A stretch of DNA of 64,000 nucleotides from Anaerolineae bacterium (GTDB lineage Bacteria; Chloroflexota; Anaerolineae; Aggregatilineales; J027). Within the stretch, counting starts at the first letter, position 1. Each line of letters opens with the position of its first letter. Shown here in pieces: positions 1 through 64,000 of this stretch. The stretch is taken from contig JAIOHL010000282.1 in assembly GCA_019913005.1 (NCBI GenBank), forward strand, positions 1 through 64,000, read 5' to 3'. The notes beneath the pieces were generated by a model. The model saw nothing but the letters and a program-made list of their open reading frames with translations, did not search any database and was not told where the DNA came from. The position numbers were made by a program, and so were the translations under genes.

Positions 1-25
1 GTCAACGTCAATCTGTTTGATGCTC

Positions 26-385
26 CTAACTATCGCTAGGTTGTTCAATCTCATAACGAGTACATTCATAAATGCCGCGTGCTACGTCGGATAACAAGAG
101 GTCGGCTATAGTCAACAAATCTCCTACCCGGTCATCGCTCAGGCGGTAAATGGTGTATCGCCCGTTTTGTTCAGCCATGACTAAGCCACAATCTCGCAAG
201 CAACTTAAATGATTGGAAACATTCGATTGTGAAAGGCCAGTGGCTTTGACAATATCACTCACCGTTCGCTGCTGTTCGCGGAGTGCCTCTAAAATACTTA
301 AGCGTGAAGGATCACTAAATCCGCGAAACAACTTGGCTTTTAGGGCTAATTTGCTCTTTTCAAGTGGCAGCACAAACAACCTCAT
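26..385 (-). CDS. ArsR/SmtB-family metal-responsive repressor, CmtR-like
   Basis: This is a winged-helix repressor of the ArsR/SmtB type, expected to leave DNA when it binds a metal. The DNA-recognition region reads SQSNVSNHLSCLRDCGLV. The C-x3-C pair inside this helix plus a third Cys near the C-terminus (YECTRYE) matches the alpha4/C-terminal cysteine arrangement of the Cd/Pb sensor CmtR, and not the ELCVCDL motif of ArsR or CadC. The usual wing follows (NGRYTIYRL). The frame opens at a TTG at 388, but the ATG at 385 is the likelier start. Both lie inside a perfect inverted repeat, which suggests autoregulation. Its targets may lie beyond the left edge. The family is sure; the metal is an inference. 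Confidence 0.88.
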   Translation of the reverse strand: MRLFVLPLEKSKLALKAKLFRGFSDPSRLSILEALREQQRTVSDIVKATGLSQSNVSNHLSCLRDCGLVMAEQNGRYTIYRLSDDRVGDLLTIADLLLSDVARGIYECTRYEIEQPSDS

Positions 386-387
386 CA

Positions 388-421
388 AATTAACATATCA
401 TTACATGATGATATGTTAATT
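388..421. promoter_or_regulatory. Perfect inverted repeat, probable ArsR/CmtR-like operator
   Basis: Fourteen-base arms (388-401 and 408-421; core TAACATATCAT ... ATGATATGTTA) are perfectly complementary around a 6-base spacer. The dyad overlaps the start of the ArsR-family gene, where an autoregulatory operator would lie. Its size and AT-rich arms are typical of ArsR/SmtB operators. Confidence 0.75.
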
Positions 422-608
422 CACATTATCACGATTGGCAAGGGTTTTTTGGCACTTATCAGGTAACAATTTAAGAGATAGATGAGTGGCGGTGGATATT
501 GCCACTGGCAACTTTTTCAACAGGCTGGAACGTTTAAAGCTGCCACTAGATAATTTTGGCATAAATTCTTAAATCATCTGAGTTCGATGCTTTCACTACC
601 AATCAAAC

Positions 609-1058
609 CTAGATAGAACTGCGTTGTTTCCAACCTAGCCAAATGCCGATGAATAGTATGACAATCAAAGCAATGCCCGCGATCATGGGTAGGGTATATG
701 AGGTAGGAGCATCATAGCCAAAGCTGTAAGAGCCGCTAACCTCGTCACCGTCTTCCGAAAAAGCAGACCACAATACCTGATAAGTTCCCTCTTCCAAGTC
801 ATCAACAATCTGACCTTCAATCGTCGCCGTATCAGATTCCGTGATCATCAATTCTTGTCTTTCAGAGCCATATAAGAGGGTAATTGAGGCATTCCTCACT
901 GGCTCTGAGAAAACCAAGTGGATACTATTTGGTGAGTCCTCAACGGTTTCACCGGGCGCGGGCCTCGCTCTAACGAGGTCTGCATGGGCTAAGATAGGAC
1001 GGTATGCAGCGAGGAGACTGATTATCAAGAGGGTTGAAAAAATCAATTTACGAGCCAT
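609..1058 (-). CDS. copC: CopC-domain copper-binding protein with C-terminal membrane anchor
   Basis: A signal peptide ends in ILAHADLVRARP, so the mature protein starts at or near a His, the usual first copper ligand of CopC. The CopC fold follows with its hallmarks (SPNSIHLVFSEPV near residues 42-54, then the strand region GTYQVLWSAFSEDGDEVSGSYSFG). A single transmembrane helix lies near residues 122-142, ending in basic KQR. The protein should sit outside the membrane and bind Cu. Its start overlaps the end of the upstream Sco/thioredoxin-like gene by 11 bases, so the two are probably translationally coupled in the leftward blaI operon. The family is clear. Whether it serves Cu resistance or oxidase maturation cannot be told from sequence. 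Confidence 0.9.
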   Translation of the reverse strand: MARKLIFSTLLIISLLAAYRPILAHADLVRARPAPGETVEDSPNSIHLVFSEPVRNASITLLYGSERQELMITESDTATIEGQIVDDLEEGTYQVLWSAFSEDGDEVSGSYSFGYDAPTSYTLPMIAGIALIVILFIGIWLGWKQRSSI

Positions 1059-1905
1059 TGAGTAATTCCTGTATTATGGGAGTAATTTCTCGAACTGAAA
1101 GTGGGCCATCATAGCGGGCCGCTACAATGCCATCCCCATCAATGAGATAAACCCAAGGCTCGCGGGTCAGTCCCCATTCTTGCATTGTGGAAACAGGTTT
1201 CAACGTCTCAAAGTCCTCATAAACCTCAATATGCACAAAGTTCAGTTTATCCTGATACGTTTCCCATAAAGCGTCAATCGTGTCGGTCACAGGGGTGCAG
1301 ATGCGACTCGTACAAAAACCGGGTGTTGTAAAAGCAATAATGGTCGCGCGACCACTGGAAACCGCCTTAGCAATGGTCTGGGCATAAAAGGCGGTATTGG
1401 GGCTACTGTCACTTGTGATCGTTGATAAATCACCATTACCATCCCAAGTGCGTGATTCAGAAGGTGGTGCTGGCATTCCAACACCAACTCCAGACGCCTC
1501 AGCGTAAACATTGGCCGCCACTGTGCCATTGACAATTTCGCCACTGTTTCTTTCGACGACAATATCAAATAACCAACTGCCCGCGTGCGCGAAATTAGGG
1601 TAAACGACCCAGTAGGGCACTGCATAGTCTGTATAATTAGCTGCCATCCCCTCCCATACTATTGGACTGTCCTCTTGTTCTAAGTCATGCGCCCGAATAA
1701 GCACAGTTTTGACATCACTGATTCTTTCCGACCCATCCCACAAAGTCACCACCATTCGGTTTTCGTTAGGGGTCAGGCTAGAACTGGCAACACTAATCTG
1801 AAGCGAAGATACATTGGAGATGCTCTTGGAAGCAGGTTTATCACGGGCACAGCCACTTATCAATAAGACAATCAACAAGACAGATATTGCTTTTAACCCC
1901 AACAA
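1048..1905 (-). CDS. Lipoprotein with C-terminal Sco/thioredoxin-like domain
   Basis: The N-terminus is a lipoprotein signal (LLISGCARD). Residues about 20-130 form an extracellular beta-rich domain I do not recognise. The C-terminal half is thioredoxin-like with GFCTSRICTPVTDTI, a C-x3-C pair as in Sco copper chaperones rather than C-x2-C, followed by the edge strand EPWVYLIDGDGIVAARYDG. Sco-type proteins deliver Cu to the CuA centre of cytochrome oxidase or reduce its thiols. Its position directly upstream of copC supports a copper role. It is read leftward with the DUF2085, M56 and BlaI genes. The exact substrate is unknown. Confidence 0.8.
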   Translation of the reverse strand: MLGLKAISVLLIVLLISGCARDKPASKSISNVSSLQISVASSSLTPNENRMVVTLWDGSERISDVKTVLIRAHDLEQEDSPIVWEGMAANYTDYAVPYWVVYPNFAHAGSWLFDIVVERNSGEIVNGTVAANVYAEASGVGVGMPAPPSESRTWDGNGDLSTITSDSSPNTAFYAQTIAKAVSSGRATIIAFTTPGFCTSRICTPVTDTIDALWETYQDKLNFVHIEVYEDFETLKPVSTMQEWGLTREPWVYLIDGDGIVAARYDGPLSVREITPIIQELLNGS

Positions 1906-1981
1906 TTCATGCTCCTAACTCCCTACAAAAAAGACATCGTTATTCCCTAATAGGGCTTTTAATCCATTGTGGATGCACAAG

Positions 1982-2795
1982 TCACCAATTGCGCCTTGTC
2001 AGCAGAGCGCCCATTTCTTGAGCAAGTTGTTGTTGGGCCGCTTGCCACGCTTGCAGTTTTTGAGATAAGGCTTCACTCAGCATCCGCATTTGTTGATCCA
2101 GATACGGAAAGGCCAACCACACACAGGCAAGACTCATCAAAAGCCCAGTCAGCCAGCGCATCAATGAATTAAACGACCCGAACATATCCCCTGCATAAAA
2201 ACGATTCTGTAAAAGGTGACGGGTCATAATTGCTAACCATTCATTGTCATACCGAAATCCCTTTGTCAACCCGTCGAAATCGCTGATAAGATGTGTCGTG
2301 CCATCTACGAGAATGGGTAGCAAGAGCAATGCAAAAAGCCAAAGGGAAATAGGTTTCATTTGCCGGGAACGTGCTAAAAACGCATAGATTAGACCCATCA
2401 GCCAGACCCCGCCATAGGTAGAACACCATGCGATCTGACCAAGCTACTTTCCAACCTGTGTTCTCGCTGCCGCGAAAACGGCGCAAAATCAGGGTGTCGG
2501 CGGCTTGGTTGCCGCTGAGTTCAACGGGTAGTTCCTCCACGTTATACATCACCTGTGGCCCGAAAAAGAAAAAGGAACGTTGCGCCGTTTGGTGACACAA
2601 TGGCGAATATACAGTGTAAATCGCATTGCCTGCTGGTTTCCAATCAAGGTGCATGAATACAGGGGCGAGAAAAGGCAGCAAGTTAAACACACCAAAAGTG
2701 ATAAGGAAAATCGCCTTCCAGTGATGGGCAATACCCCAAAAGAAGTAAAGACTACGGGGTGGATGTGTCGCTGCAAGTGTCAATTGCTGAGTCAT
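1982..2795 (-). pseudogene. DUF2085 membrane protein, split by a +1 frameshift
   Basis: The first frame (2795 to about 2417) has a membrane segment and the DUF2085 signature SPLCHQTAQRSFFFFG. It then leaves the expected path after WSDRMVFYL. The second frame picks up with GVWLMGLIYAFLARSRQMKP, more membrane helices, and a C-terminal coiled-coil-like stretch ending at 1982. Removing one C from the coding-strand run TACCTATGGCGGGG (plus-strand G at 2417-2418) restores one continuous frame reading YYGGVWLMGLI. The two pieces together have a plausible DUF2085 length. Both halves look well preserved, so this may be a recent mutation or a sequencing error. The family is a small integral-membrane protein of unknown function. 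It lies between the M56 and Sco-like genes in one leftward run. Confidence 0.82.
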
Positions 2796-2835
2796 CGTAT
2801 ACCTCGTGCCATTACTTAAAACTGCCCAAGGACAT

Positions 2836-3618
2836 TCAAAGCATCAACAGTAGGCAAATCAACCAGAGTACGGCGGTGCTCACCCATAAAGTTCTAGGAG
2901 AAATATAGGGAGTAGCATGTTGTTCACTGAGTAAGGCAGCAACCCGGACGGTACTGGCACTCAAACCAGCAATGGATGCGCCTGACGGGAGTATTGCCGG
3001 ACGTGCATCCGTGAATAACTGATGAAGCGCACCTGCAAGGGCCAACTTCCCTACCTTGCCGATTGCATACTCATCCGCACGTAGTTCTATGTGTACTTTG
3101 TAAACGCTCCCCCACGCTCGGATAATGGGTAGGAAAAAAAACATGGTACTCATAACCTCAATTAGCAGCATCCGCAGCGGGTCAAAGTGCTGACGGTGAT
3201 GATCCTCATGCAACAACACCGCCTTGAGTTGGTCAAGGCGTAATAATTGAACCAAGCCTGTACTCAGGCAAATGCGGGGTCGCAGAAAACCAAAACAGAA
3301 AGCAAAGGGGTGAGATTGCTCGGTCAAAACAATATGGTGGTGGAGGTCAAGTTCAGTAAAAAGGGCCGCAAGGTTAGGGGAAAATTCCACTTGAGCAGGG
3401 TCAATAAGCACCTTCACAAATCGGGAAGTGCGCCACACTTGGCGGATGAATACGCCTAAACCAAGCAGCAGCACACCTGCTACAAATAGAATATGGCGCA
3501 CCACACTAGAATGCGAAGTCCCCCCCATCAATGCACCGCAGACATTGACTAGGCTCACACACAAGATCATCAAAATGAATAATCTGACTAACAGGAGGTA
3601 CACATTACGTTGATTCAT
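2836..3618 (-). CDS. M56-family (BlaR1/MecR1-like) membrane zinc metallopeptidase
   Basis: Membrane helices near residues 6-30 and 40-60 precede a cytoplasmic gluzincin-type peptidase domain with HEDHHRQHFDP (an HExxH form) near residue 135 and the downstream acidic segment ELRADEYA. A last hydrophobic helix closes the protein. There is no extracellular beta-lactam sensor domain as in true BlaR1, so the signal it senses is not beta-lactam by this evidence. The ATG at 3618 was chosen because AAGGGGA sits 6 bases upstream. An earlier ATG would overlap blaI much more. As chosen, the gene overlaps blaI by 14 bases. M56 proteins of this size usually inactivate their partner BlaI-type repressor. 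Confidence 0.88.
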   Translation of the reverse strand: MNQRNVYLLLVRLFILMILCVSLVNVCGALMGGTSHSSVVRHILFVAGVLLLGLGVFIRQVWRTSRFVKVLIDPAQVEFSPNLAALFTELDLHHHIVLTEQSHPFAFCFGFLRPRICLSTGLVQLLRLDQLKAVLLHEDHHRQHFDPLRMLLIEVMSTMFFFLPIIRAWGSVYKVHIELRADEYAIGKVGKLALAGALHQLFTDARPAILPSGASIAGLSASTVRVAALLSEQHATPYISPRTLWVSTAVLWLICLLLML

Positions 3619-4048
3619 GGGTTTCCCCTTGGTCATTTTCTTGGAGCAGTTTTGCCAAGCGTGCCAGTTGATCTGGGTCAATGTCATCAAGTTCTTTGAC
3701 AAATTGCGCTACCGCCACATCGCCAAAATCTTCCAGCAAGGCCCGCAACACCCCCCCGACTGCCTGTGCTTCAGCCGCTTGGCGCGAGCTGGCGGCTCGA
3801 TACAGATAAGCACGGCCCTGCTTTTCAACAGTGAGCCAACCTTTTTCAGCCAGTCGTCCCATAATGGTCATGACGGTGGTGTACGCTAGGTCATGGGATT
3901 CTTCTTTAAGAATTTGCAGCACCTCCGACACACTGACTGTTTCGTGCGCCCAAGCAATGTCCATCACCGCTAATTCCAACTGCCCTAGAAATTTCTCCAA
4001 CCCTTTGCTTGATGACTGCCTCACCTTGCGATACCGTCCATATGGCAT
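3605..4048 (-). CDS. blaI: BlaI/MecI/CopY-family transcriptional repressor
   Basis: The winged helix has the family pattern: LGQLELAVMDIAWAHETVSV, then DLAYTTVMTIMGRLAEKGWL, then a GRAYLYRA wing, followed by a C-terminal dimerisation region. The ATG at 4048 follows a strong GGAGGAG site. The gene lies next to an M56 peptidase, the normal partner, and next to a perfect TACTACAA/TTGTAGTA dyad at 4127-4144, which is the family operator. A half-site resembling one arm lies just upstream of its own start (about 4068-4077), so autoregulation is likely. Neighbours are copper and thiol-redox genes. The CopY branch of the family also controls copper genes, so this is not evidence of beta-lactam resistance. 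Confidence 0.93.
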   Translation of the reverse strand: MPYGRYRKVRQSSSKGLEKFLGQLELAVMDIAWAHETVSVSEVLQILKEESHDLAYTTVMTIMGRLAEKGWLTVEKQGRAYLYRAASSRQAAEAQAVGGVLRALLEDFGDVAVAQFVKELDDIDPDQLARLAKLLQENDQGETHEST

Positions 4049-4106
4049 AGACTCCTCCAAATACGACACGATTGTAGTTGAATTTTAGTCCGACGTACAT
4101 CCCTGC

Positions 4107-4144
4107 TTGACACACTCAAATTTCACTACTACAATTTTGTAGTA
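4107..4144 (+). promoter_or_regulatory. Near-consensus promoter overlapped by BlaI-type operator
   Basis: TTGACA (4107-4112) and TACAAT (4130-4135) are separated by exactly 17 bases, an excellent sigma-70 type promoter reading rightward into the gene at 4214. The -10 box lies inside a perfect dyad, TACTACAA (4127-4134), 2-base spacer, TTGTAGTA (4137-4144), which matches the TACA/TGTA operator core known for BlaI/MecI repressors. Repressor bound here would block polymerase directly. Confidence 0.88.
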
Positions 4145-4213
4145 TATCATTAAATTTGGCAAATCTTCTCATGCTTGACAAAAATGGATTGCAGAAACGA
4201 TTGAGGAAGGCCC

Positions 4214-5191
4214 ATGAAGGAACAAACTGCACAGCACCAGTCAAAAAAGACTTTTTTGAGTACCCCCACCTTACTCATTACCGTAGCTGTTATTGGACTC
4301 CTCATGCTAGGGGTCTGGATGGTGAACAACAACCAAGACGACTCGTCTTCAACTAACAACGCACTCAATGAAAACCAGACCTTCATTGAAATGGCGCATA
4401 TTCATGGTTTGGGCTTTTCCGCCGATGGGCGGGAATTGTTTGTGCCAGCCCACACTGGTTTGGTTGTCTTTAGTGACAACCGTTGGCATATCCCTGACAT
4501 ACTGGTAAATGACTACATGGGCTATACAGCAGTAGATGATGGCTTCTACAGCAGCGGACATCCGGGTGTGGGGACAGACCTCATCAATCCGCTGGGGTTG
4601 GTCAAAAGCACCGATGGCGGCAGTACGCTCACTACATTAGATTTCTCAGGTGAAAGCGACTTTCATGTGATGGGCGTAGGGTACAAAAACCATACAATTT
4701 ATGTTTTGAATCCAAGTTCCAACTCGAAATTACCCGCTGGAATGCACTACAGCCTAGACGATGGGGTGACTTGGGAAGCCTGCCGCGCTGAGAGGATGCC
4801 GGGTGAGGTACTCCAAATTGCCGTGCATCCCACTGATGCCAATATAGTGGCAGTCGCCACTCAAAATGGTGTATTTCTCTCGCAAGACTATGGCGCTACG
4901 TTTGCGCCAATTGGTGAAAGTGTTCCTATTGCTGCGGTAGCGTTCGATTCCAGCGGGGAAAGCCTGTTTTTCGGCTACCAAACGCTCCATAGATATAGCT
5001 TGGTCAATGAGCAGATGGGAACGCTACCGACGCCTACTTTTACCACTGAAGATGGCATCGGTTATATTGCCCTCAACCCGGTCTCGTCGTCGCTCGTTTT
5101 TGCCACTTTCAACAAAGACATATACCTATCAGAAGATACTGGGCAAGCATGGGAGCAGATTGCCCAACAAGGCATTGGGCGCAATCCGTGA
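4214..5191 (+). CDS. Membrane-anchored F510_1955-type beta-propeller (glycosylhydrolase-like) protein
   Basis: An N-terminal membrane helix (about residues 17-37) anchors an extracellular domain with repeated BNR/sialidase-like blades: IHGLGFSADGRELFVPAHTG, GLVKSTDGGST, MHYSLDDGVTWE, GVFLSQDYGATF and DIYLSEDTGQAWE. These S-x-D-x-G-x-T-W-type Asp-box signatures and the HIHGLGF opening are typical of the F510_1955 family, often named glycosylhydrolase. I see no catalytic assignment that proves enzyme activity. GAGGAAGG precedes the ATG. It is the first gene behind the BlaI-controlled promoter, and the family is often found beside copper and redox genes, so an accessory extracytoplasmic role is plausible. 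Confidence 0.8.
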   Translation: MKEQTAQHQSKKTFLSTPTLLITVAVIGLLMLGVWMVNNNQDDSSSTNNALNENQTFIEMAHIHGLGFSADGRELFVPAHTGLVVFSDNRWHIPDILVNDYMGYTAVDDGFYSSGHPGVGTDLINPLGLVKSTDGGSTLTTLDFSGESDFHVMGVGYKNHTIYVLNPSSNSKLPAGMHYSLDDGVTWEACRAERMPGEVLQIAVHPTDANIVAVATQNGVFLSQDYGATFAPIGESVPIAAVAFDSSGESLFFGYQTLHRYSLVNEQMGTLPTPTFTTEDGIGYIALNPVSSSLVFATFNKDIYLSEDTGQAWEQIAQQGIGRNP

Positions 5192-5230
5192 GCTTCTAAG
5201 CTAGATGTAAGAATAAATAGGAGTCAACAT

Positions 5231-5509
5231 ATGGAACTCTATGCCTTGCCACTACTCATTATGGGGCTGGCCTGCCCGATTGGGATGGGCCTCATGATGT
5301 GGCTGATGAACCGCGAGATGCGTGGCAAGTCAGAACATTCAATTTCTGACACTGCCCTGCCCACAGATGCCGCTGCACGACTGGTGGCCCTCCACCAGCA
5401 CCGTCACTTTTTGGAGGTCGAAATGGCCGAAGTAAATCGCCTGATTGAATTGGAAAATCAGCGATCAGTGGCTCAACTAGGGGCCTCCGATTATGAGTTA
5501 AGCCAGTAA
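5231..5509 (+). CDS. Small single-pass membrane protein with charged helical tail
   Basis: This 92-residue protein starts with a Met-rich hydrophobic helix (residues about 3-28) containing one Cys (GLACPIGMG). A polar linker follows, then a predicted cytoplasmic helix rich in Glu, His and Arg (HQHRHFLEVEMAEVNRLIEL). I do not recognise a named family. It has the layout of small accessory proteins in copper or oxidase clusters, and its Met and His content would suit metal contact, but this is only an inference. It is co-directional with its neighbours, 39 bases after the propeller gene and 64 bases before the TlpA gene. Confidence 0.65.
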   Translation: MELYALPLLIMGLACPIGMGLMMWLMNREMRGKSEHSISDTALPTDAAARLVALHQHRHFLEVEMAEVNRLIELENQRSVAQLGASDYELSQ

Positions 5510-5573
5510 AGTAAACAACCGCTGTTCACAGAACGTGAACGACTAACGAACTTGCCGAGCCGAGAGATTTTTG

Positions 5574-6185
5574 ATGATGCATTCTGAATTGCGCCGTGCC
5601 CGGAAGTGGCTGCCCTTGATAGTTTTCCCTTTATTTGGAGTGATTGCGATGCTGTTGATAGTGAATACTGGCAATACCACTCATTCAACAAAGCCCGCCG
5701 TTTCGTCTCGTCTCGCAGCCACGCCGCTTCCCGCGCCTGATGATGTTTTGACGAAACTAGATGGTGGAACATTTCAACTCAGTGATTTTCTAGGGAAACT
5801 CGTCATCGTCAGTTTTTGGGCGACATGGTGTCCGCCTTGCCTTGAAGAAATGCCGCTTTTGCAGCAGTTAGCAGCGACTCACCCAGAGATTCCCTTCGTC
5901 GCCATCACCGATAGCGATGATGGTCAAACAGTCGAAGGCATTCAAAAATTCATGAGCGAATATGGCCTGACTCACTTAGAGTTCGGGCTTGACCCTTCAA
6001 GACGTTTGTTCAATGCCTTTGGGGTGGTGAGCATCCCTATGACGTTTGTTCTCGATCAAGCGGGTGTTGTCCGCTTTCGTAAACTCGGGACGTTGACTGA
6101 GAAGGATATGAATTTTTACATGATTGAGTTGGGAGAAGCTGATTCAGGTGGGACTATAAATGGCAAAAAGGGAGTAGCGCCCTGA
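5574..6185 (+). CDS. TlpA-family membrane-anchored thiol-disulfide oxidoreductase
   Basis: A membrane anchor (about residues 12-32) is followed by a Thr/Pro/Ala linker and a TlpA/ResA-type thioredoxin fold. The active site is SFWATWCPPCLEEMPLL, with the cis-Pro loop SIPMTFVLDQAG. TlpA proteins reduce disulfides outside the membrane, for example in apocytochrome c or Cu-binding proteins. The frame opens at TTG 5571 but ATG 5574 is preferred. Its stop codon shares a base with the next start (TGATG at 6183-6187), so the two genes are coupled. The neighbouring cytochrome c and Sco-like genes suggest cytochrome or oxidase assembly. Confidence 0.9.
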   Translation: MMHSELRRARKWLPLIVFPLFGVIAMLLIVNTGNTTHSTKPAVSSRLAATPLPAPDDVLTKLDGGTFQLSDFLGKLVIVSFWATWCPPCLEEMPLLQQLAATHPEIPFVAITDSDDGQTVEGIQKFMSEYGLTHLEFGLDPSRRLFNAFGVVSIPMTFVLDQAGVVRFRKLGTLTEKDMNFYMIELGEADSGGTINGKKGVAP

Positions 6186-7024
6186 TGAGTCATGAGCCGC
6201 TTTCAGGTCAATCTACCGCTTCGTCTGAACGATTTGTTTTATCAGACGAAAATACCGACCACTTGCCACCCAGTCAGGCAGTTACCCCCATTTACTTGGT
6301 TATTGCCGCTATTTTCTTTGGGTTAGGGTTTGTGTTAGCGATGATTCTGGGGGTGAGTGTTGAACAACAGGCGACGCCAAATACGCAAGGTGAAATCGCC
6401 CAAGCCGTCCAAGCAACGCTCATAGCGTTGACCCCGCCGCCAACCCCTATCCCAACTGTTGTACCTGTGGAGTTAACCTTTTCAGAACAGGACTATAGCA
6501 CTGGGCCTGACAATGCGCCGATTACGATGGTGGAATTTTCAGATTACCGCTGCCCCTACTGTGGACAGTTTGGTAATGAAACGCTCCAACCTTTGTTAAA
6601 TGAATATGATGGACTTATCAAGTTTGTTTACCGTGATTTCCCCATTTTTGGGGGGACTTCTATCCGGGCGGCTCACGCCGCGCAATGTGCTGACCGTCAA
6701 GGTAAATTTTGGGAATACCACGATGCGCTCTTTGCCAGCCAACTGCTCCCAGAACGGCCTGATTTGAATGATGACGTTTTACTCGGCTTCGCCATTGAAC
6801 TTGGGGTAGACCAAACCGCATTTTCAAGCTGCCTCGCCGACACCCAAATTGAGCAAGCGATTATCCAAAACTATCTCGCAGCTCAATCGTTACTCGGACA
6901 GGCCGGGACACCCACTTTTCTAATTAATGGGCGGCGGGTGGTTGGGGCGCTGCCGCTCGAATATTTTATACCCATCCTTGATGAAGAGTTGGCGAAGGTG
7001 GGCATTGAGCACCCATCAGATTGA
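6185..7024 (+). CDS. DsbA-like membrane-anchored thioredoxin-fold protein
   Basis: A cytoplasmic tail is followed by a membrane helix (about residues 35-55), a Thr/Pro-rich spacer and a DsbA/BdbD-type domain. The active site is FSDYRCPYCGQFGNE, that is C-P-Y-C. The helical insert includes ADRQGKFWEYHDALFA, and the cis-Pro segment is GQAGTPTFLINGRRVVGALP. These marks are typical of DSBA-like thioredoxin family proteins (PF01323/PF13462), which oxidise or isomerise disulfides outside the membrane. It is translationally coupled to the TlpA gene, giving a reductive plus oxidative pair in one transcript. Confidence 0.9.
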   Translation: MSHEPLSGQSTASSERFVLSDENTDHLPPSQAVTPIYLVIAAIFFGLGFVLAMILGVSVEQQATPNTQGEIAQAVQATLIALTPPPTPIPTVVPVELTFSEQDYSTGPDNAPITMVEFSDYRCPYCGQFGNETLQPLLNEYDGLIKFVYRDFPIFGGTSIRAAHAAQCADRQGKFWEYHDALFASQLLPERPDLNDDVLLGFAIELGVDQTAFSSCLADTQIEQAIIQNYLAAQSLLGQAGTPTFLINGRRVVGALPLEYFIPILDEELAKVGIEHPSD

Positions 7025-7041
7025 AACGGTTTTTATAGAAT

Positions 7042-7503
7042 ATGAAATCAACTCGTTACGGAATAATCATCGTTTGTTTAGTCAGTCTGGTGTTGGTCGG
7101 TTGTGGACAGTCTTCTCAAGATCGTTCAGATAACAACCCCTCCACTGAAAACACTATCGCAACTAGGCAAGCGTTATATGTGACGCACTGTGCGGCCTGT
7201 CATGGGGCAGAAGGCAAAGGGCAATTTCCAGATGACCCATATGGCCTGGACGCCAACGACTTGGTTGGTGCGCCGCCGCACGATGCTACCGGACATACGT
7301 GGCATCACCCCGATGCTGCGCTGGTTCAAATTATCCAAAACGGGCGCTCTCAACCAGGGGTCTATCCGATGCCTGCTTTCGGCGATAAGCTGACACAGGG
7401 CGAAATACTGGCAATTTTGGACTATCTCAAGACGTGGTGGACGCCTGAACAAGTCGTAGCACAGGCCACCGCCAGCGCTCAATACACACCATCTGTGCCA
7501 TAG
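7042..7503 (+). CDS. Lipoprotein monohaem cytochrome c
   Basis: The signal sequence ends in a lipobox (LVLVGCGQ). A class I cytochrome c domain follows with one haem site, HCAACHGAEGKG, near residues 50-60 and a candidate axial Met in YPMPAFGDKLT. The last part is a helix typical of the fold (ILAILDYLKTWW). It should be a small electron carrier on the outer face of the membrane. It sits 17 bases after the DsbA-like gene in the BlaI-controlled operon, where the TlpA and DsbA proteins could serve its maturation. No cytochrome oxidase subunit is in the window. Confidence 0.9.
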   Translation: MKSTRYGIIIVCLVSLVLVGCGQSSQDRSDNNPSTENTIATRQALYVTHCAACHGAEGKGQFPDDPYGLDANDLVGAPPHDATGHTWHHPDAALVQIIQNGRSQPGVYPMPAFGDKLTQGEILAILDYLKTWWTPEQVVAQATASAQYTPSVP

Positions 7504-7540
7504 CAATTGCCGCAAATTCACGGCTAAAGGAGTCTTTCAA

Positions 7541-8608
7541 TTGAATCTCTGGGTTATTTTCTTCACTGGGCTGACCACTGGCGGCCTAACGTGCCTTGCC
7601 ATTCAGGGCGGGTTGTTGGCAACCGCTATGACCCATCAAACTGTCAATACCCCGCAACCAATCCGTAAATCTTCACGGCGACGGTCAAAGCCTAGGCAGG
7701 CGAAAACTCCATTGACCGCTGTGCAGTTACCGGAAAACCCTTTACCAGTCGTGTACTTTCTGGTAGCCAAACTGATTGCTTACACACTGACCGGCTTCTT
7801 GCTAGGGGCGTTGGGGTCAGCCCTTCAGATTACGCCCAAAGTGCAAGCTGTGATGCAAATTGCTGCCGGGCTATTCATGTTGGCAACTGCCCTAAATATG
7901 TTTAACGTGCACCCTATTTTCCGCTATGTCGTACTCCAACCTCCGAAACGGCTGACACGCTTAGTCCGTAACCAAGCCAAGAGCCAAGAAGTCTTTACAC
8001 CTGCGCTGTTGGGCCTGATGACCGTCTTCATCCCGTGTGGCACGACCCAAGCGATGGAAATTTTGGCAATTAGCTCTGGGAATGCCATCTGGGGTGCTTT
8101 AATTATGTTTGTTTTTGTCCTCGGCACGTCGCCCACTTTTTTGGTGCTAGGGGTTTTGGCAAGTCAATTACGTGGTAAATTCCAACAGACCTTTGCACTC
8201 ACGGCGGCTTTTTTGATTCTGCTTCTGAGTGTCTTGTCACTGGATACCGGACTGAAGTTGCTTGGCTCACCGCTTGCACCCAGCTACCTCCTCGCTGGGT
8301 TGCGTTCATCTGGCCCACCTGTCCCCGCTACGCTAGTCAATGGGGTACAAGAGTTAACTATCCATGCCTACGATACTCGCTATTCACCGGATTATTTCAG
8401 TGCCCAACACGGACAGCCCATTCGGTTACGGTTGGTGACGGACAACACCTATGGCTGCACACGAGGGTTTAGTATCCCAACACTTGATATATGGCAGGTT
8501 TTGCCAGAGCAAGGCGAGACAGTCATTGACTTGCCGCCGCAACGCGCCGGGAATCTGCGCTTTACCTGTAGTATGGGCATGTATAACGGTACTATCGTAA
8601 TTTATTAA
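7541..8608 (+). CDS. SafE/TauE-type membrane protein fused to a cupredoxin-like domain
   Basis: The start is TTG at 7541, with AAAGGAG 8 bases upstream. The first helix has GLTTGGLTCLAIQGGLLATA and a basic cytoplasmic loop (SSRRRSKPRQAK) follows. Further helices include FIPCGTTQAMEILAISSG and FVFVLGTSPTFLVLGVLAS, as in the SafE/DsbD-like (urease accessory UreH-type) membrane family. The C-terminal about 95 residues form a cupredoxin-like domain ending in RFTCSMGMYNGTIVIY, with Cys and Met placed as copper ligands and an upstream GCTRGFSIP. This suggests a membrane copper or electron carrier feeding the adjacent HMA protein. The transported substrate is not shown by sequence. Confidence 0.85.
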   Translation: MNLWVIFFTGLTTGGLTCLAIQGGLLATAMTHQTVNTPQPIRKSSRRRSKPRQAKTPLTAVQLPENPLPVVYFLVAKLIAYTLTGFLLGALGSALQITPKVQAVMQIAAGLFMLATALNMFNVHPIFRYVVLQPPKRLTRLVRNQAKSQEVFTPALLGLMTVFIPCGTTQAMEILAISSGNAIWGALIMFVFVLGTSPTFLVLGVLASQLRGKFQQTFALTAAFLILLLSVLSLDTGLKLLGSPLAPSYLLAGLRSSGPPVPATLVNGVQELTIHAYDTRYSPDYFSAQHGQPIRLRLVTDNTYGCTRGFSIPTLDIWQVLPEQGETVIDLPPQRAGNLRFTCSMGMYNGTIVIY

Positions 8609-8623
8609 CGAAAGGTTCAATGG

Positions 8624-8854
8624 ATGATGGCGAAAAAACGATTTCAAATTCAGGGGATGCACTGCGTTGGTTGTGCAATGACTATTGATGGTGCGTTGGA
8701 AGACTTATCCGGTGTGAAATCTGCTAGTACCAGCTATGCGCGGGGCTATGTCGAAGTCAACTATGAGAAAAATCAACTTTCTGAAGACCAAATTATCGCA
8801 GTTATTAAGGCGGCAGGGTATAAAGCAAAAGCAATGACTTCAGGCGGGGACTAA
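8624..8854 (+). CDS. copZ: Heavy-metal-associated (HMA) domain protein, CopZ-like copper chaperone
   Basis: This 76-residue protein is a single HMA fold with the metal site GMHCVGCAMTIDGAL and the characteristic second half (YVEVNYEKNQLSEDQIIAVIKAAGY). Such proteins carry Cu(I) through two Cys. It follows the SafE-cupredoxin gene by 15 bases and is in the same orientation, so it is probably the cytoplasmic copper partner of that protein. The gene symbol is by family only. No P-type Cu ATPase lies in the window. Confidence 0.9.
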   Translation: MMAKKRFQIQGMHCVGCAMTIDGALEDLSGVKSASTSYARGYVEVNYEKNQLSEDQIIAVIKAAGYKAKAMTSGGD

Positions 8855-8897
8855 CAACCGTCGGGGTTATGTTTACTCAAGCGAGTAGGAAAATAAG

Positions 8898-9473
8898 ATG
8901 AAAAACCGAAAGTCCCTGTTCATTATCTCTGTTGTGTTGGTCATTTTGGGTTTATCTGGGTGCAAAAACGGCACTCAAACTGAGCGCCAAGCCCAACCTG
9001 CCGCTAGTCCATCGCCGCAAAATTTCAGTGCACTGACTCTAGTTCCTAATACCAACTTTCCCAATGCCAGTTTTGGGAATGAGGGTGAGTTAATGATTTT
9101 AGACCGCCAAACGCTTGCCCCTGGGCAAGGTACATTAACCCTCAATCTCACCATGCCGGATGGCTATAAACTCAACACGGTTGCGCCCTTTACAGCGTCC
9201 CTGCGCTCAAGTGGAGAAAGCGTTGTTGTGGACGAACACTGGGCGAATTATCAGGAAGTCAACCCAACGATGCCATTGGACATCCCGCTTGTTTTGCGGA
9301 AGGGCGCGGCTGTACTCGACATGAACTTAACCATTTATTGGTGTGAGGCTGTTCAGCAAACGCTATGTTATGTGGAGCGGCGGCAACTCACCATCCCATT
9401 GACGGTGGTGAGCGAGTCAGCAAACAAGACCGCCCGCGTTGAATTATCCCTGACGCCGCCTATCCTCAATTAA
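8898..9473 (+). CDS. Lipoprotein with DsbD N-terminal-like thiol domain
   Basis: A lipoprotein signal (LGLSGCKNG) leads into a beta-rich domain that resembles the N-terminal interaction domain of DsbD and the last domain of NHL-repeat redox proteins. Marks are the opening LTLNLTMPDGYKLNTVAPF and the two-cysteine hairpin YWCEAVQQTLCYVERRQLTI near the end. It probably exchanges thiols with TlpA or DsbA-like partners outside the membrane. It is the last gene of the BlaI-controlled rightward operon. Its 3' end overlaps by 8 bases the end of a small gene on the other strand. Confidence 0.75.
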   Translation: MKNRKSLFIISVVLVILGLSGCKNGTQTERQAQPAASPSPQNFSALTLVPNTNFPNASFGNEGELMILDRQTLAPGQGTLTLNLTMPDGYKLNTVAPFTASLRSSGESVVVDEHWANYQEVNPTMPLDIPLVLRKGAAVLDMNLTIYWCEAVQQTLCYVERRQLTIPLTVVSESANKTARVELSLTPPILN

Positions 9474-9630
9474 GATCCATAAAGGTTGGGCCGATGGTTT
9501 CAAGGGCTACCGCAACCGTTTGGTGAGTGCCTTCTATAATCAGGGCGGGGACGTGTCCGCCATTCGCTAAAGTGGTCGCCTGAGCAATACTTACTACGTC
9601 GGCTAAAGATAACTGCGGTCTTTCTGCCAT
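9466..9630 (-). CDS. Small conserved-looking protein of unknown function (54 aa)
   Basis: This short gene runs from ATG at 9630 to TGA at 9466. GAAGGAGG directly precedes the start and overlaps the stop codon of the upstream DUF2958 gene, so the two are coupled. The protein begins MAERPQLSLADVVSIAQATT and ends in GPTFMDLN. It has no membrane segment or Cys and looks like a small mixed helix/strand protein. I do not recognise a family. The strong ribosome site and tight coupling are the evidence that it is real. Confidence 0.6.
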   Translation of the reverse strand: MAERPQLSLADVVSIAQATTLANGGHVPALIIEGTHQTVAVALETIGPTFMDLN

Positions 9631-9639
9631 AACCTCCTT

Positions 9640-10428
9640 CTAGCTACCCCCTCGTTCGCGGCGGTGCTTGGCTTGGAGTTCGCCTAATGTTTGAGGGGTG
9701 AAAAAGCGGTCACGCTCAATCGGTAAACCGAGAGCGCCACGTACTTCTTGCAGTTCCGAAACGCTAAAATATCCCAATTCAATTTCAAAGCCCACCACTA
9801 AGCCAAAACAGAGGTCAGACCCGTCATATTCGCTGAGATACCACGTCCACGCCCCATCGGGGGTGAAGAACTTGACGTGGGCGATGGCGTTGAGTCCTAT
9901 TTTTTCGCCATTGTAAAGCGGTGGGAGTTTGGCAGCGATTTCAGGTGGCAGTAATTCCTGAGTCGGGCGGCGGATATCTTTTTTAGCACGATCATCCACC
10001 CAAATCACATCGATCATGCGACGGTTTGGGTTGTCATAGACGATGATGAAATGGTCGAACTTGTCATGACCCCAAACTTCCAAGCGGTCTCCCGCGATTT
10101 TCCGAACAACATACCCACACGCACTGGCAATCTCTTGGGCTTGGGTGAAGGCTTCTTCGCAATCGCTCCCTAACGGCAAGTCGAATTCACCGAAAATATG
10201 CACGATTGCCACTCGTTTAGAGTCAGCGGTCTCCCACACATCACATTCTGAACCCGATGGAAAACAAATCATGGGGTATTTTTCGCCCTGTGCCGCTAAC
10301 AAATCCCCGTATAGGAAAAACAACCCCTCAATGGGTTGGGTGTCAAAGGGGCTGGGTTCGTGTTGTTCAGTCCATCCCATAGCTGCCCACCAGCATACCA
10401 TTTGGGTGATAGACCTCTCAACAGACAT
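9640..10428 (-). CDS. DUF2958-domain protein of a mobile element, long form
   Basis: The C-terminal third is a clear DUF2958 domain: LPPLYNGEKIGLNAIAHVKF, TPDGAWTWYLSEYDGSDLCF, ELGYFSVSELQEVRGALGLP, then IERDRFFTPQTLGEL. The N-terminal 160 residues are a separate mixed domain rich in Trp and acidic residues that I do not recognise. DUF2958 proteins are common in plasmids and integrative elements and lack a firm function. A second, short DUF2958 gene lies at 15194. The start codon is embedded in the rare CGGCGAATATG motif described in the findings. Confidence 0.85.
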   Translation of the reverse strand: MSVERSITQMVCWWAAMGWTEQHEPSPFDTQPIEGLFFLYGDLLAAQGEKYPMICFPSGSECDVWETADSKRVAIVHIFGEFDLPLGSDCEEAFTQAQEIASACGYVVRKIAGDRLEVWGHDKFDHFIIVYDNPNRRMIDVIWVDDRAKKDIRRPTQELLPPEIAAKLPPLYNGEKIGLNAIAHVKFFTPDGAWTWYLSEYDGSDLCFGLVVGFEIELGYFSVSELQEVRGALGLPIERDRFFTPQTLGELQAKHRRERGGS

Positions 10429-10476
10429 ATTCGCCGGAAAGAGTTGGATGAAATTGAAACGGCAATGACCTCTACC

Positions 10477-10746
10477 CTATTCATCCTCGAATAGGTCAAA
10501 GAAATCCCCTAAATCATCGAGTTCTGCGAGCGCCGCGTCTTCATCAGTCAAGTCTGCCAGTAAGCCAAATAACAGGGCGGATTTAGAAGGCTGAATATCC
10601 GTTACATGGGGTGCAATTTCATCGCGGCGGTTTTGGATAAGCTGTAGAGCTTCGGTTTTGGGCAAAATAGGCTTCTTGGCAATAAGACTGGGGTGACTCT
10701 CGTACCAATGCCAGTGTTGAGTGATCCATTGTTCGCGGTGAGTATG
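10477..10746 (-). pseudogene. 3' exon of an intron-interrupted element gene
   Basis: This exon lies directly downstream of the group II intron. It reads HTHREQWITQHWHWYESH and ends in an acidic tail (LDDLGDFFDLFEDE). A frame opening at 10818 exists only because intron domain V/VI happens to be open, so that upstream part is not protein. Joined to the 5' exon that ends at 13197, the coding line continues without a break as TTFGLGY|HTHREQW. The protein has no family I recognise. It needs splicing to be made in full, and the 5' exon also carries a frameshift, so it may no longer be functional. Confidence 0.7.
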
Positions 10747-10807
10747 GTAGGGTAAGAACCGTGCGCCTTGCCGTATCGCTACGGTAGGTTTCACAGTTCT
10801 CCCCTCC

Positions 10808-10841
10808 GAACCGGACATGCAACTTTCACTGCATCCGGCTC
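10808..10841 (-). ncRNA. Group II intron domain V
   Basis: The minus-strand sequence from 10841 begins GAGCCGGATGCAGTGAAAGT and continues to GTCCGGTTC at 10808. It has the AGC catalytic triad, a GAAA-type tetraloop and a two-part stem. It lies between the maturase gene and domain VI, as expected. Confidence 0.93.
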
Positions 10842-10853
10842 TCCCATTTTCCC

Positions 10854-12654
10854 TTAGTCAGTTGTTTTAGGCTTCAGTCGTCCAGCATGTAAATCAAGAT
10901 GACAGCGGCGACATAGCACCATTGTCTTGCGTTGCCTTTCCATCATATGGCGTTCCCATGACGCTTTTCCTGTGAGGTCTGAGCCTACGTACATGATGGA
11001 CTTCAAACGGGCCATCTTGTGACCCACACCATTCACACCGCCTAGCGTTGATGCGCTGCCCTAGTTCGGTGCGAGTGCGGTAGTGCCATGTCGTGGGCCG
11101 ACGGTCTAGGTTGCCATAGGTGATAGGGGTGCGTTTGAGTTGTTTGGTGGAGGACACCAAGACATACTCTTTGACACGCCCATCCGCCCTCGTATGGGAA
11201 ATCCCATAGCGGTTCTTACCCCGTCGCAGACTGTGGGCCACTTGGCTCACCGTGATCTGGCGTTTGTGCGCCAGCGTCTTAAAGAAACTGACGCTTGCCA
11301 ACCAGAGGAGGCGACTTGCCATTTTGGACAAGTTGTCCGCTAGGGCGTAGTAGTTGAGAAATCCCGTCAGTTCAGCATTGTAGATTTTGAGGATTTCCAA
11401 TTCGCTGAGATTGAGTAGACCCGCTCGGTGTTGGCCCTTCCAATGCTGCCATTCCCCATAGGTTTGGGCAAAGGCGATACATTTGTCATGCGGCATGAGT
11501 AACGCGAGGTGGTAGGTACAGGTGCGTTTGGTATATACCCGCCCGTGTTTGTCACGGACTTTAAGGCGTTTGTCCGCCCGCCAGCGTTTGATGTCATAGC
11601 CCAGAAAACGGATACGTTGACGAGCATTGGTGATGAGGGTCTTCTCTTCGGAGAGTTCGAGGTGAAGCTGAGTATGGAGAAACTCACTGAGCCATGCCTT
11701 AAGATGCAGTGCATCGGCTTTACTCCCTATGACACCCATCACAAAGTCATCGGCATAACGACAGTAATGCAACCGACGAAAGTTGTCATCTTGGGGGTCG
11801 TGGGCTGGCAGGGCCAATTGTTGTTGGTGAAGGGCTTTATATTCAGTCCAATCACCCGTCACGCAGGCTCGCTGCCGCGCTTTGCGCTTGAGATGTTTAA
11901 CGTGCATGTACTCTGAGGTGTAACGGCGGTGCTTGCCCCGATTGAACTGAGCAATCTGTCGTTCCATAGCCTGATCTAACTCATTGAGATAGATGTTTGA
12001 CAAGATGGGACTGAGATTCCCTCCTTGTGGCGTGTCGGAATAGCTTTTGTGATAGTGCCACGCTTCCATATAGCCCACCTTCAGGAATTGTTCAATCAGA
12101 TGGAGAAACCGTTTGTCCGTGATACGTTGACTCAGAATCCGCAGCAGGGTCGCGTGTTCGAGGTGGTCAAAGAATCCCCGAATGTCGCCTTCCACCCACC
12201 ACCGCACGCCGCGCATCTGTTTGACCTGTTCTAGCGCCGTGTGGCAACTGCGCTGGGGGCGAAACCCATGTGACTTCGCCGAGAACGTTGGCTCATAGAT
12301 GGCCTCCAACAGCAAACGCACCACCGTTTGCAGCAGCTTATCCTCAAAACACGGAATACCAATGGGGCGTTGTTTGCCATTGGCTTTGGGAATATAGACC
12401 CGGCGTACAGGTTTAGGCCTATAGCGTGCAGCTTTTAAGTCCTCAATCATCCGCTGGATGCGTTCGATGCCTGTACCATCTATCGTCGCCCCATCTATTC
12501 CGGCAGTCATGTTGCCCGGATGGGCGGCGATTTGTTCATAGGCCATCAGCCAGAGGTTGAGGTTATAGAGTTTTGGAAACAACTGGTCAAACTGGACGGT
12601 TGGCTTCCTTGCCATCCGACTAAGCATTGTCAGCACTACGGTTGGTTCTTGCAC
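10854..12654 (-). CDS. ltrA: Group II intron reverse transcriptase/maturase, HNH domain frameshifted
   Basis: The GTG start at 12654 has GAGGAG 7 bases upstream. RT domains are in order: the start region AGIDGATIDG, RPIGIPCFEDKLLQTVVRLL, FRPQRSCHTALEQV, TPQGGNLSPILSNIYL and the catalytic CRYADDFVMG near residue 299. A maturase (X) domain follows (LTGFLNYYALADN, SFFKTLAHK). The C-terminus begins an HNH endonuclease (RRCEWCGSQDGPFEVHHVRRL), then the frame slips and ends in unrelated sequence at 10894. The lost half (TGKASWERHMMERQRKTMV, then LCRRCHLDLHAGRL) is intact in the next frame to 10854. One indel near 11000 explains this. RT and splicing functions look whole; second-strand cleavage is probably lost unless this is a read error. 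Confidence 0.9.
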
Positions 12655-13196
12655 TGGGTGCTCCTCACGTACTCCAACAATCTGGAAAATCTGCTTGCCT
12701 TCGCCATGTGAACGGCTTTCCCGTTCGCGGACTACTATGCAAGCTCCGTTGTCTGGTCTGATTTTCAGGTGCGTTCACCATAGCAAGTTGCCCTGCCTTC
12801 AGACACGGACAATCCCCGTTGCGTCATTCACCAAGTCCCACTCGATTTAGGCGTTCCGTTCGGGTCATTACCCTTGATATATCAAGAGGCGTCTGCTGGG
12901 CGAAGATACGAGCCGGGATATCAACAACTCCTATCCAGCAGAGAGTGTGTGTCACCATCGTTCACACCCGCCACGCTTCAAAACCGCTTGACCCTAGACT
13001 TCAGGCAGTGTAGCTTTCGCCGTGTCGAGTTTGTTCTGAGAAACACCTTAGTTTGATGGAACTGCCGTTTTCCCTTTTTGCGTCATGCTGTTGTCCTCAA
13101 GCAGCTTTCGATGCTTAAGTCAGACGCTGAACAATTCCCTCCTTCGCAGGGAGTAGAGCCTTTGCTCCTCTTGTGTGAATGCCCTGACGGGCGCAC

Positions 13197-13429
13197 GTAT
13201 CCAAGTCCGAACGTAGTCAACCCGTAGCGCTGACCGCCCATGACCCGACTCATTTGTACAAACAAAAACTCGCCATAACTGTTGGCGTCTACCGTGACTT
13301 CATGCACCTCGGTTTGAGGGTCATTGAGTAAGGCTTGAAACCGCTGGTCACTCAACCGATCCCACAGTTTTTCATGGTCAGTTAATCCAAATACCTCAGC
13401 AGGTCGTCGGTAAGGGCTGGGTTTTTCAT
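13197..13429 (-). pseudogene. 5' exon of the intron-interrupted element gene, frameshifted
   Basis: ATG at 13429 overlaps the stop of the upstream CopG-like gene (ATGA) and starts MKNPALTDDLLRYL, but that frame stops at about 13382. One added base in the TATTTGG run near 13388 would continue it as GLTDHEKLWDRLSDQRFQAL and on to NSYGEFLFVQMSRVMGGQRY, reaching the intron at TTFGLGY. The downstream exon is at 10477-10746. The product is an unrecognised element protein of about 165 residues. The frameshift plus the intron suggest a damaged gene, although a single read error could account for the shift. Confidence 0.6.
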
Positions 13430-13665
13430 GGGATATCCTGTTCCTTTGAATAAGTCGGATTACGTTTATTGTCTCCTTGCTTATTCTGTCCGCGCAAACT
13501 TTTTGGACGTAGCGAACTCACCTCACGGCTAGGTTTCAAATTGGGAAAGACTGGATTTACAATGGCTTTACTCCAATCAATATAATCTACTGAGGAATGG
13601 GTCGCCCAAAAATCGCGCTCTTCGTCTTCCGACTTGAACTCAGGAATGGGTTTCAACTTCGGCAT
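13426..13665 (-). CDS. Degenerate CopG-type (BrnA-like) antitoxin, orphan
   Basis: The N-terminal half matches the CopG antitoxin family closely: PIPEFKSEDEERDFWATHSS, VDYIDWSKAI, then FPNLKPSREVSSLRPKSL. The C-terminal ribbon-helix-helix part is scrambled (RGQNKQGDNKR...). In an adjacent frame a short RHH-like ADRISKE appears, so an indel probably broke it. No toxin gene is attached. It lies just downstream of the intact BrnTA pair and is probably a decayed duplicate of BrnA. It is translationally coupled to the next gene by ATGA. Confidence 0.6.
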   Translation of the reverse strand: MPKLKPIPEFKSEDEERDFWATHSSVDYIDWSKAIVNPVFPNLKPSREVSSLRPKSLRGQNKQGDNKRNPTYSKEQDIP

Positions 13666-13689
13666 AGATACTTCTCGTGTTGTTCAACG

Positions 13690-13965
13690 TTAGACAACGC
13701 GCTCTCTAAATCCAAAGATTTCGGATAGCTTGACCTTCATATAGGATTGATAGGGCACATCCCGTTTCAAGGCTTCGCTCCTAATTCTGTCCAACAGAGA
13801 TTTTGGGAGTCGCAGAGAAATGGTTTCAGTAGAAGGCTTTAAGTTGCGGAATTGAATTGGCTCGGTCACTTCCTGCATATGCTCTACCATATCGTGAGTT
13901 GCCCAAAAATCACGCTCTTGGGCTTCAGAAATAAAGTGTGGAATGGGTTTGAGTGCTTGATTCAT
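13690..13965 (-). CDS. brnA: BrnA-type CopG antitoxin
   Basis: Residues 1-50 carry the toxin-binding segment typical of the family (PIPHFISEAQERDFWATHD). A ribbon-helix-helix DNA-binding part follows: ETISLRLPKSLLDRIRSEAL, then KRDVPYQSYMKVKLSE. It begins with an ATGA overlap at the stop of the toxin gene, so toxin comes first and antitoxin second, as in BrnTA. Together with BrnT it should repress its own promoter. It probably neutralises the RelE-fold RNase BrnT. Confidence 0.88.
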   Translation of the reverse strand: MNQALKPIPHFISEAQERDFWATHDMVEHMQEVTEPIQFRNLKPSTETISLRLPKSLLDRIRSEALKRDVPYQSYMKVKLSEIFGFRERVV

Positions 13966-14291
13966 GCGGCCTCCTGTTCTAGCTTTTGTTCAAATCGCTG
14001 GCGCTCCCGTGTTTTACTTTGGTCTCTGGCTGAAATCACCCGAATACGGTTATGGCGAAGGGTAAAAAATACGGCTAATTTTCGACCTTCGTCTGTGATC
14101 CCCAAAATGCCATAACGCTCTTCAGTTTGCGAGTGGATGGGATCGTAAAAAATGACTTGAGGTTGATTGAGGAACACTTCCTCGGCCTCTTTTGGCGTCA
14201 CATCATGTCTGGCTTGATTTTTAGTTTGATTGCCTTGATCCCAGTCAAACCCCTCACACTCGGCTAACAGATCAGCGATGGATTGCTTCAT
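13962..14291 (-). CDS. brnT: BrnT-family type II toxin (ribonuclease)
   Basis: The protein has the BrnT layout: an early FDWDQGNQTKNQARHDVTPK, EAEEVFLNQPQVIFYDP, TEERYGILGITDEGRKLAVF, then TLRHNRIRVISARDQSKTRE. BrnT toxins have a RelE-like fold and cleave RNA. The W-D-x-GN-x3-K and final ISAR motifs are present, so the toxin looks active. It has its own promoter with a dyad over the -10 box. It probably helps keep the element in the cell. Confidence 0.92.
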   Translation of the reverse strand: MKQSIADLLAECEGFDWDQGNQTKNQARHDVTPKEAEEVFLNQPQVIFYDPIHSQTEERYGILGITDEGRKLAVFFTLRHNRIRVISARDQSKTRERQRFEQKLEQEAA

Positions 14292-14299
14292 ACAATGAA

Positions 14300-14331
14300 T
14301 ATATTATAGTAATATACTAACTAATATTCAA
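14300..14331 (-). promoter_or_regulatory. brnTA promoter with operator dyad
   Basis: On the minus strand TTGAAT (14331-14326) and TATAAT (14308-14303) are 17 bases apart. A perfect dyad, TATATTA-TAG-TAATATA (14300-14316), covers the -10 box. This is where a BrnA-type RHH repressor would bind for autoregulation. Confidence 0.75.
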
Positions 14332-14336
14332 GCAGG

Positions 14337-14633
14337 TTAATCCTCATTCCCATATCCAGAGCGACTGGCCCAAAAAGATTCGGCTTCCGCGTAAACTCTC
14401 AGCCAGTATTCAGGATCAAGGGATGGGTCAAGGGTGACTTGCGTTTCTGTACCCATTCCCTCTCGACAAGCGGCACGAATTTCATCTGGTGTTAAACCCA
14501 CATGGAGGGCTGCTAAAATGGCACGGGCGAAAACCCTCACAAGGTTTTGAATTGCTTCGAGATCATCTGTTTGTTCCTGGGCAAGGGTGACAAGACGTTC
14601 ATAGGCAATGGCTTGGGGATTTTCGGCGGGCAT
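14337..14633 (-). CDS. Hypothetical element protein (98 aa)
   Basis: This small acidic, mostly helical protein has AYERLVTLAQEQTDDLEAIQ in the N-terminal half and a Trp/Tyr-rich end (PEYWLRVYAEAESFWASR). No family is recognised. It lies upstream of brnT in the same direction but is separated from it by the brnTA promoter, so it is probably a separate transcript. Codon pattern and clean start support a real gene, with moderate confidence. Confidence 0.55.
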   Translation of the reverse strand: MPAENPQAIAYERLVTLAQEQTDDLEAIQNLVRVFARAILAALHVGLTPDEIRAACREGMGTETQVTLDPSLDPEYWLRVYAEAESFWASRSGYGNED

Positions 14634-14708
14634 AGTTCTGGATAAAAAGGATACCCCGTTACCTTATCACAAATGCGCGATTGGGGATATTGGTCAGGGT
14701 AGTCACTA

Positions 14709-15152
14709 GTGTCAGGTGGCACTTGTGACACCGGAAAGGGAGAGGTGAAAAAAGAACGTTTAAGGCAGCAATATCTGTTCTGGCTGGATATGAACCAACC
14801 TGACGATGTGGCATTGGCAGACAAAATTGCTGAACTTAAAGCCCAGCGTAAATTTGCCAAAACGATTCGGGATGGGATTCGACTTATTGAAGATTTGCGG
14901 GCAGGGCGACTTGATGTTTTACTGGCTTTGTTCCCTTGGGTCACAGACCATTTGAAATCGCCGTTGTATGGCAATGAACTTGCTGCCGCGCTAGAACAAT
15001 TCCAACAAGTGGTTATCAATGGGCTAGGTAACACCGCTTCTTTTCCCCAACTCAATGAATTCTCTGTACCAGAAGCCAAAACAATCTTCAACGAAACAGA
15101 AGCCATTCAGCGGTCAGTGTTCAATACCCTCGCGTCACTTGAAGATTTTTAA
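14709..15152 (+). CDS. Hypothetical helical element protein
   Basis: The reading frame is open from a GTG at 14709; a second in-frame GTG at 14745 follows GGGAGAG, so the start is uncertain. The protein is mostly helical with KKERLRQQYLFWLDMNQPDD and KTIRDGIRLIEDLRAGRLDV, and ends in LASLEDF. The basic N-terminus and helical build would suit a DNA-binding or accessory replication role, but I recognise no family. It is the only rightward gene in this stretch and ends right before a strong hairpin. Confidence 0.6.
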   Translation: MSGGTCDTGKGEVKKERLRQQYLFWLDMNQPDDVALADKIAELKAQRKFAKTIRDGIRLIEDLRAGRLDVLLALFPWVTDHLKSPLYGNELAAALEQFQQVVINGLGNTASFPQLNEFSVPEAKTIFNETEAIQRSVFNTLASLEDF

Positions 15153-15156
15153 AAGA

Positions 15157-15182
15157 GGGGTTACGGGATGTCCCGTAACCCC
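15157..15182. terminator. Perfect 12-bp hairpin between convergent genes
   Basis: GGGGTTACGGGA and TCCCGTAACCCC form a perfect stem with a 2-base TG loop. T-rich sequence lies on the left side (ATTTTTAAAAG), so it best fits a terminator for the leftward DUF2958 gene, and it may also stop the rightward gene ending at 15152. Confidence 0.75.
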
Positions 15183-15193
15183 TTCAGAATGGC

Positions 15194-15511
15194 TCACTGC
15201 TTATACCACCTCGCGTGTTGGCAGAGCAGTTCGCACAGTGGGGTCGGCTCAAAGTAGTAATCACGCTCCACTGCCAGCCCAAACGCGCCTTTCACCTGCC
15301 GCAATTCTCGTAGCGAGAAGTAACCAAATTCTGGCTCTTGGATTACCGCAAGGCCAAAACATAGGTCTGTTCCGTCAAATTCGGACACATACCATGTGCC
15401 CGGCCCGTCGGGGGTGAAGAATTTGACTAAGGCAAGGGCGTTCACGCCCTGCGCTTCGGTTGCCCCAATTTTGGGCAGGCGATTTTGGAGTTCGGGGGTT
15501 AAGAGTTGCAT
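15194..15511 (-). CDS. DUF2958-domain protein, short form
   Basis: Nearly the whole 105-residue protein is a DUF2958 domain: LLTPELQNRLPKIGATEAQG, ALVKFFTPDGPGTWYVSEFD, DLCFGLAVIQEPEFGYFSLR, then LGLAVE-like FGLAVERDYYFEPTPL. It is clearly a paralogue of the C-terminal part of the gene at 9640. Its role is unknown; the domain is common in plasmids and integrative elements. It is read leftward towards the strong hairpin at 15157-15182. Confidence 0.85.
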   Translation of the reverse strand: MQLLTPELQNRLPKIGATEAQGVNALALVKFFTPDGPGTWYVSEFDGTDLCFGLAVIQEPEFGYFSLRELRQVKGAFGLAVERDYYFEPTPLCELLCQHARWYKQ

Positions 15512-15544
15512 GTTAATTCCTTTCTGCGGCTCTCACACCTAACC

Positions 15545-16330
15545 CGCTGGTGCGTCCGCACCTATCGGTGCTGCACTCGCACGCGCAACCTGTCATCGTC
15601 GAGTGCTCTTGCACCCGACTTGATAGGTGAGAACGAGTGCTATCTTCGCCGTGCGACGCACCAGCGAAGGGGGGTCAGGGCTTGGATTTCATTGGCCGCT
15701 AAGGGTAACGTGGGTTTGGGAGCAGTCCCCCGCCTATTCGCCGCAAAATACAAAATCCACGCCGCCCCAAGCGGCGTGTCCTTTGCCCACCGCTTGGCGG
15801 TGGGAGCGCGGCCTTCGGAAGAGTCGAGAGAGGGAGAAGCCGCGCAAGGCGCTGTCGGGCGCTGGCCCGACTACCAATGCCGTTTTTGGTCGCCTGCCGC
15901 ATCAGGCAGTGCGGCCAAAATAGCCCGCCGGTCACACGTATGGTTAGTTGAGGCTATCGCTTTTTGTGATAGACGTGTGACCGTGTGGGCTAAGGTGTTG
16001 GTAGTCGGGGCATGAAGGGACAGCTTTTTGTCCATTCAAGCCTCGACAGCGCCGCAGATTCAAACGAGGAGGGAAGACCATTATGTAGAGCCAGCCAGCA
16101 AGGGAAAAGCTGGCTGTGAGGCGAACAATGGGCCAATGACGACGTGTAGAAGCTGCTACGCTCTCTCGTGGTTTGGCGAGGCTCGATGCCGCTGCCAAAC
16201 CAAAAGCACCCCTTACCAGCGTAGATGGTAGGGTGTGCGGGCATTGATGGTAAGGCCAGTGGTCATTCATATGGTAGGGTTGGTGGCAAGGTAACAGAGT
16301 TAGTTCTGGGCCACTTCCCTACCCGCCTTG
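15545..16330. other. Hairpin-rich region without a convincing gene (candidate origin or structured RNA)
   Basis: Six-frame openings here have no protein-like composition. Instead there is a series of inverted repeats. Examples are GCTGGTGCGTC(C)GCAC with GTGCGACGCACCAGC at about 15550-15665, CACGCCGC/GCGGCGTG at 15758-15778, CCCACCGC/GCGGTGGG at 15786-15804 and GTCGGGC/GCCCGAC at 15854-15871. Further right are GGTCACACGT (15930-15939) with ACGTGTGACC (15973-15982), nested over CTATC/GATAG and flanked by AGCCC/GGGCT, then CAGCCAGC/GCTGGCTG near 16095-16120 and TGGTTTGGC (16169-16177) with GCCAAACCA (16194-16202). It adjoins a primase gene, so an origin, oriT or large structured RNA are all possible. 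Confidence 0.6.
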
Positions 16331-16506
16331 CTGTACCGCTCCAACTTTAATTCCAAAAAATCAAAGGTCGTTACAAAAACATTTTTCGGCGAATATGTCT
16401 TTTGATGTAGAGGGTAGACCTTTGATGTTGATTGTGCCGACTGAAGGGCGTTGTTCCGGCGTGCCTCTGGAAATATGGTGAGATTTTTAGTAGGCTAGGC
16501 TTGGCT

Positions 16507-16806
16507 ATGGAACTCAGCGCCTTCACCAAAAACGGCCCGGTCATTCTGGCACACGCAGCGGTACAGCAAATGAAAACGCACGGCCTTGCCCCTTTCCATC
16601 TGCTAGACACTCTGGAATACGGGTGTGAAGTCGGGTCGCCTGTCATGGGCTTACACCAGTTTGTAGGTTGTTTTGACGGCACAACCCAAGTCCATGTGCT
16701 TGCGGCCCAAACACTGAAACACACCACTTCCCTAGCAGTGGCAACCGTCAAAGTTTTGACATGTTGGGTCTCCCCGCTCGACTCACAAGCCCAACAATTG
16801 AGCTAA
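16507..16806 (+). CDS. Possible DUF4258-like small protein
   Basis: From ATG at 16507 the frame reads HAAVQQMKTHGLAPFHLLDT, then GLHQFVGCFDGTTQVHVLAA, then SLAVATVKVLTCW. The spacing of an HA..QM..HGL start, a strand pair and a closing VATVKV resembles DUF4258 or RelE-like small proteins. No ribosome site is clear and an in-frame GTG at 16432 could also start it. It converges on the primase gene and overlaps its end by 24 bases. It may be a small toxin-like protein or a chance opening. Confidence 0.35.
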   Translation: MELSAFTKNGPVILAHAAVQQMKTHGLAPFHLLDTLEYGCEVGSPVMGLHQFVGCFDGTTQVHVLAAQTLKHTTSLAVATVKVLTCWVSPLDSQAQQLS

Positions 16807-17787
16807 ATCGGTGATGGTCGCGGTAAAGCTCCTATCCTGATGGAGCACTCGTTCTCGGTACAGTGACCAAAAATCAATGAGGCTTCCCCCGCCACACCCC
16901 GCCTGACAACTCCAAAAGTTGCGCTCGGCGTCCACCCCAAAGGATTGGTGCTGGTCGTCGTGAAACGGGCAAAATCCCCAATTTTTGCCATCTAACTCCA
17001 CATATCGGCTCACGAAATCTAAGACCGAAATGGCGGCTTTAATGCGCTCAGAGAGGGGTGCGTGAGCGTCAACGGGCTTCGTCACAAATGGCATTGTAAC
17101 GACGGTTCGCTTTTCTGATTCAGGCACTTCACACAGCAGTGTTTCAAAAAGACCCTGTGGCACGCGCTCGGCGTAAGCTAGGAGAGCAAGCTGCTCGCGG
17201 ATAGTGGATGCTAAAGGCGCTCCATCCGGTGCCTGAAAGCCGAACCGCTTCCCCGGTTGGCCTGCCACCTTGACGCGGCGGTGAAAACCTAGCGGCAAGC
17301 GAATGAGTGAGCCGGGTTTACTTGCTTCAAGGCGTTCCTGCTTGGGATAAATCTCAATCTTGCGCTGCTGCTGCGTAGGGAGGTCAAAACCTGCCCGCAT
17401 GAGCAGTGCCTTTGCAAAACTGCGGGCATCTTTACCCGACACAGGTTCACCAAAAAATGACCACACATGCCCACCTCGTCTACTCTGTTCCAGATAGAGC
17501 GGTATTGTGCTGGTCATGGCGAAAGTAATCAAGGCTTGCCAAAGGTCGTCTTGATCAGCGTCTATCGCCATCCAGTGGGCGGTGTTCTCAAGACTCAAGG
17601 CATATGTCCCAAGAGTCAGGCTGCCATGTAGGTGTTGGGTGAGCAAATCCAGCGTGACAGGCAATTCTCGATAGACATACCGGGCTGCCAGTTGTTCGGC
17701 GTATATGTCTAGTCGCGGGAAAAACAGGACACGAAACGCTTCTAGTATAGTTGGGTCAATGGGTGGATTTGGGCGCTCGCTCATCAT
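16783..17787 (-). CDS. AEP (TOTE-type) primase with C-terminal CHC2 zinc finger
   Basis: The N-terminal two thirds match archaeo-eukaryotic primases of the TOTE branch: WMAIDADQDDLWQAL with the catalytic Asp pair, YLEQSRRGGHVWSFFGEPV, then KIEIYPKQERLE and SLIRLPLGFHRRVK. Residues about 262-320 form a CHC2 zinc finger as in DnaG: GFCPFHDDQHQSFGVD then FWSCQAGCGGGSLIDFW. An AEP core joined to a bacterial DnaG-type zinc finger should prime or extend DNA in element replication. There is no helicase domain in the chain. It lies beside the hairpin-rich region, which would fit an origin. Confidence 0.85.
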   Translation of the reverse strand: MMSERPNPPIDPTILEAFRVLFFPRLDIYAEQLAARYVYRELPVTLDLLTQHLHGSLTLGTYALSLENTAHWMAIDADQDDLWQALITFAMTSTIPLYLEQSRRGGHVWSFFGEPVSGKDARSFAKALLMRAGFDLPTQQQRKIEIYPKQERLEASKPGSLIRLPLGFHRRVKVAGQPGKRFGFQAPDGAPLASTIREQLALLAYAERVPQGLFETLLCEVPESEKRTVVTMPFVTKPVDAHAPLSERIKAAISVLDFVSRYVELDGKNWGFCPFHDDQHQSFGVDAERNFWSCQAGCGGGSLIDFWSLYRERVLHQDRSFTATITDLAQLLGL

Positions 17788-17789
17788 TG

Positions 17790-18197
17790 GATTCTCTCAC
17801 TTTCAGTTACCCCTACAATTTCTTGGCACGACCAATTTCACCTTATAAAAAGGCTCTGCCTTTTTAAGCGAACCACTCCCCTGCCCGCGTTTCTAGTCTT
17901 CCCTCCTGTGCATGTCTTAAGCGAAGCTCCGCTTCGAGATTTTTAAATCTCAAGTTGGAGCTTCTGGTTCGCCTGAAGTGTCTTCGACAGGTTTTCGACC
18001 TGCTTATCCTGAAAGTTGCCTTCCAAGAAACAGTTTGCCAGTGTAGGTTTTTAAGAGACGGTCTAGGCCGTTGCCCCCGCGCCGCAACGGTAGCGTGCCA
18101 CTTCCCTCTTTAGGAGGGATAGCGGTTCATTAAAGACACGAAAAAAGGGTGGCTGCAAGGAGCTAAAGTCTTGCCAGCAAGAGAGCAAGACTTGCGG
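17790..18197. other. Gene-free, structured intergenic region next to the partition genes
   Basis: About 400 bases with no supported gene. AAAAAGGC-TCT-GCCTTTTT (17847-17865) is a bidirectional terminator-like hairpin. GAAGCTCC (17923-17930) pairs with GGAGCTTC (17957-17964) around a nested GAGATTT/AAATCTC stem (17936-17951). CCGTTGC (18068-18074) pairs with GCAACGG (18084-18090). CTTGC-type repeats begin at the right end. This suits a partition site or a control RNA. Confidence 0.5.
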
Positions 18198-18241
18198 CAT
18201 TCTTGCTGGGTGGCGTTCTTGCAATCTTGCTTGCTTGCATT
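18198..18241. repeat. Iteron-like 44-bp repeat, copy 1
   Basis: This 44-base unit matches 18510-18553 at all but three positions. It contains several CTTGC or CTTGCA units at irregular spacing. It lies right behind the stop codon of the RHH protein gene, where a centromere or operator site for a ParA/RHH system could lie. Confidence 0.7.
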
Positions 18242-18720
18242 TACGGGTCTGGTTTGACCAAATTGCGCTCCAAAATACTGTCTGCACCATGCTGTTCATA
18301 ATCCCAAATCAAATACCCAACGGCACACACCAAAATATCAGTGGTTTTTAACTTCTTCCCGGTGCGTTTCTTGACCTCGTATTCAAGATCGTCAATTTTT
18401 TCGAGTAGCTCTGGTGGATAGCGAAAATTGGTGTTTTTGGTGTTCTTCAGTGCTAGTAAAGTCCCAATAAAATCTTGCATTCTTGCATTCTTGCTTGAAA
18501 GAAAATCCACATTCTTGCTTGGTGGCATTCCTGCAATCTTGCTTGCTTGCATTCCTGCTTTTTGCCCGTGCTGAGATTGACTCATGGAAGGCATAACAGT
18601 CGCAAGCGTATTTTTTCCAGCGGACAAAGGCGGGGAGACTTCAGGGGCCACGAAGACCTCCTGCACTTGGGTCACAGGTTTAAAGAATGGGCTATCAGCT
18701 AAACCGGATTTTCTTGTCAT
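18241..18720 (-). CDS. Partition partner-like RHH DNA-binding protein with repeat-encoded linker
   Basis: The ATG at 18720 overlaps the parA stop (ATGA). The N-terminal half is an unordered linker whose middle (MQASKIAGMPPSKNVDFL, then SSKNARMQD) is encoded by the same CAAGAATG-type DNA repeats that occur downstream of the gene. The C-terminal half looks like a ribbon-helix-helix: NTNFRYPPELLEKIDDLEYE then LKTTDILVCAVGYLIWDYEQ. Position after ParA and small size fit a ParG/ParB-type centromere-binding protein. The DNA repeats inside the gene may themselves be binding sites. Confidence 0.7.
   Translation of the reverse strand: MTRKSGLADSPFFKPVTQVQEVFVAPEVSPPLSAGKNTLATVMPSMSQSQHGQKAGMQASKIAGMPPSKNVDFLSSKNARMQDFIGTLLALKNTKNTNFRYPPELLEKIDDLEYEVKKRTGKKLKTTDILVCAVGYLIWDYEQHGADSILERNLVKPDP
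18510..18553. repeat. Iteron-like 44-bp repeat, copy 2 (inside a gene)
   Basis: This is the second copy of the 44-base unit at 18198-18241, here read as part of the RHH protein coding region. More CTTGCATT units precede it (from 18475). The combined array covers both the coding linker and the 3' flank. Confidence 0.7.
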
Positions 18721-19481
18721 CGGCGGGCAATCACTTCCTTAATCAGTGCTTTATACGCGATGGCCCCGCTGCTGTTGGGGGAGTGGGCAAAAATGTGGGT
18801 ATGATTGGAATGGGCCTCTTCTAAGGACACATTTTTCGGGATTTTCGTCTGGAATACCACCTCTCCAAAATGGCTGCGCAATTGTTGCTCCACATCCTTT
18901 GACACATTGGTATTCTCAGCAAAGGTGCATAACACGCCTAGAATTTCGAGCGATGGATTCAACTGCGTTTGTTTGACCATGCCAATCGTTTCTTGCAATT
19001 GCACCAAACCTGTTAGCGCAAAAAAGGCGGTTGACACGGGAATAATGAGCCGATCACTGGCGACAAATGAATTGATGGTGAGCAAGCCTAATGAGGGGGC
19101 ATTATCCATAATGATATAGTCGTAACGGTCTTTGATCTGGTCAATCGCTTGTTTCAAACGCGCATTGCGGTTGTCAAAGGCTTGGGCTAATTCCAAATCC
19201 ACGCCGGAAAGCCGGATGTGAGCAGGGACAAAATCAAGGTTGGGGAAAGCCGTTGGTTGTACGACTGAAGTCAATGGCGCAAAACGAATGACAACATTAA
19301 ACAGGGATTTTTCAAGCTCAATCTCAATGTTGGGATGGATAAAAACTTGGGTCGTGTTGGCTTGGGGGTCAACATCAATGAGCAGCACTTTATAACCCTC
19401 GAGGGATAGGCCAGCGGCTAGATTAATGGCGGTGGTACTCTTGGCAACCCCACCTTTCTGATTGGCAATACATATGACCAT
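18717..19481 (-). CDS. parA: ParA-family partition ATPase
   Basis: The deviant Walker A motif at the start is NQKGGVAKSTTAINLAAGL and the A' motif is VLLIDVDPQANTT. The B motif is YDYIIMDNAPSLGLLTIN. Length and lack of an N-terminal HTH match small ParA proteins of the type Ib kind, which pair with RHH centromere binders. It lies between two RHH genes, 2 bases after the first and overlapping the second. It probably moves or holds copies of the element at cell division. Confidence 0.93.
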   Translation of the reverse strand: MVICIANQKGGVAKSTTAINLAAGLSLEGYKVLLIDVDPQANTTQVFIHPNIEIELEKSLFNVVIRFAPLTSVVQPTAFPNLDFVPAHIRLSGVDLELAQAFDNRNARLKQAIDQIKDRYDYIIMDNAPSLGLLTINSFVASDRLIIPVSTAFFALTGLVQLQETIGMVKQTQLNPSLEILGVLCTFAENTNVSKDVEQQLRSHFGEVVFQTKIPKNVSLEEAHSNHTHIFAHSPNSSGAIAYKALIKEVIARR

Positions 19482-19483
19482 AA

Positions 19484-19636
19484 CTATCCTTTGTGTTTGA
19501 CATACTCAGATAACACCAGACGGAGCAGAGCCGAGAGGGAAATATTGCGAGCGACTGCCAAATGCTCCAAGTCACGTTTCAGTTGCGTGGGGATGGCGAA
19601 TCGCACAAAGGTTTGGTTGACTTTTTTGTTTGCCAT
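19484..19636 (-). CDS. Small RHH (CopG-like) DNA-binding protein
   Basis: From ATG at 19636 the 50-residue protein reads TFVRFAIPTQLKRDLEHLAV and ARNISLSALLRLVLSEYVKH, a compact ribbon-helix-helix. A longer opening upstream overlaps the end of the ATPase gene and has no protein-like features, so the short start is preferred, although its ribosome site is weak. It ends 2 bases before parA. It is likely an autoregulator of the partition operon. Confidence 0.7.
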   Translation of the reverse strand: MANKKVNQTFVRFAIPTQLKRDLEHLAVARNISLSALLRLVLSEYVKHKG

Positions 19637-19688
19637 AAACGGGACAATCTTTGTACAACTTTCATATAAACATGCGGCCGTCCCCGTG

Positions 19689-21089
19689 TCAATCAGCAAA
19701 CTCAAGATGTGGCAAATAGGGCATGGTAAGTATCTCGGTCTCGGCTTGCTCTTGAGCCACAAATTTAGCCAGCAACTGATTGGTCAAGCCTTCTACCTCG
19801 GGACTGCCCACAGGGGGTTCAGGCAAGGGGAGGGTGGTCATGCGATACATGCGTCCGGCACTATCTATGACGTGCGCTTGCTGTGGCTTCTGCCATTGCA
19901 GCGAACTAATGTAGCTCTCCCATTGCTCCGGCAAACCCTCAAAGAGGGGATGTTGGTAATCCGTCTTGGGGTTTTCCTTCACGGCACGGGTATCTATCTG
20001 CCCAACTGACCGTCCAAACACCTCCGCATCTTGGCGACTCATCCCAAACAAGACCTTCGTTTGGATATTGCCAATCGCGCCACTTAAACGGGTTTGCAGT
20101 TGTGAAAGGCTCTGATGGGCCAGTGTGAGGTGTAAAGCGAATTTGCGGGCCTCTGAGAGGATTTGGGATAGGCTTTTGGCACTCCCGTCGTTGGCACTAA
20201 AATCTTGAAACTCATCCATATACAAGTAGAAGGGGATACGCGCGTGGGTGGGTAAGTCACGCCGGGTGAAAGCAGCGTATTCCAAAAACGTCACTAACAG
20301 ACTACCGAGTAGTCGCCGTGTTTCTGGTTCACCGCCTAAATCACACAACAACACTTTGCGATTGTCCATCAAGGCGCGGAAATCTAGTGAGTTGTCCCGA
20401 TGGCCTAACATCCGACGGATGGTGGGATTGAAGGCAAACGCACTCACCTTATTTAAGGTACTTTCCCGCATCAAGGGTGCTTCCCGGCCCCACTTGTCGT
20501 AGCGGTCATGAAAAAAACTGCTGGCTTGTTCATCCGCCGCTTGCAGCAACAATGCCTCACGCCAGTTATCGTCGGTCAACAAGCGATGCACATCCACTAA
20601 GGTTTGGCCTGTTTTAATCAGTACCACCAACGCCGCAACCATGATATTGGTGAACTGCGGCGCTTCTTTGAGGGCATCGGGCCATGTTCGGCGAAAGGCT
20701 TCAATCACCAACTGCGCCACTGCATAAGGATCACCCGGTACACTCAAGATATTGAACGGCACAACACAATCCAAACGGCTCATGTCCAGATAAACGATCC
20801 TCTCAAGGTGAGCGGGTTGGTCAAAATAGCCCGTCGCGGCCACTCCGGCGAATATGTTTTTTACCAGATCAGAGTGGGGGTCAATCACCCCAACCCCGCG
20901 TCCAGCGAGGATGTCTTGAATGACTAACCCTTCTAGGAATTTGGATTTGCCTTTACCCGTGATGCCTAACACATACAGGTGTTTACGACGTTCGGCTTCG
21001 GACAAATACACTTTGGGCACCAAGGCAAAGGGGAGGCTGCCCAACCGCCCCAAACACAATCCGCTTGAGTAGGGCAGGAGCGGACGCAT
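19689..21089 (-). CDS. TraG/VirD4-like (HerA-FtsK superfamily) DNA-translocation ATPase, B
   Basis: The Walker A loop is LGITGKGKSKFLEGLV and the Walker B strand is FYLYMDEFQDFSAN. Between them are AGRGVGVIDPHSDLV and a central helical part (RESTLNKVSAFAFNPTIRRM). A sensor-like LTLAHQSLSQL follows. It is a paralogue of the gene at 24047. Such ATPases move DNA in conjugation or element transfer. There is no N-terminal membrane anchor, so it may rely on the membrane protein encoded at 23162. It contains one copy of the CGGCGAATATG motif on the opposite strand. Confidence 0.85.
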   Translation of the reverse strand: MRPLLPYSSGLCLGRLGSLPFALVPKVYLSEAERRKHLYVLGITGKGKSKFLEGLVIQDILAGRGVGVIDPHSDLVKNIFAGVAATGYFDQPAHLERIVYLDMSRLDCVVPFNILSVPGDPYAVAQLVIEAFRRTWPDALKEAPQFTNIMVAALVVLIKTGQTLVDVHRLLTDDNWREALLLQAADEQASSFFHDRYDKWGREAPLMRESTLNKVSAFAFNPTIRRMLGHRDNSLDFRALMDNRKVLLCDLGGEPETRRLLGSLLVTFLEYAAFTRRDLPTHARIPFYLYMDEFQDFSANDGSAKSLSQILSEARKFALHLTLAHQSLSQLQTRLSGAIGNIQTKVLFGMSRQDAEVFGRSVGQIDTRAVKENPKTDYQHPLFEGLPEQWESYISSLQWQKPQQAHVIDSAGRMYRMTTLPLPEPPVGSPEVEGLTNQLLAKFVAQEQAETEILTMPYLPHLEFAD

Positions 21090-21173
21090 AAACCGTTACA
21101 CGTTAGCAGATAGGTGATGGGTCTGTACACCCGAACAAACATCCGACAGGGTAGCGTCATTATTCACTACGCC

Positions 21174-21983
21174 CTAATCACCTGCCATTGGCAACACATC
21201 GGTCTCAGGTGGCTGTTTGGCTTGAGCGGTGCGAACCTCATAATACTTGGTCGTCACCGAGTCGATACTCCGACCTAACCGAGTCGCTATCTTGCGGTAG
21301 CTCAATCCCTGCGTTGCTAATTGAAAAAGGAGAGCGACCTCAGCTTTAGTGTAGGGTCGCTTATTACGTTCTTCCGGGCTACCATAACCCACTAACAATG
21401 CTCGAAAATCCTCCCGAAAAAAGGTGTGCCATTGACCCACCGATTTAACGCTCATACCTACCTTAGTCGCGGTCTCACGCCTGTCCTGATGATCCAAAAA
21501 GTCACGCAAGATCACCGCCACTTGTTCGCGCTTTTGGGCGTTAAACTGCTTATTTTGCCGGGTTTGATATTTGGTATGAATGTGCTGGGCCGCCCGCGAT
21601 AAATCTATGCGCAACTCAGTCAAGTGAATTTCTCGCCCCTGCCCGCCATTGATTTTCTTTTGCACGGCTGGGCGCTTTAGGTTGTCTGGGTCATCCAAAC
21701 TGCCACCATCAAACTTGGCCCGTCCGTTCATTAACTCCAAATACCGCCCTGCGCTACCGCGTTTTGCCATCCCGACAATAAAGGGCAGACTTTGCGTCTC
21801 AAATAAGCGGGTATCCAACTTCCACATCTGCCACAAATACACCAAGCCTTCTTGAATCAAATCATCCACTTCGGGATGATTGCGGTAGATTTTCCCTAAG
21901 ATTCGCACGAGATTGCTGTAGACCGGGGCGATAGCTTCCTCGAAAGGTCGCGGGGGTGGTAGTTCCAATAGTTGCTCATGCAC
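21174..21983 (-). CDS. Sigma-70-like factor or sigma-related regulator of the element
   Basis: The GTG start follows AAGGAGG by 4 bases. Near residues 35-55 is a sigma region 2-like helix (HPEVDDLIQEGLVYLWQMWK). A basic middle part follows, and the C-terminus has two HTH-like stretches, ETATKVGMSVKSVGQWHTFF and GLSYRKIATRLGRSIDSVTT. This is like ECF-type sigma factors with an extended middle. It sits between two transfer-ATPase genes, so it may switch on element genes. The family link is by motif only; it could be a non-sigma HTH regulator. Confidence 0.6.
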   Translation of the reverse strand: MHEQLLELPPPRPFEEAIAPVYSNLVRILGKIYRNHPEVDDLIQEGLVYLWQMWKLDTRLFETQSLPFIVGMAKRGSAGRYLELMNGRAKFDGGSLDDPDNLKRPAVQKKINGGQGREIHLTELRIDLSRAAQHIHTKYQTRQNKQFNAQKREQVAVILRDFLDHQDRRETATKVGMSVKSVGQWHTFFREDFRALLVGYGSPEERNKRPYTKAEVALLFQLATQGLSYRKIATRLGRSIDSVTTKYYEVRTAQAKQPPETDVLPMAGD

Positions 21984-22080
21984 AAGCCTCCTTTCTCATG
22001 CCCTAATGGAAATGGATGGGCGGGAGTTCAAACTGTAGCAAATCTCCAATACGGCTGTAAAGCAGCAGGCGAACCAACCT

Positions 22081-23115
22081 TTAAGGTTGGAGAAGTTTTA
22101 GATGGGGTGCGGTAGTCAGCATCTGTTGGGCATAGCTTTGAAAGGCGGGCGTGCCATACTCCTCCAAGCAAAACGGCTTATCTATATGCGGAAAATACCA
22201 AATGGGTTTGGCTAAAATCGTCGCTGGATTAACCCATGCACTGCGGGTAAAGAGAAAGTAGGCTGCACCTCCGGCGCTGGTCACTTCGGAGCGCATATTG
22301 TGAAACCGCTGCTCTGAGCCTGCCACAATCACCAAAAAACGTCCGGTCTTAAACGTGAGTTGGTTTTGATAGCCTTTGGAATACACCAGATGCACACCGG
22401 GGGACACTTTATCCCTCCCAAACCGCGAATTGGACTCTGTGCCATTATCTAACTCCACTAGAAACGGCACACGGTAGCCTTTGGTTTCACCCTCAGCCTT
22501 TGCAAACAGCGAAAAGAGCCCGTCGGGTTGTACCAGTTTTTCTTTGCGTTCCCCTTGTGAGTCAAGATAGGGGATAGAGGTGGAAAATAATCGCACCAAC
22601 TCATCCTGTCCATGCCATGTCTCAAGGCGATAACGCGGATGGTTGAACGTAGCAACTTCCATCGTGTGACGAAACTCGTTGAGAAGTAGGTCATGCGTGA
22701 CTTTGCTCCAACGCGGGGTCGAGCGCCAACGCAGTTCATCTATGGGTGTGTCTAGCTGTTTCGCTACTTCTTCAGCGCCAGCGGTATCTAACCAAACAAT
22801 CGGTTCAGGCACACGATACAACTCTTGGCGCGTTGGGCGCTGTAGGCAGCCATTATGGTAGAGCAGACTAATGCGGCGCTGCGCGTTGCGTTTGTTGGCT
22901 TCACCCGGAAAGAACCAGCGGTGAATCTGATCAACCGATACCATGCCATCATAGCGGTAGATCGTAAGTAGGATTGTTTTATCCCGCTGCGTGAGACGCA
23001 AACCGGGAGGTTGCTTGGCCCGCACATAGGCGGGCAAGCGTTCCTCATTCGACTTTTTGGGTTGAATTGGTTTTTGGTTCATGGTGGTTTGGTCGAATAA
23101 CAGCCTTAATTTCAT
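22081..23115 (-). CDS. Replication-relaxation family protein
   Basis: An N-terminal winged-helix part (LTQRDKTILLTIYRYDGMVS, then VDQIHRWFFPGEANKRNAQR) is followed by a nuclease-fold-like domain with WSKVTHDLLLNEFRHTMEVA, KLVQPDGLFSL and FLVELDNGTESNSRFGRDKV. This layout fits the replication-relaxation family (PF13814) found in plasmids and integrative elements beside TraG-like genes. The D...ELD pattern resembles a PD-(D/E)XK-type core. The start at 23115 is not certain; an in-frame ATG lies at 23082. The gene is in the leftward transfer operon. Confidence 0.85.
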   Translation of the reverse strand: MKLRLLFDQTTMNQKPIQPKKSNEERLPAYVRAKQPPGLRLTQRDKTILLTIYRYDGMVSVDQIHRWFFPGEANKRNAQRRISLLYHNGCLQRPTRQELYRVPEPIVWLDTAGAEEVAKQLDTPIDELRWRSTPRWSKVTHDLLLNEFRHTMEVATFNHPRYRLETWHGQDELVRLFSTSIPYLDSQGERKEKLVQPDGLFSLFAKAEGETKGYRVPFLVELDNGTESNSRFGRDKVSPGVHLVYSKGYQNQLTFKTGRFLVIVAGSEQRFHNMRSEVTSAGGAAYFLFTRSAWVNPATILAKPIWYFPHIDKPFCLEEYGTPAFQSYAQQMLTTAPHLKLLQP

Positions 23116-23161
23116 ATCTGTCTATCGTAGCAAATGGGCAGGGGCGTACCTGCTGCAAAAC

Positions 23162-24040
23162 TCAGATACGCCGCTTACGGCTTGGGTTCGATTGCGTCCA
23201 TCCTCCGAATTGCGGGGGAGGTGGTTCAACTTCGCTCACCTGCACCTGCTGTAGGTCAAGTTCATCGGCGACTGACACAATACACAGATGGGTCAGACTG
23301 CCCAGCAAGCTCACATCGTCACGGTAGAGTTCGTTGAAATCTTCATACAACCATGTCCACAGATTGCAGGTGCGCCAAAAGGAAATCCCCATGCGGGTCA
23401 GTGTCAGTCCAATGGCAAGGGCGACGCAGGCTTGCCCAAATTGTTCTATCGCATGGTCTTGATACTCGCTGTCGGTACAGCCAACCGCATAACCACTGAC
23501 CGAATAGCCATTAGAGGGGTAGGAATAGTACGAATATTGGCTTGAGCAGTAGTCTTCAGTGGCAAGGATGCCAAACAGCAGCGCCAATAACCCGATCAAG
23601 AGCAGATGCCACCCCACCCGTAGAAAGCTAAAGGCGGGGCGGTAAATGGCACGCAGCGAGACATAGAGAAAATCCCCCACACTGGCAAAAAAGACAGTCG
23701 TGCGGCTGCGGCCTGCGTTGGCTGTCACCATATCGCGGCATGGGCCAACAATACCCTCACTGAAACTGATAGAATCCATGCCATTCTCGCGCTTGGGGAT
23801 ATACCCCAGTGCTTGCAGGCGTTTTACGACGAGGGTGGTAAAGGTGGTGTGATTCGTCTCACTGCCCAAAAAGAGTTGTGACCAGAAATCTACAACCTCC
23901 ACATGGCGTTTGAACAGTAAGAAGTCAAAGGCAGTGGCTAACCCTCTATGGGCTTGCTTGGTCGGGAATGCCTCTTGGATGTAGGCCGAAATCGAGGCCA
24001 GATTGTCGGCGGATGGAATTGTTTTGGACGTGGTAGTCAT
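23162..24040 (-). CDS. Membrane protein of the transfer operon, unknown family
   Basis: GAGGAG lies 9 bases before the ATG. The protein has a soluble N-terminal part (about 130 residues), two hydrophobic segments (LLLIGLLALLFGILAT and CVALAIGLTLTRMGI) with a Tyr/Ser/Cys-rich loop between them (SQYSYYSYPSNGYSVSGY), and a C-terminal cytoplasmic part ending in a Pro-rich, basic tail. It begins 6 bases after the stop of the upstream TraG-like gene. By position it could anchor the two soluble ATPases to the membrane. I do not recognise the family. Confidence 0.6.
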   Translation of the reverse strand: MTTTSKTIPSADNLASISAYIQEAFPTKQAHRGLATAFDFLLFKRHVEVVDFWSQLFLGSETNHTTFTTLVVKRLQALGYIPKRENGMDSISFSEGIVGPCRDMVTANAGRSRTTVFFASVGDFLYVSLRAIYRPAFSFLRVGWHLLLIGLLALLFGILATEDYCSSQYSYYSYPSNGYSVSGYAVGCTDSEYQDHAIEQFGQACVALAIGLTLTRMGISFWRTCNLWTWLYEDFNELYRDDVSLLGSLTHLCIVSVADELDLQQVQVSEVEPPPPQFGGWTQSNPSRKRRI

Positions 24041-24046
24041 GATTTT

Positions 24047-25549
24047 TCACTCCTCAAATTGAAGGGCACTCGGTATCTCGAATTGACGGGGTAAATACTC
24101 GACACTGCTGGTGAGTCTGGCTCTGATGCTTCGTTCCACCTCCTCGACACTTCGGCCTAACTGCCGGGATGCTCGGCGAATATGCGGTGTGTAATCCGTT
24201 GGAGGACACACAAAGGGTTGGGTGTTCACGCGGTATTGTTCGAGTTCTTTGCTCCTTTCATTCAAAATCCGAATAATGGCTTGATATTGGGGTAACATCG
24301 TCAGAAGATTGGCGGTTTCAAGGTGGGCGTCGCTATAGGGTTCGTGCAAACCCGGTATCTCACGGAAGAGTCCGGTCTGGCTGCCACTCGTTTGAATAGG
24401 AACAGAGATTCCTTGCCCTATGTCCGCATAAATAGGTTGATAGTGTGGGGGCAGTTCTTGGGGCGTGTTATCAAACTGCCCGGCCAGTTCGAGGGCGTCT
24501 TTGCCAGAGACCCGAAACACAATGAGGTTCGCCACGTTCAGCGTCGAACCCCGATTGCTATCATCCAACTGGTCGCGGTACTGATGGGCGACAGTGGTGG
24601 TGATTTTGAACTTTCGGGCCTCACTCTGAAGTTGCGGGAAACTTTCGGTGGCAAAGTTTTGGTATTCGTCCACATACAAATAAAAAGGGCGGCGCTGCTG
24701 CGGGGAGAGTTCGCGCCGGGTTAGGGCCGCTAACAATAACTGATTGACAATGACTGACCCTAAAAAAGACGAGTTATCTGCGCCAATATCGCCTTTAGAG
24801 AGGTTAATGAGCAGTACCTTGCCCTCATCCATGATAGCCCGAAAATTCAAGGCACTTTCGGCTTGGGCGATGATGTTGCGAATGACCGGATTGACCAAAA
24901 ACCGCCCAATTTTGTTGAGCGAACTACTCACGAGTTCCAGTTGCTCATCGGGGATACGCCACTTGCCGGGTTGCTTGGGGTCTTCGTAGCTCTCTGGGAA
25001 TTGCTGTTGCCAGTAGTGTTTCAAGATGGGGTCGGCCTCACTACCGGGTTGCGTGAGACGCTTGCGTTGTTCGTGGTTGGTCAGTAACAACAGCAGTTCC
25101 AAAAAAGTGCTATCTGGAACATACAGCAAGGTTTGGATACTGTGCCGTAATAAATCCTCCATCCTCGGCCCCCATGAGGTATAAAACAGCTTGTAGAGGG
25201 TGTCGATCAGGCTTGAGGTCACAAGATCACGCTGACGTGGGTCGCTGCGGTCACACGCGAACAAGTTCAACCCCAATGGATAGGCAATATCTGCGGGGTC
25301 AAACAAAATAACATCACTCATGCGGTTAGTTGGAATGAAAGGCAACACCTCATCCACTAAATCCCCATGTGGGTCCAACACACACACACCTCTTCCGGCG
25401 AATATGTCTTGTAGAATGAGCGACTTCAAAAAGGTGCTTTTACCTGTGCCTGTTGTGCCGATCACGTATGTACCAAGCGAACGGGCATACTCGCTCAAAT
25501 GAATGGGAGTTAGATTGTTATTGACATCATGACCAAGTAGAAAATCCAT
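24047..25549 (-). CDS. TraG/VirD4-like (HerA-FtsK superfamily) DNA-translocation ATPase, A
   Basis: AAGGAAG precedes the ATG. The Walker A loop is VIGTTGTGKSTFLKSLIL, followed by DIFAGRGVCVLDPHGDLVDE. The Walker B strand is FYLYVDEYQNFATE and a sensor-like TTVAHQYRDQL follows. The C-terminal part has QLGRSVEEVERSIRARL. It is a paralogue of the gene at 19689 but does not match it closely. It lacks membrane helices. It is probably the first gene of the leftward transfer operon. It contains two copies of the CGGCGAATATG motif on the opposite strand. Confidence 0.87.
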   Translation of the reverse strand: MDFLLGHDVNNNLTPIHLSEYARSLGTYVIGTTGTGKSTFLKSLILQDIFAGRGVCVLDPHGDLVDEVLPFIPTNRMSDVILFDPADIAYPLGLNLFACDRSDPRQRDLVTSSLIDTLYKLFYTSWGPRMEDLLRHSIQTLLYVPDSTFLELLLLLTNHEQRKRLTQPGSEADPILKHYWQQQFPESYEDPKQPGKWRIPDEQLELVSSSLNKIGRFLVNPVIRNIIAQAESALNFRAIMDEGKVLLINLSKGDIGADNSSFLGSVIVNQLLLAALTRRELSPQQRRPFYLYVDEYQNFATESFPQLQSEARKFKITTTVAHQYRDQLDDSNRGSTLNVANLIVFRVSGKDALELAGQFDNTPQELPPHYQPIYADIGQGISVPIQTSGSQTGLFREIPGLHEPYSDAHLETANLLTMLPQYQAIIRILNERSKELEQYRVNTQPFVCPPTDYTPHIRRASRQLGRSVEEVERSIRARLTSSVEYLPRQFEIPSALQFEE

Positions 25550-25747
25550 TGGTTCTTCCTTTTAATATCTAAAAATTGGGGTAGCTAAGGTGTTGCCGAG
25601 GCTAACTTAGCAGCAGATTTCCGCTGTTTTGGCGATTTAGAATTTGAGACACATTTTGGCTGAACAGTAAGTGTGAAAGGAATAAAGGGTTTAGAGGTAT
25701 ACCATTTGGGAGGAGAAATTTGGTCTAAGAAGGATGTTGATTTGAGA
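25550..25747. other. Probable right junction of the accessory region
   Basis: About 200 bases with no supported gene lie between the first transfer gene and the cut end of an aminotransferase gene. A 9-base direct repeat ATTTGAGAC occurs at 25642-25650 and 25740-25748, the second copy at the cut itself. No integrase, tRNA or clear terminal repeat was seen. This is the likely border between element and chromosome. Confidence 0.5.
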
Positions 25748-26296
25748 CTAGACGGCGTTACTTGCATGGACGGTAGCCACGACTTTGGTGCGGTCTGTCA
25801 GGGCGGCTTCAAGGCTGTCCATGTCGAGCGTACAGTCCTCGGCGTGAATATCCACCCAGCGCACCACGAGGTCATAATCTTCGGCAATTCGTAGCCACGG
25901 GGCGATATTGGCGTCGTGATCCATCATTGTCAGTACGATTTCATCGCCCGGCTGAAGGGTTTTGCCGATGGCCCGTGACAATGCAAATGAAAGGGTGGTC
26001 ATGTTGGGGCCAAATACGATTTCGTGATAATCTGGGGCATTTAGAAAATCGGCAGCAATCTGACGGGCGGCCTCGACCATCGCATCGTTGCGCTGACTGC
26101 TAGCAAACGCCCCGCCTGAATTGGCGTTCATGGTGGTGTAGTAGTTGCTGACGGCATCCATTACTCGTTGTGAGACCTGTGTCCCCGCCGGATTATCAAA
26201 GTGAACGGGCAGATGACCGCCATTGACGGGACGATTGAGGGCGGGAAATTGGGAACGTAGGGATTCAATAAGTTGTGGATTAAGTGGTAATGACAT
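25748..26296 (-). pseudogene. Class V aminotransferase (cysteine desulfurase-like), 3'-truncated
   Basis: From ATG at 26296 (AGGA upstream) the protein matches the first part of NifS/Csd-like PLP enzymes: HFDNPAGTQVSQRVMDAV, NANSGGAFASSQRNDAMVEA, EIVFGPNMTTLSFALSRAIG, then MMDHDANIAPWLRIA and TKVVATVHASNAV. Here the conserved line should go on to the PLP-binding Lys, but a stop follows at 25748, after about 183 of some 400 residues. The PLP-lysine half is absent from the window, so the product cannot be an active enzyme. The break coincides with the edge of the mobile-gene region. Confidence 0.85.
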
Positions 26297-26445
26297 CCAG
26301 ATTATTCCTATGGGTTGAACTTCACCAATAAGCAGCGAGTGATAAAGGTAAGGGTAAGACATCCCTCAAATTCGAACTGGTTTTTGCAAGTTGCGCGTAA
26401 TAGTATCTTAGCTTGTTGGTTGATGCGAATGAGAAGAGAGTATTT

Positions 26446-27849
26446 ATGAAACGCCAGATTCTTAATATGGATTTGAAATTTTCCAAATGGACTTGGCTGA
26501 TATTGTTGCTGACAGCCACTTTGCTGCTGGGGGCATGTGGAGACGAAGAAGAACCCAGTATTCAATCCGCGTCGAGTAATCGGCCTACTGCGACGACCTC
26601 CGACAGTCAAACCGCTGGGAATAATGAGACAGGAAGCGCGGATTCACCACTCGCCCAACTCCCTGAACCTGTAGATGGGCAGGTCAGCCTACCCGTGATT
26701 GATGGTATCTCCGGTGGCCTGTTGTTTACACAGGGTTATTATGGGACGGCGGGAACTCAGCTTTCGACCCTCTATTTTATGCGTTTTGGTGAGACTGAAC
26801 CGCATATGATTGCTGAAGGGGTCAACCCAACCACCCTTTCAGTTTCACCGGATTACCAAAAGGTATTCTATTCCACCTCCGGGGTACGCAATCGGCGTGT
26901 ATTTGTGGCTGACTTGACGACTCTTGAAGCAACGGATTTAGGCCGGATGCAGGGGGTTGTCGCCAATATAGTCGGTTGGACACCCGATTCGGTGCTCTAT
27001 GCCGAGATTCAGATTCGTGGGGATGGCCCTGTTGCGGATTTCTTTCTCGCCAAACAAGACGGTTCGGGTGTAGTGGATGTGTCACCTGAAGGGGTTATGA
27101 GCGGGGTGCTGGCGGATGGCACACTGCTGCTCAATGCCGTGTCTGAAGATCAAACTGCGCTAACATTGAACCGATATGATCCGGCGAATGAGACGAGCAC
27201 AGAAATCGGCACGGTTGCGCTGGATAACGAAAATTTTGGGGCAACGATCCTCGCCCTTATCAACATGCTCCAAACGCAGGGACTTGCCCTGAGCGATACT
27301 TTTTTCACCAATGGGGCTGTCCGTTCAGGCGATGATATTCTGCTGACTCAACTGGCGAGTCCAGCACCCGGCGGGGTGGCTTTGTGTGGATTGTGGGAGA
27401 TAAGCAAGGTGGGTATTCCCGAAAGTACGCTGGTTTATAGCATCGAAGACGCAACTCTCTTAAGCCATCTCCGTGTCTTGCCGGATGCGTCGTTGCTGAT
27501 GCTGCATTGGTGGCTGGAAGATTGCAATATCAATGAGCTACATAATGAAATTCTACATGTCAGCGCCGATGGTCAATCGTCCGTGAGCGTGGCTGAAATT
27601 GACCCCGGCACCGAGGTCAATTTATCCTTCCTAGCGGGTTCGAGTGGTCAAAAATACGACGTGACTCCCGATGGACGCTATGTGTTCTGGATTGGTGGCG
27701 GGCTGCGGGTGGGCTATTCGGCGGTCAACGTCACCGATTTGCAGGCGGATACTACCGTTACCTTGATGCGGCAAACGCAGTCGGGTTCAGCCGATAGCTT
27801 TTTGGAAAACCAGATTTTTTCCAATGTGTTTTGGATCAACACCGACTAA
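26446..27849 (+). CDS. Lipoprotein with TolB/WD40-like beta-propeller
   Basis: ATG at 26446 has AAGAGAG upstream. The signal peptide ends LLLGACGDEEE. After an acidic and Thr/Ser-rich linker, the protein shows blade-like repeats: LSTLYFMRFGETEPHMIAEG, SVSPDYQKVFYSTSG, VVGWTPDSVLYAEI and VTPDGRYVFWIGGGLR-like segments. This is typical of outer-surface propeller proteins of the TolB/DPP4-N kind that bind proteins or sugars. No enzyme site is visible. It stands alone and is read away from the truncated aminotransferase. Confidence 0.7.
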   Translation: MKRQILNMDLKFSKWTWLILLLTATLLLGACGDEEEPSIQSASSNRPTATTSDSQTAGNNETGSADSPLAQLPEPVDGQVSLPVIDGISGGLLFTQGYYGTAGTQLSTLYFMRFGETEPHMIAEGVNPTTLSVSPDYQKVFYSTSGVRNRRVFVADLTTLEATDLGRMQGVVANIVGWTPDSVLYAEIQIRGDGPVADFFLAKQDGSGVVDVSPEGVMSGVLADGTLLLNAVSEDQTALTLNRYDPANETSTEIGTVALDNENFGATILALINMLQTQGLALSDTFFTNGAVRSGDDILLTQLASPAPGGVALCGLWEISKVGIPESTLVYSIEDATLLSHLRVLPDASLLMLHWWLEDCNINELHNEILHVSADGQSSVSVAEIDPGTEVNLSFLAGSSGQKYDVTPDGRYVFWIGGGLRVGYSAVNVTDLQADTTVTLMRQTQSGSADSFLENQIFSNVFWINTD

Positions 27850-27869
27850 ATGGGTCGTCGGATGATGGT

Positions 27870-27897
27870 AACTGATTTGGCGTATACCGAATCAGTT
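27870..27897. terminator. Hairpin after the propeller lipoprotein gene
   Basis: AACTGATT (27870-27877) pairs with AATCAGTT (27890-27897) around a 12-base loop, 20 bases after the stop codon at 27849. There is no T-run, so it is a weak or Rho-assisted terminator at best. Confidence 0.4.
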
Positions 27898-27968
27898 GAC
27901 GGTGATTGCATATTCAATGATATGTTTAGAATGATCGTGTCTATCATATGCTATGAAAGGCAAATTTC

Positions 27969-28373
27969 ATGACGAACCATCAAAATGTGCGCTTGTTCAA
28001 TCCGGCGACTATCCACAAACCGACTGGTTATACCCACATTGCGGAGGTCAACAGTGGTCGGATGGTGTTCATTTCAGGACAAGTAGCGCTAGATGTGAAT
28101 GGCAATATCGTCGGCGTAGGGGATCTTCGCGCACAGGCGGTACAGGTTTTTGAAAACCTCAAAGCCGCGCTAGAATCAGTGGGGGCGGACTTTTCGCACA
28201 TCGTCAAATTTACCTACTATATTGTAGAAAAAAATGCCTTGCCGATTGTGCGTGAGGTGCGGAATCAGTACATCAATGTGGATCTGCCGCCTGCCAGCAC
28301 TGCTGTATATGTGAGTGAACTGGCCCGCGCCGACTTTTTATTGGAGATTGAGGCCATCGCCGTTATCCCTTAG
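27969..28373 (+). CDS. ridA: RidA/YjgF-family enamine/imine deaminase
   Basis: The 134-residue protein has the RidA core: GRMVFISGQVALDVNGNIVG, QAVQVFENLKAALESVGADF, IVKFTYYIVE, then PPASTAVYVSEL and FLLEIEAIAVIP. RidA proteins hydrolyse reactive enamines and imines made by PLP enzymes. The usual active-site Arg near the end of the family pattern is not seen where expected, so a different subgroup is likely. It is followed by a DUF711 gene 9 bases later, and the two are probably co-transcribed. Confidence 0.9.
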   Translation: MTNHQNVRLFNPATIHKPTGYTHIAEVNSGRMVFISGQVALDVNGNIVGVGDLRAQAVQVFENLKAALESVGADFSHIVKFTYYIVEKNALPIVREVRNQYINVDLPPASTAVYVSELARADFLLEIEAIAVIP

Positions 28374-28382
28374 TTGAGGAAT

Positions 28383-29630
28383 ATGCCCAAAATTCGTTCC
28401 ATCACGACCTTTGTTGACCTGACCCCCGACGTGGCTGAGACAACCATCACCCGTATGGGGGCTTTTCTTGAGAATGCCAGCCAAGCCTTTGCCAAAACAG
28501 GCTATCAAGTCCAAACCCGTCGCATGGCAACCCAGCCCTTTTCGGCAGGACTCGCCCCCGATGGCCCGGAAAGTGTGCCCCAATTGGCAGCCGATTTTTT
28601 TGCTCTATGTCAGAATCAAAACATCAATTATCTCTCGCTTGGGCCAGTCCGCTTGCAAGATGACCCGCGCTATATTGAGGTTATTGGGGAAGTTTTTCGC
28701 CGCACACGGGGGGTATTTGCGACTGTCTCAATCGCCGAGCTGGAGCAGGGGATTTCACTGCTGCGACTGTGGCAAACGGCGGTTTTGATTGACCGCGTAA
28801 GCCGCATTACCCCGGATGGCATGACTAATTTATACCTCGCCGCCCTTGCCAATTGTCCCCCGGGGTCGCCCTTTTTCCCTGTCGCCTATCACGGGGGTGG
28901 GCCGGCCCGATTTGCCCTCGCCATCCAAGCTGCTGACCTTGCGGTCTGGGCTTTTTCCAAAGCACCCACCCCGAACATCGCTAGAGAACGCCTCATTGGG
29001 GCGATTCAATCCACAGTGGATACCCTCATTCCGGTGGCGGAGGCCCTTGCCCAAGAACACGGCATTGGGTTTGGCGGCTTCGATTTTTCGCTTGCCCCCT
29101 ATCCGGTAGATGCGGAAAGTCTGGGTGGAGCATTAGAGGCGTTGGGGCCGTCGTTTGGTGGGGCGGGTTTGGTCGCATCAGCGGCACTGGTGATGAACGC
29201 AGTTGAATCTGCCAAATTTCCGCGTGCAGGTTTTTGTGGTTTGATGCTGCCTATTTTAGAAGATAGCGTATTAGCAGCACGGGCCGCTGAGGGACGCCTG
29301 ACTGTGAATGATTTACTCCTGTTGAGTGCCGTGTGTGGTACGGGCTTGGATTGTATTCCACTGCCGGGGGAGGTAGGGATTGCTGCCCTGCATGATATTT
29401 TGTTGGACGTGGCGGCGCTGGCCTTGCGTTTGGATAAACCCCTGACGGCCCGCTTGATGCCATTTCCAGCGAAAAAGGCCGGCGATTTGTTGGAATTTGA
29501 ATTTGAGTTTTTTGCGGGATCGCGGGTCTTGGCTGGCCCGATTTCTTCCACCCGACCCAACAGCGCTTTTGGTCAAACTGGGCCATCCCCGGAGGATGCG
29601 TTTCAGATTCAGCCACGCCCTAGAGGATAG
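28383..29630 (+). CDS. DUF711 (UPF0210) family protein
   Basis: ATG at 28383 follows GAGGAAT. The protein has the DUF711 pattern: RSITTFVDLTPDVAETTITR at the start, YLSLGPVRLQDD, FFPVAYHGGGPARFALAIQA, GIGFGGFDFSLAPYPVD, then AGFCGLMLPILEDSVLAARA and LLLLSAVCGTGLDCIPLPGE. The family adopts a PFL-like fold and its reaction is unknown. It is tied to the RidA gene by a 9-base gap, which may point to joint handling of an amino acid-derived metabolite. Confidence 0.88.
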   Translation: MPKIRSITTFVDLTPDVAETTITRMGAFLENASQAFAKTGYQVQTRRMATQPFSAGLAPDGPESVPQLAADFFALCQNQNINYLSLGPVRLQDDPRYIEVIGEVFRRTRGVFATVSIAELEQGISLLRLWQTAVLIDRVSRITPDGMTNLYLAALANCPPGSPFFPVAYHGGGPARFALAIQAADLAVWAFSKAPTPNIARERLIGAIQSTVDTLIPVAEALAQEHGIGFGGFDFSLAPYPVDAESLGGALEALGPSFGGAGLVASAALVMNAVESAKFPRAGFCGLMLPILEDSVLAARAAEGRLTVNDLLLLSAVCGTGLDCIPLPGEVGIAALHDILLDVAALALRLDKPLTARLMPFPAKKAGDLLEFEFEFFAGSRVLAGPISSTRPNSAFGQTGPSPEDAFQIQPRPRG

Positions 29631-29710
29631 CCCCAACTTTTTGCTTTTCATATCGCCTAAGCGTATTCTTAAGATGGGATTGTGATTGGACGCATGAAAA
29701 GGCGGAACTA

Positions 29711-31078
29711 ATGACCCATTTGACAAACGGGGAAAAACCACAGACCAGTTTTGGCAAGTCGCCTGCCGATAAATTACTGTTGATGCTGGCGTTTTTGGCC
29801 TTTCCGATTGCGTTGGCAGCCATGATTATTGCGACACGGGCCGATGATGGTAATGTTTATGAACGTGGGTCGTTGGAAAGCACAGAGGCGGCTGATCTGG
29901 CAGCACGTGCTTTGCATGAGGCCGAAAAAAATAATGACAGCGTGGGCACGATTCTAAGTTTCTTGGAAGGTGGCTCGGTGTTGTTGGGCCTAATTATCGC
30001 GGCCTCGGCTTCGTTTTTGGTGGTGAACCTGCGCGATATTCGTGGCGATTTGGAAAAACAAGCCAAAGCTAGTGAGCATAAGGTGGAACTCACTCGTCAG
30101 CGTGCCGAAGCCGAAGTGGAGCGATTGGGGCGAGAATTAGAGGCCGCTGTTCAAAAAACCAATCAACAAATCGAAGAATTGACTGAAACAACCCGTCACC
30201 GGATTGGTGAATTGACAACACTCATTACCGATCAGCTTGAGGCCACTCGTCACAAAGCTGAAAATTCATTCAGGGTGCTGTCGCTGCAACTATTGGCTGA
30301 ACAGCAGGTACGGGCCCGCAATTATGAATCGGCCATTCAAAGCCTCCAAGAAGCCTTTGAACTTGATTCTGATAATCAGACGACCAATTACCTGTTGGGA
30401 TACTTGTATACGGCGCGGCGCAAATTTGAACTGGCGCTGCAACATCTGACCCGTGCTCTCCAAGTTAATCCTAATTTTGCTCCGGCACTGGCGGCAATGG
30501 GACTGGCACAGCGGCGTATCGGCGACCAAGAAACTGACCCCAATATCCGCAATCGCTATTGGGCTGAAGCTGAAGTGAATTTGTTAAGGGCACTTGAGAT
30601 TGACAAGAAAATGATTGATGCCGATGGCGAAAGTTATTTTGGCACGCTGGGTGGGTTATATCGTCGCCAAAATCGCAATGATGACGCGCTACGGGCCTAT
30701 GAACATGCCGTCGAAGCAACCCCTACGTCGTCGTATCCTGTTGGCAATTTGGCTCTGCTGTATAAGATTACAGGCAAGGAACAAGAGGCCATTGAGATGT
30801 TTAAACGGGCCAAAGAAATTGCGGAGGCCATTTTGGATGACCAGCCAAGTGATTATTGGAAACGCCTTGATTTGGCACAGACCCTCTTGGTATTAGGTCA
30901 TCATGAAGCAGCTTTGCGAAATTATCAGGATGTGATTGACCGCCAACCGCCTGTCACGGCACTCAAGAGCGGTGTCAGTGCCCTAGAGACCTTAGCAACC
31001 TCACCCAATCCCATTCCGCATATCCAAGACGCGATTAAATTGCTACAAGCTGAAATTACTCGCCGGGATGCTGAATGA
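29711..31078 (+). CDS. Membrane-anchored coiled-coil TPR protein
   Basis: Two N-terminal membrane segments (about residues 23-43 and 80-105) enclose a short exposed part. A long coiled coil follows (LEKQAKASEHKVELTRQRAE and AEVERLGRELEAAVQKTNQQ). TPR repeats fill the rest, for example YESAIQSLQEAFELDSDNQT, FELALQHLTRALQVNPNFAP, NDDALRAYEHAVEATPTSSY and QEAIEMFKRAKEIAEAIL. It is a cytoplasmic protein-binding scaffold on the membrane with unknown partners. A clear terminator follows. Confidence 0.85.
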   Translation: MTHLTNGEKPQTSFGKSPADKLLLMLAFLAFPIALAAMIIATRADDGNVYERGSLESTEAADLAARALHEAEKNNDSVGTILSFLEGGSVLLGLIIAASASFLVVNLRDIRGDLEKQAKASEHKVELTRQRAEAEVERLGRELEAAVQKTNQQIEELTETTRHRIGELTTLITDQLEATRHKAENSFRVLSLQLLAEQQVRARNYESAIQSLQEAFELDSDNQTTNYLLGYLYTARRKFELALQHLTRALQVNPNFAPALAAMGLAQRRIGDQETDPNIRNRYWAEAEVNLLRALEIDKKMIDADGESYFGTLGGLYRRQNRNDDALRAYEHAVEATPTSSYPVGNLALLYKITGKEQEAIEMFKRAKEIAEAILDDQPSDYWKRLDLAQTLLVLGHHEAALRNYQDVIDRQPPVTALKSGVSALETLATSPNPIPHIQDAIKLLQAEITRRDAE

Positions 31079-31102
31079 GGCTAAACAAAAGGTGGATTTT
31101 TT

Positions 31103-31131
31103 AAGGGCAGGCAGCAAAACCTGCCCTTTTT
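31103..31131 (+). terminator. Rho-independent terminator
   Basis: AAGGGCAGG (31103-31111) pairs with CCTGCCCTT (31120-31128), loop CAGCAAAA, then a T-run to 31131. It ends the rightward TPR gene, with the leftward lipoprotein gene stopping at 31143. Confidence 0.9.
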
Positions 31132-31142
31132 GATGGTTGGTG

Positions 31143-32123
31143 CTATTCAGGGGCGGCAACAGGTTCGATGGCTTCGTTGACTTGGCTAAGTTCCGAAGTT
31201 TGGCTAAAGACAAAACTAAGATTGAGGGTTGCTCCAGCGAGACTGCTGGATAGGACTGAAGCGTCGAGGTCTACGAGTTCGCCTTCAAACGACAGGGCAT
31301 AGGCCAGTGGATTGTCTTCGGCGTCCAAAATGATAGTGGCTTCAACCGATTGACCTTCAAAAGCGTTGAATAAACCCTGTGCGGCAGAATTGGAATCCCC
31401 ACCCAATGAAGCAGGGGCTTCACTAATTAGGTCAACAAAATCAATGGTCAGCGTGAAAACATTTACCGTTGTGCCATCCTCTAGAGTGGTTTCTTCAACC
31501 GTAACATCCTGAACGATCTTTTCCAAAAGTTCAAGGTCTTTCAAGGGGCTGTCGTTGGCCGGATCGGCTTCAATTGCCCCAACACGCTCAAGAATACGGT
31601 CTAACCCAATGTCGTCAAAAATTTCGTAGGTGGTTACATCCTCTACTTCGACCCACCCTTCCGGCAATGCAAGCTCAGAAACATCACCATCCACTGGGGT
31701 TATATTGGCGTATAGGACGCCATCCACATACCGCGCCTCGGCATCAACCGTATAAGAGGCAATTGTACCGCCCTCTTGGTTTGTTTCAGAGGTATAGGTG
31801 GCAACTACCAGTGCATTTGGGTCGTCACCAAGCACATAAGTGGTAGTTTTGTCTAACTGCTGGCTTTGCACAATTTCTTGGGTAAAACCCGCCAATGCGA
31901 CATTCCCATTGAGGGCTAGAGTGGAGCTTTCGGTGTTGACGTAGCTGGTGTAATCATCCACCACACTGATTGCATTAACGATACGCTCCAAGAGGGCCAA
32001 CTGCTCTTCGGAGAGACCACCTTGAGCCTTAGCGGGGGCTGCTGTGGGGTGAATGGAGATGGCGGCGATAGCAACCAACAAAATAATCAGAAAAGCCAAT
32101 TTTGTCGGCAAGCGAAATTTCAT
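31143..32123 (-). CDS. Secreted LolA/LppX-like beta-fold protein
   Basis: ATG at 32123 follows AAGGAGAA; an earlier ATG at 32141 is less likely. A signal peptide (FLIILLVAIAAISIHPTAAP) ends near PAKAQG. The mature protein has long amphipathic strands (EIVQSQQLDKTTTYVLGD, TIASYTVDAEARYVDGVLYA, then DGTTVNVFTLTIDFVDLI) as in half-barrel lipid-binding proteins of the LolA/LppX kind, and acidic, Ala-rich loops. No lipobox Cys was seen, so it may be free or wall-bound. Function unknown. Confidence 0.6.
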   Translation of the reverse strand: MKFRLPTKLAFLIILLVAIAAISIHPTAAPAKAQGGLSEEQLALLERIVNAISVVDDYTSYVNTESSTLALNGNVALAGFTQEIVQSQQLDKTTTYVLGDDPNALVVATYTSETNQEGGTIASYTVDAEARYVDGVLYANITPVDGDVSELALPEGWVEVEDVTTYEIFDDIGLDRILERVGAIEADPANDSPLKDLELLEKIVQDVTVEETTLEDGTTVNVFTLTIDFVDLISEAPASLGGDSNSAAQGLFNAFEGQSVEATIILDAEDNPLAYALSFEGELVDLDASVLSSSLAGATLNLSFVFSQTSELSQVNEAIEPVAAPE

Positions 32124-32203
32124 TAGGGCGTTCTCCTTCAAGTTCTTTGAGATGAATCAAGCATGGTCATTGTATCATAGTCTACGCTTGCGGATGAGGT
32201 AAA

Positions 32204-32236
32204 CAAAAAGGCGGATAGAGCCTATCCACCCTTTTG
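32204..32236 (-). terminator. Terminator behind the sulfurtransferase gene
   Basis: On the minus strand an arm CAAAAGGGTGGATAG pairs with CTATCCGCCTTTTTG, with a short GCT loop region and one bulge, followed by a T-run. It lies 20 bases after the sulfurtransferase stop codon at 32256. Confidence 0.8.
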
Positions 32237-32255
32237 AATACGGGTTGATTTTAAA

Positions 32256-33104
32256 CTAGGCTTCGGCGCCCTTCTTGATAGGATTGCCGATCAGGTTACC
32301 CCATTCCGTCCATGAGCCATCATAATTTCGTACATTCTCATACCCTAGAATGTATTTCAACGCGACCCATGTGTGCGAGGAGCGTTCCCCAATGCGGCAG
32401 TAGGTCACGATTTCGTTGTTGCTATCTGTAATCCCGCGACCACCATAGAGGGCTTCCAATTCTTCACGGCTCTTGAATGTGCCATCTTCGGCGACGGCCT
32501 GTGCCCAAGGAATATTGGCCGCCCCGGGGATATGACCTGCACGTTGAGCGGTTTCGCTCATGCCGGGAGGCGCAATCACATCCCCTACGTATTCCGCCAC
32601 CGAACGCACATCTACCAAGCCAAATCCATTCGGCCCAATCTTGCCCAAACGGGTTTTGATGTAGTCACGGTCAGCGCGATATTCCGGATTCACTTTGCTT
32701 ACCACATAATTGGTAGCAGGATAGTTGGGGACATCCGTTACCAACTCACGCCCTTCATCTACCCACTTCTTGCGTCCGCCATTGATGAGACTGACGTTTT
32801 CATGCCCATAATATTTGAACAGCCAGAAGGCATAGGCGGCAAACCAATTGTTATTGTCGCCATACAGAACGACCAGTGTATGGGGGCCAACGCCCGCCTT
32901 GCTTAACAACGCCCCAAAATCTTCTTGGCTGATGATGTCGCGGCGCACTTGATCTTGTAGTTGGGTTTGCCAATTAAAGGCCACTGCACCGCGTAGATGC
33001 CCTTGTTCATATTGAGTGGTGTCCACATCCACTTCGGCAAAGCGAATATTGGGATTACCCAGATTTTCAGCGGCCCATTGCGTAGCGACAATTGCTTCGG
33101 TCAT
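32256..33104 (-). CDS. Thiosulfate/3-mercaptopyruvate sulfurtransferase (two rhodanese domains)
   Basis: ATG at 33104 follows AAGGAG. The N-terminal rhodanese domain has NIRFAEVDVDTTQYEQGHLR, GAVAFNWQTQLQDQV, then LVVLYGDNNNWFAAYAFWLF. The catalytic C-terminal domain has LVDVRSVAEYVGDV, RAGHIPGAANIPWAQAVAED and the active-site loop VTYCRIGERSSHTWVALKYI with Cys as nucleophile. The end (WTEWGNLIGNPIKKG) is typical of such enzymes. It moves sulfane sulfur to cyanide or thiol acceptors. It is a single-gene transcript between two terminators. Confidence 0.92.
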   Translation of the reverse strand: MTEAIVATQWAAENLGNPNIRFAEVDVDTTQYEQGHLRGAVAFNWQTQLQDQVRRDIISQEDFGALLSKAGVGPHTLVVLYGDNNNWFAAYAFWLFKYYGHENVSLINGGRKKWVDEGRELVTDVPNYPATNYVVSKVNPEYRADRDYIKTRLGKIGPNGFGLVDVRSVAEYVGDVIAPPGMSETAQRAGHIPGAANIPWAQAVAEDGTFKSREELEALYGGRGITDSNNEIVTYCRIGERSSHTWVALKYILGYENVRNYDGSWTEWGNLIGNPIKKGAEA

Positions 33105-33235
33105 GAGGTTTTTGCTCCTTAGAGATGTTTCGATGTTTGGTTTTGGGTACAGCTTTGGCCTAAATTGCAATATTGGGTACTACAGCGTTTTTCCCGAGTT
33201 TCGTTTCCTCCCCTTATGGCTGACTTCACAAGCAA

Positions 33236-33261
33236 AAAGCCGACTCAGGCGGGTCGGCTTT
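33236..33261 (-). terminator. Terminator behind the GAF-rich sensor kinase
   Basis: AAAGCCGAC (33236-33244) pairs with GTCGGCTTT (33253-33261) around an 8-base loop. On the minus strand the hairpin is followed by TTTTTGC. It lies between the kinase stop codon at 33451 and the sulfurtransferase start at 33104. Confidence 0.85.
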
Positions 33262-33450
33262 CAGTAAATTTCTTGGCAAAAATGATGAAGTTACTGCCCT
33301 AGGCGCCTGTCAACGCAAAAATAACCGCACATACAACACATGCAGGCCATCATTTGGGAAGTAGTTGAGCTTAAATTCACCATAGTGGCGTTAAAATACC
33401 ATGCCCTCTGTAAAATTACAAATATTATTTTTGGGAAAATCGCCAAAGGC

Positions 33451-36400
33451 CTAGGCCGTGACCTCTTCGTGGCTGGTTTCGGTGGCAAGGGGCAGCGTGA
33501 AGGTAAAAATTGAACCCCCCTCTGGATTATCTTCGATCCAAATCCGTCCGCCATGTGCCTCGACTGCGAGCTTGCAGAAGGTCAGCCCTAAGCCCGTACC
33601 GCGTCGTCGCCCGGCCTGTTCCTTGATTTGCACAAAGCGGTCAAAGAGACGTTCTTTATAATCGTCGGGGATACCCGGCCCATTATCAGCAATCCGTATC
33701 CGCAAGAATTTTTCTTGATTGCCATTTTGACCGGGGGTATCGTCAATTTGGGCGTTGATATACACATGTCCATCACTGGGTGTGAATTTGATGGCGTTGT
33801 CCATTAAATTCAACACCACCCGCTCGATTTTATCCATGTCCACATTCAGCGGCGGGAGAGCTTCTTCTACACGGTTCTCGATGACGACTTCCATCTCTTC
33901 AGCCAGCGGCTTCAGGTCGGTAATCACCATTTCGGCGAGTTGATGAAGGCTGCCCGAGGTGCGATCTAATGAAATCGTGCCGCTTTCCATCTTTGAAACA
34001 TCTAAGAGCGAATTGACCAGATTCAGCAGTTTGCGAACGGCCTGCGATGCGGTGGTGGTCGTTTGTTTCAAAACCTCACGGCTGAGGGCATCGTCATTGG
34101 TAGCGATATTGTTAATCAGCTTGAGCGTGGCATTGATCGCCGTCAGCGGACTGCGAAGGTCATGTACGATCATGCTAGTTAGGTCTTCGCGGGCTTGGGA
34201 TAATTCGCGCTCCTCGGTCATATCTTGGATGACCATGAGCCAGCCGATTGCCCGATCCTCTTGGCCCTCAATGGCTACGTCGGCACGTTCCAAAAAGCGG
34301 TGTTGGCCTGCCACATGGCGATCATAAGAGGTATGATGCGGTTCAGGCTTCCATGTACCTGCCATCAATCCGAGCGTTAGACCGCGCAGCATATTGGTTT
34401 CGAGACCCAATTTCTCAGCGAACTGGATAGATGGTATAGATAGCAGTTCGCGGATTTGTCGGCCTGTAATTTGTTCGGGGTCAAGATCAAGCATCGTCTT
34501 GGCGCGGGGATTTGCCATGCGTAACATGCCGTCACTGTCAATCAACAGCACGGCCTCGGTCATGCTGTCCAAAATTGCCTGCAAGCGGTCACGGGTGGAT
34601 TGGATATTTTGGAACAACAGGCGGCTATCAATCGCAATACGGGCCTGTGCGCCGACCTGCATCAAAAACAGCATATCTTCCAGTCCAAAACCGTCAGCGG
34701 CATTACTTTCGAGCAGAATCGTACCGATGGTCTGGATGTCACGCAGCAAGGGCACACACAACAAAGAGCGGGTTTCTTTACGCGGGGTAGCGAAGGTCGG
34801 GTCGGCTTTGACATCCGGCACCAGTGTGGCATCGCCCGTATCAAAAACGTGTTTACTGATACGATTGAGGCTCTCAGATTTCGCTAACAGTTCCCGTGTG
34901 TAGCCCAACGCGGCCACCTGTTCAGCCGGACGGTGGTCTTCTTTGAGGGTTAGTACGGCTGCATGAGCACCTGTTCCTTCAGCGGCACGTTTAAGTACCC
35001 GCTGGAAGATTTCATCGCGTTCAAGCTGGGTCGAAAACAGATCATGACTTAGCTCTTCCAAAAGCGTTAACTGGTCAACGCGGCGGCTTAGGGCGGCATC
35101 TTTGCTGCTGTACAACTGGGCGTTGCTGATGGTAAGGGCAGCTTGATTAGCAAACGTGCGCAGGACTTCAATATCTTCGTCCCCATGCGGGTGGGGTGTA
35201 TCATAATAGACCACCAACACCCCCAAAATATCTTCGGGGTTACGCATCAACACTTCCACCCATGAACGTTTGCCATCTTGATCTAAAATGGTGCGCATTT
35301 CGGTGGCACGGGTGTCGGTACGGGAATCGGTGATAATTAGAGGTTGTTGGCGATGCGAAAGATTGGTTTCGCTGGTGAGGAGCGGATAGGGCGGGTCATG
35401 TTTAAGGCCATTTGACCGAACCAACGCAATGGTCTGTTTATCTTCGTCCCACCACATAAAAATGGCCGAAGCGGAAGCCCCCACCACTTGTTGGGCATAT
35501 GGCCCGATACGATCCAAAACCTGTTGGGCGTCGAGCGTGCTGCTGAGTTGGGCGCTGACCCGCGTCAGAGTACGCAGTTGGCGGATGCGATCCGATGCCT
35601 GTTCATACAATTGGGCATTTTCGATGGCGAAGCCAGCCTGCACTGCAATGGTCATCAACAGTCGTTCATCGTTGGCGGTAAATTGGCGCTGCGGGCCGTC
35701 TGACCAAACGACAATTGCGCCGCTTACCCGTGTCTGAGCTGGTAGGGGTACCCCCAACCATGAATAGGCCGGAAATTCAATAAAGCCGCCATCCATTTTT
35801 TCAGCGGATGACCACGCCTCTTGCTGAATTAGCAGAGGGTTGCGGGTAGTAATGATCCGCTCAATGAGGCCTTTGCCAGCCTCCCGTCCGGGGCGTTGCT
35901 CAGACTGCCCTGCGCGTATATTCAGCGGAAAAGTGAGATAACGCGAACTGGGGTCGTAGAGAACCACCGAGAAATTTTTGATGTCAAGCAGGGTGGCAAC
36001 CTGTAAATAAATCGTCTGCAAGAGTGCCTGCAATTCCAAATTGGAGCGCATGGCGTTGCTAACCGCTGTGATGGTCATGATCTCCTGCAATTGACCTTCG
36101 TAGCGATGCTGAATTTGGCTAAGACCCTGTACACCGACGACCAACAGTGCGAATCCAATGACCATCAAGCTAAATGCCAGCAGCGAAACCCCATGATAGG
36201 CTACCGCACCCAAAATCGCTTGGGGTAGGGGTACCAACAGTACACCAATCAGTGATTGCCAATTAAGGCGTACCACCTCATCCAGTTGATGCACCGGAAT
36301 GGCATTTTGCCGGATGTTCAGCACTACAGTCGCCAGATAGACTGCCAGATAAATGCCTACTAACGCCAAAATGGGGAGTGAGTCACCTGCACTAAAAGAT

Positions 36401-36846
36401 TGGAGGGGGAGATCGCCGTCAAGCCGTTGATAGGCCCATCCCGCAACTGCAAGACCGAGGGTCAATTGACTGGCGGTACGCAGGGCTGGTTCCCACGTCT
36501 TTTGCAAAAGAACTTTGCGATTGTTTTCCCCTTTGGCATACAGCCGCTGCCCCTCACGAATAAGCATTCCACCTAATGACCCAACGGCGACTGCCCACAG
36601 CGCCGCTCCCATATCATCCGGTTCGGCCAGCGTCAGAAACGCCATAATGCCGACGGTATAGGCCGCGTTAATCTCGCCTTCGGTGAATGTTAGGCCAAAG
36701 TTGAGGGCGAAGCCGGTAAGGATGGCAAACAGTACCCAAAGCACTACTGTTTCGCCAGTGGCATGTGGCGGCATCAGGAGCAAAACAATCAAGGTTGGGA
36801 TTGCCAGCAGCCAGCCGGGGCGACTGCTTTGGCGCGGGGTTAACAT
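33451..36846 (-). CDS. Large membrane sensor histidine kinase with GAF and PAS domains
   Basis: The 1131-residue protein opens with about eight membrane helices (residues 10-245). Three GAF-like segments follow (about 275-420, 430-585, 600-760), for example LLQTIYLQVATLLDIKNFSV and LLCVPLLRDIQTIGTILLES. A PAS domain (about 770-870, AVLLIDSDGMLRMANPRAKT) comes next, then HisKA (MIVHDLRSPLTAINATLKLI) with the phospho-accepting His and HATPase motifs (NLMDNAIKFT, DNGPGIPDDYKERLF, GTGLGLTFCKLAVEAHGG). No receiver or output domain is attached. No response-regulator gene is next to it. It is a single-gene transcript. Confidence 0.93.
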   Translation of the reverse strand: MLTPRQSSRPGWLLAIPTLIVLLLMPPHATGETVVLWVLFAILTGFALNFGLTFTEGEINAAYTVGIMAFLTLAEPDDMGAALWAVAVGSLGGMLIREGQRLYAKGENNRKVLLQKTWEPALRTASQLTLGLAVAGWAYQRLDGDLPLQSFSAGDSLPILALVGIYLAVYLATVVLNIRQNAIPVHQLDEVVRLNWQSLIGVLLVPLPQAILGAVAYHGVSLLAFSLMVIGFALLVVGVQGLSQIQHRYEGQLQEIMTITAVSNAMRSNLELQALLQTIYLQVATLLDIKNFSVVLYDPSSRYLTFPLNIRAGQSEQRPGREAGKGLIERIITTRNPLLIQQEAWSSAEKMDGGFIEFPAYSWLGVPLPAQTRVSGAIVVWSDGPQRQFTANDERLLMTIAVQAGFAIENAQLYEQASDRIRQLRTLTRVSAQLSSTLDAQQVLDRIGPYAQQVVGASASAIFMWWDEDKQTIALVRSNGLKHDPPYPLLTSETNLSHRQQPLIITDSRTDTRATEMRTILDQDGKRSWVEVLMRNPEDILGVLVVYYDTPHPHGDEDIEVLRTFANQAALTISNAQLYSSKDAALSRRVDQLTLLEELSHDLFSTQLERDEIFQRVLKRAAEGTGAHAAVLTLKEDHRPAEQVAALGYTRELLAKSESLNRISKHVFDTGDATLVPDVKADPTFATPRKETRSLLCVPLLRDIQTIGTILLESNAADGFGLEDMLFLMQVGAQARIAIDSRLLFQNIQSTRDRLQAILDSMTEAVLLIDSDGMLRMANPRAKTMLDLDPEQITGRQIRELLSIPSIQFAEKLGLETNMLRGLTLGLMAGTWKPEPHHTSYDRHVAGQHRFLERADVAIEGQEDRAIGWLMVIQDMTEERELSQAREDLTSMIVHDLRSPLTAINATLKLINNIATNDDALSREVLKQTTTTASQAVRKLLNLVNSLLDVSKMESGTISLDRTSGSLHQLAEMVITDLKPLAEEMEVVIENRVEEALPPLNVDMDKIERVVLNLMDNAIKFTPSDGHVYINAQIDDTPGQNGNQEKFLRIRIADNGPGIPDDYKERLFDRFVQIKEQAGRRRGTGLGLTFCKLAVEAHGGRIWIEDNPEGGSIFTFTLPLATETSHEEVTA

Positions 36847-37121
36847 TGGAATCCTATTTCATCTGGGTCAACAACACCCATGCAGTTTATAACCCGATTC
36901 AAAGGTTTGCAAAAATAAATACCTTAATTTTATGTCGTCCTCTCATTTTGAACGCATTGTAGTGAAATTGTCAATAAGTGTTGAATATAGAGAACAAAGT
37001 TAAGCGGATTATCCTTATCCTTCTATAGATTTATTGTACCTCAATTCTTAGAAATCTGCCCCTCGCTCCCAAAAGTTTATGGCGCAAGCAATTCGCCTGT
37101 CTGCCCGTTATAATTGCCAAT

Positions 37122-37925
37122 ATGACAGCACCAATTTTCGAGCATTTTGACCAATCAATCCTTCAACCACACTGGCAACCGCTACTCATTGGCAATGGTC
37201 AGTTAAAGCTGCATGACTCTCAATTGATATGTACCGTTGGCTCTGCCACCGAAGATACGTATCACGACGCTCAAATCTATGATTATGCCCACCTGCGCCG
37301 CCGTGATTATTTATGGCGACCCCCGCTCAAAATGACAGTACGGGCATGGACTTCACATCCGGTTGAAGAACTGCGCGGGACGGCGGGTTTTGGGTTTTGG
37401 AATCAGCCCTTTATGCCGACGGGCAACGATTTACCCCGTTTGCCACGTGCCGTATGGTTTTTCTTTGGGTCGCCACCCAATAATATGGCGCTGGCAAAAG
37501 ATGTGCCGGGATATGGATGGAAAGCCGCCACCTTTGATGCACAAACGCCTAGTTTTTTTGCGATGCTGCCGTTGGCCCCGCTTGGATTTTTATTGATGCG
37601 AAGTCGAGCTATTTATCGGCGGGCATGGCCGATTGCCCAAAAAGCCATTGGTGTCTCCGAAAAACTACTGACAGTAGACATCGCCACTCCGCACATCTAT
37701 GAACTCACTTGGCAGCGAAACAGTGTGGATTTTTCAGTGGATGGCGAAGTAGTGCATCATGCGCCGTGTGCTCCACGTGGCCCGTTAGGGTTTATTGCGT
37801 GGATTGATAATCAGTATGCCATTGTAACGCCGCAGGGCCGTTTGGGTTTTGGTTTTATCCCGTTGCCGTATGAAGAATCCTTGACGTTGGATTCGATTGA
37901 GATACAACCCTTAGAGGAAACCTAA
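37122..37925 (+). CDS. Concanavalin-like (LamG-type) beta-sandwich protein, unknown function
   Basis: The protein has the layout of a beta-sandwich for sugar or lipid binding: DQSILQPHWQPLLIGNGQLK at the start, TVRAWTSHPVEELRGTAGFG, AVWFFFGSPPNNMAL, then ELTWQRNSVDFSVDGEVVHH and GFIAWIDNQYAIVTPQGRLG. It has no signal peptide. A TATAAT box lies only 7 bases before the ATG with no ribosome site, so the transcript is probably leaderless. Its stop shares sequence with the next start (ATGA-type overlap at 37925). The function is not known. Confidence 0.65.
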   Translation: MTAPIFEHFDQSILQPHWQPLLIGNGQLKLHDSQLICTVGSATEDTYHDAQIYDYAHLRRRDYLWRPPLKMTVRAWTSHPVEELRGTAGFGFWNQPFMPTGNDLPRLPRAVWFFFGSPPNNMALAKDVPGYGWKAATFDAQTPSFFAMLPLAPLGFLLMRSRAIYRRAWPIAQKAIGVSEKLLTVDIATPHIYELTWQRNSVDFSVDGEVVHHAPCAPRGPLGFIAWIDNQYAIVTPQGRLGFGFIPLPYEESLTLDSIEIQPLEET

Positions 37926-38725
37926 TGACCTCAACCAATGGCCGTAAGATCATTGCATTTATCCAAGATGCCCCTCTGCGCCAATTAGTTGAGAAAGCGG
38001 CAGCCGAATTGGAAGCCGAGGTCGTTTGGTCGCTAGATACTACGCAGGTTGTAAAACAGGTCGCTGAAATACGCCCCTTAGCCATTCTAGTCCATCTAGC
38101 GCTGTTGGATGATGTGCAGCACGTAATTCAGGCACTTAGAACAAGCCCTGCCACGCGCCGGATTCCCGTGATTGCATTCGATTATCATTTTGATGACGAC
38201 ATCATCCGTCAGGCTGCCGTAACCATTTATCACGATTGGTATTTTAATGCACAGGATGCGATAGCCGGAAATATGCGCCCCACATTGGCCGGGATGATTC
38301 GGTATAGCTTGGGTGAGACGGAAAGAGATTCTCAGAAATTATTTGACCAGTGCACCCAACCGATGCGCCCATTGGTAAAGCGGGGACTTGAGGAGTTTAA
38401 CGCGGGGGAATATTACGAATGCCATGAAACCCTTGAAACGGCATGGATGGAAGAATCTGGCCCGGTGCGGGATATGTATCGTGGTATTTTGCAGGTGGGG
38501 GTGGCCTACTATCAAATTCAACGCGGCAACTATAACGGGGCGATGAAGATGTTTTTACGTTCGTTGCAATGGTTGGAGCCACTGCCCGATCAATGTCAGG
38601 GGATTGACATTGCCCAATTTAGAGCCGATGCTTTGCACGCCCGCTTGGCGATGGAGGCACTTGGCCCAGAACATATTAAAGATTTTGACCGAAGTTTACT
38701 AAAACCCATTACTTATGAAGTTTAG
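37925..38725 (+). CDS. DUF309-domain protein with receiver-like N-terminal domain
   Basis: Residues about 1-120 resemble a response-regulator receiver fold (RKIIAFIQDAPLRQLVEKAA at the start and RPLAILVHLALLDDVQHVIQ where the phospho-Asp strand would be), but the acceptor Asp is replaced by a His region, so it may be a pseudo-receiver. Residues about 150-250 are a DUF309 domain: RGLEEFNAGEYYECHETLET, YRGILQVGVAYYQIQRGNYN, GAMKMFLRSLQWLEPLP. DUF309 alone is common and has a conserved acidic and His-rich helical pocket. The fusion is unusual. It is coupled to the previous gene. Confidence 0.75.
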   Translation: MTSTNGRKIIAFIQDAPLRQLVEKAAAELEAEVVWSLDTTQVVKQVAEIRPLAILVHLALLDDVQHVIQALRTSPATRRIPVIAFDYHFDDDIIRQAAVTIYHDWYFNAQDAIAGNMRPTLAGMIRYSLGETERDSQKLFDQCTQPMRPLVKRGLEEFNAGEYYECHETLETAWMEESGPVRDMYRGILQVGVAYYQIQRGNYNGAMKMFLRSLQWLEPLPDQCQGIDIAQFRADALHARLAMEALGPEHIKDFDRSLLKPITYEV

Positions 38726-38733
38726 GAGTCAAA

Positions 38734-39522
38734 ATGAACAGGATGATTTACCCTGACCGATTTGCGGGTAAGGTGGCGCTCATCACGGGCAGCGGACGGG
38801 GAATCGGCAAGACGATTGCACTGCGGATGGCAGCAGAGGGGGCGGATATTGTTGTCAATTTTTTCCGCAATCGTGAGCCTGCTGAAGAAGCTGCCTCTGA
38901 AATTCGTGCTTTGGGCCGCCGCGCCGAAGTGGTGAAAGCCAATATTGCGGAGCAGGATGAATTGGAATCTCTCTTTCAAGCTACCCAGGAAGCGTATGGG
39001 GGATTGGATTTTCTTATCAACAATGCCGCCTCAGGGTTTAATCGTTCGGTGATGGAACAGCGGGTCAAGGGCTGGGATTGGACGATGAACATCAACGCCC
39101 GTTCCGTTCTGTTTAGTTCCCAATTAGCCGCCCCGATGATGGAAGCACGTGGCGGTGGGGTGATTGTCAACCTAAGTAGCATTGGGTCGTTTCGGGTGCT
39201 GCCAGAATATGTGGCGGTGGGGGCATCCAAAGCGGCCCTAGAAGCCGTTACCCGTTATCTGGCAGTAGAGCTTGCCCCAAGAGGAATTGTAGTCAATGCG
39301 GTGTCAGCGGGGATTGTTGAGACCGACGCTCTGCAACATTTCCCCACTATGAAGACCGTTATGCAAGAACGCTTGGACGCAGCGGCAAATTTCACGCCAG
39401 CCAAGCGCAATTTGAATGCGGACGATGTTGCTGGCGTCGTGGCGTTTTTGTGTACCTCGGATGCCGCGATGATGTGTGGACAAGTTGTGTTGGTGGATGG
39501 GGGATTTACACTTGGGTTTTAG
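38734..39522 (+). CDS. fabL: Short-chain dehydrogenase, FabL-type enoyl-ACP reductase
   Basis: The Rossmann start has ALITGSGRGIGKTIALRMAA (TGxxxGIG). NNAASGFNRSVMEQ follows, then the active site VNLSSIGSFRVLPEYVAVGA with Y-x6-K (YVAVGASK). The segment GIVETDALQHFPTMKTVMQE is a good FabL match. FabL reduces the 2,3-double bond of enoyl-ACP with NADPH in fatty acid synthesis. A weak ribosome site precedes the ATG. It follows the DUF309 gene by 8 bases and a bidirectional terminator lies behind it. Confidence 0.88.
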   Translation: MNRMIYPDRFAGKVALITGSGRGIGKTIALRMAAEGADIVVNFFRNREPAEEAASEIRALGRRAEVVKANIAEQDELESLFQATQEAYGGLDFLINNAASGFNRSVMEQRVKGWDWTMNINARSVLFSSQLAAPMMEARGGGVIVNLSSIGSFRVLPEYVAVGASKAALEAVTRYLAVELAPRGIVVNAVSAGIVETDALQHFPTMKTVMQERLDAAANFTPAKRNLNADDVAGVVAFLCTSDAAMMCGQVVLVDGGFTLGF

Positions 39523-39523
39523 G

Positions 39524-39555
39524 AACAAGAGCCGAGGGAGTATTCGGCCCTTGTT
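39524..39555. terminator. Bidirectional terminator between convergent genes
   Basis: AACAAG and GCCGA (39524-39535) pair with TCGGC and CTTGTT (39544-39555) with a one- or two-base bulge. It lies between the stops of the FabL gene and the receiver-kinase gene. Confidence 0.7.
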
Positions 39556-39564
39556 GCCGATGCC

Positions 39565-40719
39565 TTATTGAGTGAGCGGAATCTTGACCCAGACGGTTGT
39601 GCCTTGACCCACTGCGCTTTCGAGGACAGCGTTGCCGTGATGAATTTCGATGATGCTTTGGGCAATGGGTAGCCCTAAGCCAAAGCCCTGCTGCTCCAAG
39701 CGGCGGTGCTCCAAGCGTTCTGACTGCTGCATGATGCCCCAAACGCGGCGCAGGTCTTCTTCGCGGATGCCGCGTCCAAAATCTTGAACTTCAATCACCC
39801 CCATCTCCTCTTCCGCAAAGCCTCGAACGAAGACGGTTTTGTTTGGGCCAGAAAACACGATTGCATTGCGGATGATTTCTGAGACGGCCTTTGATAAAAC
39901 ATCCAAGACCCCCTCAACACGGAGTCCCGGTTGAATTTCAAATTTTAGAGTGACATTCTCTTGGCGAGCTAAGTCTTCAATAAAGGGGCGGGTGGCTGAA
40001 ATTAGATTCCCCATATCCACTGGCCCATGCTCTAGCTCATAGATACGGTGGGTTTGTCCGCTTGAAATATCGGTCATGGTAACGGTTTGGTCGGCTAAAC
40101 GATTTAGGCGCGAAGTACCCAACTGGATCAGCCGGAAGTATTCTTCGATACCGGGGGTGTCCTGAAGAAGCTGTTTTTGCGCCATCAGTTCTTCCATCAA
40201 TAAATCGAACCCACCTTTAACATAGGTCAGAGGGGTTCGGAGTTCATGCGAGACCACTTGAACAAGGTCATGGCGAATTTTTTCGATCTTATCTTCCATT
40301 GTGCGATGGGCGTGTTCAGTGATCTCACGGCTTCGTTTGAGGCGATTGTTGAGGATCAGGATAAAATCTTCTGGCTTAAAGGGCTTGACCACATATTGGT
40401 CGGCTCCCATCAGCCATCCCTGCCGTACCTGCACATCTTGATCCATCGCGGTGAGGAATATAAACGGAATATCGCGTAGGTTGAGTTTTTCCCGCACGGC
40501 AGTAAAAAAATCGTAGCCATTCATGCGTGGCATGGCGATGTCGCTGACAATCAGATCCGGCTTGCGCGGGTTTTTGTTTAAAATCTCCAGTGCTTCAAGC
40601 CCGTCGCAGGCCAGTGCCACCTCATAACCATGCACTTCTAATAAACTTGCGGCGCTTTCCCTAAAATCGGGATTATCTTCCACAAATAAAACTAAATCAG
40701 GTACTGTGGGGGCGTCCAT
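39565..40719 (-). CDS. Receiver-histidine kinase hybrid (N-terminal REC)
   Basis: Residues about 8-125 are a receiver domain: DLVLFVEDNPDFRESAASLL, then PDLIVSDIAMPRMNGYDFFT with the phospho-Asp, FIFLTAMDQ and QYVVKPFKPEDFI. HisKA follows (DLVQVVSHELRTPLTYVKGG) with the His, then an HATPase domain (AVSEIIRNAIVFSGPNKTVF, VQDFGRGIREEDL and GFGLGLPIAQSIIEIHHG). There is no membrane segment, so input probably comes as phosphate on the N-terminal Asp, and the C-terminal kinase output acts on a partner elsewhere. It is transcribed alone, away from the divergent isomerase gene. Confidence 0.93.
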   Translation of the reverse strand: MDAPTVPDLVLFVEDNPDFRESAASLLEVHGYEVALACDGLEALEILNKNPRKPDLIVSDIAMPRMNGYDFFTAVREKLNLRDIPFIFLTAMDQDVQVRQGWLMGADQYVVKPFKPEDFILILNNRLKRSREITEHAHRTMEDKIEKIRHDLVQVVSHELRTPLTYVKGGFDLLMEELMAQKQLLQDTPGIEEYFRLIQLGTSRLNRLADQTVTMTDISSGQTHRIYELEHGPVDMGNLISATRPFIEDLARQENVTLKFEIQPGLRVEGVLDVLSKAVSEIIRNAIVFSGPNKTVFVRGFAEEEMGVIEVQDFGRGIREEDLRRVWGIMQQSERLEHRRLEQQGFGLGLPIAQSIIEIHHGNAVLESAVGQGTTVWVKIPLTQ

Positions 40720-41037
40720 AAAATTATTCCTTTAAATCACGGTTTACATTGTCAGCATAATCTTTTTCATTCTAGCACGCTTTGACAGGACGATTTCTGA
40801 AAAATATATAAAATATTGCTGTGGCACTTTTGCGAGAAAGTTTGGGAACTGCCTATCTAGGAGGCTTATTACTTGTCAATCCCTCCAGTGGGTAGGTAGT
40901 GGCAACTCAAAACTGTGCTAAACTAAAACTATGCGTTTACCAAACTTAAACCCTATCCTTACCATGTCTCTAGCATAATACATGGCAGGTCTTGTAAACT
41001 TCGCCTCAACCGTCCATTATCCAGAGTAAGCAGTCGC
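40720..41037. other. Divergent intergenic region, no gene seen
   Basis: About 318 bases separate the leftward receiver-kinase gene and the rightward isomerase gene. The sequence is AT-rich. I see no open frame with a ribosome site, no strong dyad and no RNA gene. Promoters for both genes must lie here, but no near-consensus pair stands out. Confidence 0.5.
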
Positions 41038-41826
41038 ATGAATCCCATTTCAATCACCTGTAAACACGAAAGCCTTGAAAGTTGTTTGGCCCTCGCTGCT
41101 GCACAAGGAATTGGCCTAGAAATCCAGTCATTTGCCTTTCCTCCTCTTCTCAATGACGATAATTGGGAAGAAATGGTGACCTTTTATGCGAACCGACTGC
41201 AAAATTTTCACGGCCCGGTAGCGCTGCATGGGGCATTTATGGACATGGCCCCCGGCAGCCCCGACAAAAATTTTCTCCAGATCACCCGTGACCACACGCT
41301 ACGTGATTTTGAAATTGCCAAACGCCTCAAGGCCAAAACGGTGGTTTTCCACGCCAACTTTATTGCGACGATCCATAACGATGATTATCGAGAGGGTTGG
41401 ACAAAGCGGATGGTGCAGTTTTATAAGCCAATTGCTCGTGAAGCCGAAAATATGGGCTTGTGTGTAGTATTGGAAAATATGTGGGAATTTGATCCGTCCA
41501 TCATTCGGCGGGTCGTGGAAGAAGTTGGGTCGTCTGCGTTAGCTGCTTGTTTAGATGTCGGCCATTCACAACTTTTCTCACATCTGCTCTTGGAAGATTG
41601 GCTACAAGACTTGGATGGCTGGATTGCCCATGTTCACATCAATAACAATTATGGCGAGATTGATGAACATCTAGCGCTTGACGACGGGGTATTGGATTAT
41701 GAAAAGATTCTGCCACGTTTGGCGGAACTGCCACGCAACCCTACTATTGTCCTTGAAATTGAACGCCTAGAGGATATTGAACACAGCTTGTCGTTTTTTA
41801 AGCTCCCCCATTCCGAGCAGAATTGA
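41038..41826 (+). CDS. Sugar phosphate isomerase/epimerase (xylose isomerase-like TIM barrel)
   Basis: The barrel starts SITCKHESLESCLALAAAQG. Metal- and substrate-binding strands follow as in AP endonuclease 2 family proteins: VALHGAFMDMAPGSPDKNFL, TVVFHANFIATIHNDDYREG, CVVLENMWEFDPSIIRRVVE, then LAACLDVGHSQLFSHLLLED and HVHINNNYGEIDEHLALDDG. The HxN, ExN, DxGH and HxHxN sites are all present, so metal binding is likely. The substrate is unknown. Its 3' end overlaps the glycosyltransferase gene by 29 bases on the other strand. Confidence 0.85.
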   Translation: MNPISITCKHESLESCLALAAAQGIGLEIQSFAFPPLLNDDNWEEMVTFYANRLQNFHGPVALHGAFMDMAPGSPDKNFLQITRDHTLRDFEIAKRLKAKTVVFHANFIATIHNDDYREGWTKRMVQFYKPIAREAENMGLCVVLENMWEFDPSIIRRVVEEVGSSALAACLDVGHSQLFSHLLLEDWLQDLDGWIAHVHINNNYGEIDEHLALDDGVLDYEKILPRLAELPRNPTIVLEIERLEDIEHSLSFFKLPHSEQN

Positions 41827-42922
41827 GCATCTCCCGATAGACGGCCACTGTTTGGGCGGCAATTTGAGCCTGTGTGAAGTTTTCTAAGATGCGCTGGCGA
41901 CCCTGTTTCCCTAGTGTGGTACAAAAATCTCGGTCTTCCATTAACTGACGCAAATGACAGGCGAGTTGCTGAACATCATTTTCGGGAAATATCAACCCCG
42001 CATGGCCCACCACATCAGGAATCGCCGCGCTATTGGAACCGATCACCGCCACCTCACTTGCCATCGCTTCAATAATCACCCGTCCATACTGTTCTTTCCA
42101 ATTGGGCAAGGTTCGTGAAGGGATGACGAGGGCATCTAGTTGTTGAAGATGGGATGGCATCTCGACGGATGGCACAAGCCCAACAAATTCAACCCTATCT
42201 GCGATGTTTAAGCGTGTGGCATGTTGTTCTAGTCGGTTCCGTTCTGGCCCACCCCCGATAATTTTGAGTCGCCAATCCAAATCCGTCAGGGTGGCAAGGG
42301 CATTTAACAATAAATCCACGCCTTTTTCGGGTACAAGTCGCCCCGCAAAACCAATCATAAAGGGGATATGTTGGAGAGCACGTTGAACAGGGGTGAATAA
42401 TTCTGGGTCAACGCCGAATTGTGGAATAACCGCCATCTTGCCTTGATAGCCCTTGATGCGCCAGACCTCGGCGGCGCTTTCTGTACCCACCAGCGCGTAA
42501 TCTACAGAGCGAAGGGCTGTTTGTTCCATCCATGAAAAAGGGGGGGGATAGCGCCGAGCAATGTTCTGCCAAGAAAAAAAGAGCGTTTTGGCTTCTGTCT
42601 GGCGGGTTGCCCGCAGCGCCAACCATGTCGCCAGATTATAAGGTTCTTCATCTATATGCACGATGTCGGGCTGGAAATCATAAAGCTGTTTGGTAAATTC
42701 AGGATAGTAATGCAAGTGAAAATTTCCATTCAAGCGCATCGGGGTCACGGTCAGCTCATAACCTTCAGTAAAAACCCGCTCCAATTGGGTTTCACCGCGC
42801 TCATCTTTCCATGAGGGTGGGACGAGAACCCGTAAGGTTACATCAGGATGGCGTGCGATTTCTTCAAGTTTGCGCTGATAGATGCCAACAATGCAGGCTT
42901 TGGAAAGCATGAGGACGCGCAT
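41798..42922 (-). CDS. Glycosyltransferase family 4 (GT-B fold)
   Basis: The N-terminal domain begins MRVLMLSKACIVGIYQRKLE and includes QPDIVHIDEEPYNLATWLAL. The C-terminal, nucleotide-sugar-binding domain has IGFAGRLVPEKGVDLLLNAL, RLKIIGGGPERNRLEQHATR, DALVIPSRTLPNWKEQYGRV and the EX7E-like segment IIEAMASEVAVIGSNSAAIP. It transfers a sugar to a lipid, protein or polysaccharide. The acceptor cannot be told. No other cell-wall sugar gene is adjacent, so it probably acts alone or with genes elsewhere. Confidence 0.9.
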   Translation of the reverse strand: MRVLMLSKACIVGIYQRKLEEIARHPDVTLRVLVPPSWKDERGETQLERVFTEGYELTVTPMRLNGNFHLHYYPEFTKQLYDFQPDIVHIDEEPYNLATWLALRATRQTEAKTLFFSWQNIARRYPPPFSWMEQTALRSVDYALVGTESAAEVWRIKGYQGKMAVIPQFGVDPELFTPVQRALQHIPFMIGFAGRLVPEKGVDLLLNALATLTDLDWRLKIIGGGPERNRLEQHATRLNIADRVEFVGLVPSVEMPSHLQQLDALVIPSRTLPNWKEQYGRVIIEAMASEVAVIGSNSAAIPDVVGHAGLIFPENDVQQLACHLRQLMEDRDFCTTLGKQGRQRILENFTQAQIAAQTVAVYREMLNSARNGGA

Positions 42923-43035
42923 GGGCGCTCCTTACAATAGTTCACGGTTAAGACGCGCCACATACAATACGGCCTGAGTAGGCGCTTGTCAACAGAGGGG
43001 TGGAAATTTACGAAATTTGGTTTTTGGTCTCAGCC

Positions 43036-43069
43036 AATTGGGTAGAGGCTGTTTGTCCCCTACCCAATT
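43036..43069. terminator. Hairpin behind rsgA
   Basis: AATTGGGTAG (43036-43045) pairs perfectly with CTACCCAATT (43060-43069) around a 14-base loop. It lies 8 bases after the rsgA stop codon. On the minus strand no clean T-run follows. Confidence 0.65.
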
Positions 43070-43076
43070 CCAGAGG

Positions 43077-44051
43077 TTAACCGTCGCGCATTTTTAGATA
43101 ACTGTGATAACGCGATTCGGCAATCTTTGCCTGCTCCACTGCCTCGATAATCGCGCAGCCGGGTTCGCTGGTATGGGTGCATCTCATCCCAAAATGGCAC
43201 GCACCAATCAGTGGACGCATCTCACGGAAAAGATAGGCAAAATCTTCCTCTATCTCGGTTGACCAGATGCCAAATTCGCGCATTCCGGGAGTATCCACAA
43301 TCCCTCCGCCGACTTGGAGGGGAAACATCTCTTGATGGGTGGTTGTATGTTTACCTTTCCCCGTGCGCTGATTGACTTCATTGACCCTCAAGCCGAGGCC
43401 GGGTTCAATCGCATTGAGCAAACTGGTTTTGCCAACTCCCGATTTGCCCACAAACACCGAGATTTTTCCGCTGAGGGTTTCTCGAAATTCGTCCAACCCC
43501 TGCGATTGGGCTGTACTAGTGAGATAGACCGGATAGCCAATCTGTTGATAAATCTCAATCTCGGCAGGGGGAGCATCTAGCAAGTCCATTTTGGTGATAC
43601 AGATCACGGCTGGGATTTCGGCGATTTCTGCTGTCGCTAAGTAGCGATCCAGCATATTCCATTTAGGTGCAGGATTCGCTGCTGCAAACACTGGAATAAT
43701 CAGGTCAACGTTAGCGACAATAACCTGTTCAAGCGGTTTCTGGCTTCCACGATCTTTAGGATCGGCGGCCAAGCGCGACAATTTATTGCGGCGGGCTAAC
43801 ACCTCTACGATCATACCGGTTCCGTCGCCTGAATCCGACAAGATAACCGTGTCTCCAATAGCAATGGGGTCAACACTCTGAATGTCGTCAACGGCCATTA
43901 CACGCTTGCTGGCTGAAGATGGGTCAGAATGCCCAAACAGGTAGACGAGGTTCTTCCGCAGTTTACTAGAAATAGTACAGACCAAGACTTGGTCATCCGT
44001 ATGAACGGTATAGCTACCAATGGTTTTTTTGAATACTGTCCCTTGTATCAT
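43077..44051 (-). CDS. rsgA: Ribosome small-subunit-dependent GTPase RsgA
   Basis: An OB-fold N-terminal domain (residues about 1-95) leads into a circularly permuted GTPase. The G4 site is ICITKMDLLD, G1 is FVGKSGVGKTSLLNAIEPGL, and G3 is VDTPGMREFGIW; the permuted order G4-G1-G3 is a hallmark. The zinc-binding C-terminal part has GACHFGMRCTHTSEPGCAII. RsgA helps late 30S subunit maturation. A short possible leader peptide and nested hairpins lie 130-200 bases upstream. Confidence 0.95.
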   Translation of the reverse strand: MIQGTVFKKTIGSYTVHTDDQVLVCTISSKLRKNLVYLFGHSDPSSASKRVMAVDDIQSVDPIAIGDTVILSDSGDGTGMIVEVLARRNKLSRLAADPKDRGSQKPLEQVIVANVDLIIPVFAAANPAPKWNMLDRYLATAEIAEIPAVICITKMDLLDAPPAEIEIYQQIGYPVYLTSTAQSQGLDEFRETLSGKISVFVGKSGVGKTSLLNAIEPGLGLRVNEVNQRTGKGKHTTTHQEMFPLQVGGGIVDTPGMREFGIWSTEIEEDFAYLFREMRPLIGACHFGMRCTHTSEPGCAIIEAVEQAKIAESRYHSYLKMRDG

Positions 44052-44180
44052 GGGGATTCCTTGAACTTAGGGCAAATGTGTCAATATGAAAAACGAGGCA
44101 CGCAGTCATAGAACCCAAAAGGGTCGCCGCGTCCGCCGGACACATTCTGATGTGGTGAGGTTTAGTCTGGGAGTAGAGGA

Positions 44181-44246
44181 CTAAAACACTGCGGAATCAG
44201 AAGGCACGCCGGGAATGATTACAAGTGGGACATTGACAATTCTCAT
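44181..44246 (-). CDS. Possible 21-residue leader peptide upstream of rsgA
   Basis: ATG at 44246 follows a very strong AAGGAGG site at 6-base spacing. The peptide reads MRIVNVPLVIIPGVPSDSAV plus F and stops at 44181. Its stop codon lies inside a hairpin (TTTAGTC 44161-44167 with GACTAAA 44179-44185), which is nested in TTCTGAT (44145-44151) with ATCAGAA (44196-44202). This layout is like a leader-peptide attenuator for rsgA, but it might also be a chance opening. Confidence 0.35.
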   Translation of the reverse strand: MRIVNVPLVIIPGVPSDSAVF

Positions 44247-44360
44247 AACACGCCTCCTTGCTAAATATCTTTGTGGAATTTGCTCTACCGTATCACAAAC
44301 AATTGGAATATGTCAATCAAGAACAGTACCTATGGGGATTTGGGATTTGCGTGATTGGTA

Positions 44361-44366
44361 TATAAT
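44361..44366 (+). promoter_or_regulatory. Extended -10 box of a probable leaderless gene
   Basis: TGGTA then TATAAT (44361-44366) lies only 11 bases before the GTG start at 44378. A -35 box TTTGGG (44339-44344) is weak. The transcript should start at about 44373, almost at the start codon. Confidence 0.5.
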
Positions 44367-44377
44367 CCCCTTAACAC

Positions 44378-44809
44378 GTGTTATTGACCCGCCCTGACTT
44401 TGAAGGATGTGTAGAGTTGGGTATCTATACGTCGGCAGCAAGTGAAATATTGGATCGCTTATGGGATAACTATGAAGGCTTTGCCGCCTATTTCCATGTG
44501 CGAGATGTCAGTCTGCGTGATCTAGGGCATCTTCTTGAAGAAGTGTTTGTGCCAGCCTATCTGCATGTAAAAAGTAACCTAGACCGGGGCACCTTACATT
44601 CGCTTAACCATGAAATTACCGAAAATGTGTTGGGTGGGTTGCTGAACAAGCCCGGTTTCCGGGATCTGTGGAATGAATGGGATGATCATACCCGTCAAAC
44701 ATTTTTGCAGGAGCCAGTTGAAGAATTGTTAGGCCGGATTTTATTTGAAGAATATGCCGAGCAATTTGCGCGGGTTTTTATTGCCGCTTATGAGAGTCAT
44801 CGAGCTTGA
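44378..44809 (+). CDS. Hypothetical protein (143 aa), probably leaderless
   Basis: The GTG at 44378 is used if the mRNA starts at about 44373 as the -10 box suggests. The protein is acidic and helical: AASEILDRLWDNYEGFAAYF, HVRDVSLRDLGHLLEEVFVP, GLLNKPGFRDLWNEWDDHTR, then LLGRILFEEYAEQFARVFIA. There is no signal peptide or Cys cluster. I recognise no family. It is read toward a long AT-rich gap and the tandem-NYN gene, which is probably a separate transcript. Confidence 0.65.
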   Translation: MLLTRPDFEGCVELGIYTSAASEILDRLWDNYEGFAAYFHVRDVSLRDLGHLLEEVFVPAYLHVKSNLDRGTLHSLNHEITENVLGGLLNKPGFRDLWNEWDDHTRQTFLQEPVEELLGRILFEEYAEQFARVFIAAYESHRA

Positions 44810-45160
44810 AAAAATTTCTCAAATAAATATTGTGCAAATTGTTCCAAGCGCTTGTATTTCAGGTAGAACAAAGCTACAATAAAAATGTTATTCTGGGGAA
44901 GAATTGAATAAATATTTAGGAATTTTGAAACAATTGTTGCATTGGAAAATAACAAAGTGTTTTCGCCAAAAATGCTTGGGAAAACTTGCTATAAATCCGC
45001 AAAAAATTAAATTAATTAAAGTGTCGGGTATTCTCTCTAGCTCTACAAATTGTTATCACTTCCCTTATCAGAAATGTACTGATTTAGGAATTTAGCCTTT
45101 TAAAAAATTTCTTTAAGGCGGAAAGATTAAACGGGGTCGTTCGCGGCCCAAGGATAGAAA
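44810..45160. other. AT-rich intergenic region, no gene seen
   Basis: About 350 AT-rich bases. One short opening at 44904-45095 has no ribosome site and an odd, Lys/Cys-rich composition, so it is not called. The region probably holds the promoter of the tandem-NYN gene. No strong hairpin, dyad or RNA gene was recognised. Confidence 0.5.
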
Positions 45161-47263
45161 ATGACGGCATACTTAATTGTTGATGTGGATGACTTACTGG
45201 CCCGACTGCACGAGAAAAACCTCGCGCTTGATTTACATGAAGTCGCTACAGCGTTGCGAAATGGGGCCACCCTTGCGTCTGGTTTGATGAGTGCTGATGA
45301 ATTAGTAGCCGTGGCTGCTGCTGATTGGAATCGTCATAGTTTGATGCCGGGGCGTATTACTCCTAATATTCAACAGATTTTCGTTACCACAGGCTTTGAC
45401 ATCTTTAATGTACCAGAACGTGCATTTTTGGTAGATGCGCTGGTCGTCCACTATTTTGCCGACTCGGATGTAGTGGATGAACTTGTTCTTGTTACCACGC
45501 GGGCTGATTTTGCGGGACTGCGTTCAAGAGTCAATTTACGTCCCCACACCCGTGTGCGAGTTTGGAGCGACCAAGCACCGGAAGTCAACAACATCATTTT
45601 CCAACCGCTTGAAACTATCTTGGGCATCCCCACCAAAACCGTCTCAATGTACATTGACTTCGAGAATATCACGATTGGCCTAAATGAGCAGGGCTACATC
45701 ATTGACATGGATCGGTTGATTGACTCAATGGTGCGGCAGGCACGGGCACATGGGCGTGTAGCCCGTATGGCGGCTTATGCCCCTTGGGGTCAACGCGGCA
45801 GTTTACCCCCATTGGTGGATACTCAGGGGCGGGAAGTGTCTGATGATGTCCCAAGTCGTTTGGCATTATCAAATATTGACCCGGTGTTTAATTTGCCGGG
45901 TAAAAATAGCGCCGATATGCGGATTGCCAAAGATGTCTTGGCCGACAGCTCGTTATCCGGCAGTTCGGATATTTTCATAGTCGCCAGCGGAGACCGTGAT
46001 TTTAACGATGTGTTTGGGGCACTCCGCGCACGCGGCAAGCAGGTCATTGTGTGGGGGGTGCATGGCAGCACCAGTCGCCTCTTGGAAAATAACCCCGCTA
46101 TCCTGTTGGAATATCTGGATGACTTTACTCACTTTCAGCGCCATACTGAACTGGGCCAGATTTATGAAGATGCGACCCGCGACGCAGGTGGCGAAGCGTT
46201 GGCGTTCCGTCCCTCTCAATGGTCAAGCGTGGTGCTGCAATGCGACTTGCTGCAAGCCGAACGCCCCCGCTCTCCTCTGACCCTCGACGATTTGACCGAT
46301 CAATTGGTAGAAGTGCATACCGTTACTAGTTCAGCGCGTGGCGAAGAATTGCTTAAACAGGCCGAAGGGCTTGGCTTGCTGCGAATCAATCACGATAACA
46401 TCGTGACCATCAATGACCAACATCAAATTGTCAGCATTACGCGGCTGATCCGTGACCGAATTGTGCATCGGGTTGCGAATACACTCAGCGTGCGGAATTG
46501 GGAGTACGTCAATTATGGATTTTTGCTGAAGGGCATCAGTATGGATTTGGATTTAAACGGCCCCGGCATGAACCTTGATGATAATTGGCGCTCAGAATGG
46601 ATTGACGCGCTGGTACGTGAAGGTATTTTGGTGCGCGAACTGGTAGCCCATCGCCATAATCCCGAAGATTTAGTGCCCGTTATCCAACTGCCCGAAAAAT
46701 CGGCGGCGGTGCAGCAGTATCGGCCTACCACCGAAGACCCTGAGGTCGAGGTGCCGGCGACGGATTTGGAAATCCAAGAGATGATGTATCGCGTCGTGGT
46801 CAGTGTCGAGCAGTTCACCAGCTTCCGGAAGTTTGAATGGTGTCCGCTGGGCAGCCTACATAAGCGCTTACGGGCTTTTGATTCTGGCACAGCCTTTCAG
46901 CGTGCGGTTGAAGTGATGATGGAAGATGGGGCGGTGCTCATCAACGAATATGAAAACCCGCAGAGCAACTATCACACCAAAGGCATTTCGCTGGTGATGG
47001 ATTCGCCATCTGTACAGCGCGTTCTGCTAGAACGGGATGCGTTTGTGCGGATGCTGCTCGACCTCTATCAACAGCACATCCCGATTACCGCCGGGGCGAT
47101 TCAGGCTTCGACGGGTTTGGACTCCGACGTGCTTCAGATGTGGATTTCGATTATGGAAATTGAAAACATCCTCAATTTGGTGCCGGGGCACACCGATTTA
47201 TACAGCCTATTCCGCACCCACCACACCGTCAATTTGATTGCCGAGAAATACGGCATCGAATAA
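45161..47263 (+). CDS. Tandem-NYN (PIN-like) putative ribonuclease with winged-helix tail, 700 aa
   Basis: Residues about 1-160 resemble a NYN/PIN fold (MTAYLIVDVDDLLARLHEKN and VDELVLVTTRADFAGL) with a changed active site. A second, complete NYN domain spans about 160-325: VSMYIDFENITIGLNEQG, NSADMRIAKDVLADSSLSGS and FIVASGDRDFNDVFGALRAR, carrying all acidic residues of LabA/DUF88-type nucleases. The last 375 residues look like two or three winged-helix units (for example LTLDDLTDQLVEVHTVTSSA, FRKFEWCPLGSLHKRLRAFD and AGAIQASTGLDSDVLQMWIS). It is predicted to cut RNA, with the winged helices for binding. Two NYN units plus such a long tail is unusual. Confidence 0.8.
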   Translation: MTAYLIVDVDDLLARLHEKNLALDLHEVATALRNGATLASGLMSADELVAVAAADWNRHSLMPGRITPNIQQIFVTTGFDIFNVPERAFLVDALVVHYFADSDVVDELVLVTTRADFAGLRSRVNLRPHTRVRVWSDQAPEVNNIIFQPLETILGIPTKTVSMYIDFENITIGLNEQGYIIDMDRLIDSMVRQARAHGRVARMAAYAPWGQRGSLPPLVDTQGREVSDDVPSRLALSNIDPVFNLPGKNSADMRIAKDVLADSSLSGSSDIFIVASGDRDFNDVFGALRARGKQVIVWGVHGSTSRLLENNPAILLEYLDDFTHFQRHTELGQIYEDATRDAGGEALAFRPSQWSSVVLQCDLLQAERPRSPLTLDDLTDQLVEVHTVTSSARGEELLKQAEGLGLLRINHDNIVTINDQHQIVSITRLIRDRIVHRVANTLSVRNWEYVNYGFLLKGISMDLDLNGPGMNLDDNWRSEWIDALVREGILVRELVAHRHNPEDLVPVIQLPEKSAAVQQYRPTTEDPEVEVPATDLEIQEMMYRVVVSVEQFTSFRKFEWCPLGSLHKRLRAFDSGTAFQRAVEVMMEDGAVLINEYENPQSNYHTKGISLVMDSPSVQRVLLERDAFVRMLLDLYQQHIPITAGAIQASTGLDSDVLQMWISIMEIENILNLVPGHTDLYSLFRTHHTVNLIAEKYGIE

Positions 47264-47269
47264 ATCAAA

Positions 47270-47296
47270 AAGGGCAGTCTAACTAAGGCTGCCCTT
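47270..47296. terminator. Bidirectional terminator
   Basis: AAGGGCAG (47270-47277) pairs with CTGCCCTT (47289-47296) around an 11-base loop, with an A-run before and TTC after. It lies between the stops of the NYN and proS genes and can serve both. Confidence 0.8.
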
Positions 47297-47319
47297 CTGA
47301 ATATTCCCTTGTTGAAAAA

Positions 47320-48789
47320 TCAATACGCTTTCGCAAAATAGGCCATACGTTGGGCGGGCTGACCCGTGACAATATCCGGCCCTGTTTGACCGGAGTAGGG
47401 TTGTTCGAGAGGGAAACAGCGGCTGACGGCCTGATTGTCGGCTTTGATTTTTTCCTCGGTTTCCTTATCCCCCCCGAACCATGTTAAGGCCCAACGCCCC
47501 GCCGCAATGACCTCGCGGAATTGGTCATAATTACTGACGACCTCGACCAGATTGGCGTCGCGGAATTCGGTGGCCTGTCGCAGCATGTTGTGGTGGATGT
47601 CGGTCAAGAGGTCGCTGATACGCGCCGCCAGACCGTCTTGGCTGACAAACTGCTTGCCTTCTTTGCCGGGGACATCCCGCCGCGCCATCGCCACAGAGCC
47701 TTTTTCGACATCTTTCGGCCCGATTTCGATACGTACCGGAACGCCACGCATCTCCCAATCGTTATATTTGAAACCGGGGGAAAGATTTTCACGGCGATCT
47801 ACTGTCACACGCAGACCAGCCGCCGCCAATGATTGCTGCACGCGATCCACCACTGGCGAGACCAACGCTTTTTCATCGTCGTTTTTGAAAATCGGCACAA
47901 TCACCGCCTGAATTGGAGCGAGGCGGGGGGGCATCCGCAGGCCCTTGTCGTCGCCGTGTGTCATGATAATCGCGCCAATCATGCGGGTACTCATGCCCCA
48001 TGAGGTCGTCCAGCAATGCTGCCATTCGTTGTTGACATCGGTATATTGGATGTTGAAGGCTTTGGCGAAATTCTGACCGAGGTTGTGGCTCGTGCCCGAT
48101 TGCAGGGCCTTGCCATCGCCCATCATGCCCTCGATGGAATAACTGTGCAGTGCCCCAGCGAATTTCTCTTGATTGGATTTTTGCCCACGAATAACCGGGA
48201 TGGCGGCTTCATTGACAGCGAAATCGGTGTAGACATCCAACATCTGGATGGTTTCGGCTTCGGCGTCCTCATAGGTGGCGTGGGCAGTATGACCCTCCTG
48301 CCACAAAAACTCAGTGGTGCGGAGGAAGGGGCGGGTGCGTTTTTCCCAGCGAACGACATTGGCCCATTGATTGAGCAGCATAGGCAAGTCACGATAGGAT
48401 TGAATCCAGCGCGACATAGCCTCGCCGATAATTGTTTCGCTGGTGGGGCGCACTACATAGGGTTCGGCTAATTGTTCGCCACCAGCATGTGTCACGACTG
48501 CCAATTCGGGTGAAAATCCTTCGACATGCTCCGCCTCTTTGGTCAAAAAACTAAGGGGGATAAACAGCGGGAAATAGGCATTTTGATGGCCTGTTGCCTT
48601 AAACCGTTTATCAAGGCCAGCGCGAATCCCTTCCCACAATTCATACCCATAGGGCTTGATAATCATGCAGCCGCGTACCGGGGTTTTATCGGGGGCATCC
48701 ACCAAGTCGGCGCGGACTACAATTTCGTTATACCACGCGGAAAAATCTTCACTGCGTGGCGTGACTGCTAGATTTGCCAATGCAAACAC
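47320..48789 (-). CDS. proS: Prolyl-tRNA synthetase, archaeal/eukaryotic type (ProS type 3)
   Basis: The class II catalytic core has GCMIIKPYGYELWEGIRAGL, VRPTSETIIGEAMSRWIQSY (motif region), VVRWEKRTRPFLRTTEFLWQ with motif 2, and the His-rich loop EGHTAHATYEDAE. The anticodon-binding domain has APIQAVIVPIFKNDDEKALV and a C-terminal zinc-type extension ending in YFAKAY. The final Tyr and the lack of an editing insert are hallmarks of type 3 ProRS. The enzyme charges tRNA-Pro. It is a single gene with a shared terminator behind it and a hairpin in its upstream region. Confidence 0.95.
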   Translation of the reverse strand: MFALANLAVTPRSEDFSAWYNEIVVRADLVDAPDKTPVRGCMIIKPYGYELWEGIRAGLDKRFKATGHQNAYFPLFIPLSFLTKEAEHVEGFSPELAVVTHAGGEQLAEPYVVRPTSETIIGEAMSRWIQSYRDLPMLLNQWANVVRWEKRTRPFLRTTEFLWQEGHTAHATYEDAEAETIQMLDVYTDFAVNEAAIPVIRGQKSNQEKFAGALHSYSIEGMMGDGKALQSGTSHNLGQNFAKAFNIQYTDVNNEWQHCWTTSWGMSTRMIGAIIMTHGDDKGLRMPPRLAPIQAVIVPIFKNDDEKALVSPVVDRVQQSLAAAGLRVTVDRRENLSPGFKYNDWEMRGVPVRIEIGPKDVEKGSVAMARRDVPGKEGKQFVSQDGLAARISDLLTDIHHNMLRQATEFRDANLVEVVSNYDQFREVIAAGRWALTWFGGDKETEEKIKADNQAVSRCFPLEQPYSGQTGPDIVTGQPAQRMAYFAKAY

Positions 48790-48900
48790 TCCTTAAAAAT
48801 CACAACAAAAATAGAATGGTACTTGCACCATTTCAGGTTGTTTTCGCAGATATACGGCGGATATAGAACGGCTCAACATTTTACCATAGACTTTAAAAAT

Positions 48901-48939
48901 CTCTCAGGATAGCTCTCAAGATGACCTCTGAGAGTTTTT
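48901..48939. terminator. Hairpin with T-runs in the proS/HMG-CoA reductase divergent region
   Basis: CTCTCAG (48901-48907) pairs with CTGAGAG (48928-48934). A5 precedes the stem and T5 follows it (48935-48939), so it looks like an intrinsic terminator on both strands. It lies between two divergent starts, where it could act as an attenuator for either gene. No T-box sequence was seen. Confidence 0.55.
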
Positions 48940-48994
48940 GATAGTCTTTTAGAATAGGATATGAATCATTCAATTTACGTGAGGAGTTGTCGCG

Positions 48995-50299
48995 TTGGAA
49001 AATCAACGCTCATCCCGCCTACCGGGGTTCTATCAAAAATCACTGCCTGAACGCATTGGCATCATCGCGAAATGGGTTGGGCTAAGCCAAGCCGAACAAG
49101 CCATTCTGGAAAATGCGACGGGTCTATCCCCGCAGCAAGTTAACCAGATGGTCGAAAATGCGCTGGGGGTATATGGGTTGCCGTTGGGGGTCGCCACCAA
49201 TTTTCAAATCAACGGCAAAGATTATCTCATCCCGATGGTGATTGAAGAACCGAGCGTCGTGGCGGCCTGCTCATTCGCGGCGAGGATGGCTCGCAGTGGA
49301 GGTGGTTTTACGACTTCGAGCGACGAACCGGTCATGATTGGGCAAATCCAAGTATTGGATGTCGAAAATTTGCAGGTGGCGGCGGATCAAATCCTTGCCG
49401 AACGGGAAAGCCTTTTAGCTTTGGTGAATGACCCCGACCTAACCATAATCAAGTTAGGGGGTGGGGGACGGGATATTGAGGTGCGTCAGTTTCGACAAAC
49501 AACAATCGGCCCGATGCTGGTGGTGGATTTGCTGTATGACACCCGCGATGCGATGGGCGCCAATGCGATCAATACCGCCTGCGAAAAATTGGCTCCGGCG
49601 ATTGAAAGAATCACAGGTGGCCGCGTCAATTTACGGATTTTGAGCAATTTGTCAGATCGGCGCAAGGCTACCGCTAGTTGCCTCATGACCACCGAAGCGC
49701 TGACCACCAAAAATATGCCGGGAGCGTTGGTTGCCAAATCCATTGTTGAGGCGGCGGTATTTGCCGAAGTTGACCCCTATCGTGCCACGACCCACAACAA
49801 GGGGGTCATGAATGGCGTTGATGCGGTGGTGATTGCAACTGGCAACGATTGGCGGGCTGTTGAAGCGGGCGCACATGCCTATGCGGCACGTGATGGACGT
49901 TATACCTCCATGACGCGCTGGTGGCAGGATGAAAACGGCAATCTGCGTGGGATGCTCACCTTGCCAATGGCGGTGGGGACGGTTGGCGGCGCGACCAAAG
50001 TCCACCCGACGGCCCAAATCGCTATGAAGATTTTAGGGGTGTCCAGTGCCCGCGAACTCGCCGAAGTCATTGTTTCGGTGGGGCTTGCCCAAAATTTTGC
50101 CGCGATTCGTGCGCTTGCCACCGAGGGCATCCAAGCAGGGCATATGGCGCTCCATGCCCGACAATTAGCATTGGCAGCGGGGGCGCAGGGTGAAATGGTC
50201 AATCGTATCGTAGAGACGATGATTGCCGAGGGCAACATTCGCTTAGATCGGGCGAAGTCGCTTGTCAAAGCCGTCCTCGATAAACCGAATCTGGCTTAA
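48995..50299 (+). CDS. mvaA: Hydroxymethylglutaryl-CoA reductase (class II type)
   Basis: The TTG start has GAGGAG 9 bases upstream. The protein follows the class II pattern: RLPGFYQKSLPERIGII, IPMVIEEPSVVAACSFAARM with the catalytic Glu, LLYDTRDAMGANAINTACEK, VIATGNDWRAVEAGAHAYAA with Lys/Asp region neighbours and a His-containing end. It reduces HMG-CoA to mevalonate, or does the reverse in degradation. The next gene encodes HMG-CoA synthase, so a biosynthetic mevalonate role is most likely here. The two genes are 20 bases apart. Confidence 0.93.
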   Translation: MENQRSSRLPGFYQKSLPERIGIIAKWVGLSQAEQAILENATGLSPQQVNQMVENALGVYGLPLGVATNFQINGKDYLIPMVIEEPSVVAACSFAARMARSGGGFTTSSDEPVMIGQIQVLDVENLQVAADQILAERESLLALVNDPDLTIIKLGGGGRDIEVRQFRQTTIGPMLVVDLLYDTRDAMGANAINTACEKLAPAIERITGGRVNLRILSNLSDRRKATASCLMTTEALTTKNMPGALVAKSIVEAAVFAEVDPYRATTHNKGVMNGVDAVVIATGNDWRAVEAGAHAYAARDGRYTSMTRWWQDENGNLRGMLTLPMAVGTVGGATKVHPTAQIAMKILGVSSARELAEVIVSVGLAQNFAAIRALATEGIQAGHMALHARQLALAAGAQGEMVNRIVETMIAEGNIRLDRAKSLVKAVLDKPNLA

Positions 50300-50319
50300 A
50301 TGGATAGATGGAGAAAGAC

Positions 50320-51408
50320 ATGAATAATCAATCGAATCCCCTCCGCGCGGCGGACTATTTGATGAAACCCGATGCCCCAGTAGGTATCGTAGGGTATGGG
50401 GCATACATCCCACGTTATCGCCTGCCTGCCAGTGAGGTGGCGCGTGTGTGGACAAACGGATTGGGTGGCACGCCGATTAATGAAAAAGCCGTCGCAGGGC
50501 TGGATGAGGATGTGATTACCATGTCCATCGAAGCGGCCCGTAATGCACTAGCGCGGGGTGGGATAGACCCCCGGCAAATTCGCGCCGTATGGGTCGGTTC
50601 AGAATCCCACCCCTATGCCGTCAAGCCAAGTAGTACAATTGTGGCGGAGGCCATCGGTGCAGCACCAAATATCCAAGCGGCTGACTGGGAATTTGCCTGT
50701 AAAGCGGGTTCGGAAGCGATGCAGGCCGCGATTGGGTTGGTCGGTAGCAACATGGCGGGTTATGCGCTCAGTATTGGCATGGATACCGCACAGGGACGTC
50801 CCGGTGATGCCCTTGAATATACAGCGGCGGCGGGTGGTGCGGCCTATCTGATTGGGCCAGCCGATAACAGCCTTGCGATTTTTCAGGGATCGTACAGCTT
50901 CGTGACCGATACCCCGGATTTCTGGCGGCGGTCACACGAAACCTATCCTTCACATGGAGATCGCTTCACGGGCGAACCAGCTTATTTCAAACACACCGTC
51001 ACGGCGGGTGAGACTTTAATGGGGTTGATGGGGACGACGGCGAAAGATTACACATGGGCTGTTTTCCATCAACCCAATGTCAAATTCCCCAGCCGTGCTG
51101 CTCAAATTCTCGGCTTCAGCGATGACCAGATCAAACCCGGTCTGCTGTCAGGTGAAGTTGGCAATGTATATGCGGGGAGTAGCCTGTTGGGGTTGACCGC
51201 CACACTGGATGCCGCCGAACCGGGTGATCGGATTTTGATGGTGTCGTATGGCAGCGGCGCAGGCTCGGATGCGTTTGATATTTTGGTGACGGACAAGATC
51301 ACCGAACGCAAGCATCTTGCCCCGGCCACCCGCACCTATATCGCTCGCCGCACACAAATTGATTACGCCCTATACACCCGCTATCGTGGCAAACTCCGGG
51401 TGGAATAG
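50320..51408 (+). CDS. mvaS: HMG-CoA synthase (archaeal-type)
   Basis: ATG at 50320 follows GGAGA; a second ATG at 50308 is less likely. Thiolase-fold signatures are [40 protein letters not shown], then [20 protein letters not shown] with the catalytic Cys, and [20 protein letters not shown] with the His. [20 protein letters not shown] and [11 protein letters not shown] close the core. It joins acetoacetyl-CoA and acetyl-CoA to HMG-CoA. With the reductase in front it gives the first two committed steps of the mevalonate route in one operon, ended by a strong terminator. Confidence 0.93.
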
Positions 51409-51438
51409 TTTTTCTTCTGTCATCTTTTTCTCTCATAA

Positions 51439-51476
51439 CCCTCTCCTCAAGGCAAAGTGGGGAGAGGGCATTTTTT
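51439..51476 (+). terminator. Terminator behind the HMG-CoA gene pair
   Basis: CCCTCTCC (51439-51446) pairs with GGAGAGGG (51461-51468) around a 14-base loop, then CA and T6 (51471-51476). It lies 30 bases behind the HMG-CoA synthase stop codon at 51408. Confidence 0.9.
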
Positions 51477-51495
51477 GACTTAAAGTGGCTCAACA

Positions 51496-52344
51496 ATGAC
51501 TCCAAACGACCCCCGCCAAACCACTCTCGATTATTTCAACCAGCGTAGCGATTTTTGGCATGATATTTACGAGCGCCCCCAAACCTTTACGGGTTATAGC
51601 GTGCTTAAACAACATCATACCGTCATGCAGGTGGTTCAGCAGACCCAAACCCCCGGCAACGCGATATTGGATGTAGGCTGTGGGGCAGGAATCACCGTTC
51701 TCGAATTGGCAGAAAGGGGTTATCAGGCCAGCGGGATTGATTTTGCGCCAAACATGATTGAACGCGCTAAACAAGACGCCGAGGCAAAGGGGGTGGTCTG
51801 CGATTTTCAAGTTGCCTCTGCCGAGAATTTGCCCTATCCCACTCAACATTTTGATATGGTCATCGCGCTGGGATTAGTAGGGAATCTACACGATGATACA
51901 GCCTGCTTGGGCGAGATACGCCGCGTTCTTAAACCGAGTGGGATGGTGTTATTGACCATGCCAAACGTACTGGCCCTTGATCGTTGGATCAGCGTGCCGC
52001 GTTCTCTGCCGATTATTTTTGGGCATCGTTTTCGTTCGCAGTTCCGGCGTATCGGCAATCTGGAGAGGCGCTTGCGGGGCATTGCGCCGAAAGATGCTGC
52101 CGACCTTCGTTTTGGGAAATCCACCATCCCCTATTTTTACAGACGCCATCTGACTCAGGCTGGTTTTCAAGAAGTGGGCTATTCGTCCATCACCTTTGGG
52201 CCGTTTTTGCCATTGGGCTTACGGGTATGGAATGACCCCAAATTGATTACTATGAGTGAGGCGATTTGTAAAAGGGGTGTGCTACAAAAGTGGCTCAATT
52301 GGGGTGGCAATATTGTCATTTTTCAGGCGCGGCTTGCCCCCTGA
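51496..52344 (+). CDS. Class I SAM-dependent methyltransferase
   Basis: The SAM-binding signature is NAILDVGCGAGITVLELAER, with YQASGIDFAPNMIERAKQDA for the ribose and VCDFQVASAENLPYPTQHFD and MVIALGLVGNLHDDTACLGE for motifs II-III. It matches UbiE/Methyltransf_11-like enzymes. A C-terminal extension with FRRIGNLERRLRGIAPKDAA suggests a lipid or quinone-like substrate, which is an inference. It is its own transcript between the terminator and the XRE gene. Confidence 0.88.
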   Translation: MTPNDPRQTTLDYFNQRSDFWHDIYERPQTFTGYSVLKQHHTVMQVVQQTQTPGNAILDVGCGAGITVLELAERGYQASGIDFAPNMIERAKQDAEAKGVVCDFQVASAENLPYPTQHFDMVIALGLVGNLHDDTACLGEIRRVLKPSGMVLLTMPNVLALDRWISVPRSLPIIFGHRFRSQFRRIGNLERRLRGIAPKDAADLRFGKSTIPYFYRRHLTQAGFQEVGYSSITFGPFLPLGLRVWNDPKLITMSEAICKRGVLQKWLNWGGNIVIFQARLAP

Positions 52345-52442
52345 TTGCATCCCCTACCTGCTTCTCGTATAATGTGCCATAACTAAGAGGCAGTTGCCGT
52401 AACTAATGATGATAAAGGAGGCAAGCGCCCCCAGCAGTCTGT

Positions 52443-53231
52443 TTGCATTTTGAACAGATTATCGGCGCGAAACGTATGAGCTTTAGTGATGTTGCCGCCA
52501 AATTGAAAAAATCAGGGGCGCTGGAAAAAGAAAAGGCCACCCTCGAACAAAAACCTCTAGATTTGGAAGAACTCTATACCCTGCGTGCGCGAATGATGGG
52601 GGTGTTGATTCGGGATGCGCGGTTGGCAATGGGTTATACCATTGAGGAAATCGCCAATCATTTGAATTTACCCGATGAAACAATACTGGCTTGGGAATTT
52701 GGGCAGGCCGTCCCCAGTTTGCCCCAACTAGAATTGGTCGCCTTTCTGCTGCAAGTCCCGGTCAGCCATTTTTGGGGCAGCGATACCTTTATGCAGCAAT
52801 ATGGCAGTCGCCAAATTGACAGTCACGAATATAGCATTCTGCGGGATCGCATGATTGGCGCTTTGATTCGTGCGGGTCGTCAAGCCAAAAATATTTCTAC
52901 TGCTGATCTAGCCACCAAACTTGGCATTAATGCCGAATTTTTAGAAGCCTATGAATATGGCACGTTGCCGGTTCCCATGACCCTGTTGGTTTCGATTGCC
53001 AGCGCATTGGAGGTCAATGTCAATTATTTCTTGGAAAGCAGCAGTCGCGTTGGGGAATTTCTGGAAATCCGCGAAGCCCTTAAGACGATTGAGGAAATGC
53101 CGGAAGATATTCGGGCGTTTCTCAGTTCGCATACGAATCAGCCCTATATCCGTCTGGCGATGATTTTTGCCAAACTGCCAGCAGATTCCTTACGAGCATT
53201 GGCAGAGAGTATGCTCGATATTACACTCTAG
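52443..53231 (+). CDS. XRE-type protein with two HTH domains
   Basis: Two XRE-like helix-turn-helix domains are visible, YTIEEIANHLNLPDETILAW with EFGQAVPSLPQLELVAFLLQ, then ISTADLATKLGINAEFLEAY with EYGTLPVPMTLLVSIASALE. The last part has EIREALKTIEEMPEDIRAFL. It is probably a transcription regulator or a scaffold of the RodZ/RsaL kind, but it has no membrane part. The start is uncertain: TTG at 52443 opens the frame, an ATG lies at 52476, and the only strong ribosome site (AAAGGAGG at 52414-52421) is too far from both. Confidence 0.75.
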   Translation: MHFEQIIGAKRMSFSDVAAKLKKSGALEKEKATLEQKPLDLEELYTLRARMMGVLIRDARLAMGYTIEEIANHLNLPDETILAWEFGQAVPSLPQLELVAFLLQVPVSHFWGSDTFMQQYGSRQIDSHEYSILRDRMIGALIRAGRQAKNISTADLATKLGINAEFLEAYEYGTLPVPMTLLVSIASALEVNVNYFLESSSRVGEFLEIREALKTIEEMPEDIRAFLSSHTNQPYIRLAMIFAKLPADSLRALAESMLDITL

Positions 53232-53300
53232 TTTTGTTATATCACTTTTGTAGGGGCAGATTGGTTGCCCTTATTTTTTGCAACCGAAGGGAATCACATC

Positions 53301-53945
53301 ATGAGTACAGGCAGCGAACTGCAAAGTAAAGGCACTCGTCTATTTGAAAAAGGCAAACATCAAGAGGCTGTGGGTGTTTTCACCGAGGCTATTGAAGCCT
53401 ATCGTACTGAGGGCAACGGACAAATGGCCGCCGAAATGCAGGTCAATGTTGGCATGTGCAAGCGCGAATTGGAGCAGTACGAGGACGCGCTCAAAGAAAT
53501 GCAGACCAGTCTGGACTATTTTGAGGAACATGGCCCGCAAATTCGCAAAGCCCAAACGATGGGTAACATGGCGTTGGCCTATGCCAAACTGGGCGATACC
53601 GAACAAGCCCAAACGATGTATAGGGAAGCGGGCGCGATTTTCCGTGAACTCGGTGAAGATGAACAATATGGTGAAACCATCCTTGCGTTGGCAGATATGT
53701 ATTTCCGCGCTGGCGATTTGATGCTGGCCGTTTCGACATTTGAAGTCGGCCTCGAATATGTCAAGAACCTCAATCATCGCCAAAAGATGATTAAGCAGTT
53801 GGGGATGTTGAAAGCGCGTTTGACGGGTGAGAAAAAGGCCCAAGAGAGCGTTTCATCGGAAGCGACCACCGACAGCCGCCGTCGCCGAGGAATTAATGCA
53901 CGCCGCATCGGTCAAGGTAAGATTGAAGAAAAATCTGACGAGTAA
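53301..53945 (+). CDS. TPR protein with basic C-terminal tail
   Basis: ATG at 53301 follows AAGGGAA. TPR units are clear: TRLFEKGKHQEAVGVFTEAI, MQVNVGMCKRELEQYEDALK, QTMGNMALAYAKLGDTEQAQ and LALADMYFRAGDLMLAVSTF. A basic tail (DSRRRRGINARRIGQGKI) ends the chain. It is a protein-binding scaffold with unknown partners. It follows the XRE gene by 69 bases, perhaps in the same transcript. Confidence 0.8.
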   Translation: MSTGSELQSKGTRLFEKGKHQEAVGVFTEAIEAYRTEGNGQMAAEMQVNVGMCKRELEQYEDALKEMQTSLDYFEEHGPQIRKAQTMGNMALAYAKLGDTEQAQTMYREAGAIFRELGEDEQYGETILALADMYFRAGDLMLAVSTFEVGLEYVKNLNHRQKMIKQLGMLKARLTGEKKAQESVSSEATTDSRRRRGINARRIGQGKIEEKSDE

Positions 53946-53952
53946 TGTGGCT

Positions 53953-54663
53953 TTAAATTTCTGACTCAGGTGTGGATGCCAGATTGATCCCTAGTTCACA
54001 CCTGAGTTGTTCCCTCCCCACCTCGGTCAATTGAATGGTTCGCCCCTCTGGAACGCGCACGATCCATTTCCGCTCAAACAGCTTGTTGGCGATCATCGCA
54101 CCGAGTACCCCGGCTAGGTGATACCGTCGTTCGCTCCAATCCAGACAGGGGCGGGCTAGGGCGCGGCGGCTTTTATGCAATGTTTCAATCTCAATCCCCC
54201 ATGTCGGCAGCCACTGAAGCCCGTGCGGGGTCACTTCAAAATCGTCGCCCTTGCTCTCCAAAATTCCCTGATGCAGCAGCGCCTCGGTGATGGCTACACC
54301 TAAGCTACCTGCCAGATGGTCATAACAGGTGCGGGCGAAGCGCATGGCTTGTAATTCAGCCGATTCGTGGCGTAATTTTCGCTGTGGTAGCGGGGCAATA
54401 ATGGCTAATGCTTCAAGGGCGTGACCCACCTCCGCATTTTTGAGCCGATAATAACGATGCCGGCCTGTTGTTGTCATACTCAATAATCCCCCCTCGACCA
54501 ACTTATGGAGATGGCTACTGGCGGTTTGCGGCGTAATCTGAGCGCGATAGGCGAGTTCGCTGGCCGGAAGTGCCTGTCCTCCCATGAGCGCTGAGAGGAT
54601 AGCGGCGCGGGCAGGCTCTCCAATTAATGCGGCGATTGTTGAAAGGTCAGGTTCAATGCTCAT
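53953..54663 (-). CDS. ArsR-type winged-helix regulator, long form
   Basis: The N-terminal winged helix has AALIGEPARAAILSALMGGQ, LPASELAYRAQITPQTASSH with the recognition helix, and LHKLVEGGLLSMTTTGRHRY. The C-terminal 150 residues are a second domain with FARTCYDHLAGSLGVAITEA and CLDWSERRYHLAGVLGAMIA. It lacks the metal Cys of SmtB types, so it may sense a small molecule. It is divergent from the flavin reductase gene, and a pair of half-sites lies in the shared region, so it probably represses that gene. Confidence 0.85.
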   Translation of the reverse strand: MSIEPDLSTIAALIGEPARAAILSALMGGQALPASELAYRAQITPQTASSHLHKLVEGGLLSMTTTGRHRYYRLKNAEVGHALEALAIIAPLPQRKLRHESAELQAMRFARTCYDHLAGSLGVAITEALLHQGILESKGDDFEVTPHGLQWLPTWGIEIETLHKSRRALARPCLDWSERRYHLAGVLGAMIANKLFERKWIVRVPEGRTIQLTEVGREQLRCELGINLASTPESEI

Positions 54664-54717
54664 CGAAATGTTTTCCTCTCAGCTTTTCTCACGATATTCC
54701 TGATTGTACTACAAACA

Positions 54718-54741
54718 CATTTCGATGAAAAACGAAACATG
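54718..54741. promoter_or_regulatory. Candidate operator of the divergent HTH regulator
   Basis: CATTTCGATG at 54718-54727 is the exact reverse complement of CATCGAAATG at 54661-54670, which covers the regulator start codon. A shorter dyad, TTTCG with CGAAA (54720-54737), lies inside it. The two ten-base arms may be paired half-sites of the HTH regulator. Confidence 0.5.
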
Positions 54742-54802
54742 CTTGTTGATAAGTATGATATTCTGTTGGATAAGTTTGTGGATGAACCAAGAGGAAGGGC
54801 AA

Positions 54803-55399
54803 ATGTTCCAAACAATTGAACCAAAGATTCTCTATTTTGGCACCCCGGTGGTGTTGATAAGTTCGTTGAACGAGGATGACACGGCCAATCTAGCGCCGAT
54901 GTCGTCAGCATGGGCTTTGGGTTGGACGGTGATGCTTGGCTTAGGGACGGGCGGGAAAACTTACGAAAATTTGGTCGAACGCGGCGAATGTGTATTGAAT
55001 TTTCCTTCGGATGGGCTGTGGTCGGCGGTTGAAAGCCTTGCCAGTTTGACGGGCAAGACTCCCATTCCACCTCATAAACAAGCCCGATTTCGGTATGAGC
55101 CAGATAAATTCGGGGCAGCGCATTTAACCCCTTTGCCGTCGCTTTGTGTCAGGCCTCCGCGTGTCATGGAGTGCCTGTTGCAAATGGAAGTGGTGGTGCG
55201 AAATATTTTTGCCATAGGAGAGGCCGAGAGTGAAATTGCGGCAGTAGAAGTGCAGGTGTTAAAAGTTCATGCCCATGACGAAATCATCTACAGTCCAGAC
55301 CATATTGATCCGGCAAAATGGCACCCCCTGATCTATAATTTTCGCCATTATTTTGGGTTTGGGATGGAATTGGGCAAGTCGTTTCGCTCGGAGACTTAA
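54803..55399 (+). CDS. Flavin reductase-like (FMN-binding split barrel) protein
   Basis: ATG at 54803 follows GAGGAAGGG. The upstream in-frame part has no protein-like features and holds the operator. The domain has the split-barrel pattern of flavin reductases (PF01613): LYFGTPVVLISSLNEDDTAN, LAPMSSAWALGWTVMLGLGT, GGKTYENLVERGECVLNFPS, then VFAIGEAESEIAAVEVQVLK-like strand segments. Such proteins reduce FMN with NAD(P)H or bind FMN. The divergent regulator probably controls it. Its stop abuts the rodA stop without a gap. Confidence 0.85.
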   Translation: MFQTIEPKILYFGTPVVLISSLNEDDTANLAPMSSAWALGWTVMLGLGTGGKTYENLVERGECVLNFPSDGLWSAVESLASLTGKTPIPPHKQARFRYEPDKFGAAHLTPLPSLCVRPPRVMECLLQMEVVVRNIFAIGEAESEIAAVEVQVLKVHAHDEIIYSPDHIDPAKWHPLIYNFRHYFGFGMELGKSFRSET

Positions 55400-56554
55400 T
55401 TACCCGACCAGTTCACTATATTTATTCCGCATGGCTACGCTTTCTACCAAGCCAATCCCAAACAGCAGCGTCACCAATGATGAACCACCGGAACTGACAA
55501 GGGGTAGAGTCAACCCGGTCACGGGCAAAATGGAAAGGTTCATGCCAACGGATACAATCGTTTGGAAGGCGATGATGCCTGCCACACCATAACAAATCAA
55601 CGCGCCAAGCGGGTCGCGGGCCATGGCCGCTACTCGTGCGATCCTCATCACCAAAAAGCCGATCAAAAACAATACGCCGGATGCCCCAACAAAACCAGAT
55701 TCTTCCGCAATGACGCTAAAAATGAAATCGGTATGGCGCACGCGCAAAAAACGACCCTGCGTTTGTGTACCATTCGCATAGCCTTTGCCCAGCAACCCCC
55801 CTGACCCGATGCTAATTAAGGCTTGGTCACGGTTAAATTGGGCATCTTTGTTACCTTCGGGGTTCACAAAGGTTAAGATACGCTCTTTTTGATAATCCTG
55901 CATGTTGATCCAGACGGCAGGGAGCATCATCAGACCAACCAGTCCAATAATCACAAGATGCATAATGCGCAACCCTGCTCCCCAAATCATCGCAAACCAG
56001 ATCACGGTGAAAGCAATCACATTGCCGAGATTGGGCTGCACGAAAATAAAGGTCATCGGGACAGCGACATAAATGAGGGATACGATCACCGTTTTGAACT
56101 GATCTAATTTTTGATATTGTTTGGTGAGGTGCTGACCGAGGGCAATGATAATGAGCATTTTGCCAATTTCAGAAGGTTGCACCGGGATACCCACGTCGAG
56201 CCAACGCTGTGCCCCGGCTGCTCCTAATTGACCGACAGCGGCGACCAACCCCAATGCAAACAGCAATAATCCATAGATATAGGGCTGTAGCGCCCCCAAC
56301 AGGCGATAATCAAGACTGGCAAGGATAAAAACAACTGCTAACCCGATGAAAGTATAGGTAATTTGGCTACTGACCCGTCCAATTAAGTCGGTGTCCACCG
56401 CACCGAGGGTCGCACTGCGGATAAACAAAATACCGATCAATACCAGTAGCATGGTTGCACCCAATAACCAATAATCGAAATTGCGCCACAATGAGGTTGT
56501 TTGGGATTGTGTGCGGGGTAGGGTGCGCGAGGCTGACCGATAAGTGGATGTCAT
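55400..56554 (-). CDS. rodA: RodA/FtsW-family peptidoglycan glycosyltransferase
   Basis: ATG at 56554 follows GAGGAAG. There are about ten membrane helices. SEDS-family marks are VPVQPSEIGKMLIIIALGQH-type (here GIPVQPSEIGKMLIIIALGQ), FVQPNLGNVIAFTVIWFAMI, DQALISIGSGGLLGKGYANG, DFIFSVIAEESGFVGASGVL, and INLSILPVTGLTLPLVSSGG-like (SILPVTGLTLPLVSSGGSSL). The family polymerises lipid II into glycan strands for cell elongation or division. It follows the min genes in the same direction, a common layout with rod-shape and division genes. No partner PBP2 gene is in the window. Confidence 0.95.
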   Translation of the reverse strand: MTSTYRSASRTLPRTQSQTTSLWRNFDYWLLGATMLLVLIGILFIRSATLGAVDTDLIGRVSSQITYTFIGLAVVFILASLDYRLLGALQPYIYGLLLFALGLVAAVGQLGAAGAQRWLDVGIPVQPSEIGKMLIIIALGQHLTKQYQKLDQFKTVIVSLIYVAVPMTFIFVQPNLGNVIAFTVIWFAMIWGAGLRIMHLVIIGLVGLMMLPAVWINMQDYQKERILTFVNPEGNKDAQFNRDQALISIGSGGLLGKGYANGTQTQGRFLRVRHTDFIFSVIAEESGFVGASGVLFLIGFLVMRIARVAAMARDPLGALICYGVAGIIAFQTIVSVGMNLSILPVTGLTLPLVSSGGSSLVTLLFGIGLVESVAMRNKYSELVG

Positions 56555-56639
56555 TAAATCTTCCTCTAAAACCGACGGCGTTGGGTAGGGTAGCGCGTGC
56601 AACAGAGTGTGTCAAGCATCATCTTGCACGGTCTCCCAC

Positions 56640-56990
56640 CTATTCGCTGTCCTCCTCTTCCTCCTCTAGTTTGGAACTGGAATTTGACGTTTGCAGCGAA
56701 AAGGCAATCCGTCCGGGTTCTTCGTTTGGCTGCTCCACCGATTTGGCAAGGGGGATGTCGGCCACCAAGTAGTTTTCCCGCTCCCGCAGTTCTAGTTTCA
56801 TTTCTACGGCGCTTTCATCAATACGGCAGTATTTTTTGATGACCTCAATGATTTCGGCCTGCATTTCGCGCAGTTTTTCGGGGGAGAGTTGGCTGCGGTC
56901 TGTGACTAAGACAAAACGCAGGCGCTCCATTGCGGTTTTGGCGCTGCGTTGGTCTTTCCGGCTGAAAAAACGGTCTACAATGTTACTCAT
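56640..56990 (-). CDS. minE: Cell division topological specificity factor MinE
   Basis: The ATG at 56990 is 6 bases after AAGGAG; an ATG at 56996 is too close to it. The N-terminal half has NIVDRFFSRKDQRSAKTAME and RLRFVLVTDRSQLSPEKLRE, the MinD-interaction and membrane part of MinE. The topological domain follows (IIEVIKKYCRIDESAVEMKL). The end is a highly acidic tail with a run of five Glu. MinE moves MinD on the membrane so that MinC is kept away from midcell. The stop of minD overlaps its ribosome site. Confidence 0.95.
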   Translation of the reverse strand: MSNIVDRFFSRKDQRSAKTAMERLRFVLVTDRSQLSPEKLREMQAEIIEVIKKYCRIDESAVEMKLELRERENYLVADIPLAKSVEQPNEEPGRIAFSLQTSNSSSKLEEEEEDSE

Positions 56991-57002
56991 CGTCATCTCC
57001 TT

Positions 57003-57791
57003 CTACCCGCCTCCAAACAGCTTGCGGAAGCGTTCGAGAACCCCCCCGTTGCTATCCAGATTCATGAAAGGAACTTTTTCGCCCATCAAGCGACGTGCAA
57101 TGTCTTCAAAGGCTTGTTTGGGGCGGCCTGTTGCGGCGACGCCTTCATTGCTGCTTTTGATAATAATCTCATCATCTGGGACTACACCGATGAGTTTGAT
57201 TGAAAGTAAGCTCACCACATCTTCTACCGAGAGCATATCCCCTCGACGTACCATACCCAACTTGATACGGTTGACGATGAGGCGCACAGGTACGGGTCTT
57301 TCTTCAGCTTCCAATAATCCGATGATGCGGTCAGCATCCCGTACCGCCGACACTTCCGGATTGGTGACGACCAATACTTCATCTGCTGGAGCGACCGCAT
57401 TTTTGAAACCCCATTCAATTCCGGCGGGGCTGTCAATCAATACAAAGTCATGGACATGTCTCAGTTCATTGGCGAGGGTAATCATATCTTGGGGAGAAAT
57501 AGCGGTTTTGTCGCGCACCTGTGAGGCGGGAATGAGTGCCAATGCTGGATAATCTTTGTGTTTGACCATCGCTTGTTTAAGTTTGCAGCGACCCTCAACT
57601 ACATCTACCAAATCATAGACAATGCGATTTTCAAGGCCCATCATCAAGTCGAGATTACGTAGTCCTATATCCGCGTCAATAGCAACAACCTTTTGTTCCA
57701 GCGAGGCTAATGACATCGCTAGATTGGCAGTGGTAGTGGTTTTGCCTACGCCACCCTTGCCCGATGTAATTGTGATAACCCGTCCACTCAT
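57003..57791 (-). CDS. minD: Septum site-determining ATPase MinD
   Basis: ATG at 57791 has GGAG upstream. The deviant Walker A loop is TSGKGGVGKTTTTANLAMSL and the next strand is VVAIDADIGLRNLDLMMGLE. DFVLIDSPAGIEWGFKNAV follows as Walker B. The C-terminus ends in an amphipathic helix (GGVLERFRKLFGGG), the membrane-targeting sequence. It is the membrane ATPase that carries MinC. It lies between minC and minE in a leftward operon. Confidence 0.96.
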   Translation of the reverse strand: MSGRVITITSGKGGVGKTTTTANLAMSLASLEQKVVAIDADIGLRNLDLMMGLENRIVYDLVDVVEGRCKLKQAMVKHKDYPALALIPASQVRDKTAISPQDMITLANELRHVHDFVLIDSPAGIEWGFKNAVAPADEVLVVTNPEVSAVRDADRIIGLLEAEERPVPVRLIVNRIKLGMVRRGDMLSVEDVVSLLSIKLIGVVPDDEIIIKSSNEGVAATGRPKQAFEDIARRLMGEKVPFMNLDSNGGVLERFRKLFGGG

Positions 57792-57816
57792 CGTGACATA
57801 CTCCAAGCGATAATCG

Positions 57817-58533
57817 CTAATCTGTCCAAGGTTCGGCTCGAATCATGCCGTCTTCAATATACGCCCGTTCAGGATGTTTGCGTCGTTTTTTGCTAGGCGG
57901 TGAGACACTAATTAGGGCACCAATACGTAGCTGCGTCGGCTGCAAATCTAAAGCACACACTACACACGTTTCATCGCCATAGGCCCCGGCATGAACAACC
58001 CCGCGCAGTCGGCCCCATACCACGACATCCCCACCTGCTACAATTTCAGAGCCAGCATTGACATCCCCCAAGATGACGACATGACCGTTATGCTGCACAG
58101 ACTGACCACTGCGCAGCGTGCGGCGGATCAAGAGTCCTTCAGTTCCATGCACGTCTGACTTTAGCATCGGGGCTTCGGGGGCAGACTCCGCCATTTTGAG
58201 GGCATCGGTTACATGCGAGGCGGTAGCCGGTGGATCAACCAGTTCAATCGCAAGGCCCAATTTGCGGGCCGCCCCTTGCGTGGTGGCGCTGGTACTGAGC
58301 ACGGAAATCAAATTGACATCCCGTTTTTGTAGGATGTTGAGTAGATTAGCCAGTTCGTGTCGCCGGATTGCCCGCTTATCCACCTCCAACGCCAAACTTG
58401 CCCCTTTAAAAAAAGCGGCCTGTTGGTCAATCCGTATGGCAAGGTCAGCAATCACTTTCGCCCATTCATCATCGGGTGGAATCGTGACGAGTAAGCCTTG
58501 TCGAATCCCTTTGAACTGAATAGCACCCGACAT
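57817..58533 (-). CDS. minC: Septum site-determining protein MinC
   Basis: The N-terminal FtsZ-inhibiting domain runs to about residue 105 (IQFKGIRQGLLVTIPPDDEW and VISVLSTSATTQGAARKLG-like strand order). A linker leads to the beta-helix domain with the repeated G-x-V-x-x-G pattern: GLLIRRTLRSGQSVQHNGHV, VILGDVNAGSEIVAGGDVVV, then WGRLRGVVHAGAYGDETCVV. MinC blocks FtsZ rings at the poles when carried by MinD. Order is minC-minD-minE-rodA, all leftward. Confidence 0.93.
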   Translation of the reverse strand: MSGAIQFKGIRQGLLVTIPPDDEWAKVIADLAIRIDQQAAFFKGASLALEVDKRAIRRHELANLLNILQKRDVNLISVLSTSATTQGAARKLGLAIELVDPPATASHVTDALKMAESAPEAPMLKSDVHGTEGLLIRRTLRSGQSVQHNGHVVILGDVNAGSEIVAGGDVVVWGRLRGVVHAGAYGDETCVVCALDLQPTQLRIGALISVSPPSKKRRKHPERAYIEDGMIRAEPWTD

Positions 58534-58601
58534 AAAACGTAATCTACTCCAAAAATGTACTTTGCATTATCGGTTATTGTACGGAAGGTGGGACATTCGC
58601 G

Positions 58602-59273
58602 CTACTTATTTGACCAGACTCGTGTTTTATGCCATGTGAAGCTGCTCAATGAATCTGGGCCACCTTGTATCCACACTCCCCAAAGCACCACCTGATCTGC
58701 TGGTATATACGGCAAATCCCACATCCACTCTCGATTCAAGCGCAGGGTTAGCACGTTTTGGGTCGGGGAAAAATCGAGGCGGATAGTGTTGGTCGCCCCA
58801 CCCCGATGAATGAATCGGAAAGGTTTCCAATAGGTCAGGATTTGTTGGTTCGGTTCGGTCAGGGAAGGGCAGCTATCGAGACGGGGAATTATGGCTTGTG
58901 GACATTGACGGGCGGTGACATATCCCGTGTCATTAATGCCAATCATTGTCCATGTGCCATTGTTGTTTGCCAGTGCGATACCCCATGCTGTAAATGGGTC
59001 GGCAGTTTGGTTGATTTGTGCTGAAACTTCAAGGGTAAAGGACGCATTTTTTAGCAGATACGGGGCCTCATAAAATAAGGTGTCGGAGGGAAGAATGATC
59101 TGCTCCCCACTCCCACCTGCCCATAAAAATTTCTCATCAGTCCATTGGAGTGATCCTTGATATGCTGGATTGGCATCCCCCTGCGACAATCGCCATGCCA
59201 GCAGACCAAATCCGACTAAAGTTGCTATTGTCATTATCACTAGCAGCCAGAAAAAACATGGGGAGGGTTTCAT
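58602..59273 (-). CDS. Membrane-anchored beta-sandwich protein, unknown function
   Basis: An N-terminal membrane helix (residues about 4-28) is followed by an extracellular beta-rich domain (SLQWTDEKFLWAGGSGEQII, SFTLEVSAQINQTADPFTAW, GIALANNNGTWTMIGINDTG, then NTIRLDFSPTQNVLTLRLNR). This fits a concanavalin/LamG-like sandwich that may bind sugar. No catalytic site is visible and I recognise no closer family. It is upstream of minC but has a gap of 69 bases and probably its own promoter. Confidence 0.6.
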   Translation of the reverse strand: MKPSPCFFWLLVIMTIATLVGFGLLAWRLSQGDANPAYQGSLQWTDEKFLWAGGSGEQIILPSDTLFYEAPYLLKNASFTLEVSAQINQTADPFTAWGIALANNNGTWTMIGINDTGYVTARQCPQAIIPRLDSCPSLTEPNQQILTYWKPFRFIHRGGATNTIRLDFSPTQNVLTLRLNREWMWDLPYIPADQVVLWGVWIQGGPDSLSSFTWHKTRVWSNK

Positions 59274-59385
59274 AGGCCGTCAGCATTATGAACGGCAAAC
59301 GACGTAATGGGAGTAGGTTTGCACCCAATGCGCGTGTTATAATGCGCCAATATCATTCATCTTTCCAACTGATGAGGGTTTCCCC

Positions 59386-60252
59386 TTGCGGACACGCACT
59401 TATACTCTTTTAGTCCTCACTATTTTGGCCCTGTCGGGTGTGCCCTTATCTGCCAGCCATGCCCAGACGACCACCTTTGATATTTGCGTCCGCGATTTTA
59501 ATGATGCCAATCAAAATGGGCAATGGGAGGAAGGCGAGCAACCATTTCCCGGTATCGGGATATTGGTTCGTCAAGACGGTACGGTCATTGGGGCACTCAC
59601 GACTACCGCCGATGAAGATTGTATCCGTAGTCTGCCCCCCGGTGTCTATCAGTTATCGGTTGAAGGTGGCGGGACACCCTATCAGATAACGACTGCTGAA
59701 TCAATGGATGTCACCCTAGCTGATCAGTCTATTACGGTTGATATTGGCGCAATTGTTCCCCCGAACGCAACCTCTGTGCAGAGCGGGCCGGGGAACGATG
59801 TCTGTATTGTCGTCTATCAGGATGGCGGACAGGTTGGGGTGCGTGAGGAAGGCGAAAACCTTGTGTCGGGGGTAGATGTCAATTTATTGGCTTCAGATGT
59901 AGTGATCCAGACATTAGTCACCACCGCGGAAGAGCCAAAGTGTTTTAGTGGCTTGCCCGCTGGCGAATTTCGGATTGTGGTGCCACCGTCCCCTAATCAT
60001 TTGCTGACGACCCGCAATGATGCCGGGGTGAGTTTTTTGGATACGGGCAACCGTATCACCGCGAATTTTGGAGCACAGATGATAGACCCACTTGCCGATG
60101 GCCTGACCCGTTCAAGCGTTGAAGAAACTGAAGGCGAATTAACCCTCGATCAAGATACCCGCTTGCTGTTTTCGATTGCAGGGGCAGCCGTGGCAATGCT
60201 GTTTATGGTGGGGACTGGGGCGATTGTTATGAGCATGATGCGTCGTAAATAA
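59386..60252 (+). CDS. Surface protein with two SdrD-B/carboxypeptidase regulatory-like domains
   Basis: The TTG start has GAGGG upstream. A signal peptide ends near LSASHAQTT. Two Ig-like (SpaA/SdrD-B) domains follow, the first with ICVRDFNDANQNGQWEEGEQ, FPGIGILVRQDGTVIGALTT and SLPPGVYQLSVEGGGTPYQI, the second with VCIVVYQDGGQVGVREEGEN and CFSGLPAGEFRIVVPPSPNH. A C-terminal membrane helix (SIAGAAVAMLFMVGTGAIVM) ends in basic MMRRK. It is a cell-surface anchored adhesin- or scaffold-like protein. TATAAT lies near 59337 upstream. Function is unknown. Confidence 0.75.
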   Translation: MRTRTYTLLVLTILALSGVPLSASHAQTTTFDICVRDFNDANQNGQWEEGEQPFPGIGILVRQDGTVIGALTTTADEDCIRSLPPGVYQLSVEGGGTPYQITTAESMDVTLADQSITVDIGAIVPPNATSVQSGPGNDVCIVVYQDGGQVGVREEGENLVSGVDVNLLASDVVIQTLVTTAEEPKCFSGLPAGEFRIVVPPSPNHLLTTRNDAGVSFLDTGNRITANFGAQMIDPLADGLTRSSVEETEGELTLDQDTRLLFSIAGAAVAMLFMVGTGAIVMSMMRRK

Positions 60253-60257
60253 ATCTC

Positions 60258-61148
60258 CTAACGACGACGCATAAGGGTATCGCGCAGGGCTGCTTGTAGT
60301 CGCCCAATATCTGCTCCGTAGTCGGTCAGATATTGGCGCAGGCGAGGTTCCAGCGTCATTGCCAATAAAATATGCTCGGTTCCTGTGTAGTGCGACCCCA
60401 AAGCCTCAGCCCGATCTACCGCCCGATCAATCAAATGGTCGAGCATGGCTTCGGCCTCCATTGACTGCGCAGGGAGGCGTGGAACGTCCTGTGCCAACTG
60501 CGATATATCGAAACTACATTGGGGGAGCAGCCGATACGCCACGCTGCGTCGTTCACGGGTCAGGGCTAACAGTAAATGTGCTGGGCTGACCGAATACTGC
60601 TCATTTGATTTGGCTAATTGCTCGGCAGCATTAAGAACACGACGACCCAATTCGCTGAGTTTTGCCATACGCCGGGCCGACTCAATTGTGATTTCCGAAA
60701 GGCCCTCTTGCAAGAAGCGTTTGGCCTTGCCACGAAGTTGGTCAGGGGAGAGATCAAGCCCGCGCCATAACGTGCCCACTTCGCCACCGCCACTGCGTAA
60801 CAAACCCAATAAGATATGCTCGGTGCCGATATAATGATGGTCAAGCCATTTGGATTCGGCGACGGCATAAATGAGTGCTTCGCGCCATGCTCCGGAGAAA
60901 GGGAGTCGTTCCGATACCGTTTCATAGGAGGGGTGCAATTGGTGGATGGTCTCTTCAACCCACGAACGCTCAATGTCCAATTCAGCTAGGATTTGATAGC
61001 CAAGACTGCCCTCTGTGCGTAGAATCCCACCAAAAAGATGATCGGTATCTACTTCGGCATGTTTAAATTCGCGGGCCAACCAATGACTGTACGCCAGCGA
61101 ACGGCGGGCATGTTGACTATAACGGCTGTACTGGGGATTTGAGGCCAT
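60258..61148 (-). CDS. Protein with two Clp_N repeat domains and no ATPase part
   Basis: The protein is made of two Clp N-terminal repeat domains, each with two helical repeats. The first has RSLAYSHWLAREFKHAEVDT, DHLFGGILRTEGSLGYQILA and YTYIGTEHILLGLLR-like (HHYIGTEHILLGLLRSGGGE). The second has GRRVLNAAEQLAKSNEQYSV, SPAHLLLALTRERRSVAYRL and LGSHYTGTEHILLAMTLEPR. No AAA+ module follows, so it cannot unfold proteins itself. It may deliver substrates or bind a phosphoarginine-like ligand as ClpC-N does. ATG at 61148 is the best start. Confidence 0.85.
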   Translation of the reverse strand: MASNPQYSRYSQHARRSLAYSHWLAREFKHAEVDTDHLFGGILRTEGSLGYQILAELDIERSWVEETIHQLHPSYETVSERLPFSGAWREALIYAVAESKWLDHHYIGTEHILLGLLRSGGGEVGTLWRGLDLSPDQLRGKAKRFLQEGLSEITIESARRMAKLSELGRRVLNAAEQLAKSNEQYSVSPAHLLLALTRERRSVAYRLLPQCSFDISQLAQDVPRLPAQSMEAEAMLDHLIDRAVDRAEALGSHYTGTEHILLAMTLEPRLRQYLTDYGADIGRLQAALRDTLMRRR

Positions 61149-61249
61149 TGACTTCTATTCGTCCAATTTGCGATGGTTTCTATTATACAAAATCGCGGGG
61201 GAATGACTAATCTGGGAAGAAGAGAAGTTGTTGAGCGCATGAAATGTGC

Positions 61250-61280
61250 AAAGGCTGTCCGGTTATAGGCAGCCTTTTTT
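61250..61280. terminator. Terminator between the transporter and Clp_N genes
   Basis: AAAGGCTG (61250-61257) pairs with CAGCCTTT (61270-61277) around a 12-base loop. The T-run (to 61280) follows on the plus strand. On the minus strand, which is the direction of the upstream permease gene, the stem is followed by TTTGC, so it can serve both ways. Confidence 0.7.
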
Positions 61281-61323
61281 AGGGTTGAGCTTAACTGGAG
61301 TGTAGACAGGATATGTAGTTGAT

Positions 61324-62271
61324 TTAACCCTTAATTGCACCTGCTGTAATGCCTTTAATGATTTCGCGCTGGGCAATGAAATAGAAAGCCAAAATTGGCA
61401 GCGTCGCCATTGTAAGCACACTGAACATGCGGTCAAAGTGGGTAATCCCTAAAGCGGATACCATTGATAATGTCCCTAGTGGCAGGGTGTATGCGTCGTT
61501 ATTCGCCCCGATGAACGTCAAGGCAAACAAATATTCGTTCCACGCGCTGACCGCACTCAAAATCACGACGGTAGCGATAGCAGGGCGAGCTAGAGGCAGC
61601 ATAATTGACCAGAAAATACGGGCCGAGGAGCACCCATCCACCCTTGCGGCATCTTCAAGTTCAGTGGGTATTTTGCTGAAAAAATCACGCAGGATAAAGA
61701 TCGAAACCGGCAGGTTGAAACTGATAAATGGGACAATTAAGGCGGTTAGGGTGTTTAGCCAATGTAAATCGCGCAGCATGGTATAGAGTGGAATCAATGT
61801 GACATGGACAGGAATCATCGTCCCGGCAAGGAACATATAAAACAGGAGCGTGCTGCCTTTGAATCGGATTCGGGCAAAAACAAAGGCCGCCATTGCTGCA
61901 ATGAGGGTTAGCAGCGGAACACTCACCAACACCACAATCAGGTTGTTTTGATAGTAGTTCAGGAAGGTCTCGTTGTGAATGAGTTCGTCGTAATTATCGA
62001 ACGATATGTTCGTCGGCAAGGCCCAGACGTTTTTGACCAGTTCGCGCGTAGGCTTAAAGGATGAATAGACCATCCACACCAGTGGATACCCAAAGATGAC
62101 CGCAAAAAACAAGGCGATGGGATACATCCACAGGCTCATAAGGGTGTTTCTAAACAGCCGCCGGAAAAAGCGTTTCCAGTGCAAATGTCTCAATAGCTTA
62201 AAAGGATTACTCAGCGATACTGGAAACCTTTTGACCGGACTATTTGCACCCTGTAGTTTGGTGAACGACAT
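61324..62271 (-). CDS. Carbohydrate ABC transporter permease (MalG/UgpE type)
   Basis: ATG at 62271 follows GGAG. After a basic N-terminal part, six membrane helices follow. The ATPase-contact EAA loop is VDGCSSARIFWSIMLPLARP (TELEDAARVDG precedes). The end is YFIAQREIIKGITAGAIKG, typical of MalG-like permeases. It pairs with the permease gene at 62285 and the binding protein at 63283 for sugar uptake. No ATPase gene is next to it, so a shared MsiK/MalK-type ATPase elsewhere is likely. Confidence 0.94.
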   Translation of the reverse strand: MSFTKLQGANSPVKRFPVSLSNPFKLLRHLHWKRFFRRLFRNTLMSLWMYPIALFFAVIFGYPLVWMVYSSFKPTRELVKNVWALPTNISFDNYDELIHNETFLNYYQNNLIVVLVSVPLLTLIAAMAAFVFARIRFKGSTLLFYMFLAGTMIPVHVTLIPLYTMLRDLHWLNTLTALIVPFISFNLPVSIFILRDFFSKIPTELEDAARVDGCSSARIFWSIMLPLARPAIATVVILSAVSAWNEYLFALTFIGANNDAYTLPLGTLSMVSALGITHFDRMFSVLTMATLPILAFYFIAQREIIKGITAGAIKG

Positions 62272-62284
62272 ACGTAACTCCAGA

Positions 62285-63211
62285 CTAGACGTCTTTTTTC
62301 TGACGAGTAAAAAAGATGAATGTGATCGCCAACACAAATGCAATCAAAAACAGCGTAAAGGCGATAGTGCTGCCATAGCCCCAATTGTTGGAACTGAACG
62401 CCTCTTTAAACATATAGGTCGCCACCAGTTCACTGGCATGTGAAGGGCCACCTTGACTCAAGACCCACACCAAGTCAAATGATTTGAGTGCCCCTACAAT
62501 CATGAGTACCGAGGCGACGCGGATGGTCGGAATTAACTGGGGAATCGTGATATAGCGGTGACGCTGAAAGGCATTCGCGCCATCAATGCTGGCCGCTTCA
62601 TAATATTCATCCGGTATGCCTTGAATAGCAGCGATAAAAATCACGATATAAAACCCGAGATAACGCCATGTTGCCACCACTAAAATGCACAGCAACACTT
62701 GGCTTTCGTCCCCAAGCCACCCTTGTTTATCAAGGCCTAATTCCACAAGGGCCGCATTCGCCATGCCAAAAAATGGCTGATAAATCCAACGCCAAATCAC
62801 GCCAACGATGACCTCGGATAAGACCATCGGGGCAAAGTACAATGTGCGAAAAAAGGATGAGCCTTTAAGCCCACGTGTCAGCAGTAAGGCTAATCCAACA
62901 CCGAGTGGAATCTGGGTGCCGAGCGACCAAATCACCACAATGCCATTGTTTTTGAGCGCCTTCCAAAAAACCTTGTCGTGCAGCAGATCTTCATAGTTAT
63001 TGAGGCCGATAAAATCCGAGAGTGGCCCGACGCCGTTCCAATCATAGAGGCTATAGCGGACAGATTTGATAATAGGCCAGAGCACAAAAATGCTGAAAAT
63101 GAGCAAGGCTGGTGCCAAAAACGCGATAGCCGTTTTTTGTGGCTCACTGAGTCGGAGATGAAAGCGTGGGGTCGGTTTGCGGTTTTTTATAACTTGGCTG
63201 ATGGTCGCCAT
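62285..63211 (-). CDS. Carbohydrate ABC transporter permease (MalF/UgpA type)
   Basis: The protein has six membrane helices and the family's opening (AIAFLAPALLIFSIFVLWPI, then IKSVRYSLYDWNGVGPLSDF and IGLNNYEDLLHDKVFWKALK). The EAA loop is IPDEYYEAASIDGANAFQRH then RYITIPQLIPTIRVASVLMI. It pairs with the MalG-like permease, whose start lies 13 bases downstream. A hairpin between this gene and the binding-protein gene upstream (63238-63260) probably lowers its expression relative to that gene. Confidence 0.94.
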   Translation of the reverse strand: MATISQVIKNRKPTPRFHLRLSEPQKTAIAFLAPALLIFSIFVLWPIIKSVRYSLYDWNGVGPLSDFIGLNNYEDLLHDKVFWKALKNNGIVVIWSLGTQIPLGVGLALLLTRGLKGSSFFRTLYFAPMVLSEVIVGVIWRWIYQPFFGMANAALVELGLDKQGWLGDESQVLLCILVVATWRYLGFYIVIFIAAIQGIPDEYYEAASIDGANAFQRHRYITIPQLIPTIRVASVLMIVGALKSFDLVWVLSQGGPSHASELVATYMFKEAFSSNNWGYGSTIAFTLFLIAFVLAITFIFFTRQKKDV

Positions 63212-63237
63212 GAGTTGTTTATCCTTCCAAAAAAGGT

Positions 63238-63260
63238 GGGGCGTATGGGAGATACGCCCC
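63238..63260 (-). terminator. Hairpin with T-run, probable attenuator in the ABC operon
   Basis: GGGGCGTAT (63238-63246) pairs with ATACGCCCC (63252-63260) around a 5-base loop. On the minus strand it is followed by ACC and T6. It lies between the binding-protein stop and the first permease start, a usual place for a partial terminator that raises binding protein over permease. Confidence 0.8.
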
Positions 63261-63282
63261 TGTATCGGAGCACCTACAGTCT

Positions 63283-64000
63283 TTATTCAGCCCCTAAGAT
63301 TTCAACCGCTGCTGCTTCTGTTTCAGCAGCCGCATCTTCCGGACTCGTGCTAAGGCCAAACAACTGCTGAGTCGTATCCAAGTGAACTTGGGCAAGTTCA
63401 GGTGGCAGGAATTGGTCGTAGGCCAGTTGGACAAAGGATGCTTGACCCAGCAAGGAAGCCATCTTTTGTACAATCGGGACTTCGATGTTTTGGTCAAAGC
63501 CCTTCAGCCCCGGAATGAAGCCATTTTCGGCCACCGATAGACCAAATTCTTCGCTGCCAAGCAGTTCAATCAGCGCGACATTGGCTTCAGCGGGGGCATC
63601 CGCAGAGATAGCGAACGCCTGTCCTGTGCCACCGACCAATGCGTTGGGATCACCCATTTCACTGTCGAGCAGGGGGAAGGGTACGACGTCTACACTGTTT
63701 TCGGCGATTTCGGCATCAATATTGAGCAGACCGGCATAGTTCCAGTCGCCTTGCAGTTCCATCGCGGCGAGACCCGTGCCAAACAGCAGTTGCTCATCGG
63801 GATAGTCCACTCCATTGAAACCTTCACCGAAGCAGCCCGCTTCAACGGCTTCTTGAATCTTTGTGCCCGCTTCAACAAAGGCTGGGTCGGTGAATGATGC
63901 CCCATCAACGCGATTGAAGGCATTCATAAAGGGTTCTGGGCCGCCAGAGCGCAGGACGAGATTCATAAACCAGAACGAACCAGTCCAACGGTTCACATTG
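63283..64000 (-). CDS. Sugar ABC transporter substrate-binding protein, C-terminal part (cut by window edge)
   Basis: The gene runs off the right edge, so the signal peptide and N-terminal lobe are missing. The visible part fits the C-terminal half of a family 1 solute-binding protein: RWTGSFWFMNLVLRSGGPEP, MELQGDWNYAGLLNIDAEIA, GTGQAFAISADAPAEANVAL, IELLGSEEFGLSVAENGFIP, then QASFVQLAYDQFLPPELAQV. The tail is Ala/Glu-rich. It should bind a sugar outside the membrane and pass it to the two permeases. The ligand cannot be named. Confidence 0.92.
   Translation of the reverse strand, partial: NVNRWTGSFWFMNLVLRSGGPEPFMNAFNRVDGASFTDPAFVEAGTKIQEAVEAGCFGEGFNGVDYPDEQLLFGTGLAAMELQGDWNYAGLLNIDAEIAENSVDVVPFPLLDSEMGDPNALVGGTGQAFAISADAPAEANVALIELLGSEEFGLSVAENGFIPGLKGFDQNIEVPIVQKMASLLGQASFVQLAYDQFLPPELAQVHLDTTQQLFGLSTSPEDAAAETEAAAVEILGAE

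Follow-up and report, generated by a model that had tools for sequence, protein, structure and literature searches.

A candidate large structured noncoding RNA in the maintenance module of Anaerolineae mobile elements

The window studied here, a 64 kb stretch of Anaerolineae DNA analysed as a whole, contains a conserved structured element at about 15537-16286 on the + strand, possibly extending to 16395. We consider it moderately likely that this element specifies a large structured noncoding RNA of 0.45-0.85 kb, transcribed from the + strand, in the maintenance module of Anaerolineae integrative/conjugative elements. Judged from its fold and its setting, it is likely to be a large RNA not described before, required by the mobile element for its own upkeep, and we put at about even the chance that it typifies an undescribed RNA class, a regular component of Anaerolineae conjugative elements with a function in their replication, partition or transfer. 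GOLLD and ROOL, the most familiar of the large structured RNAs in bacterial mobile elements, are phage-derived and still lack a function. If our reading is right, the present element would be a large RNA serving the maintenance of conjugative elements, not of phages, and an RNA class tied to the conjugative replication/partition block would offer a concrete setting for asking what such RNAs do.

The first-pass annotation had described about 0.8 kb of dense hairpins with no convincing gene at 15545-16330, and both observations hold. The interval contains 11 perfect 7-bp hairpins (loop 3-40); 300 dinucleotide shuffles averaged 1.6 and reached 6 at most, and 786-base blocks across the whole window averaged 2.0 and reached 10 at most. 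The + strand of 15515-16360 folds at -419.7 kcal/mol where its shuffles average -328 (z -9.7), the - strand of the same segment has a z of -10.4 against its own shuffles, and a scan of the entire 64 kb window places the best 240-base fold at 15751-15990 (z -10.0). Two close copies are available for comparison, namely a second copy in the same genome on contig C69 (94% identical) and one in a sister species of the same genus, G001 (89% identical). Between these copies the open reading frames across the interval, such as 15506-16015, are disrupted by single-base indels while the fold is retained, and a coding gene was thus ruled out. The limits first drawn for the hairpin-rich stretch needed adjustment: the structured part is real, but it starts near 15537 and possibly ends at 16395. 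A DUF2958 gene and a primase gene flank the element in all three close copies, with the C69 copy having an insertion just past the structured part and a more distant primase. The consensus fold of the close trio has 258 pairs on the + strand, 4 of them with two-sided changes, along with about 13 one-sided G.U-compatible changes; the corresponding figures for the - strand are 235 pairs, 3 with two-sided changes and about 4 one-sided changes (both one-sided counts being read from tables). The parts of the element, all on the + strand, are as follows:

15537-16286, +: main body of the structured element, candidate large noncoding RNA (z -9.7, close copies, alifold with 258 pairs, covariation of the nine-sequence core)
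15545-15666, +: 5' domain, a long hairpin closed by 12 perfect base pairs (15545-15556 / 15655-15666), near-invariant in the three close copies
15735-15749, +: possible overall closing helix, 5' arm, partner 16381-16395
15758-15846, +: three consecutive GC-rich hairpins (15758-15778, 15786-15804, 15806-15846) directly 5' of the core
15848-16053, +: conserved junction core (nine loci; 99% of cells paired, 24 changed on both sides)
15848-15859, +: outer helix, 5' arm, partner 16042-16053 (nine-sequence alignment)
15866-15881, +: inner helix, 5' arm CCCGACUACCAAUGCC, partner 15994-16009 (consensus folding, covariation)
15994-16009, +: inner helix, 3' arm GGUGUUGGUAGUCGGG, partner 15866-15881 (consensus folding, covariation)
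16013-16038, +: small hairpin between the inner and outer helices (consensus fold; equivalents in other loci)
16042-16053, +: outer helix, 3' arm, partner 15848-15859 (nine-sequence alignment)
16064-16238, +: 3' domain of hairpins (in G001, UA to CG at 16172/16199 and AU to CG at 16208/16236)
16381-16395, +: 3' arm of the possible overall closing helix, partner 15735-15749

The possible closing helix is complementary at 14 of 15 positions in the window and at all 15 in G001, and its 3' arm is absent from the C69 copy. Three near-repeats of ATGGTAGGG, spaced at roughly 22-26 bases, are discernible by eye in the 3'-terminal part of the element (16225-16280). No sigma-70-like promoter was found near the 5' end, though Chloroflexota promoters may differ from that consensus. 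The window copy shows no clear terminator of its own, and clear terminator-like hairpins lie 3' of the element in two distant relatives, G003 and G717.

With the window copy as query, BLAST and a covariance model recovered no relatives beyond the close copies in genomes of the class and phylum. The first distant member, in G003, was found by examining the neighbourhoods of primase relatives: a strongly folding region at the start of a contig there was matched in its core by covariance model R1 (21.3 bits, E 0.0003; 11.7 bits on the - strand). A second conserved segment near the primase, termed element 2 below and 80% identical between the window and G003, then led to G716, where the R1 match, a weak one (14.2 bits), adjoins this segment and is oriented as expected. 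The G003 and G716 copies also fold far better than shuffles, and the distant relatives likewise have hairpins 5' of the core; no counterpart of the 5' domain at 15545-15666 was traced in these distant loci. A search with the motif GTCGRGCN{4,8}SCCGACTRCC, drawn from the window-type, G003 and G716 copies, returned four more loci that have the downstream arms too: a second copy in G716 (G716b) and one each in G717, G734 and G740. The half-motif by itself is about as frequent as its reversed control, and therefore only loci with all arms were retained, of which we estimate that fewer than 0.01 are expected by chance. This brings the total to nine loci, all in one Chloroflexota order. Phage, plasmid and viral-contig collections yielded no relatives by sequence or motif, nor did about 180 genomes drawn from across the phylum when scanned with the full pattern, whose gap range of 155-185 misses the window-type spacing. 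Two leads were discarded in the course of this work: a 25-base BLAST match in G181 (L008), which by eye lies inside a CO-dehydrogenase-like coding sequence and looks like chance, and covariance model R2, which had the inner domain excised, misplaced the core and was useless. The motif and the covariation data presented here will let others search Chloroflexota, where RNA work is scarce.

The core sequences from the window, C69, G001, G003, G716 (two copies), G717, G734 and G740 share one layout, with an outer helix, a mini-hairpin, an inner helix enclosing sub-hairpins and a closing hairpin. Covariation among homologous elements, proposed initially as a check, is present. Across 22 pairs in the nine sequences, aligned with MAFFT with one small misplacement in G716 and with three of the nine being near-identical copies, 99.0% of cells are standard pairs versus 86.6% on shuffling; 24 cells are changed on both sides versus a shuffled mean of 8.0, a figure reached by none of 500 shuffles, and the covariation score is 0.379 versus 0.127. 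Pairing falls to 32-55% when one arm is shifted by one to three columns. The 10 tested pairs of the outer helix are 100% paired in the nine sequences, with both-side changes at 4 of them; its positions 1-6 lie outside the search motif, and all 24 of their cells are standard in the four loci found by motif only. The inner helix, CCGACURCC / GGYAGUCGG, is common to all nine sequences. The mini-hairpin by the outer helix is GGC..GCC in G003 and the window type; most others have GCC..GGC instead, a swap that preserves pairing. Internal sub-hairpins occur in every fold but align poorly, and helices beyond the two core helices are less well tested by covariation. Across the nine loci, then, the structure of the junction core is far better conserved than its sequence. 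The GC-rich character of the region, its many palindromes and the variation of peripheral hairpins between members might invite a view of it as a functionless pile-up of terminators, protein-binding palindromes and remnants of small insertions. Nested long-range helices that covary over nine loci beside the same kinds of neighbours already speak against this, and we regard it as highly improbable.

Several features distinguish the two strands. Counted over seven divergent sequences whose G+T is near 0.5, and within stems that are predicted for both strands, G.U pairs number 26 on the + strand versus 6 on the - strand (p 0.0005) in a test that was devised post hoc and is based on predicted folds; a first trial had given 13:2 for the + strand. 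The + strand also has the lower folding energy in nine of nine sequences, four GNRA/UNCG loops versus none, and a fraction of unpaired purines of 0.58 versus 0.42. G.T pairs also form in single-stranded DNA. Taken from predicted folds, the G.U bias, the loop types and the purine bias appear to favour an RNA read from the + strand.

The genomic setting bears directly on what such an RNA might do. The neighbours of the element in the window are:

15194-15511, -: DUF2958 protein (PF11171), divergently oriented neighbour, retained in all three close copies
16507-16806, +: small protein of 99 aa, downstream of the element on the same strand and overlapping the 3' end of the primase gene
16783-17787, -: AEP-TOTE/CHC2 primase (PF22548 AEP-TOTE and PF01807 CHC2 zinc finger)
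17840-18240, no strand assigned: element 2, sequence-conserved noncoding DNA, candidate origin, partition or transfer site beside the ParA pair
18241-18720, -: small protein, partner of ParA, similar to its L063 and L073 counterparts
18717-19481, -: ParA-type ATPase
22081-23115, -: Replic_Relax protein (PF13814), candidate relaxase

The primase noted earlier beside the interval is thus confirmed, and the companion remark that the interval lies outside any recognised operon is to be corrected, as the element sits within a replication/partition/transfer block of a mobile element that also carries two TraG/HerA-like ATPases. Primase, ParA, Replic_Relax or TraG-like genes recur beside the other members: primase, ParA, a small gene and a serine recombinase at the first G716 copy and in G717; two Replic_Relax genes to one side of the second G716 copy, with ParA and primase to its other side; ParA and a Phage_rep_O-like protein in G734; Replic_Relax and TraG-like genes in G740; and primase and an AAA ATPase in G003, where no ParA was seen. 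In the loci with an adjacent ParA (both G716 copies, G717, G734), the element is oriented towards the ParA operon. Element 2 consists, in order, of a terminator-like hairpin, conserved DNA with the palindrome GCCGTTGC..CGCCGCAACGG, and iteron-like repeats. The site is seen in the window type, G003 and G716, its core being kept in the last. It was rejected as a second structured RNA, its fold being no better than shuffles. Thus, element 2 conserves sequence without a fold, whereas the structured element conserves its fold over its sequence and cannot be aligned by BLAST between the window and G003.

We infer from position alone that the candidate RNA may have a role in replication or partition. 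The + strand of the element would be transcribed, the transcript would fold as an RNA with the junction core, and it would act in trans or in cis in replication, copy control or partition, probably at the iteron-bearing element 2 or close to it, serving there as a scaffold or regulator. A partial parallel is the ColE1-type RNA II preprimer, a structured RNA of about 0.5 kb read beside the replication site; it resembles the present element in size and in adjoining such a site, but differs in that here a terminator-like hairpin separates the structured element from element 2 in G003 and G717.

The main rival is that the element works as structured DNA, either a single-strand origin (sso) or an origin of transfer, whose + strand folds when single-stranded during rolling-circle replication or transfer and recruits the primase or host RNA polymerase for second-strand synthesis. 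The presence of Replic_Relax and an AEP primase in the same mobile element, with the primase adjoining, fits this, as do the proximity of a candidate origin/partition site and the location of the G716b and G740 copies between or beside transfer and rep/par genes. The sso1 of ICEBs1, about 200 bp with three stem-loops, is orientation-specific and depends on structure as much as on sequence (PMC4595007); it and the plasmid single-strand origins resemble our element in being orientation-specific stem-loops of a conjugative element conserved in structure more than sequence. Strand-specific stem-loops would also be expected of a single-strand origin. However, the present fold is much larger, at 450-850 nt, nested, multi-branched and G.U-rich on one strand, a 26:6 G.U bias and GNRA-type loops are expected more of RNA than of DNA, and the nearby sequence-conserved element 2 is the likelier DNA site. 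No blastn match linked the element to known origins among 72,556 plasmids, a weak result since sso structure can persist without sequence. On balance an origin of this type seems possible but unlikely.

A cis-acting leader or antisense RNA is a less probable alternative still, and a doubtful one. The + transcript might run into the 99-aa ORF and exert control by base-pairing, or the - strand might be a long leader of the DUF2958 gene. The ORF has no Pfam match, and its third-codon-position bias relative to G001 (28:6:6) suggests that it is a real, conserved protein. Perfectly complementary segments of 12-13 nt tie the element and its flank to the ORF/primase region (15879-15890/16525-16536, 12/12; 16328-16340/16557-16569, 13/13; 15629-15641/16844-16856, 13/13) and are identical in G001, but agreement among members of the close trio does not count as independent evidence. 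Furthermore, a non-exhaustive look saw no copy of DUF2958 or the ORF beside the element in G003 or the other-family loci, and the + strand preference of the fold speaks against a DUF2958 leader.

Returning to the favoured reading of a large + strand noncoding RNA, two properties expected of such an RNA were found, namely covariation among divergent loci and strand-specific pairing of the RNA type. The first-pass annotation had also raised a mobile-element RNA like GOLLD, ROOL, HEARO or OLE; the kind survives, given the fold kept via compensatory changes and the RNA-like strand preference, but the families do not. Rfam 15 gave no match to the window copy at the gathering score or at permissive E-values, nor to six other homologous loci even at permissive E-values, and hence we do not assign the element to any of these four. 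GOLLD is large (many over 800 nt), ornate, borne by mobile elements and of unknown function, ROOL is a large structured mobile-element RNA with no known protein partner, and both are located in phages or prophages, often near tRNA islands (PMC12286853). The present element is akin to GOLLD in size, complexity and carriage by mobile elements, and to ROOL as a large structured RNA of mobile elements; it differs from both in lacking an Rfam match and a phage context, with no tRNA genes found in the window and with primase, ParA, Replic_Relax and TraG-like genes, neighbours of a conjugative element, in their place. A keyword search of open-access papers found no title or abstract describing the element. 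Group I and group II intron models likewise had no match at 15100-16800.

The sole group II match in the window, Rfam Intron_gpII at 10747-10843, belongs to a group II intron at 10747-12654 (-) with a reverse transcriptase/maturase at 10894-12654 that shows a weak HNH match. A BrnT toxin / CopG-type antitoxin pair is encoded at 13690-14291 (-). On the other side, at 25748-26362 (-), the match to class V aminotransferases covers only positions 1-151 of the 371 in the profile, so that this gene may be truncated where the mobile element ends.
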